Below, piece after piece: positions 1 to 64,000 of a DNA stretch of 64,000 nt (positions are counted from its first letter, which is position 1; each line of letters begins with the position of its first letter). The position numbers and the translations under genes are program-made. Origin of the DNA: Halobacteriovorax sp. GB3 (GTDB lineage Bacteria; Bdellovibrionota; Bacteriovoracia; Bacteriovoracales; Bacteriovoracaceae); assembly GCF_028649655.1 (NCBI RefSeq), contig NZ_JAQSLN010000003.1, forward strand, positions 1,116,001 to 1,180,000. The letters are read 5' to 3'. The notes beneath the pieces were generated by a model. It saw only the letters and a program-made list of their open reading frames with translations. It was not told the origin of the DNA and searched no databases.

Positions 1-12
1 GCTTTCGCTCCC

Positions 13-1476
13 TTAAATTTTAACATTCCAAACAGGTCCTTCAGGTGTGTCTTGAAAGTCGATCCCCATCTCAATGAGCTTGTCGCGAATTTCATCGGAC
101 TTAGCAAAATCCTTATCGTCTCTTGCTTTTGAGCGCTCTTGAACAAGTGCATCGACTTCTTCTCTCTTGATGTCTTTCTTCTTAAGAAGGATATCATCCA
201 TTTCAACTAAAAAGCTCTCCGCTTCTAAGTCAAAAAGAGACATCATCTGTCCATACTTGTGAAGCCACTCTTTAAAGACCTTTGCAGTAGGTACAGTTGA
301 AGGGTCTTTCTTCTTTTTCATAAGATTTAATGAATTGAAGGCACGAACAGCTTCATAGATTGAAGCAATCACTTCATTTGTAGAGAAGTCATCGTTCATC
401 GCCTTTTCAATTTTCTTATCAAGCTGCGCAAGAGTTTGAGAGAAACTCTTTAGTACAGTTGCGCCTTCTTTTTCTTCAAAAGTCGCTACAATCGTATTTG
501 CTGCTTTTAATGAATGATAAACGCGCGCCAGTCCACTGAAGGCCTGATCAATTTTCTCATCACTAATATTGAGAAAACTTCTATAGTGCGCAGAGAGCAT
601 AAGAAATTTTAAAACTTCTGGGTGATATTCATCCATAAAAGCGCGAGCAGTGATGAAGTTTCCAAGTGATTTACTCATCTTCTCACCTTTAATATTGATG
701 AATTCATTATGCATCCAGTAGTTTACGTACTTGCAACCAGTGCATCCCTCACCTTGAGCGATTTCATTTTCATGGTGAGGAAAAATAAGATCAATTCCTC
801 CACCGTGAATATCAATAGAGTCACCTAAGATTGATTTAATCATGGCAGAACATTCAATATGCCATCCTGGACGACCTTCTCCCCATGGAGATTGCCAAGA
901 AGGCTCACCTTCTTTAGCTGGTTTCCAAAGAACAAAGTCAAAAGGATTCTTCTTTCGCTGATCAACATCGACACGTTGTCCGGCATTCAGGTCTTCCAAT
1001 TTCTTTCCAGAGAGTGCTCCATAGTTATCAAATTTATCTATGGCGTAGAAAACTTCACCATCAATAACATAGGCCTTCTCTTGATCAACAAGTGATTGAA
1101 CGTAATCGATAATTTGAGGCATATACTCAGTTACTTTTGGATTGTGATCATGCTTATCAAGACCGAGACGATTATAATCCTCTTCGAAGATCTTAATAAA
1201 CTTCTCGCTCACTTCACTTGCGCTCGTTCCACTTTCTTTAGCGCGATCAATAATCTTATCATCAACATCTGTGTAGTTATAAACGTAAGTCACATCATAA
1301 CCTAAGTGCTTGAGCCAATTTCTAGCAGCATTAAAAAAGATAGGACCACGAAAGTTTCCAATGTGGAGATAGTCATAAACAGTTGGTCCACACACATACA
1401 TTTTCACCTTATTTTCTTCGATAGGCTTAAATGGGGCTTTTTCTTTGGTCATAGTGTTATAAATTACGAGGCTCAT
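13..1476 (-). CDS. cysS: Cysteinyl-tRNA synthetase
   Basis: Class I aminoacyl-tRNA synthetase that charges tRNA-Cys with cysteine in the cytoplasm. At 487 residues it has the usual bacterial length. The HIGH-type motif is HIGN at residues 38-41, close to the zinc-ligand Cys29. A Cys/His zinc region follows (WHIECSAM and PHHENE), and the KMSKS loop reads GEKMSKSLGNF near residue 265. The C-terminal third is the helical anticodon-binding part. The stop codon lies 13 bases from the left window edge, so any downstream partner is out of view. It is divergent from pyrC across a 136-base gap. The identification is very secure. Confidence 0.97.
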   Translation of the reverse strand: MSLVIYNTMTKEKAPFKPIEENKVKMYVCGPTVYDYLHIGNFRGPIFFNAARNWLKHLGYDVTYVYNYTDVDDKIIDRAKESGTSASEVSEKFIKIFEEDYNRLGLDKHDHNPKVTEYMPQIIDYVQSLVDQEKAYVIDGEVFYAIDKFDNYGALSGKKLEDLNAGQRVDVDQRKKNPFDFVLWKPAKEGEPSWQSPWGEGRPGWHIECSAMIKSILGDSIDIHGGGIDLIFPHHENEIAQGEGCTGCKYVNYWMHNEFINIKGEKMSKSLGNFITARAFMDEYHPEVLKFLMLSAHYRSFLNISDEKIDQAFSGLARVYHSLKAANTIVATFEEKEGATVLKSFSQTLAQLDKKIEKAMNDDFSTNEVIASIYEAVRAFNSLNLMKKKKDPSTVPTAKVFKEWLHKYGQMMSLFDLEAESFLVEMDDILLKKKDIKREEVDALVQERSKARDDKDFAKSDEIRDKLIEMGIDFQDTPEGPVWNVKI

Positions 1477-1500
1477 CTTATTTATTCTCCGTTTAACAAA

Positions 1501-1612
1501 ATTTTAACTTATATTTTAAATTGAATTCGTTACAATGATAGGGGGAAGTTGTTTATTCTAACAACAACAGCAACAGCAACAACAAGAGTTTGCTGAAAAA
1601 AGGAAGGCAAGA
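1501..1612 (+). promoter_or_regulatory. pyrC leader: possible promoter, CAA/CAG repeat and RBS
   Basis: TACAAT at 1531-1536 could be a -10 box, but no good -35 is visible. At 1560-1585 there is a run of CAA/CAG triplets. It lies in frame with pyrC and would encode glutamines, but an in-frame TAA at 1559-1561 precedes it and no start codon lies between, so it is most likely an unstructured untranslated leader. AGGAAGG at 1601-1607 is a good ribosome binding site for the ATG at 1613. Confidence 0.35.
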
Positions 1613-2941
1613 ATGGATTTTGAATTTGATCTCGTCATAAAAAACGGAACCCTCATCTTAAAAGATGGTGAAACTATAGCTGATATCGGTGTATCTGGCA
1701 AAAAAATAAAATCTATTTCGAAAAATCTTCAAGGTCATGCTAAAGAGGTCTTTGATGCGACGGGCATGCATATTTTCCCAGGTATTATCGACACTCAGGT
1801 TCATTTTAGAGAGCCAGGGCTCGTTCATAAAGAAGACCTAGAAAGCGGCTCTCGCGCAGCAGCACTTGGAGGCGTTTGCACCTTTCTTGAAATGCCAAAT
1901 ACCAAGCCTCCAACAACGACTATCGAATCAATTAAAGAGAAAGTAAACCTTGCTAAAGAAAAGTCCCATGTCAATTTTGGTTTCTTTATAGGTGCAACAG
2001 GAGAAAACCTCGATGAGCTTAAAAAGGCCCACGACCTAGAGGGTTGCTGTGGTGTAAAAATCTTTCTTGGCAGCTCTACCGGATCTCTCCTTCTCTATGA
2101 TGAAGAAAAGCTATTAGAGATTTTTAAATCACTTCAAGGAATGATTGCCGTTCACTCTGAATCAGAGGTCATGCTCAACGAGCGACTGCCAATTCGCGAC
2201 AATGCCAAAGATGTTCATGCTCACTATGAATGGAGAAATGCTGAGACGGCCCTAAGCTCGACTAAAATGATCGTCGACATCGCAAAGAAGGCCAAGAGAA
2301 AAGTGCACGTTCTCCACATTACAACGAAAGAAGAAATGCAATTTCTAAAAGAAAATAAGGAACATGTCACTGTAGAAGTCACACCTCAACATCTCACTTT
2401 AAACGCTCCTGATATTTATGATCGCATCGGAACTCTTGCTCAAATGAATCCACCGATTCGAACGCAAGATCACCAAGATGGTCTTTGGAAAGGTCTACTC
2501 GATGGAACAGTTGATGTTATTGGCTCTGACCACGCACCTCATACTTTAGAAGAGAAATCAAATCCCTACCCTGCCTCACCGTCGGGAATGCCAGGTGTTC
2601 AGACAATCTTCCCCCTAATGCTTCACCACCATTTAAACGGTAAGCTCGATAGAAGAAGGCTTGTCGACCTTCTTTGTGAAAGACCTGCTGAGCTTTACCA
2701 ACTCAATAAAGGAAGAATCGAAATCGGACGAGATGCCGATTTTACTATTGTCGATCTCTCCAAAACAACAGAGATTAAAAACACTGAGCAAGCTTCAAAA
2801 TGTGGATGGACGCCCTTTGATGGTATGGAACTCAAAGGAAAAGTTGAAGCGACTATTGTCATGGGAAGTCCTGTCATGATAAATGGAAAGATACTGCCAA
2901 GTAAATCCAGTACACCTATTAAAAAGGAAGGATCATGTTAA
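1613..2941 (+). CDS. pyrC: Dihydroorotase (class I type, QxH variant)
   Basis: Amidohydrolase-superfamily enzyme, most likely dihydroorotase, which cyclises carbamoyl-aspartate to dihydroorotate in pyrimidine synthesis. The signature around residues 57-75 reads GIIDTQVHFREPG then HKEDLESGSRAA. Further metal and active-site positions are visible: GVKIFLGSS (the usual carboxylated lysine), VHSES, LHITT and GSDHAPH near residue 305. The first His of the HxH metal motif is Gln62, leaving QVH. Some proteobacterial dihydroorotases carry the same change, so it need not mean loss of activity. The length of 442 residues fits the long AllB-like class rather than the short E. coli PyrC class. Its last codons overlap the cdd start by 7 bases, so the two are probably translated together. 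Allantoinase or hydantoinase is the alternative. Confidence 0.85.
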   Translation: MDFEFDLVIKNGTLILKDGETIADIGVSGKKIKSISKNLQGHAKEVFDATGMHIFPGIIDTQVHFREPGLVHKEDLESGSRAAALGGVCTFLEMPNTKPPTTTIESIKEKVNLAKEKSHVNFGFFIGATGENLDELKKAHDLEGCCGVKIFLGSSTGSLLLYDEEKLLEIFKSLQGMIAVHSESEVMLNERLPIRDNAKDVHAHYEWRNAETALSSTKMIVDIAKKAKRKVHVLHITTKEEMQFLKENKEHVTVEVTPQHLTLNAPDIYDRIGTLAQMNPPIRTQDHQDGLWKGLLDGTVDVIGSDHAPHTLEEKSNPYPASPSGMPGVQTIFPLMLHHHLNGKLDRRRLVDLLCERPAELYQLNKGRIEIGRDADFTIVDLSKTTEIKNTEQASKCGWTPFDGMELKGKVEATIVMGSPVMINGKILPSKSSTPIKKEGSC

Positions 2942-3345
2942 TTGATGCAAAAGTTCAAGAGGGTTTTGAGATTGCAAGAAAATCTCGTGAAAACGCTCAT
3001 GCCCCTTACTCAAATTTTCAAGTTGGAGCAGCCGTAAAGTTTAAAGGAATCGACAAAATCTACGGTGGGTGTAACGTTGAAAATGCCAGTTACGGTGGAA
3101 CAGTCTGTGCAGAGCGCACGGCTATCTTTTCAGGAATCATCGAAAATGCCAAACAAGAAATCGAATTTGTCGTTGTTAGTGTTGATACAAATCCAGTGAC
3201 AGTTCCTTGTGCTTTTTGCCTACAAGTAATGAGTGAATTTGCTAGTGAAGATATGCCAGTCTATCTAGGAGATTTAGAAAGCATTAAGAAGAAAGTCCTC
3301 TTTAAAGAACTTCTTCCAATGCCATTTAATACGTTAGACTGCTAG
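2935..3345 (+). CDS. cdd: Cytidine deaminase
   Basis: Zinc-dependent deaminase converting cytidine or deoxycytidine to uridine or deoxyuridine in pyrimidine salvage. The small tetrameric-type length (136 residues) fits. The catalytic CAE motif is at residues 58-60 within GGTVCAERTAI. The second zinc motif is PCAFC at 91-95, where many homologues have PCGAC. The substrate motif NVENASYG is at 48-55. The start overlaps the end of pyrC by 7 bases, with the ribosome binding site AAGGA inside pyrC, so this is a two-gene pyrimidine operon. Its stop codon shares bases with that of the convergent gene at 3342. Confidence 0.93.
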   Translation: MLIDAKVQEGFEIARKSRENAHAPYSNFQVGAAVKFKGIDKIYGGCNVENASYGGTVCAERTAIFSGIIENAKQEIEFVVVSVDTNPVTVPCAFCLQVMSEFASEDMPVYLGDLESIKKKVLFKELLPMPFNTLDC

Positions 3346-3554
3346 CTTAAAATATGAAGGACATCGCGAGAGCCATAATCACACTCAAGACATTTTGAGG
3401 TCTCTTGCATCATCATGTTTTTAGCATCGCTATAGTGGGTCAAGATGAGCTTGGCCCCACACTTTGGACAATCCTCAATTTGCTTGATCACTTCGTCAAC
3501 TTCGATTTTATAACCTTCATAAGTCTCTATTTCATAGAGTTTATTTGCGGCCAT
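3342..3554 (-). CDS. Small zinc-ribbon protein
   Basis: A 70-residue protein of unknown role. Two CxxC pairs, CPKC at residues 29-32 and CLEC at 55-58, make a typical four-cysteine zinc ribbon, with an acidic N-terminal segment in front. There is no signal peptide, so it is probably cytoplasmic. The ATG is preceded by GAGAGGGAGAAGCC, a good ribosome binding site. It stands alone and convergent with cdd, with the TAG stop codons of the two genes sharing a CTAG. Zinc ribbons of this size can bind nucleic acid or protein, but the sequence does not tell which. Confidence 0.75.
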   Translation of the reverse strand: MAANKLYEIETYEGYKIEVDEVIKQIEDCPKCGAKLILTHYSDAKNMMMQETSKCLECDYGSRDVLHILS

Positions 3555-3720
3555 AGGCTTCTCCCTCTCTTTTCATCATAAATCAGTATCGGAAAATCAC
3601 AAAAAATAATTTAGTAAATCTGTCTAGTTTTTGATGAGGATCTCTCAAAGTCATTGAATTTCTTTATCAACTGATAGATTTTCCCTATTTTTCAAGTACT
3701 TAGAGATGTGACAATGTTCT

Positions 3721-3840
3721 AGGGTGGGACCCAATACCCTGTTATGCTTATAACTATGGGACTCCGGTGGTTTACAACATTGGGTATGTCATATAAAAAG
3801 GTATCGCTTAGATAAAAAATAAGGTTTTTTATAACCTATT
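3721..3840 (+). promoter_or_regulatory. Structured leader of folE2; candidate riboswitch or attenuator
   Basis: The leader can form a hairpin, GTTAT (3741-3745) with ATAAC (3750-3754), enclosed by CCCA (3730-3733) with TGGG (3757-3760). The same 5' strand can pair elsewhere instead: ACCCAAT (3729-3735) with ATTGGGT (3779-3785), or ATACCC (3734-3739) with GGGTAT (3782-3787). Just before the start is a second hairpin, AGGTT/AACCT (3822-3836), ahead of the ribosome binding site AGGGAAAA. Mutually exclusive pairings upstream of a folate- or queuosine-pathway gene are what a riboswitch needs. The small hairpin-in-a-stem shape is loosely like the folE-associated (THF-II) motif, but I cannot match a consensus. 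Confidence 0.35.
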
Positions 3841-3854
3841 TAGGGAAAACGATT

Positions 3855-4790
3855 ATGAATGTAGAAGCTTTAAGAGAAACACGTGATGATATTATGGACT
3901 GTGAGGTTAAGGATCAATCTGGTCTAAACGACTTCCAAAAGAAGCCAAACCAGGTCGAAATTGCTATTCCACGCGTTGGAATTGAGCGTTTTCGCGTTCC
4001 TCTAACTTTCGAACACCACGATGGTCACACGATGAACCACGATGCAGAAGCCTCGATGTTTGTTTACCTAGCTAAACACAAGACAGGTGCTAACATGAGC
4101 CGCTTTTGTAAAATTTTACAAGAAGAAGGTGGACAAAAAAGCGTCAACCACGAATTCTTCAAAACAGTTCTTGGAAGATACAGAGCAGACCTACGTGACT
4201 TTGACGATGAAGCACTCATTGAACAAGCACACTTAAAATTAAACTTTAACTATCCTGTTAAGCAAAAGTCACTCAAGTCAGAAAACTGGGGATGGCAATA
4301 CTATGCTTGTGAATGGGAAGGTATTGAAAACAAAGAAGGTCGCGTTCTTATGCACCTTACGATCAAGTATGAATACTCTTCTACTTGTCCATGTTCTCTT
4401 TCAATGTCAAAGCAATATGAAGAGCAATACAGAAATGGAGAAATTACTGAAGGTTCAGGAATCGCTTCGGCCCACTCTCAACGTTCAGTAGCAACAGTTA
4501 AAGTTGTCTACGATGTTGATTCAGGTTTTCATATTGAAAGACTCATTGAACTTTTAAGAATTGCTCTACCAACTGAAACACAATCACTTGTTAAAAGAAT
4601 TGATGAGCAAGCATTTGCAATTCTTAATGGTGATAACCCGATGTTTGTCGAGCACGCAACAAGAAGACTCTCTACAGTCTTTGAACACGAAGATACGATC
4701 CTAGATTGGACGGCCAAGGTTGAACACCTTGAATCTCTTCACAGCCACAACGCTGTTGCTTACATTCACAAAGAAAATCCGAAAGTATAA
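3855..4790 (+). CDS. folE2: GTP cyclohydrolase I, type IB (FolE2)
   Basis: Converts GTP to dihydroneopterin triphosphate, the first step of folate synthesis, also shared with queuosine synthesis. The FolE2 family is recognised by a conserved N-terminal strand (NQVEIAIPRVGIERFRVPL), the metal-region motif STCPCSLSMSK near residues 175-185, the following GIASAHSQRS, and a C-terminal segment with VEHATR. The length of 311 residues is normal. FolE2 can work with metals other than zinc and is often used under zinc limitation. No Zur box was recognised here. The gene is monocistronic with a long, apparently structured leader and a strong terminator just past the stop. Confidence 0.95.
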   Translation: MNVEALRETRDDIMDCEVKDQSGLNDFQKKPNQVEIAIPRVGIERFRVPLTFEHHDGHTMNHDAEASMFVYLAKHKTGANMSRFCKILQEEGGQKSVNHEFFKTVLGRYRADLRDFDDEALIEQAHLKLNFNYPVKQKSLKSENWGWQYYACEWEGIENKEGRVLMHLTIKYEYSSTCPCSLSMSKQYEEQYRNGEITEGSGIASAHSQRSVATVKVVYDVDSGFHIERLIELLRIALPTETQSLVKRIDEQAFAILNGDNPMFVEHATRRLSTVFEHEDTILDWTAKVEHLESLHSHNAVAYIHKENPKV

Positions 4791-4796
4791 AAATAA

Positions 4797-4823
4797 AAGG
4801 CCCTTATATAAGGGCCTTTTTTT
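4797..4823. terminator. Bidirectional terminator between folE2 and cheB
   Basis: A perfect palindrome AAGGCCCTTATATAAGGGCC is followed by a T run on the plus strand and preceded by an A-rich stretch, so it can end both the folE2 transcript and the convergent chemotaxis operon. The T run overlaps the cheB stop codon at 4822-4824. Confidence 0.88.
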
Positions 4824-6261
4824 ATGAAGCTTCTTTTTTTGAGTCTTGTGAATCGGGGAAAGAAAGTTCCCCTATTTTTGCTGCTATATCATCTTTATGC
4901 TCAATACACATAGCGGCCCCAATCTGAGCAGCTTCTCTTGGCATTCCATAAACAACACAGCTTTCTTCATCTTGTGCAATCGTATAAGCACCATTCTTTC
5001 TAAGCTTTAATAAACCTTCTGCGCCATCTTTACCCATACCAGTTAAGATAACACCTACAACGTGGCGTCTTTTACTAATTTCAAGTGTCGAATTAAAAAG
5101 ATAATCAACAGATGGTTTAAATCGATTCACAGGAGCATCATCTGTTATCACAACATGCAATTTGCCCCCTCTCTTTTCGACTTTCATCTGCTTTCCACCA
5201 GGAGCTACGAGAACCTTATTTTGCTCAATCACTTCACCATCTTCAGCTTCTTTAACAGTAAAAGGACAGAGCGTATTCAAACGATCGGCAAAGGCCTTAG
5301 AAAAAACTGGTGGGATATGTTGAACGATCAACATCGGTGGAATCTGTGAAGGCATCTTAGTTAGGATATCTTTTAGAGCGTTGGTACCACCTGTTGAAGA
5401 GCCAATAACCACAAGTGATTCCTGATTAAATTGTCCAACACTCTTAGTTTGAGAGGAACGCGAGCTCGATTCAACATACTTTGAGGCCTCTCTTACTTTC
5501 TCAATGAGAATAGGCGCCACTTCAGCAAGTTCTTCCATCTTTGGTTTTTGAATATAATCAAAGGCACCATTTTCGAGGGCCTCTAAAACTAATGGACCTT
5601 CTTCAATACTAATTGAAGTCACCATGATCGTTGGTATTTTAAATTTGGGATGAATCTTTTTTAATAACTCTACCCCAGTCATCTCAGGCATATGAATATC
5701 AAGAGTGATGACATCTGGATTATGTTTTTTAATAAGTTCTTCAACATCACTTGGTTTCTCTGCTGTTGCAACAACATTAACACCTGGTGCTTGATTGAGA
5801 ATACGTGAGAGAAGATTTCTAATAGTCTTAGAATCATCAACTACAAGAACTTTAACGTCGCCCTGTTTTTTGATTTCTCTCGCAGCATTTGAACTGACAT
5901 TGGCAGACTCAGTTGCCTTAGAAACGCGTAGTGCACCGGAGTTTGGTGTAAAGACGATTTCAAACTCGCCTCGTCTTTCTACTTCTCTAAAGTCTTTGAA
6001 TCCAAGACGAGATAAATGAGTTTTCATTCTCATTATCAATGTTCTTGGACCAATTAACTTCGCTGTCGCTGAAGAAAATTTTATAGATTTAGCCTTTTCA
6101 ATAAAGGCCTCAATGTTAATAGCTGTAACTTCACCATCTTTGAATATAATAGCACAGGCATCTTTACTTCCATGAATAGAAACGAAGAGCATATCCTTTA
6201 TTCTTAAGTAAAAGTCTTTCCCTAACTCAGAACTTATGAATGAATTTGTTTTCACGCCCAA
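4822..6261 (-). CDS. cheB: Chemotaxis CheB methylesterase/deamidase with extra N-terminal domain
   Basis: Response-regulator methylesterase that removes methyl groups from chemoreceptors and deamidates glutamines. The receiver domain starts near residue 136 (VLVVDDSKT), with phosphoacceptor Asp188 in TLDIHMPEM. The methylesterase domain spans about 282-470 with the full catalytic triad: Ser289 in GSSTGG, His315 in QHIPP and Asp412 in GMGKDG. Length is 479 residues, against about 350 for a standard CheB. The excess is a 115-residue N-terminal domain. Residues 70-113 of it resemble the end of CheD (IGPRT, then FKDFREVERRGEFEIVF), but no CheD active-site Cys/His pair is convincing. The gene follows cheR by 5 bases, last in the operon. 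Confidence 0.93.
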   Translation of the reverse strand: MGVKTNSFISSELGKDFYLRIKDMLFVSIHGSKDACAIIFKDGEVTAINIEAFIEKAKSIKFSSATAKLIGPRTLIMRMKTHLSRLGFKDFREVERRGEFEIVFTPNSGALRVSKATESANVSSNAAREIKKQGDVKVLVVDDSKTIRNLLSRILNQAPGVNVVATAEKPSDVEELIKKHNPDVITLDIHMPEMTGVELLKKIHPKFKIPTIMVTSISIEEGPLVLEALENGAFDYIQKPKMEELAEVAPILIEKVREASKYVESSSRSSQTKSVGQFNQESLVVIGSSTGGTNALKDILTKMPSQIPPMLIVQHIPPVFSKAFADRLNTLCPFTVKEAEDGEVIEQNKVLVAPGGKQMKVEKRGGKLHVVITDDAPVNRFKPSVDYLFNSTLEISKRRHVVGVILTGMGKDGAEGLLKLRKNGAYTIAQDEESCVVYGMPREAAQIGAAMCIEHKDDIAAKIGELSFPDSQDSKKEAS

Positions 6262-6266
6262 ACCTT

Positions 6267-8141
6267 TTATTTCTTACTTAAATACTCACATGACATATAT
6301 GCAAAACTTGTCGCAGGAACAATATCTGTCGCAACATCCGAAAGATCGCACTTATAATTGATGTCTTCAATTAAAAGATGAGCTCCATTCCAATGGATGA
6401 GTTTATCACCAGCATGAGATGAACACTTTCCAAAAACAATCATCGATGTTGCACTAGACTCATACTTGCCTTTGACGTCGTCAAATAGCTTAGAAAAGTC
6501 TGCAAGATAAACTTTGTTCTTTTCAAGTTTTGCGTTCATATTATCTAAGACCTCAACTGGTCGAGATATTTTTAACTTCAAGTCATCTTTCAATGCCTCT
6601 AAAATATTGTCTTGCCCCTCATAGAACATGACTGTAGGAGGTTGATCTCCAACAAGTTCCTTGAAAAACTTTTCAACTTTTTTCTGATCAGCAATTGAAG
6701 ACATAATCATTCTAAACTTCGTATCAGCTTTATCGATTTTAATTTCATGCTCAAATTGCTTATCAATAGTCGTTACATGAGAGCTAACGAGTGCTTTATC
6801 CATGTAGGCTACTTTCAACTTTGTTTTAATCTCTTCACCACGCTCCATTAAATTATTAAGAGCTGGCTTTTCGATAAAATCACTCGCTCCATTTCTAATG
6901 GCCTTCATGGCAGCAGATGAGTCTTCACGACTAGCGGATGAAATCATAACGACAGGAGGGTGCTGGCTATTATGGTATTTGCCAAGATAACTAACCCCAT
7001 CAAGTTCTGGCATATGAATATCCAAAGTCATGATATCAACTTTACCTTTATTATTTTTTAGAAATTCGTGGGCCTCAACACCATTTTTAGCTGTCCCGAC
7101 AACCTCGAAACCTTTGTCCATTGAAAAGATTTTCTTCAACAGCGTTAGAACACTTGAAGAGTCATCCACACAAAGAACTCTAAGAACATCTGGTAGTTCA
7201 GCAACAGCAGGTTTTGCTGGTGCCCTTGAGATGATTTCCCTTGCACTCGGAGTTGGAGTAACTGCAGCAGGAGCTTTTTGTTCAACAAAAGATTTATCGA
7301 CATAAATTGAAGGACCTACGTTTTTAATATTTAAATCAAGTCCTCCTAATGACTCCGAAATCCCGGAAAAGAGAAGTCCGCCATTTTCAAGGTATCTCAT
7401 AAAATTATTTACAATAGACTTAATCTGCTCAGGTCTAAAATATATGAAAACGTTACGACAGAAAATAATATCAAATTTTTCACGACCAATTCCTGCTGAA
7501 AAATCGAGAAGATTTAAGGCCTTCCAGCGAGTTTTGTCCGTTAATGACTTCTTCGCTTTTACAAAGTCAGATATATCACCTGTTCCTCTTGCCCAGTGAT
7601 CAGCAAGGTAGTTCATTGGAACCGTTTTGATTTCTCTCTTATGATAAACACCATTTTGACCAATTTTTACCGATTCAGGATCGATATCAGAACCAAGAAT
7701 TTCATAACTCATTGAAGGATCTATTTTTGGTAAATAAAAATTTAAAAACATGGACAGAGAATACACTTCTTGACCACGGCTACAGGCAGCTGACCAAATT
7801 TTAATCTTTTTATCACCTCTTGCCTTAGCGCGTGAGATAATTTCTGGTAAATTCTTTTTAAGATATTCGAAGTGAGCAAACTCTCTAAAAAAGAACGTAT
7901 GGTGAGTTGTTAGTAACGAAACAAGAACTTGAGATTCTGTCTTAATATTTTTATCAAGGTGTTTAAGATACTCTGCAGGATCTTTGATACTTAACTCACT
8001 CATGCGTTTTTTTACACGAGTTTGCACCATCAATGCTTGTTTCTCTTCTAGAACATTACCTGATATTTTAGCGACTATTGCAGAAACTTTTCTTACTAGA
8101 TCGTTAAATTCAAAATTACTCGATTTCAAAGGTGCCGTCAT
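6267..8141 (-). CDS. cheR: CheR methyltransferase - receiver - degenerate CheB-like fusion
   Basis: Three domains are visible. Residues 10-285 are a chemoreceptor glutamate methyltransferase (CheR): N-terminal helical part, SAM motif IWSAACSRGQE at 115-125, and FDIIFCRNVFIYF at 223-235. Residues 319-440 are a receiver with phosphoacceptor Asp374 in TLDIHMPEL. Residues 476-624 follow the CheB methylesterase pattern of the neighbouring cheB (for example LEKNKVYLADFSK against IEQNKVLVAPGGK). The catalytic His and Asp positions are replaced (Glu508, Ser575), although a Ser remains at 482. A proline/alanine-rich linker joins the first two. Standard CheR is about 280 residues, so this is a large fusion. 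It probably methylates receptors under phosphorylation control; the tail may bind receptors or compete with CheB. Confidence 0.88.
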   Translation of the reverse strand: MTAPLKSSNFEFNDLVRKVSAIVAKISGNVLEEKQALMVQTRVKKRMSELSIKDPAEYLKHLDKNIKTESQVLVSLLTTHHTFFFREFAHFEYLKKNLPEIISRAKARGDKKIKIWSAACSRGQEVYSLSMFLNFYLPKIDPSMSYEILGSDIDPESVKIGQNGVYHKREIKTVPMNYLADHWARGTGDISDFVKAKKSLTDKTRWKALNLLDFSAGIGREKFDIIFCRNVFIYFRPEQIKSIVNNFMRYLENGGLLFSGISESLGGLDLNIKNVGPSIYVDKSFVEQKAPAAVTPTPSAREIISRAPAKPAVAELPDVLRVLCVDDSSSVLTLLKKIFSMDKGFEVVGTAKNGVEAHEFLKNNKGKVDIMTLDIHMPELDGVSYLGKYHNSQHPPVVMISSASREDSSAAMKAIRNGASDFIEKPALNNLMERGEEIKTKLKVAYMDKALVSSHVTTIDKQFEHEIKIDKADTKFRMIMSSIADQKKVEKFFKELVGDQPPTVMFYEGQDNILEALKDDLKLKISRPVEVLDNMNAKLEKNKVYLADFSKLFDDVKGKYESSATSMIVFGKCSSHAGDKLIHWNGAHLLIEDINYKCDLSDVATDIVPATSFAYMSCEYLSKK

Positions 8142-8223
8142 AAGCTTTCCTGTAGAACGATAGGCCTTGATCCAAATAAGAATTCAAGGCCTATATATTG
8201 ATCAAAAAATATTTTACTATTTA

Positions 8224-8724
8224 CTAAGCTGCTTTTTTAACAAAAGTCTTGTCTTTAAGATCTAGAACTTTTGCTACGTCAAGAAGAACAGTTAATGAAT
8301 CTTCTTTGCGGTAAACACCTTGGATGTATTCAGCATTGACTTGTGATTCAATTTCAGGAACTTCATTAATTTCATCAACCTGAAAAGCAAGAACTTTATT
8401 AATTGAATCAACAACGATTCCAAGATTCATGCCGTTAATATCTACAATGATAACAGATTCTTCACTATTATTTTCAAGAGGCTTAATTTTTAATTTTGTC
8501 CTAAGGTCTACAACGGAAATCACCTGTCCTCTTAGGTTCATGATTCCAAGAAAGTGCGCAGGGGCCTTTGGAATAGGAGTTGTTTCAGGAACAGAGATAA
8601 CTTCTCTAACACTTAGTAGAGGAATTGCATAATCTTCTTCTCCTAGACTGAACTCAAGAAATCTTTGAAGTTCATAGTTAGAAGTTTCATTTTTTTCAAG
8701 TTTTGCTAAGTTTTGATCTGCCAT
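8224..8724 (-). CDS. cheW: Chemotaxis coupling protein CheW
   Basis: Scaffold protein linking chemoreceptors to CheA at the inner membrane. At 166 residues it is a single CheW domain: LEFSLGEEDYAIPLLSVREV at the start, then FLGIMNLRGQVISVVDLR, the most recognisable CheW stretch, and VDSINKVLAF. The first 20 residues are a charged extension. It starts 1 base after cheA ends, so the two are translationally linked. An 82-base gap then separates it from cheR. No sign of damage. Confidence 0.95.
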   Translation of the reverse strand: MADQNLAKLEKNETSNYELQRFLEFSLGEEDYAIPLLSVREVISVPETTPIPKAPAHFLGIMNLRGQVISVVDLRTKLKIKPLENNSEESVIIVDINGMNLGIVVDSINKVLAFQVDEINEVPEIESQVNAEYIQGVYRKEDSLTVLLDVAKVLDLKDKTFVKKAA

Positions 8725-8725
8725 T

Positions 8726-10795
8726 TTATGCCGCCTTTCCTATTAATTTATCTTTTACCGAACTTTTTTGTTTTTTCATTGATGTTGCATACAATTCATT
8801 AAGATCTAAAATGAAAGCTGGACGCCCATCACCTAGAATTGAACTTCCCATAAATCCTTTTTGATTTCTAATTTCATCACCAAGTTTTTTAATAACAACC
8901 TGTTGCTGATGGAGGATATCATCGACAAGGACTGCATAATGGAATTTGCTTGAATGAACGATAATTGCAATTTTTTCTTGCGAAATAGTATCGTCCATTT
9001 TTCTATTGAGAGTCTTACCAATGTTAAACAGAGGAAGAACTTCTCCACGAAGATTGAGACATTCTCCCATCCCCGTAATAGAGTGGATCATTTCATTAGT
9101 TGGTTTTAAAGACTCATGTACTTGAGCTAGAGGTAGAATGTACTTATCTCCACCAACGCGAACAACCATCCCTTCAATAATTGCCATTGTAAGTGGTAAT
9201 ACAACTCTAAAAACAGAACCAGATCCGATATTAGTAATAACTTGAACATCTCCAGAGAGCTTTTCAATATTTGTTTTTACAACATCCATTCCAACACCAC
9301 GTCCAGAGACTTCAGTTACCTGCTCTTTCGTAGAAAAGCCTGGGTGAAAAATATATTGGATCATTTCATGATCACTAATATTTGAACTCTCAGAAATAAG
9401 GTTTTTCTCAATGGCCTTTCTTCTGATAATTTCAGCATCAATACCTTTTCCATCATCACTTATTTCAATAACGAGGTTATTCCCCTCGTGGAAGGCCTTA
9501 ATCTGAACTTGTCCGACTTCGCTTTTCCCCGTTTTAACACGACCTTCAGTATCTTCCAGACCATGATCAACGGCATTTCTTACAATGTGAACAAGTGGAT
9601 CAGAAAGGTGTTCAAGCACGGTCTTATCAATTTCCGTTTCCTCTCCAACGAGAGTCAATTGAACTTTCTTACCAAGTGCCTTCGAAGTATCTCGAACGAT
9701 TCTGTTCATCTTTTGAAGAGTCGACTTAATTGGAACCATTCTAAGAGACATTGAAATCTCTTGAATTTCTTTTGATAATTTTCCCAGTTGAGAAATCGAC
9801 TTTGTGGCCAGAGCATCATCGAGCGCACCATTGCGTCTTTGCTCTAATACCGTTTGTAAAATAACAAGCTCGCCAACGGCGTTATTTAGTTCCTCTACTC
9901 TTGCTAGAGAAACTCTAATACTTTCATCTTCATTCTTTTTTCTTGCAGGGGCAGCACTAGCAGAAGCAGCAGGTTTTGGAGCTTCTGGTTTTTTAGCTGT
10001 TTCAATTGGTGTAACATTTTGTGTAGCGATGACTTCATCACCCTTTTTAATTGTCATACCTTCATCCGCTTGAGGAGCCTTCGAAGTTTTAACTTCTAGC
10101 TCGCTTAAAAGCGATTGATCCGATATTCCCAGCTCTTTTAACGATTCTAATGCAGCAGCAGAAATCTCACCTTCACCATCATCAAATTCATCGGGAGATG
10201 AGGCAATCAAATCTTCAGCTTGTTCTTGTGCTGCCTGTGATTGAGTGACCTCTGGTGCCGAAGAACTTTCTATAATTTCGCCAATACTATCTTCAATACC
10301 TTCCCACTCATCACTTGGTTCTTCTTCAAAGTCTGAGGCATCAGGAATATCACTTGAAGAAACAACTTCTTCAATTTCAGCATCTACTCCCGCTTCACCT
10401 ACTTCTTCACCATTTAAAACGGCGTGAATGCGGCTTACAGTATCAGCACTATCAAAAGTTGCATCGAGATCATCTCTTAGAGTATTAATCATATGTGTAA
10501 TATGATCATTACATTCTAATAAGACAGTCACAGTACTATCAGTGACAGTAACATCTCCTGTCTTAATTTTAAGAATGAGGTTTTCCATCTCATGTGTAAA
10601 CTCGGCAACTTCACCAAAGCCAACTGCACGAGAAGTTCCTTTTAAGTTATGGGCCAGCCTAAAAATCTGATCCATTAACTCAGTACTATCCTTGTCGTTT
10701 TCCAACTGAAGGAAAGCTTGCTCAGAGTCTTCAAGCAATTGTATCGACTCTTCAAGGAAATCCTCTTTTAATTCTCTTTCGAAATCATCCATCAC
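8726..10795 (-). CDS. cheA: Chemotaxis histidine kinase CheA
   Basis: Receptor-coupled histidine kinase that starts the chemotaxis phosphorelay. P1 (Hpt) carries phosphorylatable His49 in LAHNLKGTSRAVGF. A long acidic linker follows (about 130-230), where the P2 domain for CheY/CheB binding would sit, then a dimerisation helix pair near 290-370 (RVEELNNAVGELVILQ). The ATP-binding domain shows the N box VHIVRNAVDHGLE near residue 405, G1 DDGKGID near 450 and G2 GRGVGMDVV near 500. The last 150 residues are the CheW-like domain. Length (689) is normal. It is the first gene of cheA-cheW-cheR-cheB. No CheY, receptor or flagellar gene lies in the window. Confidence 0.96.
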   Translation of the reverse strand: MMDDFERELKEDFLEESIQLLEDSEQAFLQLENDKDSTELMDQIFRLAHNLKGTSRAVGFGEVAEFTHEMENLILKIKTGDVTVTDSTVTVLLECNDHITHMINTLRDDLDATFDSADTVSRIHAVLNGEEVGEAGVDAEIEEVVSSSDIPDASDFEEEPSDEWEGIEDSIGEIIESSSAPEVTQSQAAQEQAEDLIASSPDEFDDGEGEISAAALESLKELGISDQSLLSELEVKTSKAPQADEGMTIKKGDEVIATQNVTPIETAKKPEAPKPAASASAAPARKKNEDESIRVSLARVEELNNAVGELVILQTVLEQRRNGALDDALATKSISQLGKLSKEIQEISMSLRMVPIKSTLQKMNRIVRDTSKALGKKVQLTLVGEETEIDKTVLEHLSDPLVHIVRNAVDHGLEDTEGRVKTGKSEVGQVQIKAFHEGNNLVIEISDDGKGIDAEIIRRKAIEKNLISESSNISDHEMIQYIFHPGFSTKEQVTEVSGRGVGMDVVKTNIEKLSGDVQVITNIGSGSVFRVVLPLTMAIIEGMVVRVGGDKYILPLAQVHESLKPTNEMIHSITGMGECLNLRGEVLPLFNIGKTLNRKMDDTISQEKIAIIVHSSKFHYAVLVDDILHQQQVVIKKLGDEIRNQKGFMGSSILGDGRPAFILDLNELYATSMKKQKSSVKDKLIGKAA

Positions 10796-11147
10796 TAACC
10801 CTTAATCAATTCAAAAATTGACGAAAAATCCTTTTACTTCTTGAAGCATATCGTCAGTTTATTTTTTTATTTTAATAAAAGATTAGTCCCAAACCGGTTT
10901 CAAATTGTGATTTTTATTAGCTTCAGCTTTTCATTCCAACACGCATATTGAACGTCTAAAGATTTGTCACTTTCTCAAAGAGTTACATGCAAAGGTTTCG
11001 CCTATAAAAGCTTGAATATTAAGAATTATTAAAAAATACAGACACTCATACCTAAGCTTATTACTTGGGTATATGCTCTTATTAGGCGAATTTCGAAGAA
11101 AAAATTAAGATTAAAAAAATTGTACTCAAATGTAGCACAGGCAAGAA
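10796..11147. other. Gene-free region upstream of the chemotaxis operon
   Basis: About 350 AT-rich bases between cheA and the end of the next minus-strand gene. No credible ORF, RNA gene or strong hairpin is visible. It should hold the operon promoter, but no match to the sigma-28 consensus usual for chemotaxis genes was seen on the minus strand. Confidence 0.5.
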
Positions 11148-11636
11148 TTATTCGTTATCTAAGCCTTCTGTGCCATCATTATATTGCATAAGCATACTTT
11201 TTGAAGAGCTAGTATAGTCTAAGGCCCACTGTTCAATCTCGGCGATTTTAGAACCTCTTGCTTGAAATGGACGTACTTGGCCTACTTCCCAATGACCCCA
11301 ATATTTAGGATCTCTCGGTGTTTCAACCCAAATCATGTCCTTTTCATAGCCTTTGCAAACAACTTTCTTGCCACTGTCGATGAAACGTACTTTAACCGTT
11401 CTTGTTCCCACGATTTCATGCTCAAGTCCATCGCGATCTAAGCAAGAGTAGAGACAAGTAAACACGTAAGTCTTTTTAAATAACTTCTTTTTAACACTGA
11501 TGTACTTTTTCGAATAAGGCGATTTGGGCCAACATTGATTAATCTTTGGATTCTCATAAAAGGGAATTCCACCAGATTCGAAAGACAAAGAAGAAGCAGC
11601 GAAGAATAAAGAAAAGAGAACAAGATATAATTTCAT
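11148..11636 (-). CDS. Small exported protein of unknown function
   Basis: About 162 residues with a clear signal peptide (MKLYLVLFSLFFAASSLSF) and therefore periplasmic or secreted. The mature part is basic and tryptophan-bearing, with cysteines in QCWP, TCLYSCLD and VCKG that could form two disulfides. No family was recognised. The ATG at 11636 is preferred because it opens directly on the signal peptide; a TTG two codons upstream is also possible. It sits downstream of another small exported protein, separated by a terminator-like hairpin at 11649-11668, so expression may be partly uncoupled. Confidence 0.7.
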   Translation of the reverse strand: MKLYLVLFSLFFAASSLSFESGGIPFYENPKINQCWPKSPYSKKYISVKKKLFKKTYVFTCLYSCLDRDGLEHEIVGTRTVKVRFIDSGKKVVCKGYEKDMIWVETPRDPKYWGHWEVGQVRPFQARGSKIAEIEQWALDYTSSSKSMLMQYNDGTEGLDNE

Positions 11637-11648
11637 AGGCAAAAGAGC

Positions 11649-11668
11649 GACCCTCTAAAAAGAGGGTC
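11649..11668 (-). terminator. Hairpin between two small exported-protein genes
   Basis: Perfect 8-bp stem GACCCTCT/AGAGGGTC with a 4-base loop, followed on the minus strand by GCTCTTTT. It lies 7 bases after the stop of the gene at 11676 and just ahead of the gene ending at 11148. It could be a weak terminator or an attenuator. Confidence 0.65.
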
Positions 11669-11675
11669 AGTTAAA

Positions 11676-12089
11676 TTAGTTTTTAAGACATTTTCCGTGG
11701 TACGTGTACCCATCTTTTAGTCTGATCTCTGAATTGATTGGAGTGTTTAGACCAATGTTCATACGAATAAAGGCCACTTCTTCATTTCCCTCAACGAGAT
11801 AAACAAGACTTGTCATTTCTCTACCAAAAACATCTGAAGGATAATTTGTGAATGTTCCTTTTGTGTTAAATGGAGCAACTTCAAAAGCTTCGGCATCATA
11901 ACCAGCTGGTGTTAATACCAGGCTCGATACACTTAGAGTTGAAGAGTCTGACCCAGAGATTGAAACAGACGCTTCAAGATTCATTTTATTTAAGTAAGCA
12001 AGATCTTGAGATTCACATGAAACAGTGAATGTTTGTGCTTGAGTAGTAAATGCAGCAAGTAGTAAAACTGAAGCCATCATTTTTTTCAT
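11676..12089 (-). CDS. Small exported protein of unknown function
   Basis: A 137-residue protein with a standard signal peptide (MKKMMASVLLLAAFTTQAQ), so exported. The mature part is rich in Ser, Thr and Val and looks like an all-beta fold. It has one cysteine near each end (VSCESQD and HGKCLKN) that could pair. No family was recognised. The start is supported by AGGGGATACTAAA upstream. Its promoter region contains a 19-bp near-perfect palindrome at 12122-12140 that nearly matches one upstream of the gene at 24992, so it may belong to a small regulon. Confidence 0.75.
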   Translation of the reverse strand: MKKMMASVLLLAAFTTQAQTFTVSCESQDLAYLNKMNLEASVSISGSDSSTLSVSSLVLTPAGYDAEAFEVAPFNTKGTFTNYPSDVFGREMTSLVYLVEGNEEVAFIRMNIGLNTPINSEIRLKDGYTYHGKCLKN

Positions 12090-12121
12090 TTTAGTATCCC
12101 CTATTGTGTTGTTGTGCTTGT

Positions 12122-12140
12122 GTTAACAAAGTTTGTGAAC
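12122..12140. promoter_or_regulatory. Palindromic operator candidate
   Basis: GTTAACAAAGTTTGTGAAC is a 9-1-9 inverted repeat with one mismatch, 33-51 bases upstream of the exported-protein gene that starts at 12089 on the minus strand. It matches 15 of 19 bases of the site at 24958-24976. The spacing fits a repressor or activator site. Confidence 0.45.
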
Positions 12141-12203
12141 GATGGTGTTCTACCAAAAAGAGCTGAAATTTCAAAGAGAATGAAAGAAAAAAAGACAAAA
12201 AAA

Positions 12204-12227
12204 AAGCCACTTACGAGAAGTGGCTTT
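12204..12227 (-). terminator. Terminator of tRNA-Val
   Basis: Stem AAGCCACTT/AAGTGGCTT with a 6-base loop, followed on the minus strand by a long T run. It lies 16 bases after the CCA end of the tRNA. Confidence 0.85.
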
Positions 12228-12242
12228 TGTTATAAAAAAATT

Positions 12243-12318
12243 TGGTGGGCGATGACGGGATCGAACCGCCGACATCTACCTTGTAAGGGTAGCGCTCTCC
12301 CAGCTGAGCTAATCGCCC
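12243..12318 (-). tRNA. tRNA-Val (anticodon TAC)
   Basis: The minus strand folds into a full cloverleaf: acceptor stem GGGCGAT with ATCGCCC, D arm with AGCTCAGCTGGGAGAGC, anticodon stem CTACC/GGTAG enclosing the loop CTTACAA (anticodon TAC, reading valine GUA codons), and T arm with GGTTCGATCCC. The 3' CCA is encoded. Length is 76 bases with CCA. No other tRNA is nearby, and a good terminator follows. Confidence 0.96.
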
Positions 12319-12414
12319 AAAAGAAAAGGATGTTTCCTTTTGAAGTTCCTGAATATTAAGTGATCCATTTCATACTGTCAACAATTTATTTGTCTAAAAT
12401 TAAGGCTAAATTTT

Positions 12415-12443
12415 TTTCACACAAAGCGGTGCACTATTATAAT
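12415..12443 (+). promoter_or_regulatory. Possible promoter for a leaderless mRNA
   Basis: A perfect TATAAT (12438-12443) has a weak -35, TTTCAC (12415-12420), at 17-base spacing. A transcript starting about 7 bases after the -10 box would begin at the ATG of the gene at 12450. No ribosome binding site precedes that ATG. Confidence 0.4.
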
Positions 12444-12449
12444 AAATAG

Positions 12450-13136
12450 ATGAAATTTATTATTGTACTCGTTGCCCTCACACTCTCTATTCAAACCAAG
12501 GCACTCATTGTTCGTCATTGCCTTAGTAAAGACATCGCACAGATCGTTCCCACAGTCGTTCCGATTCTACAAAGCACGTACTCAAAAATAGGTCTTGAAA
12601 GCCACTTCATCTTGGTTCCAGAGATTCGTTTAGTGAATCAATTTAATATTGGTGATTGTGATACACTTTTTCTTAAAACGAGTTACATCGAAAATATTCT
12701 AAAAAATGGAACGATCATTAATGTCCAGCTTGGTGATCCTATTGATTATGTTATCTGGATGCTTAAAGATAGTGACCCTATTCCTTTTGAACAATCCTCA
12801 ATTATCCACAGGCGAGGTTCCATATTTGCTAACAACTTTGCAAGAGATTTAAAACCGAGAAAGATAATAACATCAATCAATATGGATGTTTCCTTTCTTC
12901 TATTGAAAAAAAGAAGGGCGGATTACTTTATTGGACCAAAGGTAACGAAGTATTATTACAACAGTACAGACTTTACTTATCTTGAAAAACCCAAGCGCTC
13001 CGTTGAACTCTACCACTACATTTCCAATACTCTTCTCCCATACAAAGAGAAGATAACAAAAGAGCTAAAAGAACAAATTATCACTAATGACTTTAGTGTG
13101 GAAAAGGCAATTCGAAATAAAAAAAGGGTCGACTAA
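12450..13136 (+). CDS. Exported solute-binding-protein-like protein
   Basis: A 228-residue protein with an N-terminal signal peptide (MKFIIVLVALTLSIQTKA). The rest reads like a type-3 periplasmic substrate-binding fold: an early segment with repeated PTVVPILQSTYSKIGLE, a middle IDYVIWMLKDS, and RADYFIGPKVTKYYY where such proteins have the second-lobe hinge motif (often RxDA). Similar proteins are often ABC-type solute sensors without a transporter. Identity to a known subgroup cannot be shown by eye. It has no ribosome binding site, and a TATAAT lies just upstream, so it may be leaderless. Its TAA stop forms the loop of a terminator hairpin. Confidence 0.65.
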   Translation: MKFIIVLVALTLSIQTKALIVRHCLSKDIAQIVPTVVPILQSTYSKIGLESHFILVPEIRLVNQFNIGDCDTLFLKTSYIENILKNGTIINVQLGDPIDYVIWMLKDSDPIPFEQSSIIHRRGSIFANNFARDLKPRKIITSINMDVSFLLLKKRRADYFIGPKVTKYYYNSTDFTYLEKPKRSVELYHYISNTLLPYKEKITKELKEQIITNDFSVEKAIRNKKRVD

Positions 13137-13148
13137 GTCGACCCTTTA
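13126..13148. terminator. Shared terminator of lon and the convergent gene at 12450
   Basis: Perfect 8-bp stem GGGTCGAC/GTCGACCC whose 3-base loop is the TAA stop codon of the plus-strand gene (13134-13136). On the minus strand it is followed by seven Ts, making it a strong terminator for lon. On the plus strand only TTTATA follows. Confidence 0.85.
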
Positions 13149-13178
13149 TAACCCTATAACTTACCCTATAATCAGAAC

Positions 13179-15590
13179 CTAGTTGGCCACTTCCATTGTA
13201 GAGCTGTCTGTTTCGATAACAGTAAGCCCAACATGTTGAAGAAACTTCTCTGGTTCTTGCAGTTGAAGTGCAAGCTTTAAAACCTCTTCAGCAGATTCCA
13301 CTGGATAGATATCTAAACCAGATTTAATCTCACTTGGAATGTCTGCAAGGTCTTTTTCATTCTTCTTAGGGATCACAACTTTTGTTACTCCAGCTTGTTT
13401 AGCTGCAAGTAGTTTCTCCTTGAGACCACCAATCGGAAGAACTCGTCCTCTGATCGTAACTTCTCCAGTCATGGCCACGTTTTGCCAAACAGGTATCCCA
13501 GTAATTGCGGATGTAAGTGCTGTTGTCATTGTAACACCTGCTGACGGACCATCTTTTGGAGTCGCTCCTTCAGGAACGTGAATATGAATATCATTTTTAT
13601 CGTACCACTCAGAAGAAATCCCTAAACGAGCACTTACTGAGCGAACATAACTTAGAGCAGCTTTTGCAGATTCTTGCATTACTTCTCCAAGTTTACCTGT
13701 AATTTGGATTTTTCCATTTCCAGGAACTGTTACAACTTCAATATGAAGAAGTTCACCACCAACAGAAGTGTAAGCAAGTCCATTAACGAGACCAACTTGT
13801 GGCTCCTGCTCAATTCCTGTCCCTTCAAATCTCTTCGGTCCAAGTAGTTTTGGTAGTTGTTTAGAAGAAACATTAAACTTTCTTCCCTCTTCAATATCTT
13901 TAGAAACAACGTCTGTAGCAATCTTTCTTGCTACAGTGTTAAGAAGTCTTTCAAACTCTCTAACACCTGCTTCTTTTGTATAACCACGAACAACTTCTAG
14001 CATTGTTTTGTCATTCATTGTGACATCGTAGTTAAAAAGACCGTTGTTCTTTTTAGCTCTCTCAAGAAGATAGCGCTTACCGATTTGTAGTTTCTCATCA
14101 GGCGTATAACCAGAAAGACTAATAATCTCCATTCTATCTCTTAGAGGACCAGGTACTTTAGAAAGATCGTTGGCCGTCATAATGAACATAACTTTTGAAA
14201 GATCGTATTCTACTTCAATGTAGTGATCTCCAAAGTTTTTATTCTGCTCAGGATCGAGAACCTCTAACATTGCAGCTGAAGGGTCACCTCTCATATCACT
14301 CGTCATTTTATCGATTTCATCGAGAAGAATAACAGGATTTGAAGTTCCAGCTTTTTTCAGTGCATTGATAATCTTACCTGGCATTGCTCCAACGTAAGTT
14401 CTTCTATGTCCTCTGATTTCAGATTCATCTCTAACTCCACCAAGAGAGATTCTTTGGAATTCTCTTCCAAGAGACTCAGCAAGTGAGCGAGCAATAGATG
14501 TCTTCCCTACACCAGGAGGACCAGCTAGACAAAGAAGAGTTCCTTTTCCTTCTGTTCCAACAAGAGAACGTACAGCAAGATACTCAACGATTCTATCTTT
14601 AACATCCTTCATTCCGAAGTGATGCTCATCAAGAATCTCTCTAGCGTGATTAATATTATTGTTGTCTTCTGTATATTCTCCCCATGGAAGAGAAAGCATC
14701 CAGTCGACATAATTTCTCACAACAGCAGCTTCAGCTGACATTGGAGACATAGACTTAAGTTTTTTAAGTTCTTTTTCAGTTTTAGCTCTCGCCTCTTCTG
14801 GCATATTTTTCTTGGCAAGCTTCTCTTCCATTTCTTGAAGTTCAGTCTTGTCATCTTTTTGCCCAAGCTCTTTTTGAATGGCATTCATCTGCTCATTCAA
14901 ATAGTACTCTTTTTGAGACTTTTCCATTTGAGACTTAACGCGAGTTCTTATTCTTCTCTCTACGTTAATGATCTCAATTTCACCCTGCATCTTTTCTAGA
15001 AGAAGCTTTAAACGCGCTTCAATCTCAACAGCTTCGAGAATCTGTTGTTTCTCAGGGATTTTCATATTGAGGTGAGCAACAATGATATCTGCAAGTCTTG
15101 AAGCATCAGTGATACTAGAAATGCTCATCAGTAGCTCAGGTGGAATTCTTTTGTTCAGCTTAACATATTGCTCAAACACACTCTTAATAGAACGCATTGT
15201 CGCTTCAATGTTAACAGGATTGCTCTGTTCAGGAACGCACTTTGAAACCTCTGCCCAGTACCCGTCACTTGAAGCATGGAAAGAATCAATCTTTGCTCTA
15301 TACTTCCCTTCGATGAGAACTTTTACAGTATTGTCAGGAAGTCTAAGCATCTGAATGATGTTAACAACCGTACCAACATTGTAGAGATCCTCTCTGTCAG
15401 GATTGAGGATGTTTGGGTCGCGTTGTGTGACTAGGAATAACTCGTTGTTGTTCTTGCTGGCTTCTTCAAGAGCTGCGATCGACTTCTCCCTTCCAACAAA
15501 TAGTGGAACCACCATATGCGGGAAAATAATAACGTCTCTCAGAGGGAGAAGTGGGAACTTTTTGGAAGCTTCAGACCTACTGTCTGCCAT
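13179..15590 (-). CDS. lon: ATP-dependent protease Lon
   Basis: Cytoplasmic AAA+ serine protease for damaged and regulatory proteins. In order: N-terminal substrate domain (FPLLPLRDVIIFPHMVVPLF at the start), a long coiled-coil region, the AAA+ module with Walker A GPPGVGKTS near residue 357, and the protease domain with the Ser-Lys dyad (PKDGPSAG near 681, and the lysine in GGLKEKLLAAKQ near 724). The start at 15590 (MADSR) is chosen because AGGAGGTG lies just upstream. An in-frame start 12 codons earlier lacks a ribosome binding site. The resulting 803 residues match the family. It is monocistronic, with a clean terminator. Confidence 0.97.
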   Translation of the reverse strand: MADSRSEASKKFPLLPLRDVIIFPHMVVPLFVGREKSIAALEEASKNNNELFLVTQRDPNILNPDREDLYNVGTVVNIIQMLRLPDNTVKVLIEGKYRAKIDSFHASSDGYWAEVSKCVPEQSNPVNIEATMRSIKSVFEQYVKLNKRIPPELLMSISSITDASRLADIIVAHLNMKIPEKQQILEAVEIEARLKLLLEKMQGEIEIINVERRIRTRVKSQMEKSQKEYYLNEQMNAIQKELGQKDDKTELQEMEEKLAKKNMPEEARAKTEKELKKLKSMSPMSAEAAVVRNYVDWMLSLPWGEYTEDNNNINHAREILDEHHFGMKDVKDRIVEYLAVRSLVGTEGKGTLLCLAGPPGVGKTSIARSLAESLGREFQRISLGGVRDESEIRGHRRTYVGAMPGKIINALKKAGTSNPVILLDEIDKMTSDMRGDPSAAMLEVLDPEQNKNFGDHYIEVEYDLSKVMFIMTANDLSKVPGPLRDRMEIISLSGYTPDEKLQIGKRYLLERAKKNNGLFNYDVTMNDKTMLEVVRGYTKEAGVREFERLLNTVARKIATDVVSKDIEEGRKFNVSSKQLPKLLGPKRFEGTGIEQEPQVGLVNGLAYTSVGGELLHIEVVTVPGNGKIQITGKLGEVMQESAKAALSYVRSVSARLGISSEWYDKNDIHIHVPEGATPKDGPSAGVTMTTALTSAITGIPVWQNVAMTGEVTIRGRVLPIGGLKEKLLAAKQAGVTKVVIPKKNEKDLADIPSEIKSGLDIYPVESAEEVLKLALQLQEPEKFLQHVGLTVIETDSSTMEVAN

Positions 15591-15612
15591 AGCACCTCCT
15601 GCACTATTATAG
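15591..15612 (-). promoter_or_regulatory. lon ribosome binding site and possible -10 box
   Basis: The minus strand reads AGGAGGTGCT directly before the chosen ATG, a near-perfect Shine-Dalgarno sequence. A TATAAT (complement of 15606-15611) lies only 16-21 bases before the start, which would leave a very short leader. A proper -35 box was not found, so the promoter may be elsewhere. Confidence 0.4.
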
Positions 15613-15626
15613 GGTTCAAAATTCAA

Positions 15627-15837
15627 AATAACATGGACCTCATGTCCCTAGTTACTTTGAGTCTTAATAAAATTGTGACACAGAAACCGATTTGGCTCAA
15701 AAAAAATCGAGAGGCAAACATAACCTACACAAATTTACTTGATCGCCAAAGAGCCGATAAAAAGCTGAATTTAAAAGGAAGAACTGGCCGTCAAACGAGG
15801 ATAGAAAAAAGTTAGATTTTGTAAGGAATAATTTAAA
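15627..15837. other. Non-coding stretch upstream of lon
   Basis: The interval from the lon start to the terminator at 15838 is AT-rich and holds no credible gene. It should contain the lon promoter. No heat-shock (sigma-32) type promoter could be matched with confidence. Confidence 0.45.
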
Positions 15838-15873
15838 GGCCTTTTTCTTAATTTAATTTCTAAGAAAAAGGCC
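15838..15873 (-). terminator. Long-stem terminator after the hybrid kinase
   Basis: Perfect 13-bp stem GGCCTTTTTCTTA/TAAGAAAAAGGCC with a 10-base loop, followed on the minus strand by TTTAAATTATT. It lies 130 bases past the stop of the kinase gene at 16004. Confidence 0.7.
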
Positions 15874-16003
15874 CAATGAGAATCCAATTTATGACCATAG
15901 TAGAAGGCAGAGACACTATAATCAATAAGTATTCCTGAGAATTATGCTAATAAAAATGAATTAGATTGCCCTCTCAATTTATACTTAATTTGATTGCTCA
16001 ACT

Positions 16004-18040
16004 TTATACCGCTTGCTCCATCTCTTTTGTGGCCTCTTCTTTATTTGAGACTTCAAAAAGAGTACGCACGAGCGCCTTTTTACGAATTGGTTTTAAACAG
16101 TAGGCCGAGAACTCCCCTTCATTGGCCGTTCTCTCTTCCTTTTCTTGTGCATAACCAGTTAAGGCAACGATCGGGATGTGTACCCCCTGTTCTTTTTCAT
16201 ACTTATGAATGAGTTTTGATGCTTCGATCCCATCCATGACTGGCATCTGTAAATCCATAATCACAATATCGTAGGTATCGGACTTAATTTTTTCCATGGC
16301 CATTTTTCCATTGATAGCGTGATCGAGAATAAAGAAATTTTTTAATTGTTCTTTTAATAGAAAGTAATTTTCTTCATCATCATCAACAACGAGAACTCTT
16401 AAACCACCCATGGCCATCAATGCTTCATTCATTGAGAAAGTATCGAGAGCATCGGGAAGAAGATCACGATTTGAAGCAGAAATTTCAGTGATAATTTCAG
16501 GCTCAAAATTTATTGTTACACAACATCCTTTCCCTGGTGCTGTCTTATAGATAATTTTTCCATCAAGGTTCTTGGCCAATTTGCTAACAAGAAGAAGTCC
16601 CAAACCAAGCCCAGAGCCTTTATTAATATTATCTTCTCCCGCTGCTCCATAGCCTGTGAAGTAACGATCAAGCTTCTCTCTTGCAATCCCCTCACCCGTG
16701 TCTTTCACTTGAATAGAGAAGTTCTCTTCAGTCATTTTAAAGAGGATATCGATTCCACCAACAAAAGTATTTTTAACTGAGTTATCAATCACCTCAAAAA
16801 GAATTCGTTTTAAAAGTTCGCTATCAGTTTTCACCATGACATCTTCAAGAGCTTTATCAACATTTATATTAAAGCCAATCCCCTTTTGTTGTGACCTCGC
16901 GTGGAATTCTTTAGTTAAGTACCTACTAAGCTCAGTCATCGTTATTGGTGAATCCTGAACATCCATATTTCCAAGTCGTAGTGTCAATAAATCCATCACT
17001 TCATCAAATACATGATGGATATGATTAATCTCTAAGTTTGTTTCTCGAAGAACTTCCTTTTCATGGCCTTCATTCATATTTTCTAGCAACTCATTTATCA
17101 GACCAGAAATCACAAACAGCGGGTTTCTCACTTCGTGATTGAGATTCTTTAAAAAGTTAATTAAAGACTTCTCTGATTGCTGTGCCTTATTTCTTTCAAA
17201 TTCAATCTTGTGCTCATACTCTCTAAGAGAATAAGTCATTGAGCGAACAGAATTTAAAAAGTCCCCTAATTCATTATTTTCAAAATTCCCTGAAAAGATT
17301 TTTCTTCTTCCTCGCTTCACATCATAAGCAACACGCTTGGCGAAGTTTAGAGGTCTAAAAATCTTTCTGTAAATATAGAAATAAATAAGGCCCACGCACA
17401 GAAGGAGTACTCCGGAAGAAATGAAGACAAATTTATAAATAGAATTCGAATCTTTTATAATTGAACTTCTCGATGTTGCCGATATTAAGTGAAAATCATT
17501 TTGAATGGCCTTAGAGATGAATTCTGTTCTCTTTACAACTTCTTCATATTTTTGTTCTAAATTTTCAAGGTTATCATTATTAACAGCAAATTCCAGTTCT
17601 GGACGAAGATTATTAACGATTGCCTTGAGTCCCTCGATTTCTTCTCTAAAAGAAGAGACACCAAGTCTAGCAGCGTCTGAAGCTGCACCGACACCACTGA
17701 TCGTCTCCCTCATACTATCCAAAACGATCTGAGTGTTTTTAATAGACTCATCCATTTCTAATTTAGATTCTTTAATAAGAGCTGGCAGATTTCGAATCAG
17801 AATCTCCTTGTCATAAGAAGTTGAACGAATGAAAGAGAGAATTTTAGCTGCGGAATTCGAGACGTTTCTAACTTCACTTTCAAGTCCAAAAGTCTGTTGC
17901 ACAAGACGAATTTCTTGGTCGGCAATTATGTTTAAATGATCCTGGATTTTTGCATTTCGATCACGCACATATAAGAGCGAAAAAGCAAAGATAACAAGGG
18001 AGAGAAAGAAAATTGTGTAGAGTCTTTTTTGTATTTTCAT
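16004..18040 (-). CDS. Membrane hybrid histidine kinase with C-terminal receiver
   Basis: A 678-residue sensor. TM1 is at about 8-24 and TM2 at about 205-225, framing a helical periplasmic sensor of 180 residues. A short HAMP-like linker follows, then the dimerisation domain with the phosphorylatable His in NLNHEVRNPL, and the ATPase domain (N box EVIDNSVKNTF, DTGEGI, GLGLGLLLV). The receiver starts near residue 548 (LRVLVVDDDEEN) with Asp in VIMDLQMPVMDG. The sensor is all helical, like four-helix-bundle ligand sensors, and has no recognisable PAS or CACHE motif. It is a single gene with no response regulator beside it, so output must go to a distant partner or phosphotransfer protein. Ligand unknown. 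Confidence 0.88.
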   Translation of the reverse strand: MKIQKRLYTIFFLSLVIFAFSLLYVRDRNAKIQDHLNIIADQEIRLVQQTFGLESEVRNVSNSAAKILSFIRSTSYDKEILIRNLPALIKESKLEMDESIKNTQIVLDSMRETISGVGAASDAARLGVSSFREEIEGLKAIVNNLRPELEFAVNNDNLENLEQKYEEVVKRTEFISKAIQNDFHLISATSRSSIIKDSNSIYKFVFISSGVLLLCVGLIYFYIYRKIFRPLNFAKRVAYDVKRGRRKIFSGNFENNELGDFLNSVRSMTYSLREYEHKIEFERNKAQQSEKSLINFLKNLNHEVRNPLFVISGLINELLENMNEGHEKEVLRETNLEINHIHHVFDEVMDLLTLRLGNMDVQDSPITMTELSRYLTKEFHARSQQKGIGFNINVDKALEDVMVKTDSELLKRILFEVIDNSVKNTFVGGIDILFKMTEENFSIQVKDTGEGIAREKLDRYFTGYGAAGEDNINKGSGLGLGLLLVSKLAKNLDGKIIYKTAPGKGCCVTINFEPEIITEISASNRDLLPDALDTFSMNEALMAMGGLRVLVVDDDEENYFLLKEQLKNFFILDHAINGKMAMEKIKSDTYDIVIMDLQMPVMDGIEASKLIHKYEKEQGVHIPIVALTGYAQEKEERTANEGEFSAYCLKPIRKKALVRTLFEVSNKEEATKEMEQAV

Positions 18041-18140
18041 ACTTCAAGTATAGAAGTGAACAAGAAGAAGAAAGACTCAAACTTCCCTTAAGAGCCTAAG
18101 TTTTTAATTCTAAGCAAAGATGAAGATTTACTCATAAAAA

Positions 18141-18162
18141 AGGCCCGCAAAAGAGCGGGCCT
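18141..18162 (-). terminator. Terminator after the porin-like gene
   Basis: Stem AGGCCCGC/GCGGGCCT with a 6-base loop, followed on the minus strand by TTTTTATG. It lies 68 bases after the stop at 18230. Confidence 0.88.
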
Positions 18163-18229
18163 AATTACAAGATAAACAAAATTTGTGCTTTCAAGTTGGC
18201 ACTTTTCTAAGACTTAAGAAGCCTTAATC

Positions 18230-19573
18230 TTAGAATGTTGCAATCATTCTAGTGTAGAAATTATCTCTTTTAATATCTACATCAGTACCTTTACCAAAGA
18301 GACCATAGTTATAAACTTGATCAATGTCTTGCACTTGGTAACCAAAAACAAACTTCATGTTGTTATCAACTTTGTAGTTTGCAAAGATATGGTGAGTGTT
18401 TGAAGCTGCAGTTCCATAAATATTAAGTGGACCACGGTTAGCGACATCATAAGCAAAAGAATTTTCCTCATGCTTAATGTACTCATATCCAAGGGCAAAC
18501 TTTGAAAAGTTGTACTTAGCAGTTAGAACATAAGAGTTACCATCTTCATCACATTTAGAATCATTACAGTAAACACCTTGAGCTCCACCAAGTTTTCCTT
18601 CTGACTCAGACTTAGACATTGCAAATTGAGCAGCAAAATCTAAACCAGTGCCAGCAACACCTGTTGCTTCAGCGTAGAAAGCAAAACGGTTATTTGTAAG
18701 TCTTAGAGCTGAAGTAGATGATGAACCAAAGAATACATTATCAATCTTAACCCATTGAAAAATTAGATTCATTCCATTAGCAAAGCTTGTATTATTTTTT
18801 GTGTAATCAAGCATGAAAGAATACATTGGTGAGTTTGTTGAGATTGTCACACCAGAAAGATCTGTTGTGTTATCAATTCCACGTCCAGTAGTTGTCCCAC
18901 CATCAAAGTTAGCAAATTGAAGTGGAGTGTAGATAAGTCTTGTCTTTAAACTTCCACCAGCAACCGCTGCATTGTGAGTTAGGGCCATACCATCAAGAAT
19001 TGCCGAGAAAGCAAGTGTTGGATATGAACCAAGAGCAGGAGAACCCGAATTAATATGCTTTGGCATTCCATCAATTGTTGGAAGACGTCCAATAGTATAC
19101 GTAAGATTCATTCCCATATCGTAGTTAACAAATGCTCTTTCTACATAAACAGCAGCTGTTCCATGATCACGCCCATATCCCCAAGTATCAAAAAGACCAT
19201 CAGAGTTTCTAGCATCACCATTTTCAGTTGATGTTGGCTTGTTCGCATCAAAAGATCCATCGTTCCAATATTTCTTCATTGAAAGACGACCAAAGAAGCT
19301 TAACTTTTCAGATGGACGCGATTCCATATCTAGGTGAAATTGAGAGTGAAAGTAAGACTGGTTACCAGAAGCTTCGCTTCCTGTTGTCTTCTCTTCAGAA
19401 GTTGTATAGTCATAACGGTTCTCAAGAGTTCCCGTCCAGTTGAAAAAACGTGAATCATTAGCAAACTCAAGTTCTTCAATTCTCTCTTCAAGTTCAGCTG
19501 TTGTTGCAGCAAATGCTGGAGCAGCAAGTGTTCCGGCAAGTAATAACGTAGTGATATTCTTTTTATTAATCAT
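18230..19573 (-). CDS. Outer-membrane beta-barrel porin-like protein (DUF3373-like)
   Basis: A 447-residue outer-membrane protein. It has a signal peptide (MINKKNITTLLLAGTLAAPAFA), then a short coiled coil (TTAELEERIEELEFA) as in many trimeric porins, then about 400 residues of alternating aromatic/polar strands ending in MIATF, the C-terminal Phe that outer-membrane assembly recognises. Two cysteines sit close together in VYCNDSKCDEDG, perhaps a disulfide-closed loop with acidic, calcium-loop-like residues. It recalls the DUF3373 family but I am not certain. Substrate unknown. Its upstream neighbour is a small exported protein 27 bases away, probably in the same transcript. Confidence 0.78.
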   Translation of the reverse strand: MINKKNITTLLLAGTLAAPAFAATTAELEERIEELEFANDSRFFNWTGTLENRYDYTTSEEKTTGSEASGNQSYFHSQFHLDMESRPSEKLSFFGRLSMKKYWNDGSFDANKPTSTENGDARNSDGLFDTWGYGRDHGTAAVYVERAFVNYDMGMNLTYTIGRLPTIDGMPKHINSGSPALGSYPTLAFSAILDGMALTHNAAVAGGSLKTRLIYTPLQFANFDGGTTTGRGIDNTTDLSGVTISTNSPMYSFMLDYTKNNTSFANGMNLIFQWVKIDNVFFGSSSTSALRLTNNRFAFYAEATGVAGTGLDFAAQFAMSKSESEGKLGGAQGVYCNDSKCDEDGNSYVLTAKYNFSKFALGYEYIKHEENSFAYDVANRGPLNIYGTAASNTHHIFANYKVDNNMKFVFGYQVQDIDQVYNYGLFGKGTDVDIKRDNFYTRMIATF

Positions 19574-19600
19574 TTTTCATTCCTTCCTTGAAATTAATAA

Positions 19601-19846
19601 TTATCCACCAATAGAAGATGAAGCATCATTACACTTAAGTGTACAATCACCAATTGTGATCGTCGCACTTGAACAAGTCTTAAACTTGATCACGTTTCCA
19701 GCTCTTCCAGGAGTCGCTAACTTCTTAGCTTCTTCTTTTGACTTCTTACATTGATTTTCGACAGCTTTGATAAAGTCTTGTTTTACACCAGCATTGGCAG
19801 GCGCCACACTCATAAGGACAAGCATTACCAAGGTAAATTTCTTCAT
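19601..19846 (-). CDS. Small exported cysteine-containing protein
   Basis: An 81-residue protein with a signal peptide (MKKFTLVMLVLMSVAPANA). The mature 60 residues are lysine-rich and have four cysteines (NQCKK, KTCSS, DCTLKC), likely two disulfides in the periplasm. No family was recognised. A good ribosome binding site (AGGGGAGAG) precedes it. It lies 27 bases upstream of the porin-like gene, so the two are probably co-transcribed. It might be a small partner or chaperone of the barrel, but that is a guess. Confidence 0.72.
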   Translation of the reverse strand: MKKFTLVMLVLMSVAPANAGVKQDFIKAVENQCKKSKEEAKKLATPGRAGNVIKFKTCSSATITIGDCTLKCNDASSSIGG

Positions 19847-19951
19847 GAAACTCTCCCCTCTCTAAAGTTAATAAATTGTTGAGATTTATTATATTTAAGT
19901 GGTCTTAAAAATAAAAGCTATTTATGACTGACCAAAAAGATCAACAAAAAA

Positions 19952-19976
19952 GGCCCACCTTAAAACAAAGTGGGCC
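19952..19976 (-). terminator. clpX terminator
   Basis: Stem GGCCCAC/GTGGGCC with an 11-base loop, followed on the minus strand by TTTTTTG. It lies about 45 bases after the clpX stop. Confidence 0.87.
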
Positions 19977-20022
19977 AATTATAAAAAAGAAATTTTAGGG
20001 TGCCTTTATATTCTCTTGAGAA

Positions 20023-21330
20023 TTAAGAGGCTGATTCGATATTAGATTTTGATTTAAGATTTTTTTCAGAAACCTTAAATTCTTTTCTTTCACCTTCTTC
20101 AAGTTTAGGTGATTCTTTCCCTCTAATGGCATCAACTGTTACGATAACCTTGTTGATTTTTTCATTAGCAGGAACTTCATACATTACATCGAGCATTGTT
20201 TGCTCAAGGATTGCGCGAAGTCCACGTGCACCTGTTTTCTTTTCAAGCGCAATCTTAGCAACTTCAATTAGAGCATCTTGTTCGAACTCAAGCTCAATTC
20301 CATCAAATTCAAAAAGACGCGTATACTGTTTCGTAATCGCATTCTTTGGCTCTGTTAGAATTGAAACAAGTGCTTCTTCATCAAGTTCTTGTAAAAGAGC
20401 GTTAACTGGAAGACGTCCAATAAATTCAGGAATAAGACCAAAACGAGTTAAGTCTTCAACCTCGATTCCACCAAGTTTTTCTACAACAGATTGCTCTTGG
20501 TTTTTATCGGCCGTTTTTACAAGCCCCATAGGTCTTTTCGTCATACGCTTTTCGATAATCTTATCAAGACCAACAAAAGCACCTGCTACGATGAAAAGAA
20601 TATTCTTTGTATTAACTTGAATAAATTCTTGTTGAGGGTGCTTACGCCCACCTTTAGGAGGAACAGCTGCAACAGTTCCTTCGATAAGTTTTAGAAGGGC
20701 CTGCTGAACACCTTCACCAGAAACGTCTCTTGTAATTGATGGGTTTTCAGATTTTCTTGCAATCTTATCAATCTCATCAATATAGACGATTCCTCTTTCA
20801 GCTCTCTCAACATCGTAGTCACAATTTTGAAGAAGATTAAGAATGATATTCTCAACGTCTTCACCAACATAACCAGCTTCAGTTAGAGATGTCGCATCAG
20901 CAATTGCAAATGGAACATTTAGAAACTTAGCAAGAGACTGAGCAATAAGAGTCTTCCCTGAACCTGTTGGTCCAGCTAGAAGAATATTTGATTTTGCCAG
21001 TTCAACACCATCTTTAAGCTTCATATCTCCATGGGCAAGACGCTTGTAGTGGTTGTGAACAGCAACTGAAATAATTTTTTTAGCACGATCTTGACCAATA
21101 ACATATTGATCGAGGTTCGCTTTAATTTCATGTGGCTTAGGAACGTTGTCCAGGGCCGCTTTTGAAGTCGACTTTACCGAATCTTCAAAGATGATTTCAT
21201 TACAAAGCTCAATACACTCATCACAGATATAAACACCAGGACCAGCGATAAGCTTTTTCACTTCTCTTTGTGATTTCCCACAAAAGTTACAGTGGAGTGT
21301 GCTGTTGTAGCTTGCTTTTTTCTCAGACAT
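20023..21330 (-). CDS. clpX: ATP-dependent Clp protease ATP-binding subunit ClpX
   Basis: AAA+ unfoldase that recognises substrates such as SsrA-tagged proteins and feeds them to ClpP. The N-terminal zinc-binding domain has its four cysteines at 14, 17, 36 and 39. Walker A is GPTGSGKT near residue 120, Walker B is VYIDEIDKI, and the pore loop GYVGED lies between them. The C-terminal small domain has TGARGLRAI. Length (435) is normal, with a short charged tail. It lies 60 bases downstream of clpP in the same direction, the classic clpP-clpX pair. Confidence 0.97.
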
Positions 21331-21390
21331 TTTTTAACACCCTTTTATCAAAGCGAGTAAGGCCTACGCCCTACTCGCCATATTGTAGTC

Positions 21391-22005
21391 TTATTTCTTT
21401 TTTGGTTCGATCATCGAATCAATAATACCTAAATCGATCGCTTTTTGCGGTGATAGGTAATTATCTCTATCTGTTTCTTGAACGATTTTATCCATCGTCA
21501 TTTCTTTAGAAGAGTGCTTGATGTAAATTCCATTAAGCTGATCTTTTAGATCTTGAATTTCTTGTGCTTGAATTTGAATATCTGAACACTGACCTTGAGC
21601 TCCACCAAGTGGTTGGTGAATCATGATTCTTGAGTGTGGAAGAGCGTGTCTGTGTCCAGCTTCACCAGCAGCAAGAAGAAGTGATCCCATTGAAGCAGCA
21701 AGACCTACACAGTAAGTATAAACTGGGCAAGAAACGTGTTGCATAATATCGTAGATACCAAGACCAGCGTAAACTGATCCACCTGGACTATTAATATAGA
21801 AGTGAATTGGATCTTCTGGATTATCCTGCTCAAGGAAAAGCATCTGAGCAATAAGAAGGTTGGCGACAGTGTCGTTAACCTGAGTCCCTAGAAAGATAAT
21901 TCTATCAATGAGAAGTCTCGAATAAATATCGTACTGACGCTCACCTCTAGATGTTTGCTCAATAACGATTGGGTTTGGAATGTAATTCATAGCGGGCTTG
22001 TTCAT
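21391..22005 (-). CDS. clpP: ATP-dependent Clp protease proteolytic subunit ClpP
   Basis: Serine protease forming the double-heptamer chamber for ClpX and ClpA. The catalytic triad is complete: Ser105 ([11 protein letters not shown]), His130 ([10 protein letters not shown]) and Asp179 (ETDRDNYLS). The IGF-loop contact region and the handle helix with QAQEI are present. Length (204) is standard. The ribosome binding site GGGGAAAC precedes the ATG. Both possible partners, clpX next door and clpA at 48.7 kb, are in this window. Confidence 0.97.
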
Positions 22006-22281
22006 AGTTTCCCCTTTTTCCCTTTTGCAATATTATCCATTACTCTGATTCATATCGGCGTAAGATCGCCAAATCTTTAATGATCTAGGATAATTTTAGA
22101 GCAAGAGTTTGAAAACGGTTAAGTGCATCATAAGTGGTTAATTTTTCAAGGATAAACAAACTCCCCCTATTCCAATAAAATCTATTTCAAAATGGTGTGC
22201 CTAGCCTTGATTAACGGCCCGTTTCCCATTAAGGTTTTTGCGTACAATCTAGAAAATCCACGAATAACACAGGAGATGGAT

Positions 22282-22881
22282 ATGACTGAAAAAGTTTACC
22301 CAACAACACTTGTTGGAAAGCAAGCGCCAGAATTTAAAGGTAATGCCGTTGTTAACGGTGCAATTAAAGAAATCTCACTTTCAGACTATAACGGAAAGTG
22401 GAAAGTTCTTTTCTTCTACCCACTAGATTTCACATTTGTTTGTCCAACAGAAATTACAGCTTTCTCTGACAAAATTGAAATGTTCAAAAACCTTAACTGT
22501 GAAGTTATCGGTTGTTCAGTTGACTCTGAATTCTCTCACCTTGCTTGGACTCAACAGCCAAGAAACAAAGGTGGACTTGGGGAAATTAAATACCCACTAC
22601 TTGCTGACCTTACAAAAGATGTTGCAAGAAGCTACGGTGTTCTTATGGACGATGCTGTTGCATTCCGTGGAACATTCATTATCGACGATAACAATGTTGT
22701 TCAACAGTGTTCAATCAACAACCTTTCAGTTGGTAGAAACGTTGAAGAAATCGCTCGTCTTGTTGAAGGTTACCAGTACACAGCTAAGCACGGGGAAGTT
22801 TGCCCAGCTGGTTGGACAAATGGTTCAGATACAATGAAGCCAGATCCATCTGGTTCTCAAGAGTATTTCAACAAGCTCTAA
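22282..22881 (+). CDS. Typical 2-Cys peroxiredoxin (AhpC/TSA family)
   Basis: Thiol peroxidase that reduces hydrogen peroxide and alkyl hydroperoxides. The peroxidatic Cys54 is in DFTFVCPTE and the resolving Cys174 is in GEVCPAGW, the normal spacing. The family motif DSEFSHLAW and a C-terminal YFNKL tail are present. The start at 22282 (MTEKVYP) is chosen because AGGAG at 22271-22275 sits at the right distance. A longer frame upstream has no ribosome binding site and no homology-like sequence. At 199 residues this matches the family. It is monocistronic with a strong terminator. The electron donor is not visible here. Confidence 0.95.
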
Positions 22882-22894
22882 TTTGCATTTTACG

Positions 22895-22920
22895 AGGACC
22901 CTCTCAGCAGGGTCCTTTTT
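22895..22920 (+). terminator. Peroxiredoxin gene terminator
   Basis: Stem AGGACCCT/AGGGTCCT with a 6-base loop and a run of Ts, 14 bases after the stop codon. Confidence 0.92.
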
Positions 22921-22997
22921 CTTTCATTTCCTCTCATTTCATGAAAATTCTTCACAATTCCCTTATAAAATAACTGATTTTGCTTTTAAATCGGTCC

Positions 22998-24062
22998 ATG
23001 AAAACACTTACAACACTTATTGCGACACTCTTTATCCTCAATATCTTCCAAACCACTTTTGCCGCTGAGGTGCACGAAGAGATCACAGCTCTCAACGAAG
23101 AGTTTAACCATTATTCAAAGTACCCAATCTTAATTTTTGAACGCGAAAAACTTAAAAAGGAAATAATTGAAAAAGCGATTCAATCTGAAAAAGAGAGACT
23201 CGACTATATCGACCAATACGTTCAATCTCGCGTTCAAGTAAAACTCTCCAAAGGGCAACTTAGCACTCTCGATGACTACCTTATGACAGAGACTCCAAGC
23301 CCACTCGCCTTTCCTTTTACGAAGGGTTGGTCTATGGAATATGAAATGTGTGTCGTCTTTCCAAGAGAAGAAACACCATCGGCAATGGAAGAAGTAAAGC
23401 GCCTAAGTGGCTACTCTTTTGCTCCTGAAAATTACGAAGGAAAAGATATTAACGCTCTTAAAGACCTTTTCACTGCCGAGGAATTTCTACTCTATTCGCT
23501 CTATCACGAGCTTTCACACTGTCTAGATCCAAAGTACATTCCTCGTGCTCAAGTTTCTAATGGAGGTGCTCATCAATTTCACATGGCCGAAAGTTTTGCG
23601 GAAGTGAATGCTCTTTTTATGCTCGCAAAGAGAAAGGATATGTTTCGCCTTGGAAATAAAAGGGCCCTTTTAAGAAGTCTATATACAAAATATGCAGGAC
23701 CAAAACTTGCTAAAATGAGTAACCCTGATGCAATTGCACAAGGCGCAGTCTATTACTTAGCTCCAGTTCTCTACAAAGCGCAAGAGAGACTTCTCTCCTA
23801 CACTTTTTCCATACAAGATCTCTCTTTAAGCGAGATGATCGATATTTCAAAAGAACTCACTGAGAATCACGCCTACTCATCGAGAACGTTTCACGCTGTT
23901 ATTCAGTATCTGAGCGTTGGTGAAAAAGAGGCCCTTGCTCAATATGAAAAATATTTAAACGACATGCCAGAACTCTTTATTCCTACTTATATGAGCCTTC
24001 AACTCTTTCATACTCAAATGAAAATGCTCGACCAATGGGAAAAGCTAGCCAGTAAGTTTTAA
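22998..24062 (+). CDS. Exported metalloprotease-like protein with HExxH motif
   Basis: About 354 residues starting at MKTLTT, which opens a signal peptide cleaved near FAA (residues 21-23). A TTG-start extension six codons upstream is less likely. The zinc motif HELSH is at 170-174, and glutamates at 198 (MAESF) and 202 could supply the third ligand, as in gluzincins. The region before it is helical and charged, and the C-terminal 150 residues are helical too. Cysteines at 118 and 175 may pair in the periplasm. No known family was recognised. It probably cleaves periplasmic or external proteins or peptides. No ribosome binding site is obvious. Confidence 0.68.
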   Translation: MKTLTTLIATLFILNIFQTTFAAEVHEEITALNEEFNHYSKYPILIFEREKLKKEIIEKAIQSEKERLDYIDQYVQSRVQVKLSKGQLSTLDDYLMTETPSPLAFPFTKGWSMEYEMCVVFPREETPSAMEEVKRLSGYSFAPENYEGKDINALKDLFTAEEFLLYSLYHELSHCLDPKYIPRAQVSNGGAHQFHMAESFAEVNALFMLAKRKDMFRLGNKRALLRSLYTKYAGPKLAKMSNPDAIAQGAVYYLAPVLYKAQERLLSYTFSIQDLSLSEMIDISKELTENHAYSSRTFHAVIQYLSVGEKEALAQYEKYLNDMPELFIPTYMSLQLFHTQMKMLDQWEKLASKF

Positions 24063-24149
24063 GGCTGTTTTTCGATAATTCTATTCAAGACTAGATAATT
24101 GGAATAAAATAAGTGCCATTATTAGCATTCAATCAATGGTACTTATTTT

Positions 24150-24749
24150 ATGGACATGACTTCTTTAATGGATATGATTCAGGCCAATATTGCCATGGCC
24201 CCTTTCTTAATCTTTGGACTTCTCTTTCTTGCGGGATTCAATATTCCCGTCTCAGAAGATGCCATGCTTTTTATCTCTGCAATTCTAGCAGCGAAAAACC
24301 CAGAATACACAACATCACTCTTTATTGGAGTATTTGCTGGTGCCTATATCAGCGACCTTATCTGCTATGGATTTATGGGACGCTACCTAGGTAATAAGAT
24401 CTTTAAAATTAAGTTCTTTGCAAATATGGCCCCGCCAGAGCGTATTGAGAAAGTTAGTAACTTCTACAAAAAGTATGGAATTTTAACGCTAATCTTGGGG
24501 CGTTTTATTCCTTTTGGTGTTAGAAATGCTCTCTTCTTAACGGCTGGCCTTGGAAAGATGAACGCTCTCAAATTTGCTATAAGCGACTTGATTGCCTGTA
24601 CGATTTCATGTGTAAGCTTTTTCTATCTCTACTACACTTTTGGTGAGACAGTTATTAGCTACGTCAAACAGGCCAACACAATTATCTTTGCCATCTTTAT
24701 TGCCGTGGCCCTTGGTCTCTTTATCAAGAAGAAAAAACAAAAATCATAG
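24150..24749 (+). CDS. DedA-family membrane protein
   Basis: A 199-residue integral inner-membrane protein of the DedA/VTT family, some of which flip undecaprenyl phosphate or other lipids. The family motif is clear: ILGRFIPFGVRNALFLTAGLGKM at about 117-139, with the reentrant-loop segment AGFNIPVSEDAMLF near residue 30 and GRYLGNKIF near 75. Four or five hydrophobic segments and a lysine-rich tail are seen. It is the only gene between two hairpins. The substrate cannot be told from sequence. Confidence 0.88.
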   Translation: MDMTSLMDMIQANIAMAPFLIFGLLFLAGFNIPVSEDAMLFISAILAAKNPEYTTSLFIGVFAGAYISDLICYGFMGRYLGNKIFKIKFFANMAPPERIEKVSNFYKKYGILTLILGRFIPFGVRNALFLTAGLGKMNALKFAISDLIACTISCVSFFYLYYTFGETVISYVKQANTIIFAIFIAVALGLFIKKKKQKS

Positions 24750-24759
24750 TCAAAACCCT

Positions 24760-24784
24760 GGGCCATAACTCTTATTTATGGCCC
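24760..24784 (+). terminator. Hairpin after the DedA gene
   Basis: Perfect 9-bp stem GGGCCATAA/TTATGGCCC with a 7-base loop, 11 bases after the stop. It lacks a T run, so it may stabilise the mRNA end rather than terminate on its own. Confidence 0.55.
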
Positions 24785-24840
24785 AAAATACCCCTTTCTT
24801 ACAAAAATAAAATCCTAACCTTGACCCTATAAACTACCGA

Positions 24841-24976
24841 AATCAAAGATTTTGATTCTCAAGTTCTAACAACTTCTTACATGTTCACAAAATCTGTGTA
24901 AACTTTTCCACACTCTCGTTCACAAAACTTGCGAATTCAGTTTCAAAGCTGCATAACATTCACAAGCTTTGTGAAC
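24841..24976 (+). promoter_or_regulatory. Cluster of palindromes upstream of the gene at 24992
   Basis: Three related sites occur in tandem: GTTCACAAAATCTGTGTAAAC (24883-24903, imperfect), GTTCACAAAACTTGCGAATTC (24918-24938, imperfect) and ATTCACAAGCTTTGTGAAC (24958-24976, 7-bp arms exact). Their centres are about 35 and 39 bases apart. A further palindrome of another sequence, AATCAAA-GAT-TTTGATT, lies at 24841-24857. Arrays like this usually bind a dimeric transcription factor cooperatively. The last site ends 15 bases before the start codon, where a bound protein would block expression. Confidence 0.5.
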
Positions 24977-24991
24977 AACAACGGAGAAGCT

Positions 24992-25339
24992 GTGATTCAA
25001 CAACAACACCAACAACAACAAAACCTCAATCCAGAAGATAAAATCGTTTCGCTGGCCAATTGGAAACGACTCAAATCAACTCAACGGGGAACGCGCCAAT
25101 CGGTACGCACCTACTTAAAACTTCTAAGCTTTCATGAGTTAATCAATGAAACACAAGAAGTTATCAATGAGATTTCTAATGGAAAACTTGGAGACGATGT
25201 CACTCTCATTTCAAGTGAACTTATGAGGGAATTTCAAGATCGCGCCGATCACGAAAGCAACGAAAAGCTCTCAAGAGCACTTCGTTTAATGAAAGATCAA
25301 TTTGAAGCGAATATTATCAAACTAAATGATCTCTTATAG
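24992..25339 (+). CDS. Small glutamine-rich-start protein of unknown function
   Basis: About 115 residues, probably cytoplasmic. The GTG at 24992 is chosen because GGAG sits 5 bases upstream; a TTG 21 codons earlier would lie inside the operator-like region. The protein begins with a glutamine tract (IQQQHQQQQN), followed by a basic stretch (NWKRLKSTQRGTRQ) and then a long helical part ending with FEANIIKLNDLL. No known domain was recognised. The basic and helical make-up could suit a small DNA-binding or adaptor protein; that is a guess. The elaborate upstream palindromes suggest tight, possibly autogenous, control. It is convergent with the PilZ gene, overlapping by a few bases. Confidence 0.6.
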   Translation: MIQQQHQQQQNLNPEDKIVSLANWKRLKSTQRGTRQSVRTYLKLLSFHELINETQEVINEISNGKLGDDVTLISSELMREFQDRADHESNEKLSRALRLMKDQFEANIIKLNDLL

Positions 25340-25903
25340 ACTCTCAAGGCTCTGGTAATCGTGGAGCACTTTTAAGCGAAGAAGAGATAGCTTCTCTTCT
25401 TCGTCGTAGCCAAGAAGTCGGCTAACTCGACGAATGACTTTAAGATTTGTCTCAGACTTCGCCTTATTCTCAAATAGGCTTAATAAGAAGACCGTATTCT
25501 TGGCCATTCTTTGTACATATAATTCGATTTTATCTTTTGTTTGTTCACTTGCTTTAACAAATTCACATCCAATATTTTTCGTAAAAATAGCATCTAGCCT
25601 TTGCTTCTTATCGAATTGACGAACCATACGGGCCTTCACTCTCACAATATCAACATGAAATTGATCTTCATTAAGTGCAAGAATTTCGTGATGGAGCAAC
25701 TTAGAAAAAAGAGGGATTTCAGGAAGCGCAAACATAATTGGAAGTGCGTTTATCTCTGGAATATGCGGTAACTCTCCAAGGAGAATTCCTCCTTTGGAAA
25801 TATTTAAACTACGACAACGATGAACATAGTCATCGTCGACGTAGAGTATTGATGTCATTAAAGGGGCGCGTAGATGCGCCCTTCTAAAACTTTTTGATGT
25901 CAT
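25334..25903 (-). CDS. PilZ-domain protein (cyclic-di-GMP receptor candidate)
   Basis: A 189-residue cytoplasmic protein. The PilZ c-di-GMP signature is intact: RxxxR with Arg8 and Arg12 in FRRAHLRAP, then NISKGG at 34-39, matching the D/NxSxxG pattern. The PilZ barrel covers about the first 125 residues, and the C-terminal 60 are helical and charged. Its start overlaps the phoH stop in an ATGA, so translation is coupled to the ATPase gene. In PilZ proteins, c-di-GMP binding usually switches motility, secretion or a partner enzyme. The partner here could be the upstream ATPase. Confidence 0.82.
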   Translation of the reverse strand: MTSKSFRRAHLRAPLMTSILYVDDDYVHRCRSLNISKGGILLGELPHIPEINALPIMFALPEIPLFSKLLHHEILALNEDQFHVDIVRVKARMVRQFDKKQRLDAIFTKNIGCEFVKASEQTKDKIELYVQRMAKNTVFLLSLFENKAKSETNLKVIRRVSRLLGYDEEEKLSLLRLKVLHDYQSLESL

Positions 25904-27213
25904 AGGAACTTAGAAGCAGCCTCTGATAGAGCAGATCTCTCCCCAACTTTAAGTGTTGAGTGTCCAATAATATCTTCCGACTTTAACCTCTCAACAGTAT
26001 AAGCAAGTCCGTTATTAATCTCATCGAGATAAGGACTATCAATCTGTTGCGGATCTCCTGTTAGAACAATTTTCGTTCCCTCTCCGGCACGTGTAATAAT
26101 TGTTTTAACTTCGTGAGGAGAAAGGTTCTGTGCCTCATCAACAATCAGGTACTGCCCAGGGATTGAACGCCCACGAATATAAGTAAGTGGTTCAATATGA
26201 AGAAGACCATGCTCAATTAATGATTCATATGATGAATTTGTTCCCTGTCTTCTTTGATCAAAGAGAAAATCCATATTATCAAAAATCGGTTGCATCCATG
26301 GAGCAAGCTTTTCGTTTACATCCCCTGGTAAGAAACCAAGGTCACGTCCCATAGGTTGAACAGGTCTTGAAACGAGAAGTCTTGAATACTTTTCTTGGTT
26401 TATGGCCATCTCAAGCCCAGCAGCAATTGCTAAGAGAGTCTTTCCTGTCCCCGCTTTACCAACGAGAGTTACAAGCTTGATCTCATCATTTAAAAGAGCA
26501 TCAAGAGCAAATTGTTGTTCCATATTCTTTGGGTAAATTCCCCAAACACCTTCTCTCATTGGAATGAGAGGAACAGCTCCACCCTTTTGTTTCGAATAAC
26601 GTCCAAGAGTTCTTCTTCTATCATTGCCTTTAACTTGAATGATAAGATACTCGTTAGGAAAAATTTCTTTCTCTTCCGTATTTTCAATAAACAGAAATCT
26701 ATTTTTTTCAAATTCTTGTAGTTCTTCCTCAGTTACTTCTAATACTTTTTGGCCTGAGTAAAGTTCTTCAAGTTTTACATTTTTCTTTCCATAGTCTTCA
26801 GCTGTAACACCAAGAATATCGGCCTTAAGTCTTAGGTTGATATCTTTAGAAATCAAATGAACATCTTGTCCATCTTCTTTTAAAGAGAGGGCCGATGCCA
26901 AGATCTTATTATCGTTTAAAGTGAGATCAATGTGTCTGTGGTTACTACTAACTTCTCTATCTACAGAGATAATAAGCTTACCACCGTGCTCAAGCGAAAC
27001 ACCTTCTGTCACAGAACCTTGCTTTCTTAAATCATCAACAATACGAGAAAAGTTACGAGCATTACGCCCATTTTCATTTTGATCTTTTTTAAAGCGATCG
27101 ATTTCTTCAACAACGACAAGTGGAATAAACACATTGTGTTCTTGAAACTTAAAGATCGACATAGGATCAAAAAGGATAACGTTAGTGTCAATGACAAATG
27201 TTTTTTTCAACAT
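25900..27213 (-). CDS. PIN-PhoH protein (RNase-helicase-type ATPase)
   Basis: Two domains: an N-terminal PIN nuclease fold (residues 1-140, with Asp9 in FVIDTNVILFD and further acidic positions such as VVEEID) and a PhoH ATPase (residues about 235-437) with Walker A VGKAGTGKTLLA near 254 and Walker B YLIVDEAQN near 355. This YlaK/PhoH2 arrangement is known to unwind and cut RNA in some bacteria, although the physiological role is unclear. Length (437) is normal. The start has a strong ribosome binding site, GGAGGTC. It is followed by the PilZ gene with a 4-base overlap. Confidence 0.9.
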   Translation of the reverse strand: MLKKTFVIDTNVILFDPMSIFKFQEHNVFIPLVVVEEIDRFKKDQNENGRNARNFSRIVDDLRKQGSVTEGVSLEHGGKLIISVDREVSSNHRHIDLTLNDNKILASALSLKEDGQDVHLISKDINLRLKADILGVTAEDYGKKNVKLEELYSGQKVLEVTEEELQEFEKNRFLFIENTEEKEIFPNEYLIIQVKGNDRRRTLGRYSKQKGGAVPLIPMREGVWGIYPKNMEQQFALDALLNDEIKLVTLVGKAGTGKTLLAIAAGLEMAINQEKYSRLLVSRPVQPMGRDLGFLPGDVNEKLAPWMQPIFDNMDFLFDQRRQGTNSSYESLIEHGLLHIEPLTYIRGRSIPGQYLIVDEAQNLSPHEVKTIITRAGEGTKIVLTGDPQQIDSPYLDEINNGLAYTVERLKSEDIIGHSTLKVGERSALSEAASKFL

Positions 27214-27376
27214 GACCTCCGATATTGGGACCCACTACTCCTAAAATAAAGTAGCGATTCTTTAATCCTTGAATAGCAAGAAAAGTAATTTGAAATAGAA
27301 TAGGAATTTTGGGGTTTTATCTGGTTAATCTTTCTACCTTTGTTTCCTGACTCTTATATCAGGACAATTTAACCCG

Positions 27377-27399
27377 ATGAACTCTTCCAGTGAGTTCAT
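27377..27399. repeat. Inverted repeat upstream of phoH
   Basis: ATGAACTC and GAGTTCAT form an 8-bp inverted repeat with a 7-base spacer, about 165 bases before the PIN-PhoH start. No T run follows on either strand, so a protein-binding site is more likely than a terminator. Confidence 0.4.
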
Positions 27400-27477
27400 A
27401 TTAATATTCTAAAGTACATGAGTAAAAAGACAAGAAAACAGTTCTTTTTTTTTAATTACCCGAGCATTTCCATCGGT

Positions 27478-28770
27478 TTAATAGTAGGCATAGACCATTC
27501 TAAAGCATCCCATTTTATTGCGCTTTCGCTTCATTTCTTTTGCAAAATGCTTAATAAATGTCGCTCCTAGTGCCCCTTGTGATAGTTGCTCGATTTCATG
27601 CTCAGTGAAAATAAAGTGAGGATACTTATAAAGAAGTGAAATAAAGACCTTTCTTCTTTTCACTTCATTAATATAACTATGATTGTCAGTAAAGAGTCGA
27701 ATAAGCTGATTTTTGCTCTCAATGAACTTTCCGATTTCTCGTGTAAGACTGATATAGGGAAATAAAGAGAATTCTAAGCGGTTGCGTATTTCACTTAAAG
27801 ACTCATAAGAATAACTAAATTCATTTTCATTTTTTATAATAAGATCGACCATCTGATCACCAAGAAAAGTCGTTACTTTTGCGGGCAGATTTTGAATAAA
27901 AGAAGAGAGCTCCTTATTCGTTTTTATTGTCTTGAAATGGTTTAATAGACTCAACTCTTTCTTATAGAGTTGTTTTCTCTTTTCTTTGATAATAAATTCT
28001 GCTTTTCTAAAAAATGCCTTCTCCATTTCAGAAGGTCTTCTCGCATTTTTAATAAGAAGAGAAAGATTCTCTTCATCAATATCTTTTCCCCTGCCCATTA
28101 AATAGAGATTAGAGATATACTTATCGAAGTTACTTTCTTTATTATCAGGACCATCAACGAATGAGTGAGAATTGGACCAATCTAACAGCACCCATTCAAG
28201 CTTCGTCTGATCAAATACAATTTGCTCAAAGTGAAAGTCTCCAATTTTAGCAAAATGAGCCGTCTCACTTATAAAGTGATTCAATCGATCTTCTGCAATA
28301 ACTTTATGGTGGAAGTCTAACGAGGATTTATTATTTAAATAATCGTACAAGTCAAAGGCCTTATCGATTCTTTCGACTAGGACAAAATTTGTTCCCATCG
28401 AATTAATTTTAGGAGTAAGAACTTGGTGCTTTTGTAATTTCTTATGACCTTTTATAAAGAAATCATGGTAGTCAGTGAAGTTGTAATAGCGATCAAAGAC
28501 ACCCATTTTTCGCGGTATTCTTAGAGCAAAAGTATTTCCCTTCTCATCGAGAACTTCAAAAACATAGGTGACTCGGCCATTTCCTAGAAACTTTACAACT
28601 TCTAAATTTCTATTTTCTAAGAAGAAATGATCACCTTCTTTGAAGGGGAATGCTCTCATGAGAGAGTTATAATTTTGAGCAGGGTGACCTGATCTTTCAA
28701 AGAGACGATACTCTTTTGCGAAAGTTTGCGTTGTAAATAAAAATAGCGTTAATAATAAAAGGCGCACCAT
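27478..28770 (-). CDS. Exported protein with a kinase-like fold
   Basis: A 430-residue protein with a signal peptide (MVRLLLLTLFLFTTQTFA). The middle reads like a protein-kinase or aminoglycoside-phosphotransferase fold: a Gly-containing loop (FLGNGRVTYVFEV, 61-73), a strand FALRIPRK (81-88) where the usual Ala-x-Lys has Arg84, a catalytic-loop-like GDFHFEQIVFD (177-187) with Asp178, and a metal-site-like LLDWSNS (195-201) with Asp197. The C-terminal 200 residues are helical, charged and unrecognised. Arg in place of the ATP-anchoring Lys and Gln in place of the catalytic-loop Asn leave activity uncertain. A kinase-like protein outside the cytoplasm is unusual. Confidence 0.6.
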   Translation of the reverse strand: MVRLLLLTLFLFTTQTFAKEYRLFERSGHPAQNYNSLMRAFPFKEGDHFFLENRNLEVVKFLGNGRVTYVFEVLDEKGNTFALRIPRKMGVFDRYYNFTDYHDFFIKGHKKLQKHQVLTPKINSMGTNFVLVERIDKAFDLYDYLNNKSSLDFHHKVIAEDRLNHFISETAHFAKIGDFHFEQIVFDQTKLEWVLLDWSNSHSFVDGPDNKESNFDKYISNLYLMGRGKDIDEENLSLLIKNARRPSEMEKAFFRKAEFIIKEKRKQLYKKELSLLNHFKTIKTNKELSSFIQNLPAKVTTFLGDQMVDLIIKNENEFSYSYESLSEIRNRLEFSLFPYISLTREIGKFIESKNQLIRLFTDNHSYINEVKRRKVFISLLYKYPHFIFTEHEIEQLSQGALGATFIKHFAKEMKRKRNKMGCFRMVYAYY

Positions 28771-28848
28771 AGGTCTTTTTGATGCAACTGAAAGGCCAAA
28801 ATAGAAAGGTTTTTAGACTAAATACTGTATATATTTTAGTCAATTGGC

Positions 28849-29988
28849 TTAATATAAGTCGAGGTCAATCTCTAAAAGTTTCAACTGGATAACCGCTCGG
28901 CTCCCCTTCTCTTCGCGGTACTTTTCACCAAGTTCGACACCGTAGAACCCAGCGATAATTTTAATCGGCCAAAGATTAAGTCCAATACCATAGCTGACAT
29001 ACCCTTGGCTAAATCCACCAAGAAACTCAAGGTTTAAGATGCGAAAAGAACCACCGACGTGAATTTTCCTTCTGTAGTCAATAGGCTGATTAAGAGAGTG
29101 AAGATCGAAGGCCAGTGTCCACTCAAGAAGTTTTAAGTCCTGTCGAATCGATGAACCAAAATTGACGGCCATCTCCTGTCTTGGAATATCATCGTCACCA
29201 CTCGTTTTCTTAAATCTTGTATCGGCGACATCGAGAACACTTGCTCCTAAGCGAAATTCAGTTATTCCTGTTGAAAAAATGTGCTCAACACCAAGATCAT
29301 AACCCCAACCTTTTCCTCTAGAAAAACCGAGAGACTCTCTTAGATCGGCTACACTTTCTACGCCGTTATTAACAGTATTAAGAATGTCAGTACTAAAAAG
29401 GTCAAAAGATGAATCAAGACCTTCTCTTTTAATAAACTTAACTCCAAGTCCGACACTCGTTCGACTTCCTGGAGAAACTTTTTTAGATCCCTTTTTTCTT
29501 GTTGCTCCATTACCAAAAGAAAATGCAAAGCCAGTAGCAAATCCTTTATCAAGTGCATATTTCACGTTCAAGGATGGGTGAATTTTATTTCGAAGAACCA
29601 TAGAAGTAGTAGAACTTGCAAAGAGTGAAAGAGCAAAATAAGGAATTTTTACAGTCGGTATTCCATCCACATGCAAGTAAACAGGGAATCCTAAAAGTCG
29701 ATCGGCAATTGCAGCAGTATCACTACTTGGAAAATTTTCAAAACGATCTAGTTCATCGAGAGCATTAGTTAAACCAAACGTCGGGTTTAGTGGAGTTATT
29801 GTTACACTTTGATTAACTCCAAGAGCTGCTGGATTGTAAAACAGAGTGTACTCATCGTCGTTAGCAATAGAAGTGTAGGCATCCCCCATCAAAAGAGCGC
29901 GAGGACTTCTTGCAAGATAAGTGATCTCTCTTGCGATAGAAGAGAAACTTGCGATCAAAAATAGAATAATCGTTAACTTTCTCATCAT
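28849..29988 (-). CDS. Outer-membrane beta-barrel protein (PorV/UPF0164-like)
   Basis: A 379-residue exported protein; signal peptide about MMRKLTIILFLIASFSSIA. The stretch after it, ARSPRALLMGDAYTSIANDDEYTLFYNPAALG, is typical of PorV/UPF0164/FadL-type barrels. The rest alternates as beta strands, ending in a strand (KLLEIDLDLY) with a terminal aromatic residue. Function unknown; such proteins may transport small molecules or act as secretion partners. The start overlaps the end of the upstream lipoprotein gene by 4 bases, so the two are co-translated, suggesting that lipoprotein and barrel act together. Confidence 0.78.
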   Translation of the reverse strand: MMRKLTIILFLIASFSSIAREITYLARSPRALLMGDAYTSIANDDEYTLFYNPAALGVNQSVTITPLNPTFGLTNALDELDRFENFPSSDTAAIADRLLGFPVYLHVDGIPTVKIPYFALSLFASSTTSMVLRNKIHPSLNVKYALDKGFATGFAFSFGNGATRKKGSKKVSPGSRTSVGLGVKFIKREGLDSSFDLFSTDILNTVNNGVESVADLRESLGFSRGKGWGYDLGVEHIFSTGITEFRLGASVLDVADTRFKKTSGDDDIPRQEMAVNFGSSIRQDLKLLEWTLAFDLHSLNQPIDYRRKIHVGGSFRILNLEFLGGFSQGYVSYGIGLNLWPIKIIAGFYGVELGEKYREEKGSRAVIQLKLLEIDLDLY

Positions 29989-30956
29989 ACCTTATTGTGT
30001 AAAAGCTCAAAGAACATGACAAAGAAATAGCGAAATGTGTCTTCATCACTGATGTCCGATTCACAAACACTTTGACTTGTCGTTGATAAAATATCGGTTC
30101 CCTTCCCGGCGACACCTAGAGCTGTTGATGCATCAGACTTTAAATCAGTAATACTGATACTATCAAGAACATCAAAATCATCCCCTAAAGCACCAGAAAT
30201 AACTTCAGGAAAGACTTCAAAAAAGTTATTCATAAGAACAACTCCTTCACAGGCCCTTTCAATATTAACCGTTCCATTATCTAAATTGGGATGTCCTGTA
30301 TCGGCAGCATTGTCGCAATTTCCAGCATCAACATCTCCTGGGTCACCATCAAAGAGATCTGAAATTGTCGCATCGTAGGTCATAAAACAATCATTAGACC
30401 CACTTCCTCCTCCCTTCACGCCAGTTGAAGAAGTATTGCCATAGAAGTAAGTGTATTGCCCCATATTTACCATAATCAAAAACATCAATAGGCTGTGAAT
30501 CTGCGCCGATTCTTTTGATGTAAATGAACTCGATCTCAAAGTCGAAGTTGGATTAGTCGTCGTTGCGATTCCACCTGCGTAAAGAAGGACATTGATTGCA
30601 CTTTGAATATTGATATAGTCTTCTTCAGTTGGAGAATCCATTGAATCAGAAGTTGAAAATGTTGCAAATGAGCTCAACAAGCTTGCTGCATCGATCAAAG
30701 GTAAATCATCTGAAAAGAATGTAATTGAACTATATCCGGCCTTACAGGCGTAGGCGGATGCTAGAAGTTTTAAGAAGTGAGCATTTGAATTTTGATAATC
30801 AATTCCTGTCAATTTTGATAGGGCCGCTTCACAGTCCCCTCTCGTTAAATCGATTTCTGCAGAAACTAATTCCGCATCGATTTCCTCTTGCTTAGTTTTA
30901 CCGCAAGAGCAAAGTAGAATAGAAGAAATGATAAGGACTATAAGCTTGGATTTCAT
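29985..30956 (-). CDS. Lipoprotein of unknown function
   Basis: A 323-residue lipoprotein: the signal peptide ends in the lipobox LLCSC, with the lipidated Cys near position 18. The first third resembles helical repeats (TPR-like: AEIDLTRGDCEAALSKLTG). The rest is Ser/Thr/Asp-rich with acidic loops (DGDPGDVDAGNCDNAAD) that could bind calcium, and several cysteines. No family was recognised. Its last bases overlap the start of the barrel gene (ATGA overlap), so it is the first gene of a two-gene outer-membrane unit. Confidence 0.75.
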   Translation of the reverse strand: MKSKLIVLIISSILLCSCGKTKQEEIDAELVSAEIDLTRGDCEAALSKLTGIDYQNSNAHFLKLLASAYACKAGYSSITFFSDDLPLIDAASLLSSFATFSTSDSMDSPTEEDYINIQSAINVLLYAGGIATTTNPTSTLRSSSFTSKESAQIHSLLMFLIMVNMGQYTYFYGNTSSTGVKGGGSGSNDCFMTYDATISDLFDGDPGDVDAGNCDNAADTGHPNLDNGTVNIERACEGVVLMNNFFEVFPEVISGALGDDFDVLDSISITDLKSDASTALGVAGKGTDILSTTSQSVCESDISDEDTFRYFFVMFFELLHNKV

Positions 30957-31001
30957 ACAAACTCCTAGCTTATAGTATGCAAGATTCGAGCAATGATGGG
31001 A

Positions 31002-31030
31002 ATCAGCGGAAAAATATCCGCTGATTTTTT
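31002..31030. terminator. Hairpin after the aminotransferase gene
   Basis: Perfect 9-bp stem ATCAGCGGA/TCCGCTGAT with a 6-base loop. The T run lies on the plus-strand side, so it is weak for the minus-strand gene that ends at 31034. It may still insulate the two gene clusters. Confidence 0.55.
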
Positions 31031-31033
31031 GCC

Positions 31034-32254
31034 CTATGACTGAGTTAAGTAATCAACAACTAATTGCATGGCCTCTCTAAAGTCTTCTTTTTGTGAGACA
31101 AGGGAAATTCTTGCCGAGTTAGGTAATCCAAAAGCAATTCCTGGAACCATTGCGACCCCTAATTTATCAAGAATCTCTTCACAAATTTGAATCGAATAAT
31201 CTTCGCTTTCATCAGTAGAGTTTTTAAATCTTTCCATAACAGGACATTGAGAAAAATCGATCATATAGTAAAAAGCAGAGTTTGGTTGATACCAAATCTT
31301 ACCTAAACTCTGATCGTGCAGACAATCTCTAAGTAAATTAGCATTCTCTCTTAGGTGCTGTTTAATAGGTTCTAAAAACCTTTCAATATTTGAAAAATCA
31401 AAACTAATTAAGGCCTTTTGAACGAGACTGTTTGCGCCGGAAGCAGTTTGACCTTGAAGTCGAGACATCGCTGAAATTAATTCTTTTGGTCCATAACAAT
31501 AGCCAATACGAAGACCTGTACAAGCAAGGTTTTTTGAAATTCCATCAACAACAATTGTTCTCTCTAGGAGCTCTGGATGTTGTTGATAAAAATAAGTTGG
31601 ACCCGGATCAAAGAAACTCAATTCATAGTAAATCTCATCACTAATGACATAGAGATCAGGATGTCTTTTTAATAATTCTGCAAATTGATTCATCCACTCA
31701 GATGAGTAACTTGTCCCCGTTGGATTATTAGGACTATTGAGAATAATCGCTTTTGTTTTATCAGTAATTGATTTTTCAATGGCCTCAATATTTGGAACGA
31801 AAGCATCATATATAGATGTCTCAACAAAGACAGTCTGACCACCATAGAGATTAATAATCTCTGGATAAGAAACCCAAAATGGAGTGATCACAACAACTTC
31901 ATCTTCAGGATCGATGATAGAGGCCAAGATATTGCTAATAACGTGTTTTCCACCATTACCTACAATACAATCGTAATTGCAATCTTTTAAACTAACTCCC
32001 CTTGATGTTTCAAAGTAGTTTAGAAGTTTTGTACGAAGTTCAGGATAGCCAGGCACAGGGCTGTACTGATAACTTTTTAAGAAATCAGATTCACTTTTTA
32101 TTCCATCAATGAAGTCACTCATTGGACGAAATGGAAGTTGTCCGGCAGTTAGATTAAAAATTTTTCGCCCTTCATTTGTTAGCTGAACGGCCTTGGCATT
32201 GAGCTTCAGAGTCATACTTTCTGAAATATCAGAAACTCTTTTACTTAATTTCAT
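31034..32254 (-). CDS. Class I aminotransferase (aspartate aminotransferase type)
   Basis: PLP-dependent aminotransferase of fold type I. Landmarks: NSPNNPTG (substrate/PLP region near 175), SDEIYYEL, the Schiff-base lysine in VDGISKNLACTGLRIGY near residue 241, and the C-terminal substrate arginine in SARISLVS. Length (406) is typical. The family could transaminate aspartate, or aromatic or other amino acids; the sequence does not settle this. The ATG has AGGAG upstream, inside the end of coaD. The two genes overlap by 14 bases, so translation is coupled. Confidence 0.9.
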   Translation of the reverse strand: MKLSKRVSDISESMTLKLNAKAVQLTNEGRKIFNLTAGQLPFRPMSDFIDGIKSESDFLKSYQYSPVPGYPELRTKLLNYFETSRGVSLKDCNYDCIVGNGGKHVISNILASIIDPEDEVVVITPFWVSYPEIINLYGGQTVFVETSIYDAFVPNIEAIEKSITDKTKAIILNSPNNPTGTSYSSEWMNQFAELLKRHPDLYVISDEIYYELSFFDPGPTYFYQQHPELLERTIVVDGISKNLACTGLRIGYCYGPKELISAMSRLQGQTASGANSLVQKALISFDFSNIERFLEPIKQHLRENANLLRDCLHDQSLGKIWYQPNSAFYYMIDFSQCPVMERFKNSTDESEDYSIQICEEILDKLGVAMVPGIAFGLPNSARISLVSQKEDFREAMQLVVDYLTQS

Positions 32255-32738
32255 CCGTATCTCCTAATTTATTTTGTAATCTCTTTAGAATTGAATCTGG
32301 AACAAAATCACTTACATCTGTACCGTGTTTGAAAATTTCTTTAACAAGTGAAGAAGAGACGTAATAATTATCTCCTTCTGTTACAAGAAAGACCGTTTCG
32401 ATATCAGGAAATAATTTATTATTCATTGAGGCCATTTGAAATTCACTTTCAAAATCCCCTGTCGGTCTAAGACCTCTTACAATAGCGCCAATATTATTAT
32501 TCTTAGCGTAGTCAACGATAAGACCACCCCAAGAATCAACTTTGACCCTCTTATCATTTTTAAAATGATCTCCAATCATCTCGACTCTTTCTTCTGTTGT
32601 AAAAAGAGGTCTCTTCGAAGGAGAAATGGCCACGAGAATTGTCACTTCATCAAAGAGATTGAGTGCTCTTTTTAAAATACCTTCGTGCCCCTTAGTAAAT
32701 GGATCAAACGTCCCCGCGTACATGGCCTTCTTAATCAT
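32241..32738 (-). CDS. coaD: Phosphopantetheine adenylyltransferase
   Basis: Penultimate step of coenzyme A synthesis: adenylates 4'-phosphopantetheine to dephospho-CoA. The nucleotidyltransferase signature is near the start (YAGTFDPFTKGHEGI), and YVSSSLVKEIF near residue 126 is the usual C-terminal motif. The start at 32738 is preferred: the ATG has AAGGAA upstream, while the TTG six codons earlier has nothing. The resulting 165 residues fit the family. It sits between rsmD upstream and the aminotransferase downstream; rsmD-coaD is a common pairing in bacteria. Confidence 0.95.
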   Translation of the reverse strand: MIKKAMYAGTFDPFTKGHEGILKRALNLFDEVTILVAISPSKRPLFTTEERVEMIGDHFKNDKRVKVDSWGGLIVDYAKNNNIGAIVRGLRPTGDFESEFQMASMNNKLFPDIETVFLVTEGDNYYVSSSLVKEIFKHGTDVSDFVPDSILKRLQNKLGDTDEIK

Positions 32739-32791
32739 GTAGGATTTCCTTTTCAATTTTTACTAATTTTAACAAAAGATAGAATTTTTAG

Positions 32792-33397
32792 CTACGCTCT
32801 TGAAGAACAATCGTAGAGAGCAATGTAACTTGTCCCTTGACGGTAAAATTTCTTAGCTTCCATAATTGTGAGATCGAGCAGGTCTTTTTGTTTAACACCC
32901 TTCTGTTCATCACTTTCAAGCCAAAGCTCTCCAATAAACCAGTGCTTTTCTAAGACTTCTTCTATAATTAATTTATAGAGACCCTTAAGCTCATAAGGAG
33001 GGTCAAAGAAAATAACAGTGTTGAGCTTTCTTTCCACTTCCCAGTGGGAATAAAGGAGCTCAAATTGACTGATCCACTTTTCCGCCTTTTGGGTTTGGAT
33101 GAGGACCTTTTCTAAATCGAGACCACTTCTTTCGAGAGAAGAGAAGTTTCTTTTGAGGTAATTGCTGACTTTTTTATTTCCCTCGATACACATAACGGAA
33201 TTGGCACCACGTGATAAGGCCTCGGCTCCCATCGCACCTGTTCCAGCACAAAGGTCGATAAAGTGCACACCAGAGAGGTCCTGATGAGCATCAAATATTT
33301 TTCGTCTTAACATGACTGATGTGGGACGGACTTCATCCCCTTTAGGAACTTCAAGGGCAAGACCTTTCGCCTTGCCCCCTAAGATTTTAATGGCCAC
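32792..33397 (-). CDS. rsmD: 16S rRNA (guanine-966-N2)-methyltransferase RsmD
   Basis: Modifies the 30S decoding region using SAM. Motif I is DLCAGTGAMGAEA at 48-60 and the catalytic motif IV is DPPY at 132-135. The N-terminal segment ILGGKAKGLAL with VRPTSVMLRRKIFDAH is characteristic. Length (201) is normal. It heads a cluster with coaD 54 bases downstream. Confidence is high. Confidence 0.95.
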   Translation of the reverse strand: MAIKILGGKAKGLALEVPKGDEVRPTSVMLRRKIFDAHQDLSGVHFIDLCAGTGAMGAEALSRGANSVMCIEGNKKVSNYLKRNFSSLERSGLDLEKVLIQTQKAEKWISQFELLYSHWEVERKLNTVIFFDPPYELKGLYKLIIEEVLEKHWFIGELWLESDEQKGVKQKDLLDLTIMEAKKFYRQGTSYIALYDCSSRA

Positions 33398-33423
33398 AAT
33401 ATGAACCTTTTTTTTCTGTTTTC

Positions 33424-34173
33424 TTAAGCTGCTTTCTTTGTAGAAGCTGCACCATCAGAGGTCAAAGGAATTGTGAATTTTACACCACTTTCCATCTCAA
33501 CTGTACAACCCTCACTACCATCAAGAGTAAGGTTTAGTCCGTTCATAGAAATTGTAAGCTTTCCATCAACAACGCTAAAAGTTGCCTGCTCTTCTCCTAC
33601 TGGAAAAGTCATATTCATATTCATTTTTCCAGAAGCGCTAAAGCTCATATCTGTCGCACCATCAGAACTCACAGAGCTCATCGTAGGCGCTTCATGACTT
33701 GTAGCAGAAAGAGGTACGACATTATCGATCGTCTCTTCTACAAAGTCTTCTTCACTAAATGTTGTTTCCTCTTCCATTACTGGAGAATCCTCAGTCGTTG
33801 CCACCTCTTCCATTACTGGCTCAGATTCAACTTCTTCACTCATACTCACTTGTTCAGCAGCAGGTTCACTTACTTCAACATCGTCAACAAAGCTATCAAC
33901 AGCATCATCAATTTGAGATTCTGATTCACTAGTAACAATCTCTGTTTCAGCTCCGGCATTTTCAACTTCTTGATCGATCACATTTTGCAGAGAGTTACTC
34001 TCAGGTGCATCCAATGAAAGCTCTTCCTTCATTGTTGGACCTTCACTAGCACTGTCATCAACAAATTCTTTTTCTAGTGACTCAATCTCATTCATAATGT
34101 CTTCAAGCTCTGAGTCATTAAACCCTTGCTCTACTGTTTCTGCCATTGCTTTTTCTAGTTCATCATTATCCAT
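33424..34173 (-). CDS. Acidic low-complexity protein with a C-terminal beta domain
   Basis: About 249 residues. The start at 34173 (MDNDELEKAM) is chosen because AGGAG lies 7 bases upstream. The first 160 residues are extremely Glu/Asp/Ser-rich and probably disordered, with repeated VMEE and SEE stretches. The last 80 residues (from MSFSASGKMNMNMTF) look like a small beta domain with TFSVVDGKLTISMNGLNLTLDG, followed by a basic KKAA tail. There is no signal peptide, so it is cytoplasmic. No family was recognised. A charged disordered arm fused to a beta domain could act as a partner-binding or regulatory protein. Confidence 0.6.
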   Translation of the reverse strand: MDNDELEKAMAETVEQGFNDSELEDIMNEIESLEKEFVDDSASEGPTMKEELSLDAPESNSLQNVIDQEVENAGAETEIVTSESESQIDDAVDSFVDDVEVSEPAAEQVSMSEEVESEPVMEEVATTEDSPVMEEETTFSEEDFVEETIDNVVPLSATSHEAPTMSSVSSDGATDMSFSASGKMNMNMTFPVGEEQATFSVVDGKLTISMNGLNLTLDGSEGCTVEMESGVKFTIPLTSDGAASTKKAA

Positions 34174-34404
34174 GACCATGCTCCTAACACCATACGTCAA
34201 GGCATTTATGCCTAAACAAATACCTAATATCCTTTTCGTCTAGTGATGTAAGAATCTTTAATAAAATATATCCCTAAAGATTTTAGTAGGTTAACAGGAA
34301 CACTTTGAGAAAAACCGAGATTTTCACATGACTTTTCGTATGAAATTCGATATAAATGCGTGCTCGTTTCAATGGAATTTTAACACTAAAAACAGCATAG
34401 CAAT

Positions 34405-37245
34405 GTGCTTAGGGTTTACCTCTTGAATAATAAATCGTTTAAGGCCAATAACTGGCTTAACATAGACTCTGACTCTAAAAAGAGTACAAGTGAGGAACTT
34501 CCGCCTCTGCCACCAATGGTAGAAGCGAAAGTCGAAGATACTCCTCTATCTTGTGAATCAGAATCAATGTTTAGTCTTGGTCAATTTCTTATTCCAGAGT
34601 GGAAGGGAGAATCTCTCTTTTCCAAAGAGGCAATGCGAGTTAAGAACCTCATGGAAAAGCTCTTTGACGATGCTCTTGAGCAAGTTGAAGACTTCAGCTC
34701 TAGAAATAGATCAACGAAAATTGCTATTTTCAATGAATTCCTTTCTTATGCTCATGAAATGGACCTAAATGACCTGGCCATTGATAACTTCAACGACTTT
34801 TGGTCTGAATATGCGAATCCATTTTCAAGCGATAAAGTAAAGATTGATAGCTTCAAAAAAGTTTTCGCTTTTAGGGCCATCACAATTTACTTATTTAAAA
34901 TCAGATTCTTTACGCTTATTGGTAACAACCAATGCCACTCAATCACTTCGAGCGACTACCTAACTCCGGACTATTGTCTGAGAAAGATTTTTAAGAAAGG
35001 AAGTTCGAGTGAAATTGATAGTGAAGCACTCCAAACAAACCAATACAGTTGGTATAGACCTGCGAGTCGCCTTAAAGAAACAATTCACGAAACAGTGATT
35101 CAAATCGAGAAGATCAGCCTCGCTGAAATTCTTAAATTATGCAGACCAGAGACTTTTAACCTTGGACACTACAACCCAAGGGATAACTTCTCCCACTCTC
35201 TTTCTACGAGATCATTTGGTCTCTTTCTCAATCAATTAATGATTGAATTCCCAGCATGGGTAGAAAATAGAAAAATAGGTGCCCTTAACAGCAATTCGCA
35301 ACAAGTAAAAGCGCTCAATACATTCTTTAGTGGCGATTATCTTCAGTCTCTATCGGGAGCTCACTGGCTCGCCCAAGAACACAACAGTCAATTCAAATGG
35401 CGAGAGCTTCTTTGCCCTGACTTTATTGGAGACAATTATCAAGAAGGTAGCTTCTTAAAAATTTGTCACGAGCTTCACTTTTTAAGCTTTCTTGTCGATC
35501 TTGCTGATAAACAAGGACACAATCCTGTTTCAATGATCTGCAACGTCTACAAGCAGAAGATTTCATCTTCTAGAAATAATGAGATTGGTCAGATTGGTTT
35601 ATTTGATTCAACAAGCAATGGTGACATCGCCTATGATCGCCTTCTCATTAACCTTGTTCACTTGCCAAAGAAAAACCCTCACCACTTTCTTTTAACGAAA
35701 GTGAATCAACTTGGTAAAAAACTGGCTTCTAATGGGTATCTCTATCTCTTTTCTAATCAAAAGCTCTTTGTTCCATCACAGAGCGAAAAGCTAGAGCAGC
35801 TTCTTCTCGAATATAAAGTCGAAGCAAATTTCAACCTTGAAGACCTTAAAGGAAGAGGTGAAATTCCAAACTTCCTCTACGTTTTAACAAAGAGAAGGCC
35901 ACACCAAAGGGCATTTTATAACTCGAGTGTGAAGTCTCAAAAAGAATCACTTCTAAGCTTTAGAATGGCCGGGGACTTATCTCTATTTGGAAAGTTTCAA
36001 TCATTTGTTGAAGAGTTCTTTCAATTCTTTGAATCGAAAAACCCACAAACGACTCCAGTCTATCAAAGTGAACCACTCGAGGATCTCACTCTTGAATTTC
36101 ATCAAGATGCCATTCTCGAAGGAAAACTCCTTAGCTCAACGACTTCCGCTCAAGGTCAAGTAACGCACCCAAATTACTTCAAAAACTTAATGAAGTCTTG
36201 TGTGCCATTTGATCAATTCTTCAATATTGAGAATTTACAAAGTGAGACGAGTCTAAAAAATAAGAATATCACTTCAGAGCTTCTAGGGATTACATTCAGA
36301 CAAGAAGAGCGCTTTCCTTTTCTTCTTATTGTCGATTACACAAATGAAGCTCAGATTAAAATTGAACTTACAACTTCTGATCTTTATAAGGCCAAGCTCG
36401 AGCAATATGGGCAGGCTTATTTCCAATATTTTGGTCTAATGCCAAAAAGAGCTGATATCAATATCAACCTCTTTAGAGAGTTCTTCAACACTCCTATTGG
36501 AAACCAGGTTGTACAACTCTCGCTCAATGGCGGGCTAACAAAAATTAAGTCAAAGCTAAGAGCTCTTTTGATCCCTAAATTCTTTATGGATAATAGCTTC
36601 TTACCAAAGCACCTTGCTCCGACACTTAATTTCTTACAGATTGATCAGCAAGAACTTCTTAACTCTCACCCAAGAGATATTGAGTCTAGCTTTTCAGATA
36701 CAAAGCAATATCTTCATTCAATTGGACAAAAGTACCCATGGCATAGCCTAAGTCTTCTTTCTAATTTTAAATACCACCTAGAGGCTTGCCTTCAAAGCTT
36801 ACAAGAGCACGATGTAAACTTCTACAATCCTCTTATTAAAGAACCTCTCTGTCGCCTAGAGACAGTTCCGGTTTACCCAAATAACAAAGAGGTTTACCTA
36901 TCAATTGAGGCAAAAGATCCAAGTGATATTCACGCGCCTCTCTATGATGTCTCCCTCTCTAAAGAGGGCGATAATGACTGTCTTGAGATCTATACATCAA
37001 TGGATAATTGCATCCTTAAGATTTTCTCTGAACCTGTTATGCTAGGTTTCATTCACTTTGTCCTCTCTGGAGCAAAGGGAACGAAAGTCTCAAGTATCAT
37101 TCAAGGTCTTAGAGTTCCTTCTATCGAAGAACTTAGTTCGATAGTTGATAACTACGATCTTATGACTAAAACAATCTCAACTGTTCATACGACAACAGAT
37201 CAATTAATCGGTCAGATTCTTTCTCAACAAATTTCGACTCATTAA
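34405..37245 (+). CDS. Large protein resembling an inactive N6-adenine DNA methylase (HsdM/S-like)
   Basis: A 946-residue cytoplasmic protein. The start may be the GTG at 34405 or a TTG at 34423 with AGGG upstream. By eye it follows type I methylase order. A helical N-terminal part is followed by a motif-I-like DNYQEGSFL near residue 343 (functional form DPACGSGGFL). Near 410, YDRLLINLVHL sits where active enzymes have FDVIxxNPPY, so NPP[FY] is lost. Then FLLTKVNQLGKKLASNGYLYLFSN and EIPNFLYVLTKR match later strands of the fold. Near 690, FFNTPIGNQVVQLSLNGG resembles an S-type specificity domain. No restriction gene is present. It may be a DNA-binding pseudo-methylase. A ChaN-like gene follows at 37284. 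Confidence 0.55.
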   Translation: MLRVYLLNNKSFKANNWLNIDSDSKKSTSEELPPLPPMVEAKVEDTPLSCESESMFSLGQFLIPEWKGESLFSKEAMRVKNLMEKLFDDALEQVEDFSSRNRSTKIAIFNEFLSYAHEMDLNDLAIDNFNDFWSEYANPFSSDKVKIDSFKKVFAFRAITIYLFKIRFFTLIGNNQCHSITSSDYLTPDYCLRKIFKKGSSSEIDSEALQTNQYSWYRPASRLKETIHETVIQIEKISLAEILKLCRPETFNLGHYNPRDNFSHSLSTRSFGLFLNQLMIEFPAWVENRKIGALNSNSQQVKALNTFFSGDYLQSLSGAHWLAQEHNSQFKWRELLCPDFIGDNYQEGSFLKICHELHFLSFLVDLADKQGHNPVSMICNVYKQKISSSRNNEIGQIGLFDSTSNGDIAYDRLLINLVHLPKKNPHHFLLTKVNQLGKKLASNGYLYLFSNQKLFVPSQSEKLEQLLLEYKVEANFNLEDLKGRGEIPNFLYVLTKRRPHQRAFYNSSVKSQKESLLSFRMAGDLSLFGKFQSFVEEFFQFFESKNPQTTPVYQSEPLEDLTLEFHQDAILEGKLLSSTTSAQGQVTHPNYFKNLMKSCVPFDQFFNIENLQSETSLKNKNITSELLGITFRQEERFPFLLIVDYTNEAQIKIELTTSDLYKAKLEQYGQAYFQYFGLMPKRADININLFREFFNTPIGNQVVQLSLNGGLTKIKSKLRALLIPKFFMDNSFLPKHLAPTLNFLQIDQQELLNSHPRDIESSFSDTKQYLHSIGQKYPWHSLSLLSNFKYHLEACLQSLQEHDVNFYNPLIKEPLCRLETVPVYPNNKEVYLSIEAKDPSDIHAPLYDVSLSKEGDNDCLEIYTSMDNCILKIFSEPVMLGFIHFVLSGAKGTKVSSIIQGLRVPSIEELSSIVDNYDLMTKTISTVHTTTDQLIGQILSQQISTH

Positions 37246-37283
37246 TCTCTTTTAAATTATCAAAAACAGATTACAATAGATAT

Positions 37284-38924
37284 ATGGGTGCCCAAAAGTC
37301 CAAGAACCTAGAGCTTGGAAAACTACAGAAAACGATCTATTCAAACCTTAAATCTAAGGCAGAATCCTTAGAGGGTACCGTTTCAAAAGAGCTTATTTCT
37401 TATCGCAAAGACCAAGAGCTCTATGAGAAAAAACCTTTTTCTCCCTGCAAGTTTGAAACTCTTCTTAAATCGATCAATCATTCGCATATCATTTATCTTG
37501 GGGATTTTCATACTTTTGACCAGTCCAGTAGAAACTTGCAAAGACTCATAAAAGTTTTAGCAAAGAATAATAGTGGCTACGTTCTTGGTGTTGAATTTAT
37601 CCATCAAAAAAATCAACAGATGATTGATAGCTTCTTGGCCGGTCAATTAACAGAATTAGAATTTCTAGAGTCGATTCAATACCGAGAATCATGGAGATTT
37701 CCTTGGACTTATTATCGACAATTCTTTGAACTTGCAAAGAAGTATAAGATTAAAATCTATGGACTTAATACTGATGGAAATCTTAAAAAGAGAGATCGCT
37801 TTGCAGCAAAGATTCTAGCAAAGATTCATAAAAAAGCCCCTGATAAAAAGATCCTTGTGCTCTTTGGAGAATATCATATTCTACCTGATAAACTTCCAAA
37901 CGATACACTTGTCGAACTTAATGGAAATGTTCACCAAACGATCATTCACCAAAATTTAGACTCTGTTTATTGGAATATTGCTAATACGAAAGGTGGTACA
38001 GATCGCCTCGTCAAATTCTCCAATAATGAGTTTGCCCTTCAAACCTCTCCTCCTTGGATTAAATACGAGAGTATGATTTATTGGTTTGAACATCTTGGTG
38101 AAGATCCAGAATTTGATATCCACGAATTTATCATGGAAACGGGTGTCTTCACTTTTAATAGCAATGCTATGGATAACTTTGTCTTTATAGCAGATCAGTT
38201 GAACTCGACATTGAAATTAGAGCTATCCTCTTCAGATATTGAGGACTTCAATCTCTATGACCATGAGAGACTAGAGTTTGTTCAAAAGAAAGTTCAGGGA
38301 CTTGATTCAAAGACTCTCCAGTCATTCTACCTCAAGTTGTTAACGAGAAACCGCTCGTTTCGAATTCCTGGAACTAAGAATTACTACTGCCCAAGCTATT
38401 CAATCAACCGACTGGCCTATCTCGCCGGTGTTCACCTCTATCTTCAGCTTCTTCACAAGCAACAGAAAAGTGAAGACGATTGCCTGATCGGAACAAGACA
38501 ATATACAAAATTTATCTTCTTCTGCTACCAATCTTTCATGGGTTATTTTTCTTCCAAGATTATTAATCCCTATAGAAAATGTGATCGCTACCAAGACTTT
38601 TTAAAGTGTCTTCGAAATAAGAAGACAAGTGCTTACGACAAGAAAATACTTCGACTCTGTCTTCGTGTTATCGACTCTAAAACAAAGACAACAGATATCT
38701 TTAATGGTGTAAACATCCTTGATACTTTCCTCGTTGCGAGAAAGATTGGCTACCTTATGGCCGATGATTTCTTCGAAGAGATCTTTCATAGAGACCACCA
38801 GAAAACGCAGATCGTTCTCGATACCCTCTTCTCATTTAAATTTTGTCCTGAAGAATTTGAGAAGCTCATTCACGTTATCTTACCTAGAACAAGCTATAGA
38901 AAAGCAAAAAAAACCCTCTTCTAA
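37284..38924 (+). CDS. ChaN/EreA-like protein of unknown function
   Basis: A 546-residue protein without a signal peptide. Residues 55-230 resemble the ChaN-like (haem-binding uptake / EreA) fold: IIYLGDFHTFDQS at about 70-82, VLGVEFIHQKNQQMI, then LFGEYHILPDKLP near 195, the paired GE/D-x-H positions of that fold. The remaining 300 residues are helical with scattered cysteines and are unrecognised. It lies 38 bases behind the methylase-like gene in the same direction, so they are probably one operon. Its TAA stop codon is the loop of a terminator hairpin. Confidence 0.65.
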   Translation: MGAQKSKNLELGKLQKTIYSNLKSKAESLEGTVSKELISYRKDQELYEKKPFSPCKFETLLKSINHSHIIYLGDFHTFDQSSRNLQRLIKVLAKNNSGYVLGVEFIHQKNQQMIDSFLAGQLTELEFLESIQYRESWRFPWTYYRQFFELAKKYKIKIYGLNTDGNLKKRDRFAAKILAKIHKKAPDKKILVLFGEYHILPDKLPNDTLVELNGNVHQTIIHQNLDSVYWNIANTKGGTDRLVKFSNNEFALQTSPPWIKYESMIYWFEHLGEDPEFDIHEFIMETGVFTFNSNAMDNFVFIADQLNSTLKLELSSSDIEDFNLYDHERLEFVQKKVQGLDSKTLQSFYLKLLTRNRSFRIPGTKNYYCPSYSINRLAYLAGVHLYLQLLHKQQKSEDDCLIGTRQYTKFIFFCYQSFMGYFSSKIINPYRKCDRYQDFLKCLRNKKTSAYDKKILRLCLRVIDSKTKTTDIFNGVNILDTFLVARKIGYLMADDFFEEIFHRDHQKTQIVLDTLFSFKFCPEEFEKLIHVILPRTSYRKAKKTLF

Positions 38925-38935
38925 GAAGAGGGTTT
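38911..38935. terminator. Terminator shared by two convergent genes
   Basis: Perfect 11-bp stem AAACCCTCTTC/GAAGAGGGTTT with a 3-base loop that is exactly the TAA stop codon of the plus-strand gene (38922-38924). On the minus strand it is followed by TTTTTTTTG, so it is an efficient terminator for the gene ending at 38944. Confidence 0.88.
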
Positions 38936-38943
38936 GAAATTTA

Positions 38944-40425
38944 TTAAATTGATTGTTTCAACTGCTCCATGAGCTCTCTTTTTGTCCCCTTCGTCACATT
39001 AACGAGGCGGACTTCTTTTTGGTCTTGCTCGACAGCATATGGTTTGTCGCTAGCAGCAGCGTGAAGCGTGATCTTCATTCGAAGTCCTACGACTTCAGAG
39101 CTCTCCATAATATTGTCGTACTGAACCTTTCCACCAACTTCAGAGATAAACTCTTCAGTTAATTGAAGTGCCAGCGGCATCTCTGATGAATTATCCTTGA
39201 GACCTTTGTGAGAATTTAGAAATTGCTCATCAAATCCACGTCCATAACATTGAATATCTGTTACGATAAGGCTTCCAAGTTTTCTTCCCTCAACGATTAC
39301 TCTCTTATCAGCACTTCCCTCTTGTGATGCTTTAATTGCATAGAGAAGTGATTGGTAGATCACCTGCTCAAGAGTTTCTTCGTCAGCTTTTACAAAGAGA
39401 TCTCCCTCACCTTGAAGTTCAATACGAACACCTTCAGCGAGAAGTTTATTAGAGAGATGGTCGACGACTTTTGAAGAAACTGTATCAAGAGAACATCTTA
39501 ACTCTTCTGAAGAGTCATCAACAGTATATTCTTGGTCAATCTCGTATTCAGCATTCGCTTGTGCTTGGATACCATCCGTCTCTTGCCAGATTCTTTCAAT
39601 TTGAGCTTCAACTTCTTCTTTTGAACCTTTAAGAAGCTCAACTTTTCCAACTTTGTCAGAAAGATTAAGTGACTTAACTTTTCTCTGAATATCTGAATTA
39701 TATTTAGAAAAAAGCTTAGAACAATAGATGAGCTCGTTTTGATTGAGGGCCGTCTTAATAATGTCTTCAACTTTAGAATCAGTTGTAAAATCTTCTGAAG
39801 AGAGTTCTCCAAGAGCTTCATCTTCAATTTCTCTATTTTTAGCTTTAAGATTTCTTCTCTCAAGAACTTCCCATAAAAGAAGAAGTGGAAGAAGAAAGGC
39901 CAGTGAAAAGAACGTTACTTTTAAGTTCGAAAGAACTTCACTTAGTTTAACTTTGAAAGAGTCGAGACTCTCAAGGACAGAAGACTTCCCTTGTTCGATT
40001 CTCTGAAAGCGAGGACCAAATTCATTAATGCTCACTCCAGCAACAAGTGCCTTAGACTCTGCTTTGAGAACTTTTGTATGAAACCAATGAACATCATTGG
40101 CAAGGCCATTAAGTTTTTTACCAACTTTATCAATATGCTCGGCCAAATTGTCTTCATAGGCAGCAATAACATCGGCCATGCACTCTTCAGTAACATTTGT
40201 AAAAGCAGCTTCTAAGTATGGGGAGTACTTATCACCTAGCATTCTTGCCGTATAAGATTGATTCACACGATTAAAACATGTTTGAACCCCGCCCTCTAAG
40301 ACGGAAGCTTTTTTAAGCTTATCTGATGTCTGATAGACACTGTACGTTGAGCCCAAAAGTCCTACCGTTAGGCCAATTATTGCAAACGGCTTTAAAACTT
40401 TCGTTTTCCCCAAAACGTCTTTCAT
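38944..40425 (-). CDS. Membrane protein with a degenerate histidine-kinase ATPase domain
   Basis: About 493 residues; the start at 40425 (MKDVLGK) has AAGGAA upstream. It has TM segments near 12-30 and 175-195, a helical periplasmic region with a few cysteines, and an acidic helical linker. The C-terminal domain is like a histidine-kinase ATPase: LEQVIYQSLLYAIKAS where the N box should have NxxxNA(I/V)K, then CYGRGFDEQFL where DxGxGI is expected, and MPLALQLTEEFISEVGGKVQ where a G2-type GLGL is expected. No convincing H-box was found. It looks like a sensor that no longer phosphorylates, or a very divergent one. No partner regulator is adjacent. Confidence 0.6.
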   Translation of the reverse strand: MKDVLGKTKVLKPFAIIGLTVGLLGSTYSVYQTSDKLKKASVLEGGVQTCFNRVNQSYTARMLGDKYSPYLEAAFTNVTEECMADVIAAYEDNLAEHIDKVGKKLNGLANDVHWFHTKVLKAESKALVAGVSINEFGPRFQRIEQGKSSVLESLDSFKVKLSEVLSNLKVTFFSLAFLLPLLLLWEVLERRNLKAKNREIEDEALGELSSEDFTTDSKVEDIIKTALNQNELIYCSKLFSKYNSDIQRKVKSLNLSDKVGKVELLKGSKEEVEAQIERIWQETDGIQAQANAEYEIDQEYTVDDSSEELRCSLDTVSSKVVDHLSNKLLAEGVRIELQGEGDLFVKADEETLEQVIYQSLLYAIKASQEGSADKRVIVEGRKLGSLIVTDIQCYGRGFDEQFLNSHKGLKDNSSEMPLALQLTEEFISEVGGKVQYDNIMESSEVVGLRMKITLHAAASDKPYAVEQDQKEVRLVNVTKGTKRELMEQLKQSI

Positions 40426-40586
40426 ATGATTTCCTTCGGCTAAATCCATATAACCTATTGATAATTCATTAGGCTCGCGTCAAAACGCAAAACACCTCTT
40501 CCAATTCTCACAATTCCCCCTTTAGCAGTCAAGAAAGGGATAAAAATGCCTTTCCAATAAGTACCTGAAAAGTCACAATAAGACTG

Positions 40587-41429
40587 ATGGAGAACCGAAA
40601 TAAAGTTTCAATTAATATCGATATAAGTACCTTATCCGTCCTGGCTTCTCTTTTGCTCCACGGATTTGTCATTGCTTATTTTTCTTATATCAATGTTCCC
40701 AACCAAAAAGCTCCATCTTCTCCAAAAAAACCAAGTATCAAAGTCATAAACAAACCCAAAATTCTTGGAAAAAAAGACTCACCCATTAAACACTTTCGCC
40801 CTATACCAAAACAGGAATCTAAAAAAGACCAGCAACTAGACTTTAGTTCGTTTCAACCCCAGAAGAAAACGATTAAAAAACTCAAGAAAGTACAAGTTGA
40901 AAAGAAAAAGCAAGGAAGTCCCGCAAAATTTAAAACAACTTATGGAAAGAAGAAAATTACTCCTGGTAACCAGCTCAGCAGCGAAGTCTATAATAAGGCC
41001 CAGCAAACATCTGAGGCAAAGAGAGTTCTCTCAAACAAATTTCTAGTCCCTCAATTTATGCCACCCGAGGGGATTAGCGAAGATGAATTTAATAGTTTTG
41101 ATAAAATCTACTACTCTTTCATCAAAAGAACCTATGAAAAATATGTCAATTCACTTGTCAGCTCCTACTTTGAACTCTTAACAGAAAACCCTGGGCTAAA
41201 ATCTGAAATTGAAGAGCAAAAGCACTACATCACTGGTCGAGCGACTTTTGATAAAAGAGGAGATCTCGTTAGTATTTATATTCCGAAGTCTCAGATGTCA
41301 GACTCACAAGGAGTTTACTCACTCTTTGAAAGAACGCTTAAGGCCATCGAGGCACTTCCCAATCCTCCAAAAAGCTTCTTTGGTAATCAGGAAACGATGA
41401 CAATCCACTTTAGTCTAAGAATTAATTGA
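40587..41429 (+). CDS. TonB-like protein
   Basis: A 280-residue protein with one TM helix (LSVLASLLLHGFVIAYF, about 16-32), a Lys/Pro-rich periplasm-spanning linker (about 40-130) and a C-terminal domain (about 180-280) with GRATFDKRGDLVSIYIPKS and ALPNPPKSF as in TonB ends. It probably transmits proton-motive force to an outer-membrane transporter, or acts as a GspC/TolA-like bridge. No ExbB/ExbD or TonB-dependent receptor lies in the window. Its stop overlaps the end of the convergent anti-sigma-like gene by 8 bases. Confidence 0.7.
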   Translation: MENRNKVSINIDISTLSVLASLLLHGFVIAYFSYINVPNQKAPSSPKKPSIKVINKPKILGKKDSPIKHFRPIPKQESKKDQQLDFSSFQPQKKTIKKLKKVQVEKKKQGSPAKFKTTYGKKKITPGNQLSSEVYNKAQQTSEAKRVLSNKFLVPQFMPPEGISEDEFNSFDKIYYSFIKRTYEKYVNSLVSSYFELLTENPGLKSEIEEQKHYITGRATFDKRGDLVSIYIPKSQMSDSQGVYSLFERTLKAIEALPNPPKSFFGNQETMTIHFSLRIN

Positions 41430-41844
41430 AGTATGTCTTATAAGCGATAATTCCCGCACCTAGAAAAATCGTAAACAAAGTCGATGGTCTAAAAAATGAA
41501 AGACCTAAATCTTTAAAAATCCCAAGGGTAAAACGATAATTTCTCTGTCTTTTGATTTTCTTCTCATGCTGAAAATGCTTATCAAGAGCAGAAGTCACTT
41601 GATCAAGCTCAAGATTCATCGAATCTTTCATATCATCTGGCAGTAAATAAAAAGGGATCGCCCTTTCCACCACGGCCATATCTTCTTGAAGACGTTTCAT
41701 TTCTTTTTGGCAAAAAGAACAAGATACGATGTGCCCTCTTAAGAAATTTCCCCTTTCAGAGTCTTCTTGTTGGAGCAAGGTCGAAAGTGATCGAGAGTGA
41801 ATACATGACTTTTTAGAATTAATTGTGCTGGATTGCATGTCCAT
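41422..41844 (-). CDS. Zinc-finger anti-sigma-factor-like membrane protein
   Basis: About 140 residues. The pattern HX3CX2C (His38, Cys42, Cys45 in GHIVSCSFCQ) is that of zinc-binding anti-sigma domains. A single TM helix lies at the C-terminus (residues about 115-138). The start at 41844 (MDMQSST) is preferred; AGGAGG lies 12 bases upstream, somewhat far, and an in-frame GTG exists earlier. Its start lies inside the end of the sigma-like gene, as usual for a sigma/anti-sigma pair. If correct, it holds the upstream protein at the membrane until a signal releases it. Confidence 0.65.
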   Translation of the reverse strand: MDMQSSTINSKKSCIHSRSLSTLLQQEDSERGNFLRGHIVSCSFCQKEMKRLQEDMAVVERAIPFYLLPDDMKDSMNLELDQVTSALDKHFQHEKKIKRQRNYRFTLGIFKDLGLSFFRPSTLFTIFLGAGIIAYKTYFN

Positions 41845-42325
41845 AGAGATTTGCGCCCTCCTTAGTCCCAAGAAAACCACTCAATTTATTCTTTGAGTCG
41901 AAATACAGGGTCGTCACTTCAAGCTTAGTTAAATTAATAATTGAAGCGACTTCTTGACTATCAAGTCCAAATTTTTGCATTAAGAAGAGAACCGCCCTCT
42001 GCTTTGCTTCCAAAGCATAAAAAGCGCCATGCTCTCCAAAATTTAGAGTTGGCTGCAATTGAATGAATCTCTTGGTGGCAAGACCATAGATAACCTTCAT
42101 TACAACTTTTTTTATTTCATAGATTTCTTTTTGAGACATCTCAAAATCTTCAACCTCAACTAAGTTGATAAGACGCGCTTTGGAGTCTCTATCAGCAAAG
42201 AGAAATGCAATGCCATCGACGATTAACTGCTGGGCCTGAAGATCATCAGGAATCAAAGCGTAAGCGAAGGGGTATAGTTCAGTTGAAAAAGATGTGATTC
42301 TTTTTTTTATATCATTAACTTTCAC
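41819..42325 (-). CDS. Sigma-factor-like protein (degenerate ECF type)
   Basis: A 168-residue protein. The C-terminal half resembles sigma region 4: ALEAKQRAVLFLMQKFGLDSQEVASIINLTKLEVTTLYFDS matches the helix-turn-helix pattern LPxxxRxVLxLxxxxGLSxxEIAxxL. The N-terminal half (ELYPFAYALIPDDLQAQQLIVDGIAFLFADRD) is a weak match to region 2, without clear -10 binding residues. The gene downstream, overlapping by 26 bases, carries a zinc anti-sigma motif. Together they look like an ECF-like pair, or a relic of one. Target promoters are unknown. Confidence 0.6.
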   Translation of the reverse strand: MKVNDIKKRITSFSTELYPFAYALIPDDLQAQQLIVDGIAFLFADRDSKARLINLVEVEDFEMSQKEIYEIKKVVMKVIYGLATKRFIQLQPTLNFGEHGAFYALEAKQRAVLFLMQKFGLDSQEVASIINLTKLEVTTLYFDSKNKLSGFLGTKEGANLYGHAIQHN

Positions 42326-42480
42326 AATAAAATTTTAGCAACCACAGTGAGAAAATCAAAGAAATTTTACCTTAAATTATCTAATAGTTGTTTACCTGAT
42401 CGTTTTTATCGAGAAAAACCCACTCTATGTTAAAGTTTCTTATCTATTAGTCCGATATTAGAGTTGAGGTAGGTTTTAAT

Positions 42481-43209
42481 ATGAAAAAAACAATGACTCT
42501 ATTCACCGTTTTAGTTCTTCTCGCTTCCCTAACCGGTTGTCTAACGAAGAAAGTCTCTAAAAGTAGTAAGTCTTCGACGACGATCACTTCACCAACCGAT
42601 AATGGAGATTCTTCTAGCGGGGGGGATTCAACAAGTGATGATACGGACCCAGGTAGTGAGCCAGGACTCGATAATGGTGATGCGACAGCGGAATATTATA
42701 GCCTTGAGCTCATTTTACACGGAACTTTTAGTCCAAATAGATACGCATCGACTTATACAAATGGAATTATGTGGTCTTCTCAAAGAGATTTAGCTTCTGT
42801 TGATAGAGAGATTTTTAGAACAGATTCTACTTTTAATGTTCGCGTTGTCGTTTTAGAGAACCCACCACAAAATCAAAATGATACTCATGGTAATAGATGT
42901 AAGTACAATGACTCTTATAGCAAACTCAGCGTTTCAGTTTGTCTACGTCACCCAGAAGGATCGTGTATTCAAACTCATACTTTTGATCAAGTGGGTGTCG
43001 ATCAAGTTTCTAAAGTTAAAGTTTTTAACAACCCTCCGATATCCAATGAGCCACTAGTGCTTGAAGTAACCAATATTTCATCTGATTACCACTGCCAAAA
43101 CAACTCGGCCTATTGCCCAGTTGTGGCCCATATCGATGAAGGTTGTATGCGCTTTAAACTGCAATTTTCAACTGACTATACAAAAGACTTACCAGGTGAG
43201 CGCTACTAG
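42481..43209 (+). CDS. Lipoprotein of unknown function
   Basis: A 242-residue lipoprotein with lipobox LTGC at the end of the signal sequence. A Ser/Thr/Asp-rich disordered linker (about 25-68) leads to a globular C-terminal domain of about 170 residues with strand-like segments (YYSLELILHGTFS, FNVRVVVLENPP) and six cysteines (CKYN, SVCLRH, SCIQT, HCQNN, YCPV, GCMRF), likely disulfide-linked outside the cytoplasm. No family was recognised. The TAG stop lies within its own terminator hairpin. GAGGTAGG precedes the ATG. Confidence 0.75.
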   Translation: MKKTMTLFTVLVLLASLTGCLTKKVSKSSKSSTTITSPTDNGDSSSGGDSTSDDTDPGSEPGLDNGDATAEYYSLELILHGTFSPNRYASTYTNGIMWSSQRDLASVDREIFRTDSTFNVRVVVLENPPQNQNDTHGNRCKYNDSYSKLSVSVCLRHPEGSCIQTHTFDQVGVDQVSKVKVFNNPPISNEPLVLEVTNISSDYHCQNNSAYCPVVAHIDEGCMRFKLQFSTDYTKDLPGERY

Positions 43210-43227
43210 AAAGTAGCGCTTTTTTTT
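43199..43227 (+). terminator. Terminator overlapping the lipoprotein stop codon
   Basis: Perfect 9-bp stem AGCGCTACT/AGTAGCGCT with a 4-base loop, followed by eight Ts. The TAG stop codon (43207-43209) lies at the stem-loop junction. The T run overlaps the stop of the convergent gene at 43226. Confidence 0.92.
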
Positions 43228-44179
43228 ATAAGAGATCAATAATTTTATCGGCAAGATTCTTCGAAACGGCCTTTGAAACTTCAACAAGAAGTCCAGGACA
43301 AGTGATGTTCACTTCGCTTACATTGTCGCCTAAAATATCAAAAGCAACCCAAGGAACACCAAAGTCCATGAGCTCGGAGCAAATCCTCTCGCAGGCCTTT
43401 CTTTGAACTTCATTCAATTCAACCGAGTGATAGCTCGCCCCTTGAGCAATATTGGCCAAGAACTCCCCTTCTTTTGGAACTTTTAGAATCGTTCCAAGCT
43501 CAATCCCTTTGAAAAAGAGAGAGCGAATCTCGCCCTTAGCGACATCTTTAACAAAAGGCTGAACGACAATGGCACCACCACTCTCTTGCACCTTTCTTTC
43601 AAAATGATCATACAGAGAAGAGTCTCTTTTTATCTTTTCAACCCCAAGCCCTTGGTAGAGATCCAGCGGTTTCATAATGAATTCTTCTATTGTCTCTAGC
43701 CTTTCACTGTACTCTTTAAAAGCACTTAGTGAAGCACCAACAAATGTATCGAGGGATTCTTCTTGCTCATAAGCGTAAAGTTTCTCATTAAAGGCCATGA
43801 TACCAACTGGAGCATTAATAACTTTGGCCCCTTGTTTTTGCCATGTTTTCAACATCCACAGATATCTTTGATAGCGAGAATCATAGGGAGGGTCCAAACG
43901 CATGTGGAGAACATCTCCAGGACTAACCTTTATTTTTTTGGCTTCTTTTAAAGTAAAGTGACTTAAGTAAGGTCCCTCCCCCTCAAATTCGCCTTCAAAA
44001 TCATAAACTTTAATATTGGAGACTTCGCGGTTTTGGCAGAAGAAATCTTCTTCAAAAAGAAGAGAAACATCAATGCCACGCTTTTTCATTTGAAGCGCTA
44101 ACATGAGAGTGCTGTCTTTTTTAACAACGAGCTTCGAAATGGGATCGAGAAAAAGAATATGCTTAACTTTTGTTTTCAT
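43226..44179 (-). CDS. Glutathione synthetase-like ATP-grasp enzyme
   Basis: Resembles prokaryotic GshB, which joins gamma-glutamylcysteine and glycine using ATP. N-terminal part: LFLDPISKLVVKKDSTLMLAL, the same order as E. coli GshB (MDPI...KKDSS). Then RLDPPYDSRYQRYLW, VINAPVGIMAFNEKLYA and the ATP-grasp core IMKPLDLYQGLGVEKI, ending with FDILGDNVSEVNITCPG where GshB has IGDRLTEINVTSP. Length (317) fits. Several loops diverge, so it may be an ATP-grasp ligase with another substrate. No gshA is nearby, and it is a single gene. Confidence 0.75.
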   Translation of the reverse strand: MKTKVKHILFLDPISKLVVKKDSTLMLALQMKKRGIDVSLLFEEDFFCQNREVSNIKVYDFEGEFEGEGPYLSHFTLKEAKKIKVSPGDVLHMRLDPPYDSRYQRYLWMLKTWQKQGAKVINAPVGIMAFNEKLYAYEQEESLDTFVGASLSAFKEYSERLETIEEFIMKPLDLYQGLGVEKIKRDSSLYDHFERKVQESGGAIVVQPFVKDVAKGEIRSLFFKGIELGTILKVPKEGEFLANIAQGASYHSVELNEVQRKACERICSELMDFGVPWVAFDILGDNVSEVNITCPGLLVEVSKAVSKNLADKIIDLL

Positions 44180-44214
44180 AAAACTCCTTATTTCAAGGAG
44201 CTATTTTAGCTGAA

Positions 44215-45261
44215 TCACTCAAGGTTTTTGAAGAGAAAAGCAGAAAAACTCTTATCTTTAGAAGATTTCTTGAAAAGCTGATACTCACTTTCAATAAATG
44301 TGAAGTAGTCTTTAAGATTTAGACCTTTTTTCAGACGCAATTGATGAATTCTTTCGCTTTCAGATTCATAAGTCATATAAGCTGCAAAAGAGGCATTATT
44401 CCACTCTCTTTTTAAGGCCGAACACTTTTTCAATCCAAGGTCCTGGCACTTTTTCGAAATCCTAGGATTGAAAGTTGTCTTTACAAAATTCTCAGTAAAG
44501 TTAACAGCATCCTCTCGCTTACTAAATTTCTTCTCTTTTAAAAGAAGATCTAATTGTTGTGCGAGAGTGACAATTTCTCTAGAAAGGTCTTTTCTATTTT
44601 CTCTTTGCCTTTCTAAGTCCTTCTTTTCATTATCTTTTAGAGCAAAGAACTCTATGGCCATTTCCTTTCCAAAGTAATTTGCTAAAGACTCATTAAGCTC
44701 AACTTCATTTTTAATAAAGAAAATCGTATGAAAAAGTTCATGAAAGATTAATTCCCCCAATTCGAATTCATCAAATTCAAAAAAAGAAGAGAGAATTGTA
44801 TCCGTAAAGTAACCCAAAGTTGAATACGCATAAACGGGACGAATGTAACTAACATATCCCTTTTTTAATTCTTGCTCTCTAGCATAGTTTTTAGCCGATT
44901 TAAGCTCATAAAAACCAAGGTATGGAAAACATCCCATAAACGGGAAACATTCCTCCTGGGCCGATATACGATCATATGGAGAGGTAATTACTAAATAGGT
45001 TACAGCTTTTTGCTCTAAAAGAGTTGTTTTGGAATAAATCTTACTTGGTTGGCGATCAAAGTAAGAATAAAAGTGCCCTTTATATTTTTGAACGTTTCTA
45101 ATTTTACTTTTTACTTCGCTCGGAATTGAGGGATCACTTAAGAGCTCATCATTTTTCTTAGCATTCCAAAGTAATCCAAGTTGACCACTCCCCTGTTCGT
45201 AGAGGTAGGACATTTTGGCACAAGAAGTGAGAAGCAAACAAAAAAGGAGAACTCTAATCAT
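44215..45261 (-). CDS. Lipoprotein with HExxH peptidase motif (COG4324-like)
   Basis: About 348 residues starting at the ATG that overlaps the upstream stop in ATGA (45258-45261). The signal peptide ends in the lipobox LTSC. The zinc motif is FHELFH in LGELIFHELFHTIFFIK, near residue 190, and NESLANYFG downstream supplies a probable glutamate ligand. The later part is a charged coiled helix with lysine-rich stretches. It matches the idea of the Aminopep/COG4324 putative aminopeptidases. Position: lipid-anchored in the periplasm or outer membrane. It is translationally coupled to a small beta-barrel gene. Confidence 0.75.
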   Translation of the reverse strand: MIRVLLFCLLLTSCAKMSYLYEQGSGQLGLLWNAKKNDELLSDPSIPSEVKSKIRNVQKYKGHFYSYFDRQPSKIYSKTTLLEQKAVTYLVITSPYDRISAQEECFPFMGCFPYLGFYELKSAKNYAREQELKKGYVSYIRPVYAYSTLGYFTDTILSSFFEFDEFELGELIFHELFHTIFFIKNEVELNESLANYFGKEMAIEFFALKDNEKKDLERQRENRKDLSREIVTLAQQLDLLLKEKKFSKREDAVNFTENFVKTTFNPRISKKCQDLGLKKCSALKREWNNASFAAYMTYESESERIHQLRLKKGLNLKDYFTFIESEYQLFKKSSKDKSFSAFLFKNLE

Positions 45262-45875
45262 TGAAACATCCAAGTAAACCCTGCAGTGTACTTGATGTAG
45301 TCCTTGGCCTTATTGAAATCATCGGCCGGAAAGAGTGTTTTAATAGATCCTGTGATTGAAAGAAGCTTTGTTAATTTCAGTTTTAATGAGAAAGTTCCAA
45401 AAATGGAGTCTTCTCTCGTCTTAACTTTTTCACCTTCGATGAAAATATCAGCTCCTCCCGTATCGTTTCGATAGGTCTGTGAACTATAGTAAGTTGCAAA
45501 TTGGCGAGCATACCCAAGGCTTAGTGTTGGAATGAGAAAGGAGTCCTTCCCTGCAAAGGCCTGACGAAGACCAATACCAAAGTATTCACTCTCAACGTTG
45601 GACTGTTCAGAGACTCTTGTGAAATCGGTTCCCGTTAACTTTGTCTCCGTATTATTTGTCTCGATATCTTTTGAAGTAGAGTAATTAAACTCAAGTGCCG
45701 TCAAAGAAAAGAAGTAAGAAGCGAAACTCACAAAGTAAGCACGCGAAGTACTCTTGTTCTGTCTTTCCGTTCCATAAGTTTTTTTATCGTAGCTAAATTG
45801 ACCGTCTAATTCATAAAAGGCCTGTGAACTTGAGATTAAAAGAGAGATAAATAGAATAGTCTTCAGAGTTTTCAT
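45258..45875 (-). CDS. Small outer-membrane beta-barrel protein
   Basis: A 205-residue exported protein: signal peptide MKTLKTILFISLLISSSQA, then alternating strands rich in Tyr/Phe/Ser/Thr (SRAYFVSFASYFFSLTALEFNYS, YFGIGLRQAFAG, LSLGYARQFATYYSS, LKLKLTKLLSITGSIK), ending FTWMFQ. This is consistent with an 8- to 10-strand barrel. No family was recognised. The stop overlaps the start of the lipoprotein peptidase gene, so the pair may function together. Confidence 0.72.
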   Translation of the reverse strand: MKTLKTILFISLLISSSQAFYELDGQFSYDKKTYGTERQNKSTSRAYFVSFASYFFSLTALEFNYSTSKDIETNNTETKLTGTDFTRVSEQSNVESEYFGIGLRQAFAGKDSFLIPTLSLGYARQFATYYSSQTYRNDTGGADIFIEGEKVKTREDSIFGTFSLKLKLTKLLSITGSIKTLFPADDFNKAKDYIKYTAGFTWMFQ

Positions 45876-45913
45876 GAATCTATTCTACATTTTTTAAAAA
45901 GCAGAAATAAAAA

Positions 45914-45933
45914 AGGGGCAAAAACGTGCCCCT
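45914..45933 (-). terminator. Terminator downstream of the small barrel gene's promoter region, facing miaB's end
   Basis: Stem AGGGGCA/TGCCCCT with a 6-base loop, followed on the minus strand by TTTTTTATT. It lies 31 bases after the miaB stop at 45965, so it terminates miaB. Confidence 0.87.
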
Positions 45934-45964
45934 AAATGAAGTTTATTCTAGATTTAAATCGAAA

Positions 45965-47458
45965 TTACCAGAGTTTATAGTCGACGCTCTCGCCTTTTGG
46001 AGCTCTTCTTCCCCAGTCCTTTACAAGTTCACCTTGGCAAGAAAGGGCCGTCGCCTCCGTGACACGAACATCTGCCCAGTGCCATTTAAGGTTTTGCTCA
46101 TCTGTTTCAGGTAGAAAGTGAATGATACGGTTACAATTTGTTCTTCCTTTCCACTTCTTTTCGCCCTTGAAGATATTGCTACCACTAACAAGGATTCTAT
46201 AAGTGTTCCCAACCATTTTTGCTCTAATATTCGCCTGAATTTTTAGCTGGTGTGCCTGAATCTCACGAAGTCTTGCTCCACGAATATCATCAGTCAGGTG
46301 ATCTTCCCAACGAGAAGCTCTCGTTTTCGATCTTTCAGAATAAGCATATGAGTAGATAAAATCGAATTGAGCCTTATCGAGTAAATCAAGTGTTGCCTGG
46401 TGCTCTTGTTCCGTTTCATTAACAAAACCAGCGATAATATCTGTTGATAAAACGATATCAGGGTTGGCCTTTCTTAGTTTTTCAAGAAGACCAAGATAGT
46501 GCTCTGGAGTATATTCTCTGTTCATTCTCTGAAGAACAGTTGCCGATCCTGATTGAACAGGTAGGTGGAGATGGCGAGAAAGCTTCTTCGCTTCACCGTG
46601 AGCGGCGATAAGTTCATCGGAAACATCATAAGGATGTGAAGTCGTATAGCGAAGTAGCTCTAATCCATTAACATCCTCAAGCTTCATAATAAGTTCAGCA
46701 AGGGATTCATTATTCTCTTTTCCATATGAGTTAACATTTTGACCAAGAAGCATGACTTCTTGAATTCCTGAGTACTCAACGAGCTTTCTCACATCATCAT
46801 AGACTTCTTGCAGGCGACGAGAGCGCTCTTTCCCGCGAGTATAAGGAACAATACAGTAAGTACAGTACTTGTTACATCCTTTGATGATATTAACAAAGGC
46901 CTGAGGAGTTCCGTGAGTAATCTTAGTGTCGATTGAGAAATCACTCGATCTGTCCCAAGAATTTACAGAGAACTTACTATCTCCGGCATAAGTTCTAAAG
47001 ACCATATCGTTAATTGAATCAATTGTGTCTGGACCAAAGGCAAAGTCGAGATGCTGGTATTTTTTAATGAGATCTTTCCCTTCTGTCTGAGCAACACAAC
47101 CTCCAACACCAATCACAAGTCCTTTATTCTCTTTCTTTTGATGCTTAAGATTTCCAAGATGAGAATAGAACTTATTATTAGCAAGGTCACGAACAGCACA
47201 TGTGTTGAACAGAACGAGATCTGCATCTTCAACAACTTCAGTTTGGGTGAAGTTTAGATTCTTGAGGTGAGAGAGTAATCTTTCAGAGTCATGGTAGTTC
47301 ATTTGACAACCAAAAGTCTTGATCCAAACTTTTCGAGGAGGGAAAACAAGATCCCCCATACGAACCAGACTTTCTCCAGTCGAATCATCTTTGAACCACT
47401 CTTCTTTTGGTCCACTTGAATCTCTTAGCCCAAGACCTGTTGGATTTAATTCACTCAT
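45965..47458 (-). CDS. miaB: tRNA-2-methylthio-N6-dimethylallyladenosine synthase MiaB
   Basis: Radical-SAM methylthiotransferase modifying position A37 of tRNAs that read U-starting codons. The N-terminal domain holds Cys51 (KTFGCQMNYHD), a Cys near 87 (FNTCAVRD) and a Cys near 121 (GVGGCVAQ) for the auxiliary cluster. The radical-SAM motif CX3CX2C is GCNKYCTYCIVPYTRG near 192. The middle has LLGQNVNSYG and HLPVQSGS, and the C-terminus is the TRAM domain. Length is 497, with a 40-residue N-terminal extension before the first domain. Monocistronic. High certainty. Confidence 0.97.
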   Translation of the reverse strand: MSELNPTGLGLRDSSGPKEEWFKDDSTGESLVRMGDLVFPPRKVWIKTFGCQMNYHDSERLLSHLKNLNFTQTEVVEDADLVLFNTCAVRDLANNKFYSHLGNLKHQKKENKGLVIGVGGCVAQTEGKDLIKKYQHLDFAFGPDTIDSINDMVFRTYAGDSKFSVNSWDRSSDFSIDTKITHGTPQAFVNIIKGCNKYCTYCIVPYTRGKERSRRLQEVYDDVRKLVEYSGIQEVMLLGQNVNSYGKENNESLAELIMKLEDVNGLELLRYTTSHPYDVSDELIAAHGEAKKLSRHLHLPVQSGSATVLQRMNREYTPEHYLGLLEKLRKANPDIVLSTDIIAGFVNETEQEHQATLDLLDKAQFDFIYSYAYSERSKTRASRWEDHLTDDIRGARLREIQAHQLKIQANIRAKMVGNTYRILVSGSNIFKGEKKWKGRTNCNRIIHFLPETDEQNLKWHWADVRVTEATALSCQGELVKDWGRRAPKGESVDYKLW

Positions 47459-47759
47459 TTTTCACTCCAAGGCCAGAAAATGAGAATTTGAAAATAGGAA
47501 CATAAAAGAAATAGGTCCATAGAGTGTATGGATATGTCATTTTGGTCCCCTCTTTCATTCGTTCTCAGTTATAAAATCTGGCGATCTAAAAAAGGTATTA
47601 TAGAATTTGGCGCAAGTTACCAATATTATTAATTACTGGCAACGTTTTTTTTGCTACACACAAATAAATCCTGCCCAATAACAATGTTATTTTAAATAGT
47701 TATGAATATGAGATGTAAAAAAGACCTGTGGGTATGACGGAGATTTTGGCAAAAAAAAA
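47459..47759. other. Gene-free interval upstream of miaB
   Basis: AT-rich, no credible ORF or RNA gene seen. It should hold the miaB promoter. CAATGTTATTTTAAATAGTT and nearby stretches show no strong inverted repeat apart from the terminator that follows at 47760. Confidence 0.45.
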
Positions 47760-47781
47760 AGCCCCGATAAGAATCGGGGCT
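47760..47781 (-). terminator. Terminator of the histone-like gene
   Basis: Stem GCCCCGAT/ATCGGGGC with a 4-base loop, followed on the minus strand by ten Ts. It lies 16 bases after the stop codon. Confidence 0.92.
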
Positions 47782-47796
47782 CTTTTCTAAATCGAA

Positions 47797-48339
47797 TTAC
47801 TTCTTTTTAGCAGCTTTTTTTGTCGCTTTTTTAGCAGCAGGCTTCTTAGTTGCAGCTTTTTTAGCTACTTTTTTTGTAGCTTTTTTAGCAGCTGGTTTCT
47901 TTGCTGCAGCTTTTTTAGTCGCTTTCTTAGCTACTTTTTTCTTTGTAGCTTTCTTAGCTGTCTTCTTCGCTGCTTTTTTAGTAGCTTTTTTTGCTACCTT
48001 TTTCTTAGCTACTTTTTTCTTTGTAGCTTTCTTAGCAGTTTTCTTGGCCGCTTTCTTAGCTACTTTTTTAGTTGCTTTCTTAGCAACTTTTTTCTTTGTC
48101 GCTTTCTTTGCTGTTTTCTTCGCTGCTTTCTTAGCTACTTTCTTAGTAGTTTTCTTTGCAGTTTTCTTAGCAGCTGCTTTCTTAGTTGCTTTCTTAGCTA
48201 CTTTCTTTGTAGCTTTTTTAGCAGTTTTCTTAGCAGTCTTCTTCGCAGCTTTTTTAGTTGTTTTCTTAGCTACTTTTTTTGTTGTCTTCTTAGCAGCTTT
48301 CTTCGTTGCCGCTTTTTTGGTTGCTTTTTTAACAGCCAT
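47797..48339 (-). CDS. Histone H1-like lysine/alanine-rich DNA-binding protein
   Basis: A 180-residue protein made almost entirely of Lys, Ala, Thr and Val in repeats such as KKAAKKTTKKVAKK, KKATKKVAKKA and AAKKPAAKK. Similar proteins (Hc1/Hc2-like, AlgP-like, Bdellovibrio and Bordetella histone-like) bind DNA non-specifically and can compact it. The start at 48339 (MAVKKATKK) is chosen because AGGAGG lies 6 bases upstream. There is no globular domain. The repeat number probably varies between strains through slippage. It stands alone between miaB and clpA and is a likely nucleoid protein of the non-growing cell type, but that is inference. Confidence 0.9.
   Translation of the reverse strand: MAVKKATKKAATKKAAKKTTKKVAKKTTKKAAKKTAKKTAKKATKKVAKKATKKAAAKKTAKKTTKKVAKKAAKKTAKKATKKKVAKKATKKVAKKAAKKTAKKATKKKVAKKKVAKKATKKAAKKTAKKATKKKVAKKATKKAAAKKPAAKKATKKVAKKAATKKPAAKKATKKAAKKK
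47810..48330. repeat. Imperfect DNA repeats inside the histone-like gene
   Basis: The codons for KKA and KKV/T repeats create many imperfect 9- to 24-base direct repeats (minus-strand units of GCTAAGAAA type). They can misalign during replication, so the tract is a probable length-variable site. Confidence 0.75.
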
Positions 48340-48684
48340 TGACATCCTCCTGGTTTTCAACACTTATATTTTTAGAATAAACACAAATTTTCTTCAACGC
48401 AAATAAAAAAAGAGTGTTTCTCTTTAAATTCTACTTCACTTAAAGTTTTTGCATTCTATTCCGATCTCGGTTTATTGTAAATTTTCCTTTAGTAAAAAAA
48501 AGAACAAAGAATCAAACATAGCTCTACAACGTAAGTTACAACGATATTTTTTTTTAGAAAAAGCGATCAAAAATGAACTTCCCTCTCGTTTTTCTTTCTT
48601 TTTTTTATTTTTTAGACAGTGTGAAATTTTTAACAAGACAAAAACGAATCATAGGCTAAAACTGCCTATCGATGGGCAAAAAGA
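48340..48684. other. AT-rich gene-free interval between clpA and the histone-like gene
   Basis: Very AT-rich with long T and A runs. No credible ORF; short frames here show no coding character. It should hold the histone-like promoter on the minus strand. Confidence 0.5.
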
Positions 48685-48709
48685 GCAACTTTTCGCCACG
48701 AAAAGTTGC
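48685..48709 (-). terminator. clpA terminator
   Basis: Perfect 11-bp stem GCAACTTTTCG/CGAAAAGTTGC with the loop CCA, followed on the minus strand by TCTTTTTG. It lies 29 bases past the clpA stop. Confidence 0.8.
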
Positions 48710-48737
48710 CTATCTTTTTATAAAACAGAATGATTTT

Positions 48738-51077
48738 TTAGGAAAATTGAAATGAAATTTCATCGTTAACGATATCGACTTTAACCTTTCCACCTTTCTC
48801 TAATTCCCCAAAGAGAACTTCAGTCGAAAGTGGCTTCTTAAGCTTCTGATCGATGAGTCGAGCGATTGGTCGAGCTCCCATTTTTGGATCAAAACCTTCT
48901 TTTGCAAGCCAAAGTTTAGCCGATTCACTAACTTCAATCTCCACATTTTTAGTAGAAAGCTTACTCTCAAGTTGCATTAAGAATTTCTCTACAATTTGGA
49001 CAAGGAATTGATCATCAAGCTTATTAAAATGAATGATCGAGTCCAGTCTGTTTCTAAATTCAGGAGAAAAGTATTGCTTAATTCTCTGATCTCGACGATT
49101 CACGTTCACATTTGTGTTCGATCCAAGACCAATACTTCCAGAATCCATCTCTCTTGCACCGGCATTTGTCGTCATAATGATGACCACATTTCTAAAGTCA
49201 GTACTTCTTCCTTGAGCATCTGTAAGAACACCATGATCCATAACCTGAAGAAGGATATTAAAGATATCAGGGTGAGCCTTTTCGATCTCATCGAGCAAGA
49301 GAATGCAGTGTGGATGCTTCTTTACAGCGTCAGTTAAGAGTCCACCACTTTCATATCCAACATAGCCAGGAGGAGCTCCGATGAGCTTACTGACAGTGTG
49401 TTTTTCCATGTATTCCGACATATCGAAACGCTCTAAATGACTTCCAAGTTGAATCCCCAGTTGTCTTGCAAGCTCTGTTTTCCCTACCCCAGTTGGACCG
49501 GCAAAAAGAAAACTGGCCATTGGCTTATCTTCGTGACCAAGACCTGATCTCGACATTAAAATGGCATCACTTACTTTTGAAACGGCTTCATCTTGTCCAT
49601 AAATAAGTAGGCCTAGGTTCTCTTTGAGACTCTTAAGCTTAACTTTTTCATTGGACTCAACAGAAACTTCTGGAATTCGAGCTAATTTTGCTACAACTTG
49701 CTCGACATCCTTCTTAGAAATTGAAGATTTTCTCTTCGATGCAGGTAAAAGTTGAATTCTCGCACCCGCTTCATCGATGACATCCAGAGATTTATCTGGA
49801 TTTTTCCTGTCGCTGATATACTTTTCAGCTAAATCAACCGCAGCTTTGAGAACTGTATTAGGATATTTCACTCCGTGGTGCTCTTCAAAACGTGGTTTTA
49901 ATCCTTTTAGAATTTTATATGTATCTTCAATTGAAGGTTCATCGATATCAATCTTTTGAAATCTTCGTGAAAAAGCATGATCTTTTTCAATGAATTTTCT
50001 ATATTCCTCGTGCGTTGTTGAACCCATGCAACGAATTCTTCCCGCAGAAAGAGCTGGCTTTAGAAGATTGGATGCATCCATACTTCCACCAGTCGTTGCT
50101 CCCGCTCCCATCACAGTGTGGATTTCATCAATAAAGAGGATCGTCTTATCTCCACGGTCATTTCTTTTTTCTAACTCGCGAATAACCCCTTTAAGTCTTT
50201 GCTCGAAGTCTCCTCTAAATTTAGCTCCGGCCAAAAGAGCGGCCATGTCTAAACTAAAGATCGTTGTTCCCTCTAAAACTTCAGGAACCGCATCATTGAC
50301 GATTGCAAAGGCAAGTCCTTCAGCAATTGCAGTCTTCCCAACACCGGCTTCCCCCACGAGAAGAGGATTATTCTTGCGGCGGCGACAAAGAGTTTCAATA
50401 ATGCGAGTGATCTCCTCTTGTCTTCCAATTAAAGGATCAATCTTATTTTTCTCAGCCAGTTTATTTAAGTTAATTGAAAACTCTTCAAGAGCCGTTTCTT
50501 TTTTCTTCTTATGAGAATCTCCCTCTTCAGCTTCATGCTCAATTAAGTCAACTTCATCTGCTTCTGAGGTGATTGGCTCATCAACACCATGGGCAATTGC
50601 TTTAACAACATCAAAGCGCTCTATGCCCTGCTTATGAAGAAGGTATAGGGCAAAACTCTCTTTTTCCTGGAAAAGGGCAACCAATAGATTAATCCCTTTG
50701 ATTTGCCTCTTGCCTGCAGACTGAACATGAATGGCAGCTCGTTGAATGACTCTTTGAAGAGAAAGTGAGATCTCTGGTTGATACTGGATTCCACTATCCG
50801 CTGCTAATTTTCTGAGTTCTTCATCTACAAATTGCTTTTCGCTTAACTCCTGAATCTGAGAGTCAGAGAGAATACTAAAGTTGGTTGCATCATCAAGAAA
50901 CTGCATAAGCTCGATCTCAATTTCTTTAAGATCTGCTCCACAGGCCTTGAGGACATCGATAACTTCCTCATCATCGAGCATCGCCAAAAGAACACCCTCA
51001 AGAGTTAAATACTCATGACGTAGTTCATTGGCTTTTTTAATGGCCTCGTTAATAATGATTTCTAATTTTTTAGACAT
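48738..51077 (-). CDS. clpA: ATP-dependent Clp protease ATP-binding subunit ClpA
   Basis: Two-ring AAA+ unfoldase of the ClpAP protease, acting with ClpS on N-end-rule substrates. The N-domain covers about 1-160. The first AAA module has Walker A GEAGVGKTA near 245 and Walker B LFIDEIHTV; the second has Walker A GPTGVGKTE near 529 and LLLDEIEKAH. A pore loop GYVGYESGG lies in the second module. The length of 779 matches ClpA rather than ClpB. clpS is 18 bases upstream in the same operon, and clpP is elsewhere (21.4 kb). Confidence 0.96.
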   Translation of the reverse strand: MSKKLEIIINEAIKKANELRHEYLTLEGVLLAMLDDEEVIDVLKACGADLKEIEIELMQFLDDATNFSILSDSQIQELSEKQFVDEELRKLAADSGIQYQPEISLSLQRVIQRAAIHVQSAGKRQIKGINLLVALFQEKESFALYLLHKQGIERFDVVKAIAHGVDEPITSEADEVDLIEHEAEEGDSHKKKKETALEEFSINLNKLAEKNKIDPLIGRQEEITRIIETLCRRRKNNPLLVGEAGVGKTAIAEGLAFAIVNDAVPEVLEGTTIFSLDMAALLAGAKFRGDFEQRLKGVIRELEKRNDRGDKTILFIDEIHTVMGAGATTGGSMDASNLLKPALSAGRIRCMGSTTHEEYRKFIEKDHAFSRRFQKIDIDEPSIEDTYKILKGLKPRFEEHHGVKYPNTVLKAAVDLAEKYISDRKNPDKSLDVIDEAGARIQLLPASKRKSSISKKDVEQVVAKLARIPEVSVESNEKVKLKSLKENLGLLIYGQDEAVSKVSDAILMSRSGLGHEDKPMASFLFAGPTGVGKTELARQLGIQLGSHLERFDMSEYMEKHTVSKLIGAPPGYVGYESGGLLTDAVKKHPHCILLLDEIEKAHPDIFNILLQVMDHGVLTDAQGRSTDFRNVVIIMTTNAGAREMDSGSIGLGSNTNVNVNRRDQRIKQYFSPEFRNRLDSIIHFNKLDDQFLVQIVEKFLMQLESKLSTKNVEIEVSESAKLWLAKEGFDPKMGARPIARLIDQKLKKPLSTEVLFGELEKGGKVKVDIVNDEISFQFS

Positions 51078-51095
51078 AGTTTTCCTTATTTTTTC

Positions 51096-51467
51096 CTACT
51101 CAGGTTCCATAGAACACTTGAGCGGATGTCCATTTTCTTTAGCTTCTTGCTTAACTTTTGTCATCTTCGTCTCGGCAATCTCGTGGGTATATACCCCACA
51201 AACTCCTCGACCGTTTTGATGAACATCTAACATAACTTGTTTGGCCTCTTCATAGTGCTTTCCAAATACTTTTTGAAGAATATAAATAACAAACTCCATT
51301 GTCGTATAATCATCATTATGAAGAAGAACTTTATATCTTTGAGGTCTTTTAAATCTCGTGCGCTCTATCGTGACAACACCAGTTTCTCCAGACTCCTCAC
51401 CTTCTTCACCTAAGATGGGGTCGATTTTCCATTCGTCAAGGTTGTCATTTGAACTGCCTGCAATCAT
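51096..51467 (-). CDS. clpS: ClpA adaptor protein ClpS
   Basis: Small adaptor that delivers N-degron substrates to ClpA. Residues 40-120 hold the core: YKVLLHNDDYTTMEFVIYIL is the classic degron-pocket region, then VMLDVHQNGRGVCGVYTHEIAETK. A 35-residue acidic N-terminal extension precedes the core. The stop is 18 bases before clpA, giving the usual clpS-clpA operon. Length is 123 residues. Confidence 0.95.
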   Translation of the reverse strand: MIAGSSNDNLDEWKIDPILGEEGEESGETGVVTIERTRFKRPQRYKVLLHNDDYTTMEFVIYILQKVFGKHYEEAKQVMLDVHQNGRGVCGVYTHEIAETKMTKVKQEAKENGHPLKCSMEPE

Positions 51468-51647
51468 TTTTTCTCCATTTCATTACGTCTCCCTCTATTA
51501 TCCTTTTATTGCCAAGGGATTTCAAGGAAGTCTAATAGATTTCAACCTCTTAAATTAACAAAAACTCAATAAACTTCATTATGCCAAAACTTGATAAGCT
51601 CCTCTAAAAGAGTAAAATGAAAGCCTAAGTCTAATAAAGGATAAATA

Positions 51648-52151
51648 ATGAGTTTTTGGGACCTCTTTAAATCACAAGATAAAACACCCCATTTAAATAA
51701 CCTACATGAGAAATTAATCGACAATTTTCCTGATAGTGAAGAAGATGAACTGGTTTTCCTCGCCTGTCTTGCAGGACTGATGGCACGCGTTGCCCATGTG
51801 GATTTCAACGTCTCTGAAACAGAAATTGAGCAAATGAAAAGCTCACTCATGAAGTGGGTTAAACTCGATGGACAGAAGGCCTTGATTATTACCAAAATGG
51901 CCATTAAAGAAATGAAAGAGTTTCAAGGTCTCGATACGAGAGACTATTGCCGCCCACTCGTCGATCGATGCAATATCGATCAAAGATATGAAGTTCTCAT
52001 AACTCTCTTTTCAATTGCTGCTAGTGATGGATCTGTGGATATTAATGAGAGTAATGAAATTCACTATATTTCTAATTCTCTCAATCTAGAGAAGAAGCAC
52101 TTTATCGCGGCTCGTGCGACAATTATGGAATCTTTGAAGTCTTTAAAATAA
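51648..52151 (+). CDS. TerB-like domain protein
   Basis: A 167-residue cytoplasmic helical protein. It resembles the TerB (tellurite-resistance) fold: two similar halves, with LAGLMARVAHVDFNVSETEIEQMKSSL and LFSIAASDGSVDINESNEIHYISNSL, each carrying the acidic D/E-x-E pattern thought to bind metal. TerB-like proteins are common as membrane- or DnaJ-associated stress proteins of uncertain role. The start ATG has AGGATA upstream. Monocistronic, with a clean terminator. Confidence 0.8.
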   Translation: MSFWDLFKSQDKTPHLNNLHEKLIDNFPDSEEDELVFLACLAGLMARVAHVDFNVSETEIEQMKSSLMKWVKLDGQKALIITKMAIKEMKEFQGLDTRDYCRPLVDRCNIDQRYEVLITLFSIAASDGSVDINESNEIHYISNSLNLEKKHFIAARATIMESLKSLK

Positions 52152-52175
52152 AAAATGCACCATTCGGTGCATTTT
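52152..52175 (+). terminator. Terminator of the TerB-like gene
   Basis: Stem AAAATGCACC/GGTGCATTTT with the loop ATTC; Ts follow. It begins right after the stop codon and can also serve the convergent hpf gene. Confidence 0.87.
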
Positions 52176-52210
52176 TACTGGTTCCTTTTGCGAGTCAAAA
52201 AAAAGGATTA

Positions 52211-52585
52211 TTAAGCGACATCCTGAAAGTAGTCCTCGTCATAATCTGCCCAGGCCATTTCAGGATCATTACATTGCAATTCGTGTCCGTTATTTTTTCT
52301 TCTACCTTTAACTTTTTCTTTTTTCTTTTGAAGTTGTTTTTCAATCTTCGTCATAACCTTATCAATCGATTTGTATAGGCTATCTGTATGTGCGGCTGCA
52401 TGGTAACTATAATTTGGTCCCGTAAGTTCAACCTCTGCGTAGTGATTTCCCTGCTTAACGTAACAGCTCCATCTAATGTTAGAACGTCCACCTAGAAATT
52501 TTTCCAGCTTTTTAGACTTCTCGTGAATTCTCTCGTCAAGTGCTGGTGTGTGATCTAAGTGTCTAAAGCTAATTGTTACCTTCAT
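52211..52585 (-). CDS. hpf: Ribosome hibernation promoting factor (short HPF/YfiA type)
   Basis: Binds the 30S subunit in the A and P sites in slow growth. The N-terminal beta strand MKVTISFRHLDHTPALDERIHEKSKKLEKF and later HYAEVELTG and DSLYKSIDKVMTKIEKQLQKKK are typical. The basic helix is followed by an acidic tail. Length (124) fits the short type. It is last in the lptCA-lptB-rpoN-hpf block, the same order as in many proteobacteria. Confidence 0.93.
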   Translation of the reverse strand: MKVTISFRHLDHTPALDERIHEKSKKLEKFLGGRSNIRWSCYVKQGNHYAEVELTGPNYSYHAAAHTDSLYKSIDKVMTKIEKQLQKKKEKVKGRRKNNGHELQCNDPEMAWADYDEDYFQDVA

Positions 52586-52713
52586 AAAAAAAATTCTCCT
52601 TAACGTCCCGAAAACGTACCAAAAAAGTGTGAATTAAATAAAACTCTGTCCCTTAAAAGACTTCGTCTTTCTCTGAACCTCCTTGCCCGATAACTAGACT
52701 ACATCGCTGTTTT

Positions 52714-54174
52714 CTATTTTACTTTACGTTTTGATGATGACGGAATTCCAAGCATTTCGCGATACTTGGCTACAGTCCTTCTCGCTACTTTGACCTCATC
52801 GCGACTCAAAAGGTCGGCAATTTTTTGATCAGATAGCGGTTTCTTAGGACTTTCCGCCTCGACTAATTCCTTAATCTTGAGCTTCAATACCTCACTTGAA
52901 ATATCTACTCCACCGTCTTTTCCACCAAGTCCACTATTAAAGAAATACTTTAATTCGAAGACTCCAATTGGCGTGTGCATGTACTTATTTGTCGTCACAC
53001 GCGAGACAGTCGATTCGTGCATTCCAATTTCATTGGCAATATTTTTAAGAGTCATCGGCTTTAAAAACTTAGGCCCTTTCTTAAAAAATTGCTGTTGCTG
53101 ACGTACGATAGACTTCGAAACTTTTTCAATTGTCTTCTGTCTATTATGAATTGATTTAATAAGCCAAAGAGCTGATTTAAGCTTATCTTGTACAAATCGA
53201 TTCGCTTCTTTATCGGCTTCTGTCTCATTTTTATTGAGCATTGATTGATAGAGTTGAGAAATTCTTAAGCGTGGAACACCATCGTCATTAACCTGTACAA
53301 CATACTCTCCACCAACCTGAACAACATAAATATCAGGGATAACATAGTGAGTATCTTGTGGAGAAACTAAACGTCCTGGCTTTGGGTAAAATTGGTGAAG
53401 AAGTTCGGCCGTCTTTCTAACCTGCTCTTCACTCACCCCAAGATCAGCTGCAATCTTTTTATGAGATTGGTTTTTTAGCTCATCTAAGTGTTCTCGAATA
53501 ATTTTCTCTAAAAGAGGAGATCTCTCCTCCATAATACGAGCTTGGGCCAAGAGGCAATCGACAAGATTTTCTGTCGCACAACCAACTGGATCTAGTCGTT
53601 GAATAATTTCTAAAACTTCTTGTGCTGTCTCTCTTTCTATATCTCTTGACTGAGCAAGGATCTCATTAAAAGAAACATCTAGATAACCATCATCATTAAT
53701 TTCATGGATAACTTTCATGGCAAAATCAATTTCTTGCTCTGTTAGTTCTTCCATTCTTAATTGCCACTCAAGGTGCTCAGCCAAAGTCATTCCACGAGAA
53801 ATAATATTCTCGTAATTAGGCATGTCCTCATTTGTTGCTGGACCAACCATTGATGGTTGTGATGAATTTGAATTGTAAGCTTCGATATAAGATTGCCAAT
53901 CGAAGTCATCATTTTCTTTGTTTACCAGTGTTGGCTCATCAAAGTTTTCAGACTTTAATTCAACATTTTCTTTTTCTAGACGATCTAATTGATGATCGTT
54001 ATCAGAAGGCTGGGCCTCTTCAAGCATTGGGTTTTCTACCATCTCACTGGCAATCAAGTCCGTCATCTCTAAGTGAGTCAACGTAAGAAGCTTGATCGCT
54101 TGCTGAAGCTGGGGCGTCATCATAAGACTTTGCGTTTGCTTTAGCTTGAGACCTTGAGAGATTTTAACTGCCAT
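52714..54174 (-). CDS. rpoN: RNA polymerase sigma-54 factor RpoN
   Basis: Alternative sigma factor that needs enhancer-binding ATPases. Region I starts the protein (Q-rich QTQSLMMTPQLQQAIKLL with LTHLEMTDLI). An acidic region II follows, then the core-binding region and the helix-turn-helix near 365-390 (TLKNIANEIGMHESTVSRVT). The RpoN box is ARRTVAKYRE near 465-475. Length (486) is normal. It sits 36 bases downstream of lptB. No enhancer-binding protein lies in the window. Confidence 0.97.
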   Translation of the reverse strand: MAVKISQGLKLKQTQSLMMTPQLQQAIKLLTLTHLEMTDLIASEMVENPMLEEAQPSDNDHQLDRLEKENVELKSENFDEPTLVNKENDDFDWQSYIEAYNSNSSQPSMVGPATNEDMPNYENIISRGMTLAEHLEWQLRMEELTEQEIDFAMKVIHEINDDGYLDVSFNEILAQSRDIERETAQEVLEIIQRLDPVGCATENLVDCLLAQARIMEERSPLLEKIIREHLDELKNQSHKKIAADLGVSEEQVRKTAELLHQFYPKPGRLVSPQDTHYVIPDIYVVQVGGEYVVQVNDDGVPRLRISQLYQSMLNKNETEADKEANRFVQDKLKSALWLIKSIHNRQKTIEKVSKSIVRQQQQFFKKGPKFLKPMTLKNIANEIGMHESTVSRVTTNKYMHTPIGVFELKYFFNSGLGGKDGGVDISSEVLKLKIKELVEAESPKKPLSDQKIADLLSRDEVKVARRTVAKYREMLGIPSSSKRKVK

Positions 54175-54210
54175 AATTCCACCTAAATTGGTTTTTTAAT
54201 TAAATGCAAG

Positions 54211-54939
54211 TTACATCCTGAACTCTTCACCGAGATAAAACTTCCGTGCTCTCTCATTATTAACAATTTCATCAGGTGTTCCACTTACTAAGAGCTCTCC
54301 ACTATTCATGATATAAGCTCTATCAACAATGCCAAGAGTTTCTCTAACATTGTGGTCCGTAATGAGGACACCGATATTTCTTCTTTTCAAGCCTGTAATA
54401 ACATTTTGAATGTCACTTACAGCTAATGGGTCAACACCTGCAAAAGGCTCATCGAGAAGGACAAACTTAGGCTCCAATGCCAGTGCTCGTGCAATCTCAA
54501 CCCTTCTTCTCTCCCCCCCAGAAAGCGCAGAGCCCTTGGAAGTTCGAATATGGTTTAGACCAAAATCCCCGATCAAATTTTCGAGGAGTGTTTTCTTTTT
54601 CTGCCTTGGAAGAGCTCTATTTTCTAATACAGCAAAAATATTTTCTTCCACCGTTAGATCGCGAAATACGCTCGCCTCTTGTGGTAAATAACCAACGCCT
54701 TTTAAGGCCCTGATGTGAATTGGATATTCTGTTAATTCATCACCAGATAGAGTAATCGTTCCTTCATCGGCCTTTACAAGCCCTACGATCATATAAAAAG
54801 AAGTTGTTTTTCCCGCTCCGTTTGGACCAAGAAGGCCAACAACCTCGCCTTGTTCTACTTTCAGTCCAACATCTTTAACGACTGTTCGACCACCGTATGT
54901 TTTTTTAAGGCCTTTAGCCTCTAAGTAAGCAGTTTCCAT
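54211..54939 (-). CDS. lptB: Lipopolysaccharide export ATPase LptB
   Basis: Cytoplasmic ATPase that powers extraction of lipopolysaccharide through LptFG and the Lpt bridge. Walker A is GPNGAGKTT (residues 38-46), the signature is LSGGERRRVEIARAL, Walker B is FVLLDEPFAGVDP, and the switch His is in ITDHNVRET. Length (242) is standard. It lies between lptCA and rpoN with short gaps. Confidence 0.97.
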   Translation of the reverse strand: METAYLEAKGLKKTYGGRTVVKDVGLKVEQGEVVGLLGPNGAGKTTSFYMIVGLVKADEGTITLSGDELTEYPIHIRALKGVGYLPQEASVFRDLTVEENIFAVLENRALPRQKKKTLLENLIGDFGLNHIRTSKGSALSGGERRRVEIARALALEPKFVLLDEPFAGVDPLAVSDIQNVITGLKRRNIGVLITDHNVRETLGIVDRAYIMNSGELLVSGTPDEIVNNERARKFYLGEEFRM

Positions 54940-54945
54940 AAATTC

Positions 54946-55953
54946 CTACCTAATGTTGAAGTTTGAATTGGCATCATCGACTTCAACAATTTCACTATCC
55001 TCACGAAGCGTAATAATATTGCCCTTGATGACATCACCTCTTTGGATGACTTTTGGGTAGCCCGTAAGGACGAGTGTTCGGTCTTTCATAAAGCCTTCTA
55101 ATTTGTCAGAAAAGGCCTTACGCTCAAACTGCTCACCGGGAGTTCCATCAGGTTTCAACCCGATGATTACTCTCTCCTTAACAACTACATCGTCATACAA
55201 AGTGAAATACTTGAGCTTTTTGTTATAGTTTTCTAAAAAGATTTCCCCGCGAAGAGAAGTCGCTGTAACCCTTTGTTTTTTAAACCTTACGTTACCATCT
55301 AATTTCGACAAGTTAGAAATCATATCCAATTCAAGCTGATCTGACCAAAACTGGATACTCTCTTCGTAGGCCCTCTTGCGATTAACCTTCCCGCGAACAT
55401 TTCCAAGAAAGCGACTCCAGTTTTTCATTGGGTATGAGAGCAATTGCTCAGAGAGGATTTCAATATCCTCGAGACCATTTTCACTGCGGCTCGTACTGTG
55501 AACATTTCCCTTGGCCGTAAGTTCACCGTCCAAAGCGTTGTAAGTCATTTTATCCGTTGTGATGATCGAATCGTTGTGACGAACTTCGATGTTGTCATTG
55601 AGGATGAGGTTCTCAGTTTTCTTAATCCATAAACCTCTTTGAGCAATATAGTGAATTGGCTTTTGATCTTCAGTAAAAAAGACGCCCTTAGGATTTGAGA
55701 AAATAACATCTTCACTAACACCATCAATAGATAGCTCAGTGGAATCCAGGTGCATGGTAGGTTTTTCATTTTCCATGAGAAAGTAATTCACATTGGAGAA
55801 ATAACTCTCAGAACTGTAAATATCCTTAACCATTTTTATGGCCTCATTATTTACGAATGTTCTTTTCCAAGAATTATTTTGCCCAGCAACGATAAGGAGC
55901 AAACTAAAGAGAAAAAATGTTCCAATGATAAAGAGATGCCTCTTTCCACTCAT
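54946..55953 (-). CDS. Fused LptC-LptA lipopolysaccharide transport protein
   Basis: About 335 residues. The start at 55953 (MSGKRHLF) is chosen because it opens directly on a TM helix; in-frame starts further up lie over the likely promoter. After the TM anchor, the first half (about 40-170) follows LptC (LSIDGVSEDVIFSNPKGVFF, then IKKTENLILNDNIEV). The second half (about 180-320) follows LptA/OstA: SKLDGNVRFKKQRVTATSLRGEIFL, then YFTLYDDVVVKE and LVLTGYPKVIQRGDVIKG. In many bacteria these are two proteins. A fusion could form part of the periplasmic bridge with LptB next to it. Confidence 0.78.
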   Translation of the reverse strand: MSGKRHLFIIGTFFLFSLLLIVAGQNNSWKRTFVNNEAIKMVKDIYSSESYFSNVNYFLMENEKPTMHLDSTELSIDGVSEDVIFSNPKGVFFTEDQKPIHYIAQRGLWIKKTENLILNDNIEVRHNDSIITTDKMTYNALDGELTAKGNVHSTSRSENGLEDIEILSEQLLSYPMKNWSRFLGNVRGKVNRKRAYEESIQFWSDQLELDMISNLSKLDGNVRFKKQRVTATSLRGEIFLENYNKKLKYFTLYDDVVVKERVIIGLKPDGTPGEQFERKAFSDKLEGFMKDRTLVLTGYPKVIQRGDVIKGNIITLREDSEIVEVDDANSNFNIR

Positions 55954-56211
55954 GCGAGAGCCGTCCTTGCTTTCTGTAAATAATGCTTCAAAGGCCCAAT
56001 AAGAATTAGGGATAAGTCTTTGAAATCTTATGCTCATTATAGAGGAGATTTTACAAGAGGAGAAGTACCACAAATGGGTGCGAGGAACTTTTCTCTAACC
56101 CCTCGTAATAAGGTCTAATTTTGCGCCGAGACAAGGGAAGTTTCTTTACGATAAAAAGGCCACATGCTATGCTTTGGCGCCTTTTAAACACACGCAAACC
56201 AAGGGTATATC

Positions 56212-58875
56212 TTGAGTATCAAAACGTTGGAAGACCTTTTACAAAAAGGTGTGAAACTCACACCAATGATGAAGCAATACTATGACATCAAAAAGAACTA
56301 CCAAGACCACATGCTCCTTTTTCGCATGGGTGACTTTTATGAAGTCTTCTTTGATGATGCTGAGAATGCTGCAAAGATTTTGAATATTGCAAGAACTCAT
56401 CGAGGTAAGCTTGGAGATACGCCTATTCCAATGGCCGGAATCCCTCACCATGCAGCGATTACTTACATCGATCGAATTACGGCCCATGGTTTAAAAGTCG
56501 CTATTTGCGAGCAAGTAGAAGACCCAAAAGAAGCAAAAGGAATCGTAAAAAGAGCCGTCACTCAGGTCGTCTCTCCTGGAATGCCTTTCGACTTAGAAAA
56601 AGCTGAAGGATCAGAGCATCGCTATATGGCCAGTGGGGCGATCGTTGATAACAAGTATTACTTAACAGCAATTGACTTTACAACGGGTGAATTCACCGGA
56701 CAAATTCTCGATACATTTGAAGACTTCGTTAATCGTCTTCGCATGATTGCGCCTAAAGAGTTTATTACTTTCCTTGGTCAGTGGGATGAATACCCAGCAC
56801 TTGAGACTCTTATTGATGCAACAGGTATTCTTAAGACTCACCTTTCTAGCGAATACTTTGAATCAAAATATACAGAGCTCTACATTGAAAAGCTTATTCC
56901 GGCCTTCAAAAGAGATAAGATCATCTCACTCAATGAAAAGATCCTCTCTCCAGTCGGTGCTCTTTCATACTATATTTGCTCTACTCAATCAGCTGAAGAG
57001 TTCTATCATATTAGACCTTTTAGAATGGTAAGTAATAAAGGCGTTATGAAAGTAACACTTCCAACGCTTACAGGTCTTGAGATTCTCCCAAGAACGCGAG
57101 AACAATATAAAGACTCCCTTTTGGGCTTTCTAGATAAAACTCAAACATCTCTTGGTTCAAGAATGCTGAGAAATATTTTTCTCTCACCTCTTTGCGATAA
57201 GAAAGAAATTGAAAAACGCCACGACCTCATCGACTATCTCATTAATGATGAGGACCTTCTCGATCTTATTCGAGAAGAGCTCGCAGAAGTTCGTGACCTC
57301 GAGAGAATTATGGCAAAGATCTCAACAGGAAAGGCCAATGCAGGAGACCTTCTCAATATTGCCAATGCAAACCTTGTTTATAAGAAGCTTCTTCCTGAAC
57401 TAGAAAAACTTCCAGTAGATGTTCTTGAAAGTTTTAATAAGAAAGATCTGAAAACTCTTCAAGACCTCTCAGCAAAAATAGTTAATACAATTAATGATGA
57501 GATTGGAGCAAGCCTCGACAAAGGGAACCTCATCCGCTCAGGTGCAGATGAAAAGAGAGACCGACTTGCAAAACTCTCTCAAGGAGCGGCCAATGAACTT
57601 CTTGATCTTGAAGCACGCTACCGCGAAGAGACGGGAATTGTTAAACTAAAAATTAAATCTAATAATGTTGCCGGATACTTTATTGAAGTTTCTAAGATTC
57701 ATTCAGATAAAGTTCCAGGGAATTTCATCAGACGTCAGACTCTTGTAAACTCAGAGCGCTACACAACTGAAGAACTTACGACTTTTGAAAAAGAAGTCAT
57801 TACGGCCAAGGAAAAATTAGAGCGTCTTGAAAGAGAGATTTTCAAAGGGATTATTCAAGAGGTTGCCTCATTAAATACTCTTATTATGAAACTCTCTGAT
57901 GTCATTGCGACTCTTGACTCATTTCAAAGTTTCGCATGGATCGCCATTCAAGAAGACTTTCAAAGACCGGTCTTCACAGAAGGAAAAAAGCAAATTCAAC
58001 TTCAAGGAATGTGGCACCCTCTCATCAAATCCATTATTAGAGATCAATTTGTACCGCACGACTTATCTCTTGATGAGTCTGTTTATTTTGGTTTAATTAC
58101 AGGTCCCAACATGGCCGGTAAGACAACGGTTATGCGTGAAGTTGCCATCGTGCAATTACTTGCTCAAGTTGGTTCATTCGTCCCAGCTCAAAAAGCAGAG
58201 CTTGGACTTTGTGATTACCTCTTCTCTCGCCTAGGTGCCAGTGATGATATTCTAAAAGGTCAATCGACATTCATGGTTGAAATGGCCGAAACAGCAGAGA
58301 TTTTAAGACACGCAACAGAGAAATCACTTATCATTCTCGATGAAGTGGGACGAGGAACATCGACTTACGACGGGATGAGTATTGCGTGGGCGCTTGTTGA
58401 GCACTTTGTTCAAAAAACAAAGGCCCTTTGCCTCTTTGCAACTCACTATCATGAATTAATTGATCTCGCCGATGGGCTCGAACAAGCAAAGAACTTAACG
58501 GTTGAGACTCAAAACAATAATGGTGACGTTCAATTTCTCTACCGTCTGGTAGAAAAAGGAGCATCACAATCATTTGGTATTTATGTCGCAAAGCTTGCAG
58601 GACTTCCTAAGACCATTTTAAATCGTTCAAGTGAGCTCTTATGTACACTTGAAAGTGATGAGAAATCTCAAATTCAAACGACAATCACAAAAGAAGAACC
58701 AGAGAGTATTCAATCAGGTACTCAGCTAACATTCTTTGGCGATGTTCATCTAGAGCCAGAGATTCCAGAGCATTTAAAGAATCTTGAGTCTCAAGTACAA
58801 ACTCTCGATATCAATAACATGACTCCTCTTCAGGCCATTAATAAGCTCGATCAACTAAGACAATTACTTCAATAA
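56212..58875 (+). CDS. mutS: DNA mismatch repair protein MutS
   Basis: Recognises mismatches and small loops. The N-terminal mismatch-binding domain has the Phe-X-Glu motif in GDFYEVFFDDAE near 40. The connector, lever and clamp follow. The ATPase has Walker A GPNMAGKTT near 631, LIILDEVGRGTSTYDG (Walker B), and a His in CLFATHYHE. The start is a TTG at 56212 with AGGG 8 bases upstream. The length of 887 is normal. It is divergent from the lpt cluster and ends in a shared terminator. Confidence 0.97.
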   Translation: MSIKTLEDLLQKGVKLTPMMKQYYDIKKNYQDHMLLFRMGDFYEVFFDDAENAAKILNIARTHRGKLGDTPIPMAGIPHHAAITYIDRITAHGLKVAICEQVEDPKEAKGIVKRAVTQVVSPGMPFDLEKAEGSEHRYMASGAIVDNKYYLTAIDFTTGEFTGQILDTFEDFVNRLRMIAPKEFITFLGQWDEYPALETLIDATGILKTHLSSEYFESKYTELYIEKLIPAFKRDKIISLNEKILSPVGALSYYICSTQSAEEFYHIRPFRMVSNKGVMKVTLPTLTGLEILPRTREQYKDSLLGFLDKTQTSLGSRMLRNIFLSPLCDKKEIEKRHDLIDYLINDEDLLDLIREELAEVRDLERIMAKISTGKANAGDLLNIANANLVYKKLLPELEKLPVDVLESFNKKDLKTLQDLSAKIVNTINDEIGASLDKGNLIRSGADEKRDRLAKLSQGAANELLDLEARYREETGIVKLKIKSNNVAGYFIEVSKIHSDKVPGNFIRRQTLVNSERYTTEELTTFEKEVITAKEKLERLEREIFKGIIQEVASLNTLIMKLSDVIATLDSFQSFAWIAIQEDFQRPVFTEGKKQIQLQGMWHPLIKSIIRDQFVPHDLSLDESVYFGLITGPNMAGKTTVMREVAIVQLLAQVGSFVPAQKAELGLCDYLFSRLGASDDILKGQSTFMVEMAETAEILRHATEKSLIILDEVGRGTSTYDGMSIAWALVEHFVQKTKALCLFATHYHELIDLADGLEQAKNLTVETQNNNGDVQFLYRLVEKGASQSFGIYVAKLAGLPKTILNRSSELLCTLESDEKSQIQTTITKEEPESIQSGTQLTFFGDVHLEPEIPEHLKNLESQVQTLDINNMTPLQAINKLDQLRQLLQ

Positions 58876-58879
58876 AAAA

Positions 58880-58908
58880 GGGTGCTTTCTAGGCACCCAT
58901 TTTTTTTT
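58880..58908. terminator. Bidirectional terminator of mutS and the hybrid kinase
   Basis: Stem GGGTGC/GCACCC, loop TTTCTAG, T runs on both sides. The loop contains the stop codon (minus strand TAG, 58889-58891) of the kinase gene. mutS ends 5 bases before. Confidence 0.87.
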
Positions 58909-61159
58909 CTTTTTGAACTTCTGTTAAAACTTCAAGGACTTTTTCCGAGCGAATCGGCTTTGTTAAAAACCCATTCATACCAGCATCAAAGCAGCGTTTT
59001 CTATCCTCTTCAAAAGCATTTGCCGTAAGGGCATAAATTCGTGGTGATCTACCTTTATCCAAGGTTCGAATGATCTTCGTCGCACTTATTCCATCCATAA
59101 CAGGCATTTGCATATCCATGAAGATAAGATCGTATTCTTTATTCGTTGTTGCTTCAACCGCCAGTTGTCCATTTTTAGAAATGTCACAGTCTTGATTAAA
59201 GTTTTTAAGAACCATTTTTAAAACTTTGATATTAATATCGTTATCCTCGACGACGAGAATATCGAGTTTAGAATTTGGTTCTAAAGGAGAAGCTTCTTTA
59301 ACTTGACTCTCTTCGCTTGTATCGTTTTTTCCCTCTAGATTAATTCGAAGCTTAAAAATAGACCCTTTGCCCACTTCACTTTCAACAACAATCTCACCAC
59401 CCATGAGATCAGAAAGCTTTTTAGAAATAGCAAGACCTAGACCTGTTCCACCAAACTTCCTTGTAATGGATGAATCTGCCTGAGTAAAAGAATCGAAAAG
59501 CTTTGAGATCGAATCTTTTTCGATTCCAATCCCTGAATCACGTACTTCAAACTCAAATTGATAAAGTGATTTATCTAATTCTTTATAACGAATGAGAAAT
59601 TCAACTCTCCCTTCATTGGTAAATTTAACGGCATTACTTATGAAGTTAATCAAAATTTGCTTTAAGCGAGTGATATCTGTTTTAATTAAATCTGGGGCAT
59701 TCTTTGCATCTTCAATATGACATTCATACTCAATTCCCTTACTCTTAGCATTAGAATTAAAGAGAAAATGAATATCGTAAATGAGACTTTTTAAAGAGTG
59801 AAACTCACTTTCAAACTCAATTGTTCCCGCCTCCACCTTACTGAGATCTAAAATATCATTTAGAATCGTTAGTAAACTCTCCCCACATGAATCAATCGTC
59901 TCAAGCATCTTTCTTTGTTTATCACTTAAATCACTTTCAGAGAGAATCGAAACCATTCCTAAAATTCCATTCATAGGAGTTCTAATTTCATGAGACATAT
60001 TTGCTAAAAACTCAGATTTACTTTTTGCAAGTTTCTCAACTCTCTCTTTTTCAATGAGCACTTCTTCGTTTAAAGACTTATAAGAGTTCGCGGCATTCGC
60101 TAGACGCCCAATTTCATCACTATATTCAACGTAGGGTATAACCGATTCAACTTTTCCATCAGTCAGCTTTTTAAAGGCATAAGAAATCTCTGATATGCGA
60201 TTTACAATAAATTTTGAGAAATAAAGAAGAGTAATGATAATGACAATAATAGAAACGATAAAAAAGATGTTTAGATAATGGTTTGATTCTTCAAATTGCT
60301 TTCTATTAACTTCTTTAATTTGTTCCAACTCTGTGAGACTGAGCTTCGTGAGTCGATCTGCAAGACGCGTAAATTCAAAGGCTTCTCCGGCCATAACAAC
60401 ATTAATCAAAGACAGATAAACACGATTTACTTGTATCGAGCGATTGAAGATATTCCGAAAATCCTTAACATTTTTAAGAAGTATATTTTTCTCTGACTCA
60501 TCAATGTTCAAAGAATTGATACGCTTACTCATATCTGTGAAGTATGATAAAGTCTTCTTTTTAATTCCGTAGTCTCTTTTTTCCAAGAAAGCTTTCGCTA
60601 ATAAATAACTTTTAAGCCACTCTTTTAGTATTTGATTTGTTTCAATATAGTTTTTTGACTGCTTGTTCTTTAATCGATTGATTAGGGAGTTTAAATCCTG
60701 CTCACCTTTATCAATGATTGCAGGGAGCTTTTTATTAAGAAACTCTTCTCGATTTTTATGACGAAGGCGAAGATCCATTAAGTTGTCTTCATATCTTTTT
60801 AAAACGACAATCATGTCGCTAACAACTTCTCTTTTATTATCTTGAATCATTTTTAATGAAATTGCTCTCAAGTTCGTTAAAACCTTTTGATGGGTTTTAA
60901 TCATTTTCTCATAGACGGAACTGCTTCCCGTTGTACTATAGACAAGAGTATTTCTTTGAAGGTCAGAAATCTCTTTATTGATATTCATAACATCAATAGA
61001 AACCTGAACAAGATTTTCAAGGTTATGAACGTTGCGATCAACATTATTAGAAATATTAACAAAAATAAAATGACGAATCGTAAAGATTGCTAAAAGCAAT
61101 CCAAAGAACAGAGATGTTCTAAGTTTTATAGAAAGATTGTTAAATTTCTTTAAGAGCAC
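58889..61159 (-). CDS. Membrane hybrid histidine kinase (partner of solute-binding protein)
   Basis: A 756-residue sensor: TM1 near 15-33, a helical periplasmic domain of about 260 residues, TM2 near 295-317, then a HAMP-like region ([19 protein letters not shown]). The dimerisation domain holds the His in [14 protein letters not shown] near 390. The ATPase domain has [21 protein letters not shown] and [10 protein letters not shown]. The receiver has Asp in [14 protein letters not shown] near 681. The all-helical periplasmic part is like TorS/LuxQ-type receptors. It starts 9 bases after the solute-binding-protein gene, so it probably receives ligand signals through that protein. Confidence 0.9.
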
Positions 61160-61168
61160 GACCCTTCC

Positions 61169-62452
61169 TTACGAATTTAAAAACTCATACCATTTATCAA
61201 GGCTGTAGTCATAATTGTCCATTACCGTATTCCAAATAGCGATATTACTAAAGCGTTCTTGATAAGAGCCGCCATTTCGAAGACTTCCCTTGGTCACAGA
61301 AATTTTCCCATCTGTTCCCTTTAAATCTCTTGTTGCGACTTTTCCATCATACCAATAACCCCATTCATCGGCAGCGAGAAGCTCTCTAGAACGTTCAGCA
61401 TTTGAAATATAGTAACCTTGTCTTGCAATGAAGGCTCCGGCCCAACCAGAGAGCCACCAGTTCATATACTTATAAGCAGCTTCTTTTTGATGACCTTTTG
61501 ACTTTGATGAGAGACACATAACTCCATGCCAAGCGCGATACCCTTCTTTGGGTGCTGCATATTCAACAGGAACTCCCATCCCTCTCGCACCAGAAACACC
61601 AGGTGAAAACATGGATTCAATATGAACACGATTTTTAACCATGAAGTCAACAGATTGAGGAACAGAAGTCCAAAATCCAGAGAAATGACCAGATTTTTTT
61701 CTTTCAATAAGAATTCGAAATAATTGATCGATCTCTTTGATTGTCATATTGCTCATATCTTTAAACTTCATGAGCCCTCTCGCTTGAGCCGCTAGAGCTG
61801 CATCGAAGATTCCAATTGTGGGAGCGTTAACTAGCCCAACTTTTCCCTTGTGCTTTTCATCTAATAGCCAGGCCCAACTCTCAGTTTCATAGGCCTTTCC
61901 TTTAGCGATAAAATTTGTATTGTAACCAAAAGAGTCAACGTTATGAACATAAGGCATGAAGCTAATCATTTTACTTTCTTTTGAACTTAAAGTTCCATCT
62001 TTTTGGGTATAGAGAATTTTGTTTGGAGCATCTCCTAGGCCAAGCTTTGCTTTTTCAGAGACACGACCTTTCTTAGTGAGATCATTGATTTCATTCCAAT
62101 ATTTAAGCCTTTCAATTTCTATTGGCTGAATCGCCCCGGCCTGCCAGAGAATATTAATTGAATCAGACCATTGCTCGTAAATATCAAAACTCTCGGGATT
62201 AGTTGATGCTTTCTGTAAAACGGCGGCACTCCCTCCAGGGTAAAATTCAATGTTAATCCCAAGCTCTTTCATTGCTCTTTTTCTAATTTCTTCCTGCAAA
62301 GTTACGTGTGTTCCCATGACTTTTAAAGTAACGGTTTTCTTTGCAATGATATTGGGACAGCTTAAAGCGCCCGCTACACCTATGGCCATTTTAGAAGAAT
62401 TGACTAGAAATTGACGTCGATTGATTTCACTACCTTTATTTTTTTTTGTCAC
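61169..62452 (-). CDS. Tat-exported ABC-type solute-binding protein
   Basis: A 427-residue periplasmic binding protein with a twin-arginine signal (NRRQFLVNSS, Arg12-Arg13) and a hydrophobic segment, then a PotD/type-1-like fold: LKVMGTHVTLQEEIRKRAMKELGINIEF, then SFDIYEQWSDSINILWQAGAIQPI, YNTNFI, WAWLLDEKHKGKVGLVNAPT, and repeated Trp residues near the C-terminus. Tat export suggests it folds in the cytoplasm, perhaps with a cofactor. No permease or ATPase gene is near; the next gene is a hybrid kinase 9 bases downstream. So it is more likely a sensor partner than a transporter component. Ligand unknown (polyamine or amino acid types are possible). Confidence 0.82.
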   Translation of the reverse strand: MTKKNKGSEINRRQFLVNSSKMAIGVAGALSCPNIIAKKTVTLKVMGTHVTLQEEIRKRAMKELGINIEFYPGGSAAVLQKASTNPESFDIYEQWSDSINILWQAGAIQPIEIERLKYWNEINDLTKKGRVSEKAKLGLGDAPNKILYTQKDGTLSSKESKMISFMPYVHNVDSFGYNTNFIAKGKAYETESWAWLLDEKHKGKVGLVNAPTIGIFDAALAAQARGLMKFKDMSNMTIKEIDQLFRILIERKKSGHFSGFWTSVPQSVDFMVKNRVHIESMFSPGVSGARGMGVPVEYAAPKEGYRAWHGVMCLSSKSKGHQKEAAYKYMNWWLSGWAGAFIARQGYYISNAERSRELLAADEWGYWYDGKVATRDLKGTDGKISVTKGSLRNGGSYQERFSNIAIWNTVMDNYDYSLDKWYEFLNS

Positions 62453-62635
62453 AAGGTCCTCGTTGAAAAGTCTTTAAATGTTTAAAATTATTCTCAAGAT
62501 ATTATAATTTCTAAACACCTTTCACCGTTCGTATATTTGGAAGATTAAATTTAAATTTAGTTACTTACATTAATCCCCTGATATCTTTTTCCCGAATATT
62601 AATGAATTATTAAGTAAGCCTAATAATTCTCATTT

Positions 62636-63310
62636 ATGACGAAAATCTTTCCTAGTGAGTGCCTCTTCAGGCCATTATTTGATTATTTCTTGCGATGGCC
62701 GATAAGTGGGATGATGAATGAAAGACAAACGCTTACCATTCCAAAAGAAAAAGTAGAAAGAAGATCAATTCTTAAAAGACGTGTCTACGCCTTTACCCTT
62801 GATCTCACTCTCATTTTCCTTGTGAATAAGGCGCTTCATTTAAGCTTTATGAGCTTTGTGGATACCTACTTCTTTCATTTTACCAATCAAATTAAGTCCG
62901 ATATAAGCTTTAATTTACTATCAATTCAGTTCTTGACTCTAACACTCGTTTTTAATGGTTATTTCTTTTTGAGTTACTATCTCAACAAGGGGCAGAGTCC
63001 TGGGAAAATAGCTTTCAATCTGCGCGTTCTACCTAACCACTCAACGAGTGAAGAACTTTCGGCGCGAGAATGTGTTACGCGCACAATGAGCTATTTTATT
63101 TGCTGGTTTGTAGGCTTTTGGCCATTTGCACTTTCTTTTATTAGAAAAGATTCTAAAGGCTTTCCGGATTTTCTATCAAATAGTCATGTTTGTAGTATTG
63201 AAGAGCTAGAAATGCTTGCTTCGCTTGAAGATTCTGGTTTAAGTGCGACAAACAACGATCTCTTTCCAGAAGATCCTGTTTCAATTCGTTTTTCCCGTAA
63301 AGTTAGCTAG
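62636..63310 (+). CDS. RDD-family membrane protein
   Basis: A 224-residue inner-membrane protein. RDD-like signature: KRRVYAFTLDLTLIFLV (the Arg/Asp pair of the RDD motif) near 47-63 and, after a second helix, LNKGQSPGKIAFNLRVLP near 116-133. Three or four hydrophobic segments. RDD proteins are of unknown or mixed function; some act as sodium/proton antiporters. The start might instead be an internal ATG at 62711 or 62714 with GTGGG upstream; the first ATG lacks a ribosome binding site. The soluble tail is acidic. Confidence 0.8.
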   Translation: MTKIFPSECLFRPLFDYFLRWPISGMMNERQTLTIPKEKVERRSILKRRVYAFTLDLTLIFLVNKALHLSFMSFVDTYFFHFTNQIKSDISFNLLSIQFLTLTLVFNGYFFLSYYLNKGQSPGKIAFNLRVLPNHSTSEELSARECVTRTMSYFICWFVGFWPFALSFIRKDSKGFPDFLSNSHVCSIEELEMLASLEDSGLSATNNDLFPEDPVSIRFSRKVS

Positions 63311-63315
63311 GAAGT

Positions 63316-63603
63316 TTAATGTTCGAGATTGTTAAAGAGCTCGTGCGCCCTTTCTTTAATTTGAAGTTCTAATTTTTCATCATCTGAAAGATCAGCGTCA
63401 CTAAAAGGCTTCATGACCTTACTTTTTTTCTTATAGTAGCGCTCATCAGAGATTTTATCTCTGAAATTCTGCCAAGGGCGCAGCGACTTTTTCTTTGCAT
63501 TTTTTGATTTGTAACGGGCCTCTTTTCGATCGAGAACCATGTCTAGTAGCGACTTAGTCGATCCCGAGCCCTTCTTACAAACATCATCTAAACGTACGGC
63601 CAT
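63316..63603 (-). CDS. Small basic protein of unknown function
   Basis: A 95-residue, Lys/Arg/Asp-rich, apparently helical cytoplasmic protein with stretches such as RKEARYKSKNAKKKSLRPWQNFRDK. No domain was recognised. It could bind RNA or DNA because of its charge. Its stop lies 5 bases from the convergent RDD gene's stop. Confidence 0.55.
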   Translation of the reverse strand: MAVRLDDVCKKGSGSTKSLLDMVLDRKEARYKSKNAKKKSLRPWQNFRDKISDERYYKKKSKVMKPFSDADLSDDEKLELQIKERAHELFNNLEH

Positions 63604-63675
63604 AACTCTATGATATCAGAAGTTATGGCCAGTGTAATTAGTTATTTTTCAGTAACTTACAAATTTAATCAGATT

Positions 63676-64000
63676 TTAAACGCACTGACCTGAAAGCTCT
63701 TTATACCAAACATTCATACTCTCAATGGCCCCAGAGATATTGGTATTATTTCTAAGTGTCCCACCGTATTGATAGCCACTTTTAGAAAAGGTAATATTCA
63801 TTCCATAGGACTTGGCGCGTGCGATCGTATAAGCGACTTTGATGTCCTCCTCTTGAATAAGAGTTTTCTCCATCTCATCGAGAAGATGACTGGCAAGCCC
63901 CGCCCCTCTATATTCCGGAAGAGTTGCAAAGTCAGTCATTTCGACGTTCTTTTGCTTTCTATCCATTTCACTTGAACTAACAGCGACAAGCTTCTCTTGT
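63676..64000 (-). CDS. ablB: Partial acetyltransferase, beta-lysine N6-acetyltransferase type (AblB-like)
   Basis: C-terminal part of a gene that runs off the right edge; the frame is open to base 64000. An ATG at 63966 is internal, not the real start. The GNAT acetyl-CoA site is [11 protein letters not shown], preceded by [11 protein letters not shown], and the end has [10 protein letters not shown]; this combination is what I associate with AblB, which acetylates beta-lysine to the osmolyte N-epsilon-acetyl-beta-lysine. The partner gene ablA (lysine 2,3-aminomutase) would be outside the window. Such an osmolyte fits a marine or salt-tolerant organism. Confidence 0.65.

Follow-up and report, generated by a model that had tools for sequence, protein, structure and literature searches.

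Restriction-system methylases are usually fast-moving genes that a cell can do without, and catalytically dead methylases are known in principle, METTL14 and TRM6 among them. The described systems that lie closest to the protein reported here are (i) the single-chain gamma-class methylases of the Eco57I, MmeI and TaqI type (PF07669, PF02384, PF20473 and PF12950); (ii) type I HsdM with HsdS; (iii) the large methylase-plus-recognition-domain chains of BREX (PglX/BrxX) and MAD2; and (iv) CamA of Clostridioides difficile, a species-wide core orphan gamma-class protein without a nuclease (PMC8187626). The gene that follows it belongs with a further group, the ChaN/Tiki/EreA superfamily (PF04187).

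We analysed a window of 64,000 nucleotides from Halobacteriovorax sp. GB3. A sequence-only reading had described a two-gene unit within it, a 946-residue protein with the order of a type I modification enzyme and a ChaN-like protein. The two frames (946 and 546 aa), the 38-base gap between them and the named strings all lie where that reading had put them; in the first protein DNYQEGSFL is at residue 343, INLVH is inside YDRLLINLVH (410-419) and FFNTPIGNQ is at 693. Both ORFs (34405-37245 and 37284-38924) are long, intact and conserved across dozens of genomes, more than chance would give. We refer to the first as the pseudo-methylase; its closest named relative found, at 60% identity, is in Bacteriovorax sp. 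BSW11_IV. The locus comprises:

32241..32756, minus strand: coaD-like gene, locus marker (named from its sequence; synteny)
32792..33397, minus strand: rsmD, 16S rRNA methyltransferase, locus marker (family libraries, synteny)
33424..34200, minus strand: divergent gene for a strongly acidic protein, fixed partner (synteny, charge count)
34328..34356 (within 34325-34358), plus strand: conserved promoter-like element, ATGACT, 17 bases, TATAAA (intergenic comparison)
34405..37245, plus strand: pseudo-methylase gene, 946 codons from GTG 34405, probable true start TTG 34423
37284..38924, plus strand: ChaN/Tiki-like protein, 546 codons, with an unmatched helical C-terminal half, optional partner (Pfam, model, synteny)

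Homologues of the pseudo-methylase start at the residue that matches codon 7 here (TTG 34423, with AGGG upstream), and the protein is therefore probably 940 aa long.

Neither single-sequence nor family-profile searches of Pfam, NCBIfam, PDB and PADLOC gave a match for the pseudo-methylase; a ZorC match (0.0027) in one of 29 family members was treated as chance. Automatic annotation misses the protein because the window family matches nothing in Pfam or NCBIfam. Its identity comes from fold and from profile comparison. An AlphaFold model built from 55 homologues (pLDDT 82, pTM 0.58) was searched against the PDB, and the first 30 fold matches were all gamma-class N6-adenine DNA methylases, including M.BseCI (2.2e-5), HsdM, CamA, BrxX, MmeI and M.TaqI. 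The PDB matches also include PacII M1M2S, an enzyme with two M subunits. A search of viral proteins added M-S fusions, namely adenine methylases of giant viruses and a "specificity domain" protein, with alignments of about 1000 columns (E 2.7e-9 to 3.1e-8). The TM-scores of the fold search were low, about 0.2-0.37, and together with the pTM of 0.58 they leave the relative placement of the domains unsure. The matches give a domain order of helical, methylase and recognition-domain-like, as the sequence-only reading had it, and the structure prediction that it proposed as a check returned a Rossmann methylase domain, with HsdM among the top matches. The parts of the protein are:

34576..35262, plus strand: N-terminal helical domain, residues 58-286 (AlphaFold model)
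35308..35892, plus strand: degenerate methylase (Rossmann) domain, residues 302-496 (model, fold search, profile comparison)
35320..35343, plus strand: motif X position, TFFSGDYL, residues 306-313, replacing the HYTPP/FTP type (order and by eye)
35413..35457, plus strand: motif I position, CPDFIGDNYQEGSFL, residues 337-351, without DPxxGxG (alignment)
35632..35685, plus strand: motif IV position, YDRLLINLVHLPKKNPHH, residues 410-427, without (N/D)PP(Y/F/W), N416 invariant (alignment)
35941..36594, plus strand: recognition-domain-like (HsdS/TaqI_C-like) region, residues 513-730 (model, profiles, viral fold matches)

A chain of profiles supports the methylase identity independently of the fold. 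Contigs were scanned for relatives with a closer subset of the family, because the full alignment was too diverse. The window-family profile picks up two proteins, each about 900 aa long, in another Bdellovibrionota family, f12; they lie at the same spot, divergent from rsmD-coaD-aminotransferase. One of these recruits homologues in f4, f8, f10, f12, f15, f17, f19, f24 and f25 and matches back to the window family, and the next profile round adds f5, f13 and f20. Profile-profile comparison gave E-values of 1.5e-9 between A3 (window family) and A5 (732 columns), 2.4e-38 between A4 and A5 (777 columns) and 4.7e-5 between A3 and A4. Five A5 members and an f5 protein match Eco57I (down to 4.2e-16), N6_Mtase and MmeI_Mtase, with TaqI_C weaker. 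Model, fold searches and this chain to PF07669/PF02384 all point to a Rossmann methylase fold with the motif order X, I, IV and then a recognition domain. The predicted identity of the protein, a degenerate methylase fused to a specificity domain, is well supported, and the degenerate type I-like reading with its S-like order thus holds.

Against this background the pseudo-methylase can be set beside its described relatives. It shares fold, domain order, motif order X-I-IV and a single chain with the Eco57I, MmeI and TaqI enzymes, and its orthologues in f4 and f5 score above the Pfam cut-offs for them; in contrast to those enzymes, its family has no motif IV, most members (the window protein included) have no SAM motif, no nuclease was recognised with it, and it is a chromosomal core gene. 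CamA, matched by fold, is likewise core and without a nuclease, but it is active with NPPY, a motif that the pseudo-methylase does not have. The order of M then S-like regions is that of type I HsdM plus HsdS, whereas here the two are fused and the catalytic motifs are lost. With BREX and MAD2 it shares the large methylase-plus-recognition-domain chain, yet it is not mobile, its motif IV is not intact, and no BREX or MADS neighbours were recognised: BREX genes (PglZ, BrxC and others) are not adjacent, the neighbourhood across families being the rsmD-coaD-aminotransferase locus.

The loss of the catalytic motif noted from the sequence is confirmed and extends to the SAM-binding loop. At motif IV, (N/D)PP(Y/F/W/H) is absent from all 98 sequences in three alignments, and the window protein has INLVHLPKKNPHH. 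The window family carries YDRxxLN-L-x-x-x-P-K-x-N, which keeps only the Asn of the canonical motif (N416, 55/55); P421 and N424 are also invariant, and K422 nearly so, in these 55 sequences. The SAM-binding motif I, DPxxGxGxFL, is missing from all 55 and was seen only in the f4 and f5 relatives, whose proteins combine an intact SAM motif (e.g. FDPTMGSGNFL or FDPACGTGNFL) with C/A-PPE at motif IV. Relatives in f10 have a motif I variant, NPIAGAG, and CDxAFVxEE or a similar string is common at motif IV in f8 and f12. In the window model, residues 391-410, a stretch that is also of lower confidence, show no counterparts of strands beta2 and beta3 of the SAM-binding half. Three features predict that the pseudo-methylase cannot methylate in the canonical way: motif IV departs from (N/D)PP(Y/F/W), another sequence stands in place of the glycine-rich SAM loop, and the model has no beta2/beta3. 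In TspGWI, a related fused enzyme, changing NPPY to APPY abolishes methylation (PMC3968444). That different motif pieces are gone in different lineages suggests that catalysis was relaxed while the scaffold was retained.

We considered whether the protein is instead an enzyme with altered chemistry or cofactor, acting on DNA, RNA or protein through the invariant N416, P421 and N424 and the HH that follows. The invariance of N416 leaves room for such a change, as does constraint that is strongest in the methylase domain. However, the SAM motif is gone and other families have wholly different residues at the site (CPPE, EE, TSK), which indicates that no single active site is common to the superfamily, and we regard this explanation as unlikely.

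A second alternative is a METTL14-like or M1/M2-like role, in which the protein, itself non-catalytic, would form a dimer with an active methylase from another locus and give it specificity. HsdM enzymes do work as M2S, and the PacII match has an M1M2S composition. The sequence-only reading had noted no intact HsdM nearby; the window holds neither an HsdM nor an Eco57I methylase, and a genome-wide search limited to the PF02384 and PF07669 classes gave only weak matches, in frames of 200-411 aa outside the window. We therefore rejected an active HsdM partner for this genome; a dead subunit is disfavoured because the genome has no convincing HsdM. True PF02384/PF07669 methylases are, moreover, patchy among relatives that all keep the pseudo-methylase, and we judge a subunit role improbable. 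Nor does the locus look like a type I restriction-modification system, given that the genome has no convincing HsdM or Eco57I enzyme and that the neighbours are housekeeping genes.

Of 37 family genomes, 35 carry one copy of the pseudo-methylase, and the two without the gene are 66% and 88% complete. Overall dN/dS is 0.03-0.07 for close pairs, several of them near dS saturation, and is lowest in the methylase domain (0.016-0.06, with the same proviso). The flank order g379-g323-aminotransferase-coaD-rsmD-acidic gene is retained in most window-family loci. The rsmD-coaD locus is common to about 13 families, with rsmD or coaD adjacent in most loci of the other families; no pseudo-methylase was found at the coaD locus in the examined genomes of f2, f3, f6, f7, f9, f11 and f28, for which some contigs are short. 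Family f6 is probably Bdellovibrionaceae, one of its genomes being probably that of Bdellovibrio exovorus JSS. The gene is neither part of a defence island nor a decaying relic. Farther downstream, the product of 38944-40449 (minus strand), a gene syntenic across most of the window family, has a weak HATPase_c match (1.7e-4, below the cut-off) and is possibly a degenerate histidine-kinase-like membrane protein.

The fixed position beside an rRNA methylase gene (rsmD) in most families, with a DTD-like gene sometimes following, might point to an RNA- or ribosome-associated protein. Since the pseudo-methylase is transcribed away from rsmD and its specificity-domain region resembles DNA-reading domains, we find this very unlikely.

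The ChaN-like identity of the second gene, with an unrecognised C-terminal half, proved correct. The Pfam ChaN domain PF04187 covers residues 61-167 (3.1e-23), and the model (pLDDT 86, pTM 0.85) best matches ChaN of Campylobacter jejuni (2g5g, 3.9e-5). The gene shares the fold of the superfamily and its GxxH...E...GxxH signature, invariant in the family as GDFH, E104 and GExH. It differs from ChaN in having no evident lipoprotein signal (by eye) and an additional helical C-terminal half of about 250 residues (about 270-546), which gave no fold match. This half has a conserved INPxRKCDxY and, at the C-terminus, KRxF. The supposed fixed pairing did not survive comparison. The gene adjoins the pseudo-methylase in only 27 of 63 testable window-family loci; its presence changes twice on the protein tree, consistent with two losses (FastTree; some branches are long), and it occurs without the pseudo-methylase in other families. 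In f8, f17 and f20 a gene of about 235 aa separates the pseudo-methylase from the ChaN-like gene downstream, which suggests that the association is old but optional. We see the ChaN-like protein as an optional part of the operon that has hydrolase or haem-type active-site motifs of its own.

Two further genes recur downstream. The family of about 235 aa lies directly after the pseudo-methylase in several other families (L191:9322-10044, L234:8247-8948, L226:8513-9220 and others); it has no Pfam match and was not found in the window family. A 145-aa protein, D-aminoacyl-tRNA deacylase-like by eye (L122:10844-11281, L116:12508-12945 and others), comes directly after either the pseudo-methylase or the ChaN-like gene in several clades, and its gene often overlaps the stop codon of the one before it.

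These distributions bear on the suggestion, made from the sequence, that the dead methylase may be an anti-phage sensor; in such a role, or as a defence effector, it would detect phage DNA and signal via the ChaN-like hydrolase. The fold is common to BREX PglX/BrxX, the f4 relatives match PglX and MAD2 models (in NCBIfam and PADLOC), and the ChaN-like neighbour retains its signature residues. The window protein has no credible PADLOC match, however, and the putative signalling partner is missing in 36 of 63 loci. Where a defence gene would be patchy, mobile and set in defence islands, this one is near-universal and single copy, keeps rsmD-coaD synteny across the phylum and is under strong purifying selection, and for these reasons we hold a sensor to be quite unlikely.

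The fixed partner of the pseudo-methylase is the divergent acidic gene and not the ChaN-like gene. The acidic gene lies beside the pseudo-methylase in 62 of 63 window-family loci. Most of the other families have it at the same place, with rsmD on one side and the pseudo-methylase on the other, as seen in loci of f8, f12, f15, f17, f19, f20 and f25; examined loci without the pseudo-methylase did not show it. Its product has a net charge of -55 over 258 residues, which puts it above 99% of background ORFs in acidity per residue, and has no Pfam or NCBIfam match. In other families the median charge is milder (-0.09 per residue), which makes the idea of a DNA mimic only a lead. A C-terminal beta motif, ...GTEFKIPV, was seen in the acidic proteins of other families. 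A promoter-like element of the ATGACA-17-TATAAT type lies upstream of the pseudo-methylase in most loci. The 8-mer CATGACAA is enriched there: 37 of the 63 intergenic regions have it, and 1.1 Mb of loci contain it only 69 times. It was considered as an operator and set aside, as it lies at the -35 position of this element.

We conclude that the protein is very probably a pseudoenzyme derived from a single-chain gamma-class N6-adenine DNA methylase of the Eco57I/HsdM-S/PglX-like type, and that in part of the Bdellovibrionota its gene has very probably been domesticated and passed on vertically as a core gene. Because it is kept at one fixed place across much of the phylum while its active site is lost, it has probably taken on a role without catalysis, as a DNA-binding or scaffold protein. 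Its helical and recognition domains, acting as a clamp, may still bind DNA without modifying it, so that the protein would act as a site-specific nucleoid or regulatory protein, and the divergent acidic protein may bind or control it. Fold and gene order leave the DNA-binding role with control by the acidic partner about evenly poised. The net charge of the pseudo-methylase is near zero; it is therefore not obviously DNA-binding, which counts against this explanation. As a whole, we lean towards a core protein that was domesticated to bind DNA without catalysis, with possible control by its acidic partner. A more specific version, which we consider doubtful, would be a two-protein regulatory unit in which the dead methylase reads a specific DNA site and the back-to-back acidic, DNA-mimic-like partner competes with DNA, on the model of phage Ocr, which competes with DNA for living enzymes of the same fold.

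In open-access texts we found no description of inactive methylases in Bdellovibrio or of domesticated bacterial methylases, nor of a core, phylum-wide dead bacterial methylase; the superfamily is known, and what appears to be new is the architecture of conservation. Here one methylase has turned slow-evolving, near-universal and fixed beside rsmD-coaD in about 13 families. The graded series, from a SAM motif that is intact to one that is entirely gone, offers material on the passage from DNA-modifying enzyme to structural or regulatory protein. In a phylum with predatory bacteria, the locus suggests a core component so far undescribed, together with a conserved acidic partner of no known family. 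If the DNA-mimic unit is true, it would be a core, phylum-specific chromosome regulator that evolved from a restriction-modification enzyme.
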